Shown here piece after piece: positions 1 through 22,991 of a stretch of 22,991 bases of DNA. Under the pieces are notes generated by a model. The model was not told the DNA's origin, did no database searches, and saw only the letters and a list, made by a program, of their open reading frames with translations. The first letter of the stretch is position 1, and every line of letters starts with the position of its first letter. The stretch covers positions 1-22,991 of IMG/VR virus record IMGVR_UViG_3300006737_000233. One strand, given 5' to 3'. The DNA comes from a virus. Position numbers and translations under genes: made by a program.

Positions 1-525
1 CGTAAGCTATCTTATTACTCCAACGTTTATGTTGTAAAAGATCCTCTTCATCCAGAGAATGAGGGTAGAGTATTCTTGTTTAAGTATGGTAAGAAAATAT
101 TTGATAAGGTTCTGGAAGCAATGCAACCAGAGTTTGATGATGAAACTCCAATCAATCCTTTTGATTTTTGGCAGGGTGCAAACTTTAAGCTGAAGATTGT
201 TAAGAAGGATGGGTTCTGGAACTATGATAAGTCAGAGTTTGATAAGGTAGCACCTTTACTAGATGATGATGATGCATTAGAAGCATTGTGGAAGAAGCAG
301 TATTCTTTATCTGCTATCACTGCACCAGATCAGTTTAAGTCATATGAAGATTTGGAGAGACGCTTGAAAACTGTCTTAGGGCAGATACAAAAGCAAGCAC
401 CTAGACTAGATGAGGAGGTAGTATCTGAAGCTGAAGATCCAGTTCCAGTGGCTGCACCAGTATCAACATCTTCTGATGAAGAAGATGAAGCACTCAGTTA
501 CTTTCAAAAGTTAGCTGACTCTTGA
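1..525 (+). CDS. 32: gp32 single-stranded DNA-binding protein (3' part, 5' end outside window)
   Basis: The reading frame is open from the first base and ends with TGA at 523-525. The visible 174 residues match the second half of T4 gp32. The segment KDPLHPENEGRVFLFKYGKK corresponds to the T4 core-domain region [20 protein letters not shown], followed by an ETP...FWQGANFKLKI stretch and GFWNYDKSEF (T4 GFSNYDESKF). The last ~40 residues are acidic and Ser/Ala/Pro-rich and end in DEEDEALSYFQKLADS. This is the flexible tail through which T4 gp32 contacts replication and recombination proteins. The protein coats ssDNA during replication, recombination and repair. A TTG at 76 could pose as a start, but homology runs unbroken upstream of it, so the gene is simply cut by the window edge. 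It is convergent with the baseplate operon on the other strand. Confidence 0.93.
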   Translation, partial: RKLSYYSNVYVVKDPLHPENEGRVFLFKYGKKIFDKVLEAMQPEFDDETPINPFDFWQGANFKLKIVKKDGFWNYDKSEFDKVAPLLDDDDALEALWKKQYSLSAITAPDQFKSYEDLERRLKTVLGQIQKQAPRLDEEVVSEAEDPVPVAAPVSTSSDEEDEALSYFQKLADS

Positions 526-538
526 GATACAATCAACT

Positions 539-589
539 CTGCTTGACCCTCTTGGTCATAGCAGCATATATAAATCTACTTAAGTAGAT
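539..589. terminator. Convergent intergenic stem-loop plus 16-bp palindrome
   Basis: The 63-nt gap between gene 32 and the opposing gp53 gene holds two inverted repeats. CTGCT-TGACC (539-548) pairs with GGTCA-t-AGCAG (554-564), giving ten pairs with one bulged T and a 5-nt loop. Next comes the perfect palindrome ATCTACTTAAGTAGAT at 574-589, which touches the gp53 stop codon. Neither is followed by a clear U-tract, so classical intrinsic termination is uncertain. The position between convergent stops favours a transcript-end or RNA-stability role. Confidence 0.4.
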
Positions 590-1581
590 CATGTATACAA
601 TCTAATATTCTCTCCTTTCTTTAAGGTGTCGCTCACATACTGGGCGGCACCTTTCTTGTATGGCATGATCTCATCCATGTCATTGAATATTACATTCAAG
701 AAATTATTTTTTAGAAGATATATATTTCTTTTCTCTTCATCTTTTTTTAGTTCATATTCATAGTTAGTGACTGATTGAATCATATTTGCAACTGGTATAG
801 TATGATAAGAACCATTATCAAAGAACTCATAGTAATGAGCATTACCAGTTCCAACCTCACCTTTTACAGTAAAAGTAACTTGCTCTGTCCCTCCTATGCT
901 AGGATTTTGAACAGATGGAATTTCTGATAGTGTGTATTTAAATCTGATTGCCACATCACCTACAGCAAGTACTTCAGTGACAGGGAATCTTCCATTATAA
1001 ACATCTGTAGATACATTTTGAATTAGAACTTCATCACCCACTTTCAAATCTTTGATACCATTATTCATGGTAACAGTTGCTATTTTAGATTCAGTACCAG
1101 ATATCTGAGTCACCTTTGTATTGATAGCTTGAATAAAGTTGCCATTAGTTTTCCATGTGTTTGGAGTTTCTAACCCTCCCTTTAAGATGACAGCACCCTT
1201 TGTGTTTTTAATTTCTATGGTTTCATAGTGATGAATTCCAGAGAATAATTTATCATAGGTTCCATATTTTTCTAGTAGAAATTCATCTAATGATGATTGA
1301 GGAAGAGGCCACTCTGATTGAACATTTGTTATATTGTTAGCAAGTAAAACTAACCAATCCAAAGTAGGGTCATCATAATATTGTTGTGCAATAGTATCTG
1401 GTCTATCATCACCAACAATACTATATTTTTCAAAGTAAGTTAAGTCTTGAAAAATGTCAGGACGTAATCTACCACGTTTGAATAGATTTTTTACAGTGAT
1501 ATAGTTAGATATGTCATTAGCATTGGGATTGCGATTGACATAATCAAGATTTGGTACTTGTCTGAAGTAAGAGTTTGTCAT
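589..1581 (-). CDS. 53: Baseplate wedge subunit gp53
   Basis: This 330-aa protein carries the gp53 signature at its N-terminus: an early FRQVPNLDYVNRN region, a DIFQDLTYFEKYSIVGDDRPD stretch (residues ~42-62) and IAQQYYDDPTLDWLVLLANN (64-83). T4 gp53 has the equivalent series of start-up strands followed by ETPE..A..YGD..LHW.ILL. gp53 belongs to the baseplate wedge, which assembles around the hub. T4 gp53 is only about 196 aa. Here a beta-rich insertion of roughly 110 residues (about 128-242) separates the wedge core from a C-terminal segment rich in aromatic and charged residues (245-330). The insertion contains VGDEVLIQNV...YNGRFPVTEV, a pattern also seen repeatedly in the giant fibre of this window. 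The start codon lies 2 nt after the gp48 stop, so translation is probably coupled. It is the last gene of the minus-strand operon. Confidence 0.85.
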   Translation of the reverse strand: MTNSYFRQVPNLDYVNRNPNANDISNYITVKNLFKRGRLRPDIFQDLTYFEKYSIVGDDRPDTIAQQYYDDPTLDWLVLLANNITNVQSEWPLPQSSLDEFLLEKYGTYDKLFSGIHHYETIEIKNTKGAVILKGGLETPNTWKTNGNFIQAINTKVTQISGTESKIATVTMNNGIKDLKVGDEVLIQNVSTDVYNGRFPVTEVLAVGDVAIRFKYTLSEIPSVQNPSIGGTEQVTFTVKGEVGTGNAHYYEFFDNGSYHTIPVANMIQSVTNYEYELKKDEEKRNIYLLKNNFLNVIFNDMDEIMPYKKGAAQYVSDTLKKGENIRLYT

Positions 1582-1583
1582 AG

Positions 1584-2885
1584 TTAGAATCCTGTTCCTT
1601 CTTTTCCTTCATCATCATTCCAAAAATCATCATTGTATATTGGAGTTATCTCTTTGAAAGATAGTCCTACCTGATAAGAGGTCATTGAACCATCTCCTCT
1701 ACCACCATTATCCTCATAGGTGCTGTAAGAACCATCTGGTGTGTAGTCCACATTGAATCCAGTTAGAGCACATATTTTTATATTATTTAAAAATGGATGT
1801 GGATCTCCATCTTTATATGTATACTTTAACTTCCAAACATTTGGAGTTTTTAAAAAGATTCTACTATTAGATCTCTTAGGAGCCATTTGTTTTTTAAAGA
1901 ATCTGATAATTTGTTTTATCTTATCAGCTTCTTTTGGTTCTCTAGGAGTAAATTTATATGTATAGTTGAATGTTCTTAACACTGGACCATTAAATAATAC
2001 TTCTAAATTATTATTGATTGTTAAACCTGTTCCTCTTGTCAAAATATTTGCTCCTATTGCTTGTCCAGCAAAAAATGCTTTGATTGCATCTTCACCTACA
2101 GCAGTTGCCAAAGCACCACCTGTTTTACCAGCAGTCTCCATAATACCTTGCATATTAAATCCTCCACCAGATACCACATCAGCTATTTTAGTCATTACTT
2201 CACCTGCTGCTTGAGCTCCTGCTACTTGAAAGGGATTTAATCCCTCTTCACCCCAGTTAACAGAGTTTGATTCTGATATACCAGGTTGCATTGGAAGACT
2301 TACTACCCCTCTTCTAACTTTTTCTCTTTTATCAATATCTTTTATTTTAAATAAGTTTCTTCCTGTTGCATTTAGGTCTAATCCTGATTGATAGTCATAA
2401 CATGTTATCTTAAGGAAGTCAAAGTTTGAACTGTCTTGTTGATTCAAAGGATATCTTCCTATGAAAAATCCTTCTGGATCTTTAGGAATGTCAGTTACAT
2501 TAATGTTACTTAAATTAAATTTAGATCCCTTGCTATCATCATCACCACCTGAATTCTGACCAGATTTTGATTCATTTTTTGCTACGGTTTTATTTTCAGT
2601 ATCTATTTTATTTTTATAAGAAGCAAGTTTTTCTAAATCTTCTTTTGATAAATTATCAACAGATTGTTTTAAAGCTTGATTCCAAGAATCTAGATTAATT
2701 TGAGTTGTAACAAGAGCAGATCCCCCACTATGAGACTCAACTGGGTCCCAATTATTGTTAACATAATTTGCTATAGTTTCTCCCTTAGAATCTGTTACTT
2801 TAATGGTATCAGCATCCGCATCTATTTCTATAATGTTAATAGATTTTTCTAAATTAGAAAATTTTGTTTTAGATACTTCTGACAT
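1584..2885 (-). CDS. 48: Baseplate tail-tube cap gp48
   Basis: This is a 433-aa protein; T4 gp48 is about 364 aa. Residues 1-125 are Ser/Asp/Lys-rich and probably flexible. The middle has a phage-type processing of hydrophobic Ala/Gly helices (220-285), preceded by RRGVVSLPMQPGISESNSVN (191-210). The C-terminal part (about 290-433) has the tube-protein-like pattern LEVLFNGPVLRTFNYTYKF followed by EADKIKQIIRFFKKQMAP, and then the tail GSMTSYQVGLSFKEITPIY. In T4, gp48 sits on the hub dome and, with gp54, starts tail-tube polymerisation; both have a tube-like fold. Its place next to gp53 and upstream of gp54 across a divergent promoter fits. The alternative would be gp54, but the upstream plus-strand protein suits that role better. 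A CTAAATA element lies just upstream of the ATG on the minus strand, so an internal late promoter is possible. Confidence 0.78.
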   Translation of the reverse strand: MSEVSKTKFSNLEKSINIIEIDADADTIKVTDSKGETIANYVNNNWDPVESHSGGSALVTTQINLDSWNQALKQSVDNLSKEDLEKLASYKNKIDTENKTVAKNESKSGQNSGGDDDSKGSKFNLSNINVTDIPKDPEGFFIGRYPLNQQDSSNFDFLKITCYDYQSGLDLNATGRNLFKIKDIDKREKVRRGVVSLPMQPGISESNSVNWGEEGLNPFQVAGAQAAGEVMTKIADVVSGGGFNMQGIMETAGKTGGALATAVGEDAIKAFFAGQAIGANILTRGTGLTINNNLEVLFNGPVLRTFNYTYKFTPREPKEADKIKQIIRFFKKQMAPKRSNSRIFLKTPNVWKLKYTYKDGDPHPFLNNIKICALTGFNVDYTPDGSYSTYEDNGGRGDGSMTSYQVGLSFKEITPIYNDDFWNDDEGKEGTGF

Positions 2886-2899
2886 GAATATCTTTTTAG

Positions 2900-3244
2900 T
2901 TATTTAGTCTTAAAGTTTGCATAAGATAATGAACGTAGATAATCTATCTCATCATTGTTGATCACATGCAATCTTCCTACCACCTCTTGCCATGTATAGT
3001 TCCTTGATGTTCCCCAATGAAAGTTAAGTCCTTGGAATCCCCACCTTTCTACAAAGGTAACAGCAACAAGAGGGAACTCATCATACACACCAGGTGTTTT
3101 GGCATTATATACAAAGGTATAGTATCCACCTGCATCAGGAACTAATTCAGTTTGACTGAAGACCTCCATGATATTCATCATGATGTCATCAGCACTGGTT
3201 AGTCCTTCAATTTGTTCTTGAAGTTCTTCTGTTCTCTCTGACAT
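2900..3244 (-). CDS. Conserved phage protein of unknown function, 114 aa, between gp4 and gp48
   Basis: I do not recognise a named family with certainty. The N-terminal third is helical and acidic (residues 1-32). The centre reads YYTFVYNAKTPG..YDEFPLV..TFVERWGFQGLNFHW. Its spacing of YD-FPLV followed by GF-GLNFH recalls a family of phage structural proteins with the pattern YYD-FPL...GF-GLNLHY (from memory, not searched). Its ATG overlaps the gp4 stop by one base (TAATG), so it is translationally coupled to gp4. gp48 follows 14 nt downstream. Operon membership with head-completion and baseplate genes points to a minor virion or assembly protein. There are no membrane segments or signal peptide. 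Confidence 0.72.
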   Translation of the reverse strand: MSERTEELQEQIEGLTSADDIMMNIMEVFSQTELVPDAGGYYTFVYNAKTPGVYDEFPLVAVTFVERWGFQGLNFHWGTSRNYTWQEVVGRLHVINNDEIDYLRSLSYANFKTK

Positions 3245-3687
3245 TACTTGATACCTAACTCATCTTCTGTGATAACTTTGAATTCAATTCTTCTATCTAA
3301 ACAAAACTCTTGTGCTGCTTTCCATTTAGCTTGGTTGACAGCATAGGTTGTAAGTTCATACAGATATGATTTAGTCACTCTAGATTTTTTCTTTGGTGGT
3401 TTAGTTTGCTTTTTTGGTTTCACTTCAATCACATAAGTTTTAACCTTACCATTACTTTCTTTTACTTTCATAAGAAAGTCTGGATAGTATCTATGAGGTC
3501 TGTGATCTACAGGAGATAGGTATGGAATACTTATCTCTTCAGAAGCCCATGCTATAATATTCTTATTCAGATCACAGTATCTACAGAACTTACGCTCCCA
3601 ACTACTACGACATATTATATTATTTGAATTGCCTTGATATTTTTGAGGGTACTTTGGTTTGTACTTACTCTTAATACTTTCAGCCAT
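3244..3687 (-). CDS. 4: Head completion protein gp4 (gp50/gp65 in T4 nomenclature)
   Basis: The length of 147 aa matches T4 gp4 (about 150 aa). The sequence shows a PD-(D/E)XK/TnsA-like nuclease arrangement: E31 in SSWER, D70 in YYPDF, and E88-V-K90 in YVIEVKPKKQ, with Q94 close by. A Lys-rich stretch (90-105) and a C-terminal helix with AKWKAAQEFC follow. In T4, gp4 acts late in head maturation, on the packaged head before tail joining. The nuclease-like fold is an established observation for the family; catalytic activity of this copy is inferred from the residues. Cysteines at 26, 35 and 38 cluster around the first motif. It is the first gene of the minus operon, with AAGAG before the ATG and an exact TATAAATA about 27 nt upstream. 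Confidence 0.88.
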   Translation of the reverse strand: MAESIKSKYKPKYPQKYQGNSNNIICRSSWERKFCRYCDLNKNIIAWASEEISIPYLSPVDHRPHRYYPDFLMKVKESNGKVKTYVIEVKPKKQTKPPKKKSRVTKSYLYELTTYAVNQAKWKAAQEFCLDRRIEFKVITEDELGIK

Positions 3688-3714
3688 CTCTTATACATAA
3701 TATATAATCTAAAA

Positions 3715-3722
3715 TATTTATA
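3715..3722 (-). promoter_or_regulatory. T4-type late promoter (TATAAATA), minus strand, for gp4-114aa-gp48-gp53
   Basis: On the minus strand the sequence reads CTATAAATATTT, an exact match to the T4 late -10 element recognised by the gp55 sigma-like factor. Initiation about a turn downstream would give a short leader before the AAGAG and the gp4 ATG at 3687. The element ends one base short of the divergent gp54 start codon at 3724. Confidence 0.7.
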
Positions 3723-3723
3723 G

Positions 3724-4365
3724 ATGGCAGGTGCTCGTCCAGAAAAATTAAGAGTAGATGATATAAAAAGTAGGTTGTTGAATGTTGCACAGACCTCCCA
3801 GTATCGTTTGACTCTATCAGTGCCAGCAGCAGTTAGATCTAGACTTACAGATTTAAGTGATCTAGATCTAGATAATATTAGCTTGTCTTGTTCAGAAGCA
3901 AACTTACCAGGTTCCTCATTAGCAACTCATGATGTTACTAATGATTATCAAGGTGTCACTGAGAAGATGGCATATAGGAGAATATATGATGATGTGTTGG
4001 GGTTGACATTCTATGTTGATAGAGAGTATAATACAATTAAAATGTTTGAAAGGTGGATTGATTATATCAGTGGGATTACAGATCCTACAAAATTTAAAAG
4101 TCCATTTACAAATCAAAGAGTATCTTATCCTAAAACATATAAGAAGGATATATTCTTGAGTAAGTTTGAGAAGGATCATTTTTCAGATGAATCCACCATC
4201 CCTAAGGTAACTTTTGACTATACTTTTGTTCAAGCTTTTCCTAGAGATATCACTGCCATTCCTCTTTCTTATGAACAAGGACAAATTTTAAAGTGCAGTG
4301 TGTCCTTCTCATTCATAAGGTATGTTGTGGAGGATAAAAGAGAAACTCTTGTAGGTCTTCTCTAA
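3724..4365 (+). CDS. 54: Baseplate tail-tube initiator, gp54-like
   Basis: This 213-aa protein has a tube-protein character: SQYRLTLSVP near residue 26, then DLDNISLSCSEANLPGSSLA (about 47-66) and YDDVLGLTFYVDREY...FERWIDYISG (about 88-116). A C-terminal part has VTFDYTFVQAFPRDITAIPL and LKCSVSFSFIRYVVE. The ANLPG--L motif and the 'tube strand, helix, DY-V-AFP' order are shared by T4-group tube and tube-initiator proteins. Its location directly before gp26, with gp48 across the divergent promoter, fits gp54, which nucleates the gp19 tube on the baseplate. It is shorter than T4 gp54 (about 320 aa), so a gp19 paralogue is the main alternative. There is no clear Shine-Dalgarno. The ATG follows immediately after an AT-rich stretch in which any plus-strand promoter must overlap the minus-strand late promoter. 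Confidence 0.68.
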   Translation: MAGARPEKLRVDDIKSRLLNVAQTSQYRLTLSVPAAVRSRLTDLSDLDLDNISLSCSEANLPGSSLATHDVTNDYQGVTEKMAYRRIYDDVLGLTFYVDREYNTIKMFERWIDYISGITDPTKFKSPFTNQRVSYPKTYKKDIFLSKFEKDHFSDESTIPKVTFDYTFVQAFPRDITAIPLSYEQGQILKCSVSFSFIRYVVEDKRETLVGLL

Positions 4366-4368
4366 ATA
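4361..4368 (+). promoter_or_regulatory. Possible late promoter TCTAAATA ahead of gp26
   Basis: TCTAAATA overlaps the gp54 stop codon, and an AT-rich TATAAAATA follows at 4377-4385, just before the gp26 ATG at 4388. CTAAATA-type variants of the T4 late element also occur upstream of gp48 and of the 84-aa gene in this window. No good Shine-Dalgarno is visible. This is a weak candidate based on motif similarity alone. Confidence 0.3.
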
Positions 4369-4387
4369 AACTACACTATAAAATATT

Positions 4388-5107
4388 ATGCCATTACCAA
4401 CCATTGTTACGCCAACTTATGAACTTGAGTTGCCATCTACAGGAAAGAAAATTAAGTATAGACCTTTTTTAGTTAAGGAGGAGAAGTTACTTGTTCTAGC
4501 ATTAGAGTCTGAGGATACAAAACAAATCACCACTGCTATCAGAACTGTTCTTAAGAGCTGTATTGAAACTAGAGGAGTGAAGGTGGAATTACTACCTACT
4601 TTTGACATAGAGTATTTGTTTTTACATATAAGGGGTAAGTCTGTTGGTGAAGAGATTGAAGTTAATTTAATATGTCCTGATGATGGAGAAACTAATGTTC
4701 CAGTTACAATTAACATTGATGATATTAAAATTCAAAAAGATAAATCACATAGTAAAAAAATTAAATTAGATTCTGAGTTGGTAATGGAGATGAAGTATCC
4801 TTCATTGGATGAGTTCATCAAAAATAATTTTGATTTTACTGATGATTTGGATATGGATTCTTCCTTTGATCTGATAGCATCTTGTATTGATAAAATTTAT
4901 AATGCAGAGGAGGTATGGTCTACAGCAGATTGCACTAAGAAAGAAGTGAAAGATTTCCTAGAGCAAATGAATAGTTTGCAATTTAAACAAATTGAAAATT
5001 TCTTTACTACTATGCCTAAGTTATCTCACAGCATAAAGTTTAAGAATCCTAAAACATCTGTTGAGAATACTGTGGTATTAGAAGGGTTATCATCTTTTTT
5101 CGCGTAG
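4388..5107 (+). CDS. 26: Baseplate hub subunit gp26 (T4 baseplate protein family)
   Basis: The 239-aa sequence opens LPTIVTPTYELELPSTGKKI followed by YRPFLVKEEKLLVLALESED. This is the characteristic start of T4-like gp26 and its relatives in other myoviruses (LP...P.Y.L.LPSTGK...YRPFLVKEEK.LL.A.E). A cysteine-containing central beta segment follows (LICPDDGETNVPVTINIDDI), then an acidic helical C-terminal half. T4 gp26 (about 208 aa) is a hub component required for central baseplate assembly. The stop codon is separated by 2 nt from the next, small gene, which encodes a gp51-like protein, the usual neighbour in cyanophages. Confidence 0.82.
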   Translation: MPLPTIVTPTYELELPSTGKKIKYRPFLVKEEKLLVLALESEDTKQITTAIRTVLKSCIETRGVKVELLPTFDIEYLFLHIRGKSVGEEIEVNLICPDDGETNVPVTINIDDIKIQKDKSHSKKIKLDSELVMEMKYPSLDEFIKNNFDFTDDLDMDSSFDLIASCIDKIYNAEEVWSTADCTKKEVKDFLEQMNSLQFKQIENFFTTMPKLSHSIKFKNPKTSVENTVVLEGLSSFFA

Positions 5108-5109
5108 CC

Positions 5110-5286
5110 ATGGTTCACATGGACTTGGAGAATTACTATAAAATTAATTTTGCTTTACTCCAGTTCCATAAATATTCATTAGCTGAGGTTGAAAATTTAA
5201 TTCCTTGGGAGAGAGACATTTACATTGGTATGCTTAAGCAGCATCTTGAGGATGAAAAATTAAAGCAACAACAAAGAAGTAACTAA
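5110..5286 (+). CDS. 51: Small baseplate hub assembly protein, gp51-like (58 aa)
   Basis: An ATG two bases after the gp26 stop opens a 58-codon frame ending TAA at 5284-5286, which overlaps the next ATG by one base (TAATG). The product reads MVHMDLENYYKINFALLQFH, continues through a helix and SLAEVENLIPWERDIYIGML, and ends in a charged KLKQQQRSN tail. The ENLIPWERDIYIGML pattern (helix, PWER, helix) is typical of small phage baseplate chaperones and of the gp51 region of T4-like phages. T4 gp51 itself is about 249 aa, so this is either a minimal version or a functional analogue. Coupling to both neighbours and the coding-quality pattern make it a real gene. An alternative start at 5119 would shorten it by three residues. 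Confidence 0.7.
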   Translation: MVHMDLENYYKINFALLQFHKYSLAEVENLIPWERDIYIGMLKQHLEDEKLKQQQRSN

Positions 5287-7139
5287 TGGCAGCAGCTACC
5301 ACCAGTCCAGTAAAGATACTTACAGATCTAGGATATGAGATCTGGGAGATGGAGATTCCTGAGGACTTTCGTAGCGCTTTGATAGAGGCTATTAATACTT
5401 TAATCATGTCCAATCCTAGTGATGGTCGCATACCCATACTTCAAGAAGCAATAAGAGCAGTTCAGAAACCTAAGTTTAAAGCTAAGAAGATTAGGTTGAA
5501 TGTAGATAAAGTATTAAATAAAACTCAACCTAGACTTGAGGGTCAGAAGTTACAAGAAGATAGTGAAGAAGTTCAAAGTAATAATGATGTTTTATCCAGT
5601 GTATTAGTTCCTAGACTAGATGGTATTTCTTCTGCTCTGAGTGGCATAGGTGGTATTCTAGCATCACAATTATCTCTTGAAAGAATAGCATATGAAAGAC
5701 AAAGAAAAAGAGATTTGTTAAATGAGAAAAGAGAGAGAGAAAAATCTTTAGAGAATGAAGGGAATACTATAGGTAAAACCATAAAAAAAATTGTAGAGCA
5801 ACCTATCAAAAGTTTTGGAGAGAGACTTCTACAATTTTTAAAATCTGTAGGACTAGGTGCTGCTGTTCTGTCTCTTTATAATTGGCTTCAAGATAATGAG
5901 AACTTGAAAAAGGTAAAGGCAATAGCAGATTGGTTAGGTGATAATGGTGGTAAACTTATTAAATCATTAATAAAGTTAGGAAGATTAGGAGTAGCATCTA
6001 AGATTGGTAATCTTCTTAAAAAAGTAGGATCTGTTTTCACTGATTTTCTTTTTGTAAAACCCATTAAAACTTTAACTGAAATTATTAGAAGATCTATAAG
6101 TGAAATTTTTAATATAGGAGGAATAAAAACAAAGCAATTTCAGACTTTTAAGATGAGGAAGGGGTTGATTAAGGTGCTTGAAGAAGCTAGAAAATATAAT
6201 CCTGACTTGATGAAAAATTTTAGTAAAAGAGAATTTTTAAAACTTACTGATTCAAATATAATGAATGCTTTAAAGAGGAGGGGTTTTGAGGATATTGAAA
6301 TAGCAGAAATACTTAAAAGATCATATAATACTGGAGAATTAAGTAAAGGACAGCAACTTTTCATAGGGAATACCATATCTAATGCAAGAAAGGGAATTGA
6401 TGGAGAAAAACTTAGTACTATTATTGAAAATCCACCAACGATGACAGACAATAGAGCTGTGAAAGATGTGGGAAAAGAGATTACAGGTAAAAAAGCTGAT
6501 TCATGGATGAAAAAACTTTTAAAATTTTTAGAGAGAAAGGGATTGAAAGATGTAGATGAAGTAAAGTCTCTAAGAAAATTAATATTTGGTGGTGTAGTTA
6601 AAGGTCTTAATGTATTGGATATAGGATTGGATGGTTATGATGCTTATAGGACTTTTAATGAAGATAAAAAAGTATCCTCTGCTTTTTATGCACTTGCTGC
6701 TTTGACTAGTGCTGCAACATTGGCTGGTGCTCCTCAATTTGGACTACCATCTCTTGGATTTTCTTTATTGGGTATGGCTTATGAGGATGAGAAATTTAAT
6801 AAGGGTGCTCAAGTTGGTATGGAATTAGATCCATCATCTGCATTTGGCATGGGAGGTGGTGATCCATTCTTAAATCTTCTCATGAAAAAGAGAGAGGAAA
6901 GGAGAGAGATAGAAAAAAATCTTGATATTAAAGGTAACAAAAATAAAATTGGAGATCAATCATTTTTAATGCCCAATGATTCTACTAGCAGTCCAAACAT
7001 TTCTTTTCTTCAAGGTGGTAATCAATCTCAAGTGACATCTGGAAATGGTTCTAGTTCTAAACTACAAGAACATAACTCAGTTGATGAAGGTAATGTTAAT
7101 ATCACTTCAGTGAGATCTACAGTTGGAGCATACACATGA
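5286..7139 (+). CDS. Large helical tail protein, tape-measure candidate A (617 aa)
   Basis: I cannot assign this by a specific motif. Residues 1-70 form a small folded region. Residues 100-165 form an amphipathic helix, SSVLVPRLDGISSALSGIGG, followed by highly charged RQRKRDLLNEKREREKSLEN. A hydrophobic stretch, LLQFLKSVGLGAAVLSLYNW, spans 181-200. Residues 210-440 are Lys-rich amphipathic helix, and a second Ala/Gly-rich hydrophobic region lies at 464-498. The C-terminal 60 residues are Ser/Asn/Gln-rich. Length, helical content and hydrophobic patches resemble tape-measure proteins, and T4 gp29 (590 aa) lies in the same gene neighbourhood with genes 51, 27 and 28. Hence gp29-like is a reasonable inference. 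It shares an architecture with the following gene, which overlaps it by 4 nt (ATGA). Confidence 0.7.
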   Translation: MAAATTSPVKILTDLGYEIWEMEIPEDFRSALIEAINTLIMSNPSDGRIPILQEAIRAVQKPKFKAKKIRLNVDKVLNKTQPRLEGQKLQEDSEEVQSNNDVLSSVLVPRLDGISSALSGIGGILASQLSLERIAYERQRKRDLLNEKREREKSLENEGNTIGKTIKKIVEQPIKSFGERLLQFLKSVGLGAAVLSLYNWLQDNENLKKVKAIADWLGDNGGKLIKSLIKLGRLGVASKIGNLLKKVGSVFTDFLFVKPIKTLTEIIRRSISEIFNIGGIKTKQFQTFKMRKGLIKVLEEARKYNPDLMKNFSKREFLKLTDSNIMNALKRRGFEDIEIAEILKRSYNTGELSKGQQLFIGNTISNARKGIDGEKLSTIIENPPTMTDNRAVKDVGKEITGKKADSWMKKLLKFLERKGLKDVDEVKSLRKLIFGGVVKGLNVLDIGLDGYDAYRTFNEDKKVSSAFYALAALTSAATLAGAPQFGLPSLGFSLLGMAYEDEKFNKGAQVGMELDPSSAFGMGGGDPFLNLLMKKREERREIEKNLDIKGNKNKIGDQSFLMPNDSTSSPNISFLQGGNQSQVTSGNGSSSKLQEHNSVDEGNVNITSVRSTVGAYT

Positions 7140-8677
7140 TATTACCTTTACTTGGAACTGTAGCTAAGATGGCTATCAAAGGTGTAGCAAGTAGATCACG
7201 TCGTAAAAAAGGAGAGGGTGCTCAAGTATCTAAAAGTATAGTTCAAGATAGTAAAAATAAAAAATCAAGTGCCTTAGTCAAACCTACTACTCCTATATTT
7301 GGTGGAAGTAAACAAACAACTGAAACATCATCCTCAATACAATCTTCATCTATTGTAGAGTCTCTTAATAAAATAGACAAATCAATTGCAAATATAAGAT
7401 CAATAATAGAAAGTGAATCTAAATTTAAATCAAAAATTAATGCAAATAATCTAAGGAAACAAAATTTATTAATGAAGAGAAATAAGGAGAAAGAATTAAA
7501 ATCTAAAAAAACTTCTGTGTCAGTGACTGGTAGAACAATATCTAAGATGGGTTCATTCCTAAGTAGATTCCTACCATTTATTGTGGCAACTCTCCTTGGT
7601 TCAGTTGTTCTGTCTATCTACAAAGGTTTAGGTGCTATAATAAAATTCTTTCAGAATATATTTAATGCTTTGAATGGTTTCTTTGCTGCCTTAGATCCTT
7701 TTATTAGACCCATCTTAGATTTTTTCAATTTGTTTAGGAAACAAGACACTGGAGATCTAGATCCTAAGATTGGTGAGACTGAAGAAGAGAAAGTTAATCA
7801 GTTGGAGGGGCAAGTAAAAGAACTTGATGAACGAGCTGATGTGTTTGTTAAGGAATTTAATAAACAAAAGGAAGAGTTGTTAAAAGCTACTACTGAATAT
7901 CAGAAAGGTGTTGAGGTGGTTCTTAAAAAAATTAATGATGATATTCTAGTTGCTCAGGAAAATATTCCCTCAGATACTGAGGAGAATGCAAGTGTTGATA
8001 TTTCTATGACTGATGACACCACTGAGGTAACTCCCACAGTTGCTGACACCACTGAGATAACTCCCACAGTGTCAATGGTTGATAAAGATATTAATAATAT
8101 AATTCCTGATAAGTCCAATAGAGAATTAGATGTTAAACCTACCACACCACTAGTTCCTAACAAAGAAGAAGATAAAAGTTCAGGTAATAAATTATCACTA
8201 GAAAGGTTTTTTGTTGATGGAAAAGCACCTACTATTGCAGGTCTAAGAGAATTGGAGGGGAGGACAGATATGAATGAACATTTCCAAAATAGAGATATAA
8301 GAAACTATACTAGGAATTTAGAATCATATAATACTGAAAAGTATGGTGATTTCAGAGAAATAGGGGTTTCTGGTGTTGGAGATTATAATCCAGGTGATCC
8401 TAACTATGGGATAGCATTAGAAATTCAGAAAGCAACTATAGGAGGAGATACAGAGAGGCAATGGGAGTTAAGACAAACGTTAATCAAATTAGAAGATCAA
8501 GCATTCTATGAAACTAATCAGGGAAAAACTGATGTAATTTTTGTCTCTCAAAATACTCCTCAATCTTCAATGGGTGGGAAATCTTTTATTCTTCCTCTAG
8601 GCACTGGCATGGGTGGTGTAAGTGCATTAAATAGTAAGAGATCCTCAGAATTTGAGAATAGAATGTACACAACATGA
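7136..8677 (+). CDS. Large helical tail protein, tape-measure candidate B (513 aa)
   Basis: The protein is unassigned but similar in layout to the preceding one. It has a basic Ser/Lys-rich N-terminus (15-60) and an amphipathic helix, SLNKIDKSIANIRSIIES (76-93). A charged helix follows, LRKQNLLMKRNKEKELKSKK (106-125). A long hydrophobic region, FLSRFLPFIVATLLGSVVLS, continues to about residue 200. Residues 215-275 look like a coiled coil, and 280-350 a Thr/Pro/Asp-rich linker with two 10-aa tandem repeats. The C-terminal domain (355-513) has SFILPLG near its end, comparable to SFLMPN near the end of candidate A. The hydrophobic stretch could insert in or cross the host inner membrane during infection, as proposed for tape-measure proteins. 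It overlaps both neighbours by 4 nt, and so is translated in step with the hub gene. Confidence 0.68.
   Translation: MILPLLGTVAKMAIKGVASRSRRKKGEGAQVSKSIVQDSKNKKSSALVKPTTPIFGGSKQTTETSSSIQSSSIVESLNKIDKSIANIRSIIESESKFKSKINANNLRKQNLLMKRNKEKELKSKKTSVSVTGRTISKMGSFLSRFLPFIVATLLGSVVLSIYKGLGAIIKFFQNIFNALNGFFAALDPFIRPILDFFNLFRKQDTGDLDPKIGETEEEKVNQLEGQVKELDERADVFVKEFNKQKEELLKATTEYQKGVEVVLKKINDDILVAQENIPSDTEENASVDISMTDDTTEVTPTVADTTEITPTVSMVDKDINNIIPDKSNRELDVKPTTPLVPNKEEDKSSGNKLSLERFFVDGKAPTIAGLRELEGRTDMNEHFQNRDIRNYTRNLESYNTEKYGDFREIGVSGVGDYNPGDPNYGIALEIQKATIGGDTERQWELRQTLIKLEDQAFYETNQGKTDVIFVSQNTPQSSMGGKSFILPLGTGMGGVSALNSKRSSEFENRMYTT
8011..8070 (+). repeat. Two tandem 30-bp repeats inside the tape-measure candidate B gene
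   Basis: The units at 8011-8040 and 8041-8070 differ at only two positions. They share TGACACCACTGAG and TAACTCCCACAGT and encode DDTTEVTPTV and ADTTEITPTV. They lie in a Thr/Pro-rich linker between the coiled coil and the C-terminal domain, and look like a recent in-frame duplication. Confidence 0.9.
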
Positions 8678-9963
8678 CTGACTTAAGACCAGGTAACATA
8701 AGAAGATTTAAGATTCATGGAAAGAATGGATCACCAGACTTTGCTGGATCTGAAACACAGGAAGATGGTAGAGTATCCCTAGCTGATGTCAGATACTATG
8801 AGAATGTAATGTCTAATGTGATTACACTGAGTGTTGGAGTGAAGGAGACAAATGATTTCTTAGATGAACTTCCTATTAGAGGAGGTGAGAAGGTGGACAT
8901 AGTTTTAGAGGATACCATAGGAAATAAGTTATCACCCACATTATATGTCAATAGGGTTAGAAATGTCGTCTCAGATACTTTAGAAAATAATTATTTTTTA
9001 GATCTAGCATCTGAGGAACTTTTTAAAAATGATTTAACTAGAGTAGTCAAGAGATATAATGGTAAAATTTCTGAAAATGTAAAAAAAATCTTGACAGAAT
9101 CAAATTCAAAAGGATCAGAGAAATTAACTAGTAAAAATATAAGTGTAGATGATACTCTAATTGATTATAATTTTATTGGTAATAATAAAAAACCATTGTA
9201 TGTGTGTACATGGTTAGCATCCAAATCAATACCTGCACAACCAGGTGAGGGTACAGCAGGTTATCTTTTCTTTGAAACACAAGATGGTTTTCAATTTAAA
9301 TCTATTGATGGATTGTTTAGTCAGTCCTATAAGAAAAAATATATTTTAACAGAGACTCAATTTCAACCTGATGAATATGATGGAAAAGTTCTTAGTTATT
9401 CTATAGATAGGGATGTTGATTTGCAGAAAAATTTATCTCTAGGAATGTACTCTAATAAAAGTATTTACTTTAATCTTTATGATTATGAATATGTAGATCA
9501 GGAATTTTCTATCAACAATGATAAGGTGAAAACTGGAGGGAAGAATAGTATTCCAGATTCTATTCAAAACTTTGGAGAGAAACAATCTAGATTGATGACA
9601 AGAATTCTTGACATTGGAACTCTTCCTGCAGGTAAAGATCCTGAGGGTGAGTTGGAAACTTGGAAGAGTGATCCTACCAAACCAACTTACAATGCTCCTA
9701 AAACTATGGTGCAATCTTTAATGAGATATAATCAATTGTTTTCTATCAAAATAAATATTATGATAGCAGCAGATTTTTCTTTGAAAGCTGGTGATTTAAT
9801 TTATTGCGATTTCCCTGAAGTTAGGACATCTAAAAATTCAAAAACAAATAAACAAAGTGGTGGTATATATATGATATCAAGTGTATGTCATCGCTTGACA
9901 TCTGATCAATCTTCTACTAGTCTAACACTGGTAAGAGATAGTTTTGGTAGAAAACCCTTCTGA
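8674..9963 (+). CDS. Baseplate hub protein, gp27-like (429 aa)
   Basis: This 429-aa product compares with about 391 aa for T4 gp27. It begins with a beta-rich domain carrying the IRGGEKVDIVLEDTIGN hub pattern (residues 68-84). A second domain follows: YVCTWLASKSIP, then GTAGYLFFETQDGFQFKSID (193-212). This 'W-ASKSI...G-LF-ET--GF-F-SID' motif is characteristic of myovirus hub proteins of the gp27/gp44 type. The C-terminal part has LKAGDLIYCDFPEV and a GGIYMISSVCHRLTSD strand pair, again a tail-hub hallmark. gp27 trimers form the hub ring that carries gp5 and join the six-fold baseplate to the three-fold spike. The position directly upstream of the gp5-like OB-fold and spike genes supports the assignment. 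It overlaps tape-measure candidate B by 4 nt. Confidence 0.75.
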   Translation: MTDLRPGNIRRFKIHGKNGSPDFAGSETQEDGRVSLADVRYYENVMSNVITLSVGVKETNDFLDELPIRGGEKVDIVLEDTIGNKLSPTLYVNRVRNVVSDTLENNYFLDLASEELFKNDLTRVVKRYNGKISENVKKILTESNSKGSEKLTSKNISVDDTLIDYNFIGNNKKPLYVCTWLASKSIPAQPGEGTAGYLFFETQDGFQFKSIDGLFSQSYKKKYILTETQFQPDEYDGKVLSYSIDRDVDLQKNLSLGMYSNKSIYFNLYDYEYVDQEFSINNDKVKTGGKNSIPDSIQNFGEKQSRLMTRILDIGTLPAGKDPEGELETWKSDPTKPTYNAPKTMVQSLMRYNQLFSIKINIMIAADFSLKAGDLIYCDFPEVRTSKNSKTNKQSGGIYMISSVCHRLTSDQSSTSLTLVRDSFGRKPF

Positions 9964-9971
9964 GAACAATT

Positions 9972-10211
9972 ATGAACACTTACAAACCTTACATTGAACC
10001 AGATGGAAAAGAACATGTGAATCATAACATGAATCAATACACTGAAGATGATTTAAAAATGCATAATGATGCATTTCATCATGAGGAGAGTGAAGAGGTA
10101 GATCAACCTGGAAGTATTAATGATTGGCACAAGAGACATGAGGATCAAACACTAGAGGTGTTCTGTGACACTCATCCAGATGCATTTGAGTGTAGAGTTT
10201 ACGACGATTAA
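9972..10211 (+). CDS. Small conserved protein between hub genes (79 aa)
   Basis: The protein is unassigned. It is acidic and His-rich (about nine His in 79 residues), with HVNHNMNQYTEDDLKMHNDA near the start and a C-terminal segment EVFCDTHPDAFECRVYDD. The two cysteines ten residues apart, next to several His, could bind a metal or form a disulfide; this is inference. I recall similar short proteins with an ECRVYDD end in T4-like cyanophages, but have not checked. A purine-rich GAGAA precedes the ATG, and the stop overlaps the next start (TAATG). The location between the gp27-like and gp5-like genes suggests a hub accessory or assembly role. Confidence 0.7.
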   Translation: MNTYKPYIEPDGKEHVNHNMNQYTEDDLKMHNDAFHHEESEEVDQPGSINDWHKRHEDQTLEVFCDTHPDAFECRVYDD

Positions 10212-12520
10212 TGTTAGAAAATTCATTACTAAAAACAAATTTTATTGGACGTGATGGTTATGTCTGGTGGATAGGTCAGATTCCAAAACAAAAAAATTGG
10301 ATTTCTAATATAGCTGAACGTCCAACTGAATCTAATGATGATTTTAAGGGATTTGATTATAGATATAAAGTTCGTATCATAGGGTATCATCCTTCTGATG
10401 ATAAAGAATTATCAGATGAACAATTACCTTGGGCAACTGTATTATTTCCAGTCACTGCTGGATCAGGTCAGGGTGGGGCATCACAGTCTCCTAATCTGAG
10501 ACAGGGGATGTTTGTTCATGGATTCTTTTTAGATGGTGATGATGGGCAACAACCTATCATCACAGGAGTGTTTGGTGTCAATCAATATGCAGAAGTAAAA
10601 CGTAACAATGGATTAGTAGGTCCTTATGAGTTGTTCAGTGGGCATGACTCTACAGACTCAAGTAATCCTGTTTCAAGATCCTCTCTTCCAGTCAATCAAG
10701 ATCAAGCAAGTACAGATGGAGTAGTAATAGAAAGCGCCATTGCTCAAGATCAGGATGTGTCTGGTGCAGATCTTGAGGCTGATAGTGATGATAAAATACC
10801 TCAAGAAAATGAAAAACCACCTGAGTGTGATCTTGATAGGACAGAAAATATACAAGTGATATTAAAAAATGCTCTTAATAGAAAACAGAGACTTGAGAAA
10901 GCAAAAAAACATTGGAAGACTAAGATTTCTACCACCACTGATAAAGCAAAGATAGATGTGACAGGAGCTTTAAAGGGTATTAGTAATATAGAGAAAGAAA
11001 TAGATAGAACAATGGTAGAGGCTCAAGAAAGAATAACTGGTCAAGTCAAAAGAATAACTGATGGCATTCAATTGAATATTAATAAAAAAATTAATTCAAC
11101 TTTAGCAAAATCTTATGCCAGTTTACCACAATCTCAATTATTTAAAGCAAAAAAATTAGGAGATAAAGCTTTTGATGATCTCTCTTGTGCTTTTAGAAAC
11201 ATACAAGCAAATCTTTTCAAGATGGTGGGTAATTTTTTAAAAAATGCTGTCAATAAACTCATCAATGGTCCTCTTTGCGCAATTAATAATTTTGTAGGAT
11301 CTTTATTAGCAAGAGTCAGTGGAGTGATTGATGGTGCAGTGGGTTCTATCTTAGGTCCAATTAAATCATTCCTCTCATCTGTTGGTGGAGTTAATGATAT
11401 CATAGATGATCTAACAGATGTTGCTAGTAGTGCCATGTCTTTTCTCTCATGTGCAGCAGCTCCCAGTTGTGATGAGGTTACAGCATGGAATCAAAGTCTG
11501 GGTGTTGATGCTCCTGATATTCTTGGGACTCTAGATATTCCTGGTGCATTGTTTAGAGCAAAAGAAATATACTCTGGAGTTAAAAAATCTTTTGGTAAAT
11601 TTAAGAACATAGGTGATAGCATAAGTCTTGCTGTGGAGAGAGCTGATTTTGGAGATGTAATTGGTGATGCAATTCAGTCTTGTAATGTAGGTCCATTAAA
11701 ATGTGGACCTCCTAGAATAAAGTTTTTTGGTGGAGGTGGATCTGGTGCAGCAGGTAATGCTATTATAGGTGCTGCTGGAACTTTACTGGGTGTTGATGTG
11801 ATATTGCCTGGTAGTGGATACACTGATGTTCCTTTTGTAAGTTTTGAAGATTCATGTGGCAAGGGAGGTGGTGCATCTGGAACTGCAGTTGTCCAAGATG
11901 GTAAGGTGGTTGATGTTATAATGGATGATACTGGAACAGGATATCTTACTGCTCCTGATGGAAGTCAAGGTGGAGATGGTACAACATGGGCAGAATCTGA
12001 TGAAACCACAGTCAAAAGGGGTGATGGAACATATGATGTTCCATATTTGCCAGGTGAAGTTATTGAAGTTTGTCCTGGTGATACAGTAACAGAACCTGGA
12101 GGTAAAGTTGTTCTCATAGGGGGTGAAGAATGTACAACAATAACTGCTAAGTTACCTGAAGAAGTTTCACGTGGAGACTTACCAACATCTAACACTGGAG
12201 AATACCCTGTGGTTCTCACCATAGATAGTATCAATGTTGTTGATGGTGGATTTAATTATGATTGTTCCAAAGACACTGTGGTGGTTGAACCTGACAATGG
12301 AGCAAAACTATCCATAGGAAGATGTGATGCCTTAGGAACCATTAATTCAATAAATGTTGATGATGGAGGAAGTGGATTTAAAGATGATCCTAACATCTAT
12401 ATTCAAAGTGCGAGTGGATACAATGTTAAATTAGTTCCAACATTTAAAACTATCAAAGTGACTGAAGAGATTGCTCCAACTCAAATTATTCAAGTTATAG
12501 ATTGTGTAGGTAAATTCTGA
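10211..12520 (+). CDS. 5: gp5-like baseplate hub protein with OB-fold, no lysozyme domain (769 aa)
   Basis: Residues ~8-125 form a phage OB-fold like the N-terminus of T4 gp5: YRYKVRIIGYHP, then LPWATVLFPVTAGSGQGG (72-89), GMFVHGFFLDGDDGQQPIIT and GVFGVNQ. These 'LPWA-V--P', 'G--V-GFFLDG' and 'Q-PIITG' elements are typical of hub proteins that cap the gp27 ring. In T4 gp5 a lysozyme domain and a beta-helix follow. Here residues 210-330 are helical and charged, 330-480 are Gly/Ala-rich amphipathic helix, and 525-735 are beta repeats of the type SINVDDGGSGF...P...I. I see no lysozyme catalytic pattern. At least eight cysteines lie between 414 and 765, unusual for such a protein. The needle part seems to be encoded by the next gene, whose ATG overlaps this stop (TGATG). 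Confidence 0.78.
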   Translation: MLENSLLKTNFIGRDGYVWWIGQIPKQKNWISNIAERPTESNDDFKGFDYRYKVRIIGYHPSDDKELSDEQLPWATVLFPVTAGSGQGGASQSPNLRQGMFVHGFFLDGDDGQQPIITGVFGVNQYAEVKRNNGLVGPYELFSGHDSTDSSNPVSRSSLPVNQDQASTDGVVIESAIAQDQDVSGADLEADSDDKIPQENEKPPECDLDRTENIQVILKNALNRKQRLEKAKKHWKTKISTTTDKAKIDVTGALKGISNIEKEIDRTMVEAQERITGQVKRITDGIQLNINKKINSTLAKSYASLPQSQLFKAKKLGDKAFDDLSCAFRNIQANLFKMVGNFLKNAVNKLINGPLCAINNFVGSLLARVSGVIDGAVGSILGPIKSFLSSVGGVNDIIDDLTDVASSAMSFLSCAAAPSCDEVTAWNQSLGVDAPDILGTLDIPGALFRAKEIYSGVKKSFGKFKNIGDSISLAVERADFGDVIGDAIQSCNVGPLKCGPPRIKFFGGGGSGAAGNAIIGAAGTLLGVDVILPGSGYTDVPFVSFEDSCGKGGGASGTAVVQDGKVVDVIMDDTGTGYLTAPDGSQGGDGTTWAESDETTVKRGDGTYDVPYLPGEVIEVCPGDTVTEPGGKVVLIGGEECTTITAKLPEEVSRGDLPTSNTGEYPVVLTIDSINVVDGGFNYDCSKDTVVVEPDNGAKLSIGRCDALGTINSINVDDGGSGFKDDPNIYIQSASGYNVKLVPTFKTIKVTEEIAPTQIIQVIDCVGKF

Positions 12521-13374
12521 TGAGTAAACCAGTTAATAAACATCCCTATAGATTAGGAAATGAACATGGAGAGGTAAGATTTGGACACATCATAAAAGAA
12601 AAACAATTTGGATATCTTGTCAGAACTGGTGACGATGGAGGAAGACATTACATTAGAATGAGATCTAATGGAGATGGCAAACAAGGACAAAAAGGGAGTA
12701 CAAACTTTCACTCACCTGGTGCTCATACTATTAACTGTGGACAAGATATAAGAGGAGCAAAGAGTGCAGATGGTGGTAAAAGAGTAAATCCACGAGCATA
12801 TAATTTATTAGCACAGAATGGTGATGTTAGTATAGCTGCTCCTAATGGGACTATTAGATTATCTGCTCAGAATATAGAATTGATAGCAACAGGTAATGAT
12901 GGGAGAAATGGAGTCATAAAGATAAATGCTAATGAAAAAATTCGCATAGAGGCTCCTGATGTTGAAGTCACCAGTTCAGTATCCACCAAAATAGTGTCAG
13001 CAAATCAAGTTAATGTTATTGGTGAAGGTATTATGAATTGTTACGGAGGATTGATGGATTTTTGTGATGGCGCAACTTCACTGTTAGGATCTAAAGATAC
13101 TGATAAGTTGGCAGCAAAAGCAGGTAAATTATCTTCTTCTTTTGAAGATCTAATGAGAGATCTTCCTACTACTATGGAGGCAACTGCTAATGAACTGAAG
13201 AAGTCAGGACTACCAGCAAAATTAAAAGAGTTTGCAAAATCAGATGATGTTGCTAATCTAACTGAACAAGTAGGTGAAATTGGACAGGGATTGACTGAAA
13301 ACTTAAGTCAATTTGAGGAACAAACAAAAGAATTGTCAGAAAAATTTGGCAGTTTCTTTAAGGACAATCTATAG
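12520..13374 (+). CDS. Beta-helical tail spike/needle protein, counterpart of gp5 C-terminal domain (284 aa)
   Basis: Residues 8-60 form a small beta domain with GEVRFGHIIKEKQFGYLVRT and GRHYIRMRS. Residues ~92-175 run as short beta strands of nearly regular spacing: NLLAQNGDVSIAAPNGTIRL, SAQNIELIATGND, GVIKINANEKIRIEAPDVEV, and TKIVSANQVNVIGEG. This alternation of valine/isoleucine with Asn/Gly turns is what triple-stranded beta-helical spikes such as gp5C and VgrG look like. Residues 195-284 are helical, with an EQTKELSEKFGSFFKDNL end, perhaps a trimeric coiled coil. The ATG overlaps the OB-fold gene by one base. Together the two proteins plausibly do the job of a single T4 gp5 chain. Its stop codon lies inside the strong AGGAGGT of the next gene. 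Confidence 0.7.
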   Translation: MSKPVNKHPYRLGNEHGEVRFGHIIKEKQFGYLVRTGDDGGRHYIRMRSNGDGKQGQKGSTNFHSPGAHTINCGQDIRGAKSADGGKRVNPRAYNLLAQNGDVSIAAPNGTIRLSAQNIELIATGNDGRNGVIKINANEKIRIEAPDVEVTSSVSTKIVSANQVNVIGEGIMNCYGGLMDFCDGATSLLGSKDTDKLAAKAGKLSSSFEDLMRDLPTTMEATANELKKSGLPAKLKEFAKSDDVANLTEQVGEIGQGLTENLSQFEEQTKELSEKFGSFFKDNL

Positions 13375-13379
13375 GAGGT
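13373..13379 (+). promoter_or_regulatory. Strong Shine-Dalgarno AGGAGGT for the 266-aa protein
   Basis: A full anti-16S complement, AGGAGGT, lies 3 nt before TTATG, with the ATG at 13383. It overlaps the TAG stop of the upstream gene. Most other genes of this operon rely on overlapping stop/start codons with weak sites, so this one stands out as separately and efficiently initiated. Confidence 0.75.
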
Positions 13380-13382
13380 ATT

Positions 13383-14183
13383 ATGAAAGTCCCAAGTTTA
13401 GAAGTTGGAAAACAACTACAAGTAGGAGCAGGTGAAGCTAAAGCTTTAGGAAAAGGCACAGAGGCTATAAGAGGATCTTCTTACATAGAAGGTCCACTGG
13501 AAGTGGGTGATGATGAAGCCTTTGATGATGATGCTCCAGTAGCAACAGTCATGATAGGACCTGAGGCAAACACTGATGTTAAAGATCATGCTAAAAGATC
13601 TCTTCATGTGAAGGGTAATGTTAAAATAGATGGTAATGATTTAACTTCTAATGCTCTTAACATTAAAGGAGACACTGATCAAGAAGGAAACATCACAGCA
13701 AGTGAGAATATAACAACCAATGCACATTTTATTGGAGACATAACTCAAACTTCTGGAACACCACCTGGTTGTAAATTATTTGATATTCAACATCCAACTA
13801 AAGAAAATCATCGTCTTGCTCATGCATGTATTGAAGGTCCTGAGGTTGCTGTGTATACTAGAGGGAGAGTATGTAATGGAAAAAATGTAATTGATTTACC
13901 TGATTATTGGAGTGGTCTTATTGACTATGAGACGCTAACAATTCAACTTACTGCCATAGGTTCTCATCAGAATGTGATAGTGAAAAGAGTGTCACCAATT
14001 GAGCAGAAAATTTATCTTCAAGCTCAAGGTGGTATGCCTGTTGATTGTTTCTATCATATTATGGCAAAGAGAAAAGATGTTCCTGATTTAGTGGTAGAGT
14101 ATGAAGGTAAGACACCTGCTGATTATCCTGGTGATAACAGTGGATACTCTATTGCTGGATATAACTATGATGTTAGGAGTTAA
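13383..14183 (+). CDS. Fibre-like virion protein with HPTKE...HACIEGPE domain (266 aa)
   Basis: The N-terminal 120 residues are repeats of short beta elements: SLEVGKQLQVG, YIEGPLEVGDD, SLHVKGNVKIDGN, ALNIKGDTDQEGN and HFIGDI. This is a pattern of fibrous phage proteins with a 'KGNV-I-GN' register. The C-terminal domain (about 130-266) carries KLFDIQHPTKENHRLAHACI followed by EGPEVAVYTRGR, then LPDYWSGLIDYETLTIQLTA and VEYEGKTPADYPG. I know this 'F-I-HP-K-----L-HAC-EGPE--VY-RG' domain as a recurrent C-terminal module of phage fibres and structural proteins, of unresolved function. It is probably a trimeric appendage on or near the baseplate. It has its own strong Shine-Dalgarno, and the 60-aa gene follows after 2 nt. 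Confidence 0.72.
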   Translation: MKVPSLEVGKQLQVGAGEAKALGKGTEAIRGSSYIEGPLEVGDDEAFDDDAPVATVMIGPEANTDVKDHAKRSLHVKGNVKIDGNDLTSNALNIKGDTDQEGNITASENITTNAHFIGDITQTSGTPPGCKLFDIQHPTKENHRLAHACIEGPEVAVYTRGRVCNGKNVIDLPDYWSGLIDYETLTIQLTAIGSHQNVIVKRVSPIEQKIYLQAQGGMPVDCFYHIMAKRKDVPDLVVEYEGKTPADYPGDNSGYSIAGYNYDVRS

Positions 14184-14185
14184 TT

Positions 14186-14368
14186 ATGAATGATGATTTA
14201 TTATCTAAGTGTGTCATAGACACCAGTAAAAGGACAGTGTATTTGTATTCAGATGGAGGAGAGAAGAGAGTAGTGAATTGTGATACAGTAGATGAGTTTA
14301 TGAATGTGATTAGCTTTGTACGTGATAAGGTAGAGGAGGAGAGGGTATTTTATTCAGACCCTCTCTGA
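14186..14368 (+). CDS. Small protein of unknown function, last gene of the hub operon (60 aa)
   Basis: The protein is unassigned. It begins MNDDLLSKCVIDTSKRTVYL, continues with a predicted beta-beta-helix layout (YLYSDGGEKRVVNCDTVDEF, then a helix through FVRDKVEEERVF), and ends SDPL. It is coupled to the preceding fibre-like gene: the ATG is 2 nt after the stop and GGAG sits 8-11 nt upstream. A long inverted repeat covers its last codons and reaches the stop, and a terminator follows. There is no signal peptide or membrane segment. Confidence 0.65.
   Translation: MNDDLLSKCVIDTSKRTVYLYSDGGEKRVVNCDTVDEFMNVISFVRDKVEEERVFYSDPL
14339..14365 (+). terminator. Stem-loop at the end of the hub operon (overlaps last codons)
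   Basis: GAGAGGGT (14339-14346) pairs perfectly with ACCCTCTC (14358-14365) around an 11-nt loop. The stem lies inside the last nine codons of the 60-aa gene. Downstream there is GAGGGAAAATCAACTTTT rather than an immediate U-tract. It may protect the 3' end or assist the terminator 48 nt further on. Confidence 0.5.
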
Positions 14369-14412
14369 GGGAAAATCAACTTTTAATTCCAAAAAAGGGG
14401 GGAAAAAAATCT

Positions 14413-14440
14413 GGGCAAAAAATTGCCCTATTAGTTTTTT
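14413..14440. terminator. Bidirectional intrinsic terminator between convergent genes
   Basis: GGGCAA (14413-14418), AAAA loop, TTGCCC (14423-14428) form a perfect hairpin. On the plus strand it is followed by TATTAG then seven T (14435-14441). On the minus strand the same hairpin is followed by AGA then seven T (complement of the A-run at 14403-14409). It therefore can stop both the long hub operon and the opposing 84-aa gene, whose stop codon lies within the plus-side tail. Confidence 0.8.
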
Positions 14441-14685
14441 TCAGATTCTAGTTCACGCTTCAATTCTTGCTTCATTGCCTCTCTAGCACGAATTGCTTGT
14501 TTTCTCTCTTGTTCTTGTTGACGTATCTTTTCCTGTTTTTTCTGTTCTTTCTCCATATTGCCAGCCACTATATCACGATATGAAATTGCTTTTTTCTTAC
14601 GATCCTCAATTTGCTTTTTTTGCTTAGATTCCAACTCTTTTCTTCTTTGCTCTAAATCTTCTTTTAGGTTAGAATATGATTTCAT
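14431..14685 (-). CDS. Small charged coiled-coil protein (84 aa)
   Basis: The protein is unassigned. Almost the whole sequence is a Lys/Glu/Gln/Arg-rich helix: LEQRRKELESKQKKQIEDRK, a short break KAISYRDIVAGN (33-44), then EKEQKKQEKIRQQEQERKQA and a similar tail. There are no Cys, Trp or Pro residues. It probably forms a long single or dimeric helix. The gene is alone on the minus strand between the hub operon and the giant fibre. It has a CTAAATA element 20 nt before the ATG and the shared bidirectional terminator after it. Roles such as assembly chaperone or nucleic-acid-binding helix are speculation. Low complexity could make false similarity to other charged coiled coils. Confidence 0.68.
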   Translation of the reverse strand: MKSYSNLKEDLEQRRKELESKQKKQIEDRKKKAISYRDIVAGNMEKEQKKQEKIRQQEQERKQAIRAREAMKQELKRELESEKN

Positions 14686-14704
14686 TTTATTGGCATTTTT
14701 TAAA

Positions 14705-14711
14705 TATTTAG
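14705..14711 (-). promoter_or_regulatory. Candidate late promoter CTAAATA for the 84-aa gene
   Basis: On the minus strand ACTAAATATTT lies 19 nt before the ATG at 14685, a near match to the T4 late element. The region between the two divergent genes is only 78 bp, so a promoter for each must sit here. The other is GATAAATA on the plus strand. Confidence 0.45.
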
Positions 14712-14728
14712 TTGAATATATATGTGAT

Positions 14729-14736
14729 GATAAATA
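14729..14736 (+). promoter_or_regulatory. Late promoter GATAAATA for the giant fibre gene
   Basis: GATAAATA differs from the T4 late consensus TATAAATA in the first base only and lies 27 nt before the ATG at 14764. The distance is close to that of the exact plus-strand late element before the fibre gene at 21209. No strong Shine-Dalgarno is seen in the leader. Confidence 0.55.
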
Positions 14737-14763
14737 ATCTTAACGGATAACGAATTAGTAAAA

Positions 14764-17700
14764 ATGGGTCTTTCCAGATTAGATAATTTTCTAAAATCAG
14801 TTCGTGGTAGTGTCATATATGTTGACCCTGGCAGTTTGGATGCAACTGATAGTATAGAGAACCAAGGTAACTCACTAACCAGACCCTTTAAGACTATTCA
14901 GAGGGCATTGGTAGAAGCTTCTAGATTCTCTTATCAGAAGGGTTTGGATAATGATAGATTTGCAAAAACTACCATTGTATTGTATCCTGGTGAGCACACT
15001 GTTGATAATAGACCAGGTTGGATACCCATAGGATCAAATAATTACAAATTAAGGAGTGGAGAGACATCTAGTGACTTTGGTGCATGGGATTTAACTACCA
15101 ATTATGACCTTACATCTGCAGATAATGAACTTTACAAGTTAAATAGTGTTTTTGGTGGTGTAATTGTTCCTAGAGGAACATCCATAGTTGCTATGGATTT
15201 GAGAAAAACAAGAATTCGTCCAAAATATGTTCCAAACCCAGAAAATGACAATATTGAAAGATCTGCAGTTTTTAGAGTAACTGGTGGATGCTATTTTTGG
15301 CAATTTACCATTTTAGATGCAGATCCTAATGGATTGTGCTTTAAAGACTATACCACAAATACTTTTGTTCCTAATTTCTCACATAACAAGCTAACTTGCT
15401 TTGAATATGCTGATGGAGTCAATAATGTCAATATTGATGATGCCTTTATTAGTGGATCTGATGGTGAATATGCCAGAACTGACCTTGATATGTATTATGC
15501 CAAGGTTGGACTAGCATATGGTCCTTCTTCAGGACGTGAAATTGAACCAGATTGGCCATCTAGTGGATTAGACATACAACCAAAAATTGATGAATTTAGA
15601 ATTGTTGGTTCAAAGGGTAAAGAAGTTGGAATAAGCAGTATTAAGGCAGGTGATGGTTCTACAACATCTACTACTATTACAGTTACTCTAGATTCTGCAG
15701 AAGGTGCTACTGCATTTGATGTAGACACACCCATGAGAATTGCAAATGCAGGAACTGGGTATGATGGACAATTTGTAGTATCTAATAAGGTAGATTCTAC
15801 TAATATTCAATATAAGGTTCAAAGTGCTCCTGATGACCCACTTCCAACTATTGCAAGTGCTACTGCAAATGTAACTGTAGATACTGTAACATCAGCATCA
15901 CCATATATCTTCAACTGCTCTCTTAGGTCAGTTTTTGGTATGTGTGGTCTATTTGCTGATGGTGATAAGGCAACAGGATTCCAATCAATGGTTCTTGCTC
16001 AGTTTACTGGTGTTGGATTACAAAAAGATAATAATGCATTTGTAAAATATAATTCTACTTCAGGTACATATGAGGACAAGACTGCCACAGGTAATAGCAA
16101 CCTTGAATCAGATTCAAGAGCAAGATATAAACCAGCATATTCTAACTTCCACATAAAAGCGACTAATAACTCAATTTTACAAGCAGTATCTTGTTTTGCT
16201 ATTGGTTATGCTAATCAATTTACTACTGAGAGTGGTGGTGAGTTATCAATCACCAACTCAAACTCTAACTTTGGTGCAAATGGATTTACATCTGATGGAT
16301 TTAGAAGAGATGCCTTCACTAGAGATGATGTAGGATATATTAGTCATATTATTCCTCCTAAGGTCAATGATAATGTAGAGACAGGAACTGAGTTTCTTGC
16401 ACTAGATGTCAAGAAGATTGTTGGTATGGCAGCTACCAATAGAATGTATCTTTATAATGAAACAAATGCCAATGTCCCTCCAGAGTCAATTGTTGATGGA
16501 TATAGAATTGGTGCAAAAGAAAATGATACCTTAAATGTATTGATATCAAAAGCAGGAATAACAACAACTATTCCAGCAAGAATTATCATGCCAAACACTG
16601 AGTTCACTGCGAGTGAAGTGTCTGCTAAAAAGGAATTTCAAGTTGGTAACTCTGCTGTTGGTGTAAACAGTGTATCAAGTAATGTATTCACTCTAACATC
16701 AGATCATAACTTTATAAATGGTGAGACAATTAGGGTAATCAGTCAAAATGGACACTTACCTGATGGGTTAGTTCATAACACTGTATACTTTGCAATTACT
16801 TCAGGAACTGGTATCGCTGATGCTGATCAAATTAAGATTGGTTCTACCTTAAATGATGCACTAGGAGATGAAGCAATTACTGTAAACAGTAATGGTGGTA
16901 TTTTAAGTATTGAAAGTAGAGTATCAGATAAGAAATCTGGTGATATTGGACATCCAATTCAATATGACACTAATTCTACTCATTGGTATGTCAATGTTGC
17001 TACTGGATCAACAGAAGATAGTCTTTATAATAGTATTGTTGGTTTAGGTTCTACTTCACTTGGAGATGCAACTGCTAGATCATTTATTAGTAGAAAATCT
17101 GAGACAAGAAGTTTAGATGATACCATATATCGTGCAAGATTTGTTCTTCCTTCTGCTTCTGCATTAGAGGCAAGACCTCCAATTGAAGGATTTGTATTAC
17201 AGGAGTCCAATGCATCTATTGGATCTACTGATGGTGAAGTAGCATATCTTTATAATCCCTCTAGCGTAACTCTTGACAACTCCACTGAACTGAGAAACCC
17301 AAGATTTATTGCAGATGCATCTTGGTCTGGAAATGTTGCAACTATTGTCACTGAGATTCCTCATGATTTAAGAACTAATTCTACAGTAGAAATAGTAAAT
17401 GTAACCAGCACTAATAACACTGCTGGTGTTGCTAAGTCTATGTTTAATAATACTTTTGCTGTCACTGGCATTAGTAGTGCTAGACAGTTTACAGTAGCAT
17501 TGACTGATGATCCTGGCACATTTACCAATAACACATCAGATAGAACTACTTCTTTACCACACTTTAAACCTAAGAAAACACCTGGTACTTACTTTATCTA
17601 CAAGAGTGATGAAGTTCAAGAGTATATTAAAGGAAAACAGGATGGTGTCTATCATCTACTCCTAGTTAATGCAAGTAATGCACCTACTATTACTCCTTTT

Positions 17701-20700
17701 ACTGGGAAGAGTTACTCTCAACCAATTCAAAGTTTATATCCTCAAACTAATAGAGATAATCCAGCATCTGATGCTCCATCATCTAAGTGTTTTGCTGTTC
17801 CTCAAAACATTGGTCAAGTTGCCATCAATGAACAGCAGAAATCTATCACCAGAGAAACACTAGAGAGTAGAGTGGTTGATACTTGTGTTGGATTTGGATT
17901 AACTGACATTAAGACTGCTGGTGCTGCTGGAACCACTCACACCCTATTCACTGACATAGATCATGGATTGAACAGAGTCGCTAAGTTGGGTATCACCAGT
18001 ACAGGTTCTAACTATATTGATGGTAACTACTACAATGTTCAGTTAGTAGGATTTGGTGCATCAACTGTTGGTAAGAATGCAACTGCAAGAGTTACTGTTG
18101 CAAGCAATGCAGTCACATCTATCAAGATAATTGATGGTGGTAGTGCATATGGTGTAGGAAATACACTTGCACTGTCTGGTGTTGCTGGCACAACAGGAAA
18201 CACTGGTGCTGTTCTAACAGTTAATGAAATATACAGCAATATTGGAGACACACTGAGAATCACTGGTGTCACTCCAGATGCTAATTCTGATTACAATACA
18301 GTTTATAAGATTACATCTGTTGGTGTAGGTAGTGATAAAGAGGTCAATGTCTCTTCTGCTAACACAGTTTCAAGATACAAGATAGCAGGTATAGGTGTTA
18401 CTGATGCTGGAACAGGTAATGCAGTTCTCACTGGTAAGACCCTGAATGTATTTGATGTCTTCTATGATAGAGTTGTTGGTCTTGCAACTATCACCACAGT
18501 AGAACCACATGGATTGGTTGTTGATGAAAATGTCAATATCAATGGTGCAAATGATAATATCTTAAATGGTGATGCTGTAATTACAAAGGTTGGATCTACA
18601 ACATCATTTGTTGCCAATGTAGGTATTGCTACAGTTACTCCTACAACTGGACTCACTGGTCTTGCTGCAGGTAATTTGCAGGTTTACCCTCTAGGATTTG
18701 TTTCTAGAGGTGGTAATATTGTTAGAGCAACTGAAGCAACATCAGGTAGATTAGTTTCAGAGTATGCAGGTATAAGCACTGTCACTAATAGTTCTACAAG
18801 TAATACTGCTACATCCATTAGTATTCAAAATGCAACCAACTTTGATTTCAATGTAGGTGACTTCTTACTGATTGGAAATGAAATAGTAAGAATTAAGACC
18901 ACTGTAACTGCTGATGCTGTCTCTGTATTCAGGGGTTTATTGGGAACAACCAACGCTGCTCATGATTCAGGTGTGGTCATTAAGAGAGTATTGGCTAGAC
19001 CAGTTGAACTTAGAAGAAACTCTATTATTAGGTCTGCTGCCCACACATTTGAATATCTTGGATATGGACCAGGTAACTATTCTACCTCATTCCCAACTAA
19101 GCAAGATAGAAACTTAGAACCACAAGAAGAACTATTATCACAGTCTATTAAGTCTGCTGGTGGTAGTGTGGTCTTCACCTCCATGAACCAAGATGGAGAC
19201 TTCTTCATTGGTAATAAGAAGGTCAACTCTTCTACAGGTAAGGATGAAATATTTGATGCTCCTATTCCTACTGTAACAGGTGAGGATTTGGGTGTTGGTG
19301 GTGGAGTAAATGTTGGATTTGATGTTATTGATCCATTAGAAGCAACAGTTAAACGCTCTCTTATTGTTGAGGGTGGTGCTGATGGTAACATAATATCTAA
19401 GTTTGATGGTCCTGTTATTCTCAATAACAAACTAACATCAACTTCAGTAAAAGGTATTGAAGCAAGTTCTCTATTCCTACAAGGAGATAGAGATGTTGCT
19501 AGAAAATATACAGTAGGAATTTCTACTCCTTCTCTATCAGGTAATGTTGGAGATGTGGTTTATGATGGTAATGCTGCTAGTGGTGGTCTACTAGGATGGG
19601 TTTATACTTCTGCTACTAAGTGGGAAAGATTTGGTAGAATTGGATTAGATGGAGAAGAACCAGATACTAACATTGGTATTTCAAGTGCTGGAAACTATGT
19701 TGGACTTGCTACTCAGATTGATATAGTTGGAGTAGGAATTACTGTTACTAATCAATTTAATGCCACTGCTGGTATTGCCACATTCACTTTTGATAATAAT
19801 CCAAAGGTTGCTATTTCTACTGGTAACGCATCAGGAGAGAATAATCTTCTAGGTATTGGAACACAAATCAACTTTGTTGGTTTTGGTGTTACTATTGGTG
19901 GTGAGTTTGAGTCAGTAACAGGTATTGCCACTATTCTAATCACAGCAAATCAAGGTGCTGGAGCTGGTGGCACAACACCTCAAGGTCCTACCTATGCAGT
20001 TCAATACAACAATGCTGGATTCTTTGGTGGTGGTAGTGGATTTACATATGATGGAAACAATGTTGAGATATCTGGATCTACTGATACTAGTCTAACTAAG
20101 ATTACTCAGTCTGGATCTGGTGCTGCTCTTGAAGTTGCAACTGGATCTGTGGGTCTTGGAACTACTGGATCTTCTCTAGCAAAACTTGAAGTTGTAACAG
20201 GATCAGGAGAAGCTCTTAGAGTTAAGTCTACATCTGGTTCTGGAAACATACTAAGAATTGACAGTGGAACAACCACTGGTGATGCTAGTCCAGTTATTGT
20301 AGATGTAAGTGGTAATCTTGGTGTCAATACTGTAAGTGCTATAGCACCACTTGATGTTCTTGGTAATGCTGCAATCACTGGTGAGAATAGATTGTATGAA
20401 TCTACTAGAACATACTATAGTGCAATAAAAGCACCTAATCTGTCAGCATCATACACTCTTACATTGCCAGTAAGGTCAGGTGTATCAAGTGATGTTCTTC
20501 TTACAACTGGTAGTGGAGTCTTAGACTGGATTTCTGCAAGCAGTATAGTTGGACTTGCTCTTACTACCACAGATGATTTGACTGAGGGTAGTGGAAACTT
20601 ATACTTCACCAATGAGAGAGCACAAGATGCTGTTGACTTAGCAATAAGCGCAGGTATTCAGACAGGTATCACTGTTACCTACAGTGACTCTGGTAATAGT

Positions 20701-20769
20701 TTAAACTTTAATGTTGACAGTGCTTCACCTTATCCATTCACAACTAAAGGATTTCCTGGATCTTTCTAG
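14764..20769 (+). CDS. Giant fibre-like structural protein, VrlC-like (2001 aa)
   Basis: The start, MGLSRLDNFLKSVRGSVIYV, followed by DPGSLDATDSIENQGN and SLTRPFKTIQRALVEA, matches a large protein found in T4-like cyanophages and often annotated VrlC (from memory). The 'VDP-S-DATDS...PFKTIQRAL' opening and later LYPGEH belong to right-handed beta-helix (pectin-lyase-like) N-termini. Residues up to about 540 continue this fold (GGVIVPRGTSIV, FRVTGGCYFWQFTILDAD). The rest is a string of beta modules. At least four have an 'I-------NG-F-V--V' pattern (about 297-355, 639-689, 859-915, 1237-1289). One has SIKIIDGGSAYGVGN, and two tandem repeats lie at about 1638-1726. Near the C-terminus TTDDLTEGSGNLYFTNERAQ is a frequent cyanophage fibre motif. 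It is likely a long adhesin or baseplate-attached fibre. No peptidase S74 chaperone is visible. Confidence 0.82.
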   Translation: MGLSRLDNFLKSVRGSVIYVDPGSLDATDSIENQGNSLTRPFKTIQRALVEASRFSYQKGLDNDRFAKTTIVLYPGEHTVDNRPGWIPIGSNNYKLRSGETSSDFGAWDLTTNYDLTSADNELYKLNSVFGGVIVPRGTSIVAMDLRKTRIRPKYVPNPENDNIERSAVFRVTGGCYFWQFTILDADPNGLCFKDYTTNTFVPNFSHNKLTCFEYADGVNNVNIDDAFISGSDGEYARTDLDMYYAKVGLAYGPSSGREIEPDWPSSGLDIQPKIDEFRIVGSKGKEVGISSIKAGDGSTTSTTITVTLDSAEGATAFDVDTPMRIANAGTGYDGQFVVSNKVDSTNIQYKVQSAPDDPLPTIASATANVTVDTVTSASPYIFNCSLRSVFGMCGLFADGDKATGFQSMVLAQFTGVGLQKDNNAFVKYNSTSGTYEDKTATGNSNLESDSRARYKPAYSNFHIKATNNSILQAVSCFAIGYANQFTTESGGELSITNSNSNFGANGFTSDGFRRDAFTRDDVGYISHIIPPKVNDNVETGTEFLALDVKKIVGMAATNRMYLYNETNANVPPESIVDGYRIGAKENDTLNVLISKAGITTTIPARIIMPNTEFTASEVSAKKEFQVGNSAVGVNSVSSNVFTLTSDHNFINGETIRVISQNGHLPDGLVHNTVYFAITSGTGIADADQIKIGSTLNDALGDEAITVNSNGGILSIESRVSDKKSGDIGHPIQYDTNSTHWYVNVATGSTEDSLYNSIVGLGSTSLGDATARSFISRKSETRSLDDTIYRARFVLPSASALEARPPIEGFVLQESNASIGSTDGEVAYLYNPSSVTLDNSTELRNPRFIADASWSGNVATIVTEIPHDLRTNSTVEIVNVTSTNNTAGVAKSMFNNTFAVTGISSARQFTVALTDDPGTFTNNTSDRTTSLPHFKPKKTPGTYFIYKSDEVQEYIKGKQDGVYHLLLVNASNAPTITPFTGKSYSQPIQSLYPQTNRDNPASDAPSSKCFAVPQNIGQVAINEQQKSITRETLESRVVDTCVGFGLTDIKTAGAAGTTHTLFTDIDHGLNRVAKLGITSTGSNYIDGNYYNVQLVGFGASTVGKNATARVTVASNAVTSIKIIDGGSAYGVGNTLALSGVAGTTGNTGAVLTVNEIYSNIGDTLRITGVTPDANSDYNTVYKITSVGVGSDKEVNVSSANTVSRYKIAGIGVTDAGTGNAVLTGKTLNVFDVFYDRVVGLATITTVEPHGLVVDENVNINGANDNILNGDAVITKVGSTTSFVANVGIATVTPTTGLTGLAAGNLQVYPLGFVSRGGNIVRATEATSGRLVSEYAGISTVTNSSTSNTATSISIQNATNFDFNVGDFLLIGNEIVRIKTTVTADAVSVFRGLLGTTNAAHDSGVVIKRVLARPVELRRNSIIRSAAHTFEYLGYGPGNYSTSFPTKQDRNLEPQEELLSQSIKSAGGSVVFTSMNQDGDFFIGNKKVNSSTGKDEIFDAPIPTVTGEDLGVGGGVNVGFDVIDPLEATVKRSLIVEGGADGNIISKFDGPVILNNKLTSTSVKGIEASSLFLQGDRDVARKYTVGISTPSLSGNVGDVVYDGNAASGGLLGWVYTSATKWERFGRIGLDGEEPDTNIGISSAGNYVGLATQIDIVGVGITVTNQFNATAGIATFTFDNNPKVAISTGNASGENNLLGIGTQINFVGFGVTIGGEFESVTGIATILITANQGAGAGGTTPQGPTYAVQYNNAGFFGGGSGFTYDGNNVEISGSTDTSLTKITQSGSGAALEVATGSVGLGTTGSSLAKLEVVTGSGEALRVKSTSGSGNILRIDSGTTTGDASPVIVDVSGNLGVNTVSAIAPLDVLGNAAITGENRLYESTRTYYSAIKAPNLSASYTLTLPVRSGVSSDVLLTTGSGVLDWISASSIVGLALTTTDDLTEGSGNLYFTNERAQDAVDLAISAGIQTGITVTYSDSGNSLNFNVDSASPYPFTTKGFPGSF

Positions 20770-20771
20770 GA

Positions 20772-21146
20772 TTATCCTGCCTCTGGAATTATAATACAAT
20801 TATACCCATCAATACGCGTGGAATCAGTATGCGTTATGGAGAAGGTTTCACCTGCAGCAATGGCAATTTCTAATGGGACTGCTGTTCTTGAGGAACCTCC
20901 TCCTGTTTGAGCAGACATTACTTGAGTAGCACTTACACCAGTTCCTCCACCAAAATTATCTGTTAATGCTAAAGTTTTACCATAACTAGCACCTGCTTTC
21001 AAATCTACTGTTACACCTTGGAAAGTCATAGTTCCATCACCTGCACCAGTTAATATATTGACGTAATTGATAACTATTCTTACATTTTGTCCTGTAGTGT
21101 TAGTAAAAGTAACATTACCTGATCCACTTAATACTTGGGCAGCCAT
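20772..21146 (-). CDS. Small beta-rich virion-associated protein candidate (124 aa)
   Basis: The protein is unassigned. It begins MAAQVLSGSGNVTFTNTTGQ, continues NVRIVINYVNILTGAGDGTM, and ends FSITHTDSTRIDGYNCIIIP-EAG. The composition (Thr, Gly, Ser, Val, few charges) and alternation of strands suggest a small beta-sandwich like fibre tips or decoration proteins. A tail pattern 'AGETFSITHTD...IIIPE' loosely recalls 'PGETIELQASAN...TIIAEQ' near the end of the visible part of the next fibre. It is transcribed against both flanking fibre genes. Its stop is 2 nt from that of the giant fibre, and an exact late promoter lies 22 nt before its ATG. That promoter and the coding pattern argue that it is real. 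Confidence 0.72.
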   Translation of the reverse strand: MAAQVLSGSGNVTFTNTTGQNVRIVINYVNILTGAGDGTMTFQGVTVDLKAGASYGKTLALTDNFGGGTGVSATQVMSAQTGGGSSRTAVPLEIAIAAGETFSITHTDSTRIDGYNCIIIPEAG

Positions 21147-21168
21147 ATCCAGTTGAAATACTTTTTTA

Positions 21169-21176
21169 TATTTATA
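21169..21176 (-). promoter_or_regulatory. T4-type late promoter TATAAATA (minus) for the 124-aa gene
   Basis: The minus strand reads TTTATAAATATAAAAAAG, with an exact TATAAATA ending 22 nt before the ATG at 21146. It shares bases 21173-21176 with the plus-strand element of the same palindrome. Confidence 0.7.
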
Positions 21177-21180
21177 AATA
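21173..21180 (+). promoter_or_regulatory. T4-type late promoter TATAAATA (plus) for the second fibre gene
   Basis: This is an exact TATAAATA on the plus strand, 28 nt before the ATG at 21209. A GGTGGAGAG sequence at 21191-21199 serves as ribosome-binding site. Together with the minus element it forms the palindrome TATTTATAAATA at 21169-21180. Confidence 0.72.
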
Positions 21181-21208
21181 AAAAGAAAAGGGTGGAGAGT
21201 GAAACCCC

Positions 21209-22991
21209 ATGGCTGTAAATAAGAATTTTGTCGTCAAGAATGGACTGGAAGTTAAGTCCAATCTTTTGGTAGCAGATACTAGTCAAGATTCCGTAGGTAT
21301 AGGAACTAGTTTTATCAAAGAAAAACTCCATGTTATTGGAGGTATTGGTGCTACTAGTTTGTTTGTTGGTGGTATTGGAACAGTTCATGTAGCAACTGGT
21401 ACTACTGCAAGATATGAGAATGTTAATATTACAGGGGTGGGTACTATTGCCACCTTTAGTGCCAATTCTATAAATGCTGCCAATATAAATGTCAGCGCAG
21501 CAGTCACTGCCAATAAGTTTTATGGTGATGGTTCTACGCTTACTGGTGTCTCTGTTGGTGTACGAACTGCTGGTGCTGTAGTTGGATATGGTGTAACTTT
21601 CTTAGATTTTAGAGGAGCTGGTGTATCCACTGCTTTCTTTAATAATAATGTTGGTATTGCCACTGTCTTCTTCCAAGGTGGTGGAAGTGGTGGATCAGTA
21701 AGTATTAGTAGTGCTGCTCCTTCCAGTCCAAACAATGGAGACTTGTGGTATAGTATTGATTTTGCTAGAACTTTTGTTTACTATGATGAAGTTGAACTGG
21801 GTGTTGGATCAGGAGCATTCTGGGTAGATGCTGCTCCATTCAATCAAGGTGGAGCTTTTCTTGGATCATATGGTGCTACTTCATTTGGAGCAATAGGATA
21901 TACAAGTGGCACAAAAACAGTTCCAAGTATATATTTCACAGGAGATACAAATACAGGTATATTCCAAGGTGGATCAGCAGATCATTTCTCAATAGCAGCA
22001 GGTGGTTCAGGTATAGCAACTGTTAATGTTGGTGGACTTAATGTTTCTGGTGTAGTTACATCTCATAGTTTATCTCTAAGTGGAGATGCTACTGTTGCTG
22101 GTAACTTGAATGTTACTGGAGACTTAGTATATGATGAAGAAAGGGGTGTCAACTTATTAATAAGTGGTGTTGGAACATTTGGTGGTGCTGTATCAATAGG
22201 AGATAGTATAATTCATACTGGAGATACAGATACATCACTAAGATTCCCTTCTGCAAATACTATTACATTAAATACAGGGAATTTAGAGAGAGCTAAGGTA
22301 GATTCAAGTGGTAATATAAATGTTAATGCTGGAGAATTGAGACTTAAAGCTGCAGCTGGTGATTCTAATGGGTTAAAGTTATATCAAGGCGGTAGTGATA
22401 CTTCTTATATTTTTAATCATTTTAGTGGACCTATATTATTTGGAACTGTTAATGCAGAAAAAGTTCGCATCACAACAGGTGGTAATCTAGGTATAGGAAC
22501 AGCAGATCCAACAAAGGATGTGACTGGACTTACATCTAGATTGGGTGTTGGTATTGTTACTGCTGCATATCTTTATGGTGATGGTTCAAACCTAACTGGT
22601 ATTGCTGCTGGTGGTTCTGGACAGTTCAACACTGGTCTAACTGGTGCTACTGCCTATGCTGTTACCACTTCAATGGCAACTGCACTAACTGCTAATGCAA
22701 GTTCAAGTTACAGAACAGTCATACATTCAATTCATGTTGCTAACATCAGTGCTGCTGAAGTAACAGTGAGTGGTGAGATGCAAGCAAGTTTCTCCTTTGC
22801 TCATACCATACCAATACCTGCAGGTTCAGCAGTTGAATTGCTCAAGCAACCTAAGGTTCTTGGACCAGGTGAGACAATAGAACTTCAAGCAAGTGCTAAC
22901 TCAGCATTACAAGCAACCATTATTGCAGAACAGAAAGAGGATACAGATTTATGGGATGCTCAAGTTGATATAACTTCTGCTGCTACATGGA
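21209..22991 (+). CDS. Tail fibre protein (3' end outside window)
   Basis: The ATG at 21209 opens a frame without stops to the window end (594 complete codons). The start MAVNKNFVVKNGLEVKSNLL, then VADTSQDSVGIGT, is the usual opening of cyanophage fibres. Fibre signatures follow: KFYGDGSTLTGV and later YLYGDGSNLTGIAAG, IYFTGDTNTGIFQGG, LRFPSANTITLNTGN followed by LERAKVDSSGNINV, and GGNLGIGTADP. The visible end has a different beta domain, SSYRTVIHSIHVANISAAEV then IPIPAGSAVELL and VLGPGETIELQASAN, which could be a tip domain. It probably belongs to a trimeric fibre that contacts the host. GGTGGAG lies about 10 nt before the ATG. Whether an S74 chaperone follows cannot be seen. A spurious open frame on the opposite strand over the first 180 nt was disregarded. 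Confidence 0.85.
   Translation, partial: MAVNKNFVVKNGLEVKSNLLVADTSQDSVGIGTSFIKEKLHVIGGIGATSLFVGGIGTVHVATGTTARYENVNITGVGTIATFSANSINAANINVSAAVTANKFYGDGSTLTGVSVGVRTAGAVVGYGVTFLDFRGAGVSTAFFNNNVGIATVFFQGGGSGGSVSISSAAPSSPNNGDLWYSIDFARTFVYYDEVELGVGSGAFWVDAAPFNQGGAFLGSYGATSFGAIGYTSGTKTVPSIYFTGDTNTGIFQGGSADHFSIAAGGSGIATVNVGGLNVSGVVTSHSLSLSGDATVAGNLNVTGDLVYDEERGVNLLISGVGTFGGAVSIGDSIIHTGDTDTSLRFPSANTITLNTGNLERAKVDSSGNINVNAGELRLKAAAGDSNGLKLYQGGSDTSYIFNHFSGPILFGTVNAEKVRITTGGNLGIGTADPTKDVTGLTSRLGVGIVTAAYLYGDGSNLTGIAAGGSGQFNTGLTGATAYAVTTSMATALTANASSSYRTVIHSIHVANISAAEVTVSGEMQASFSFAHTIPIPAGSAVELLKQPKVLGPGETIELQASANSALQATIIAEQKEDTDLWDAQVDITSAATW

Follow-up and report, generated by a model that had tools for sequence, protein, structure and literature searches.

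Can a single short element drive late transcription of two virion genes in opposite directions? The question is raised by a locus in a 22,991-base stretch of virus DNA (the window, meaning the whole stretch that was analyzed), which carries T4-like virion genes for the tail tube, baseplate wedge and hub, head closure and tail fibres. In this locus, a minus-strand gene (20772–21146) encoding a beta-rich protein of 124 aa is divergent from a plus-strand gene (21209–22991) that runs off the contig and whose product resembles tail fibre or baseplate wedge proteins (PHROG 18345 and 8215). The 62-nt gap between the two start codons (ATG 21146 on the minus strand and ATG 21209 on the plus strand) contains the 12-bp palindrome TATTTATAAATA (21169–21180, without strand), which was delimited from the sequence and from related loci and consists of two abutting late promoter cores, TATTTA and TAAATA.

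Transcription of late genes in T4-like phages depends on gp55. This small sigma factor recognizes TATAAATA at positions −13 to −6 and uses no −35 element (PMC2988020, PMC1524935). Placed according to these studies, the −13 to −6 box of the tail fibre gene occupies positions 21173–21180 on the plus strand, and that of the 124-aa gene, an exact match, positions 21169–21176 on the minus strand. The two boxes thus lie on opposite strands at an offset of four bases, have four base pairs in common, and are 22 nt (124-aa gene) and 28 nt (tail fibre gene) away from the start codons. The first-pass annotation had described the palindrome with these boxes, offset and distances, and every one of these points was borne out. 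The 12-mer appeared 3 times per 20,000 dinucleotide shuffles of the 62-nt gap, and shuffling of the whole window gave an expectation of about 0.003 copies. Exact TATAAATA sites occur three times in the window, in all cases 22–28 nt upstream of a start codon and on the right strand. Downstream of the two boxes of the palindrome are the AT-rich sequences AAAAG and TAAAA, a trait of T4-type late promoters. Both boxes are exact because each of the abutting TAAATA cores provides T−13 and A−12 of the other. The excess of T−13 and A−12 at shared boxes is therefore forced by the abutting cores, and we did not count it as independent evidence; it was further discounted because the loci compared had been defined by the exact 12-mer.

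We consider it very probable (roughly 0.86) that TATTTATAAATA is a bidirectional late promoter, to which a gp55-type factor would bind either way round. A gp55 homologue on the host RNA polymerase would bind the symmetric element in one orientation to start leftward transcription of the 124-aa gene at an A at about 21163 (minus strand), and in the other orientation to start the rightward tail fibre transcript at an A at about 21186 (plus strand), both positions being predicted from the spacing of T4 late promoters. The resulting distance of 23 bp, which depends on these predicted start sites, falls within the set of 18, 10 or 23 bp preferred by bidirectional promoters based on symmetry of the −10 element, and 23 bp is one common start spacing among E. 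coli bidirectional promoters (PMC12825309). On steric grounds, the two polymerase complexes are likely to exclude each other at the palindrome; mutual exclusion of polymerase orientations has been stated for the E. coli bidirectional promoters (PMC12825309). Four long relatives in which the element is present contain gp55 homologues with 35–39% identity to the T4 protein. No gp55 match was obtained in G077, an element-carrying relative of 204,829 bases, or in the 23-kb window, which is too short to be informative in this respect.

Two sets of loci were selected by a neighbouring protein, either the tail fibre protein or the 124-aa family, and not by the motif. Among the loci selected by the tail fibre protein, the exact 12-mer was present in all seven distinct divergent loci and in none of the 49 co-oriented ones (Fisher p = 4e-9, a value that overstates independence because the loci are related to one another). 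The co-oriented loci all kept a single late box at the same place (49/49), which was an exact TATAAATA in 14 of them. Divergent loci of the 124-aa family had a late box on each strand in 36 out of 36 cases. In 27 of these, the two boxes shared the exact 12-mer, against about 0.01 expected by shuffling; the remaining nine contained two separate boxes, whose starts are 11–13 bp apart, with mostly ACTAAATA on one side. Sharing of one core is therefore not obligatory. In at least seven loci with asymmetric variants of the type TATTTATA...ACTAAATA, the cores are 7–9 bp apart and both late boxes are retained, and separated boxes were also seen in the fragmentary loci L101 and L116, which are not part of the 36. 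Neither a second box nor the 12-mer was found in the seven co-oriented homologues of the 124-aa gene. The distances between box and start codon were tight on the two sides of the divergent loci (21–27 and 24–31 nt). An alignment of this intergenic region in related phages, as proposed in the first-pass annotation, revealed that both half-sites are conserved in the divergent relatives, and the longest invariant run across eight aligned junctions was the 12-mer. Moreover, all 31 copies of the 12-mer detected in 89 marine records are located at the junction of the tail fibre and 124-aa genes. The conservation in relatives, which are partly non-independent, supports the proposal that a single element forms two overlapping, divergent late promoters, one serving the gene of a small beta-rich protein and the other a tail fibre gene.

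The element is also present in T4 itself, where the 12-mer occurs once in 168,903 bases (AF158101, 116450–116461), between genes 26 and 51. An older T4 record (GenBank M77695.1) annotates TATA boxes of genes 26 and 51 that overlap on this 12-mer (772–779 and 768–774). Hence, the initial view that such an arrangement had not been described does not hold for the sequence itself, and no text treating the T4 26/51 site as one bidirectional promoter was found in the open literature. When the 26/51 junction was inspected in 13 genera of the Straboviridae, the exact 12-mer was found in ten, T4 included. These ten are among the twelve genera in which the two genes are divergent, the other two, Krischvirus and Biquartavirus, having near variants; the 12-mer is absent from this region of RB43, where gene 51 is co-oriented. 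Twelve further Straboviridae genomes contained ten copies, all between divergent genes. One of the ten is a second 12-mer in KARL-1 (22846–22857; L210:847–858), located where a gene for a holin lysis mediator and a hypothetical gene diverge.

IMG/VR was also scanned for the 12-mer between CCAT and ATGG. Among the matches listed, 46 of 79 sites were flanked on either side, at promoter distance, by divergent open reading frames of 55 aa or more, as opposed to 2 of 80 for a control palindrome (p = 5e-16). By rough clustering, these sites fall into at least about 16 gene-pair groups, several of whose members match tail tube, tail sheath stabiliser, head-tail adaptor, L-shaped tail fibre assembly, holin and baseplate hub families. 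No copy of the 12-mer was found in six marine reference genomes, cyanophages among them, or in KVP40, and use of the element is therefore patchy. Judged by its sequence distribution, the palindrome is a real and reused design in T4-like phages, T4 included, rather than a one-off, and it recurs at many gene pairs. T4-like phages would then repeatedly run divergent virion genes, at least about 16 pairs, off one 12-bp element with two cores, whose conservation extends from T4 to phages of marine origin, and the 12-mer may serve as a simple annotation signature for divergent late operons.

Bidirectional promoters based on −10 symmetry are already known, as are the T4 26/51 boxes, which were annotated earlier; what appears to be new, in the searchable open literature, is the abutted late core that recurs and is conserved at divergent virion genes of T4-like phages. 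We classify the palindrome as a gp55-type variant of the −10-symmetry promoters of bacteria and archaea described by Warman, Grainger and colleagues (PMC12825309), with which it has in common a short symmetric element and, by prediction, divergent transcription; here, a perfect 12-bp palindrome is shared between divergent predicted starts. Those promoters are read by sigma-70 through TATAAT, as a rule accompanied by a −35 element and further elements that are optional. The palindrome, in contrast, fits phage gp55, with an 8-bp box lacking a −35 element and an exact 12-bp symmetry, and links coding genes from which it is separated by short, conserved distances. The T4 26/51 site has the identical 12-mer between two divergent virion assembly genes (AF158101, M77695.1), but these baseplate hub genes form an unrelated pair. 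The T4-type late promoters of marine myoviruses (NATAAATA; PMC2984593) are alike in box sequence and distance to the start codon, but are usually single and one-directional, with a relaxed position −13.

The first-pass annotation had further suggested a built-in stoichiometry switch, in which competition between polymerases at the bidirectional promoter would determine in what ratio the two proteins are made. The two footprints should indeed be unable to coexist, late promoters can reach high strength when activated by the sliding clamp, the activation being about 300-fold in T4 (PMC2988020), and competition has been seen at E. coli bidirectional promoters under strong activation, although it matters there only at high activity (PMC12825309). 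Nevertheless, relatives that have this gene pair in common alternate between shared and separated boxes, and therefore no selection for a specific coupling is visible. In addition, the leaders of the two mRNAs are very different, and output need therefore not be set by the promoter: the leader of the 124-aa gene is 17 nt long with a weak GGA, whereas that of the tail fibre gene contains a hairpin (GGGTGGAGAGTGAAACCC, 21190–21207, plus strand) with a Shine-Dalgarno-like GGAG in the loop, whose conservation in the leaders of about 95 relatives suggests separate translational control. Given the nine relatives with separated boxes and these leader differences, the switch was not supported, and we regard it as unlikely.

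On the preferred reading of a bidirectional late promoter, relative output is probably set by promoter escape, by the leader differences and by the facing of the clamp, rather than by the palindrome itself. Judging from T4 biochemistry, it is the lack of a −35 element at late promoters that would let clamp facing affect output. Activation of T4 late promoters requires a DNA break in the non-transcribed strand, and therefore the orientation of the clamp sets polarity (PMC2988020), so a clamp facing one way would, by our hypothesis, bias a symmetric promoter towards one direction. It is conceivable, though rather doubtful, that clamp orientation would choose the direction at the palindrome and that the transcript ratio would report, or be set by, the direction and the nicks of the replication that passes through it.

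A second alternative is that function is limited to one direction and that the other box results from the AT richness and symmetry of the sequence. Palindromic −10 elements rich in A and T form readily, and the basal activity of the E. coli bidirectional promoters tested was low (PMC12825309). However, neither the 124-aa gene nor the tail fibre gene has any late box within 60 nt other than that of the palindrome, and both boxes are always present in the divergent relatives while the second is always gone when the upstream gene is co-oriented, which makes this explanation very improbable. Least probable of all is that the palindrome is the site of a dimeric regulator or another symmetric DNA-binding protein with an incidental promoter likeness: perfect two-fold symmetry over 12 bp is found at many dimer sites, but we rejected this reading because asymmetric relatives (TATTTATA...ACTAAATA) retain both late boxes, and co-oriented loci, moreover, keep the box facing the gene and lose the other, and the box-to-start distances agree with those of T4 late promoters.

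Two other candidates were discarded. No sigma-70-like −35/−10 pair was found over the site, and a sigma-70 promoter was rejected on that basis. RNA structure in the leaders does not explain the palindrome either, as the latter would be untranscribed, being located between both predicted starts, and the folding stability of the two leaders in the window was no better than that of shuffled sequences; Rfam gave no match for the leaders. The hairpin of the tail fibre leader, which may be a translational operator, occurs in two classes. Class 1 displays paired stem changes (GGG/CCC, AGG/CCT and GAGG/CCTC) around GGAGAGUGA, and class 2 has the form GGU(U/A)GGCG(C/U)UCUCC(A/U)CC. The exact class 1 core was found once in Bellamy and in none of eight other genomes.

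Being encoded next to tail fibres, the 124-aa protein may act in the virion or as an adhesin. AlphaFold2 predicted, fairly confidently (mean pLDDT 85, pTM 0.76), a small beta protein with a low-confidence middle part, and the family alignment revealed conserved N and C termini flanking a hypervariable middle, with identities of only 38–56% in more distant members. Searches of Pfam and PDB sequences gave no match, PHROGs yielded none for the window protein and weak single-member hits only, and a fold search with the model returned nothing at E ≤ 0.001. Scanning IMG/VR with the single sequence produced no matches; with the family alignment as query, 63 loci were found. In L003 (5893–6690), two tandem copies of the 124-aa protein make up a single protein of 265 aa. 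In L121, L150 and L154, the homologues are co-oriented behind upstream reading frames, those of L150 and L154 having collagen-like GPPG repeats at their ends, recalling a fibre gene followed by that of its adhesin.

Two other divergent junctions in the window also contain late boxes. Between a gp4-like head closure gene (3687, minus strand) and a tail tube gene (3724, plus strand), the boxes are crossed, as at T4 4/53: TATACATA on the plus strand stands to the left of TATAAATA on the minus strand (3715–3722), and each transcript would therefore traverse the other promoter. At the junction 14685 (minus)/14764 (plus), the boxes are back to back and separated, with ACTAAATA on the minus strand (14705–14712) and GATAAATA on the plus strand (14729–14736). 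Together with the palindrome, three late box geometries are thus present within one window.
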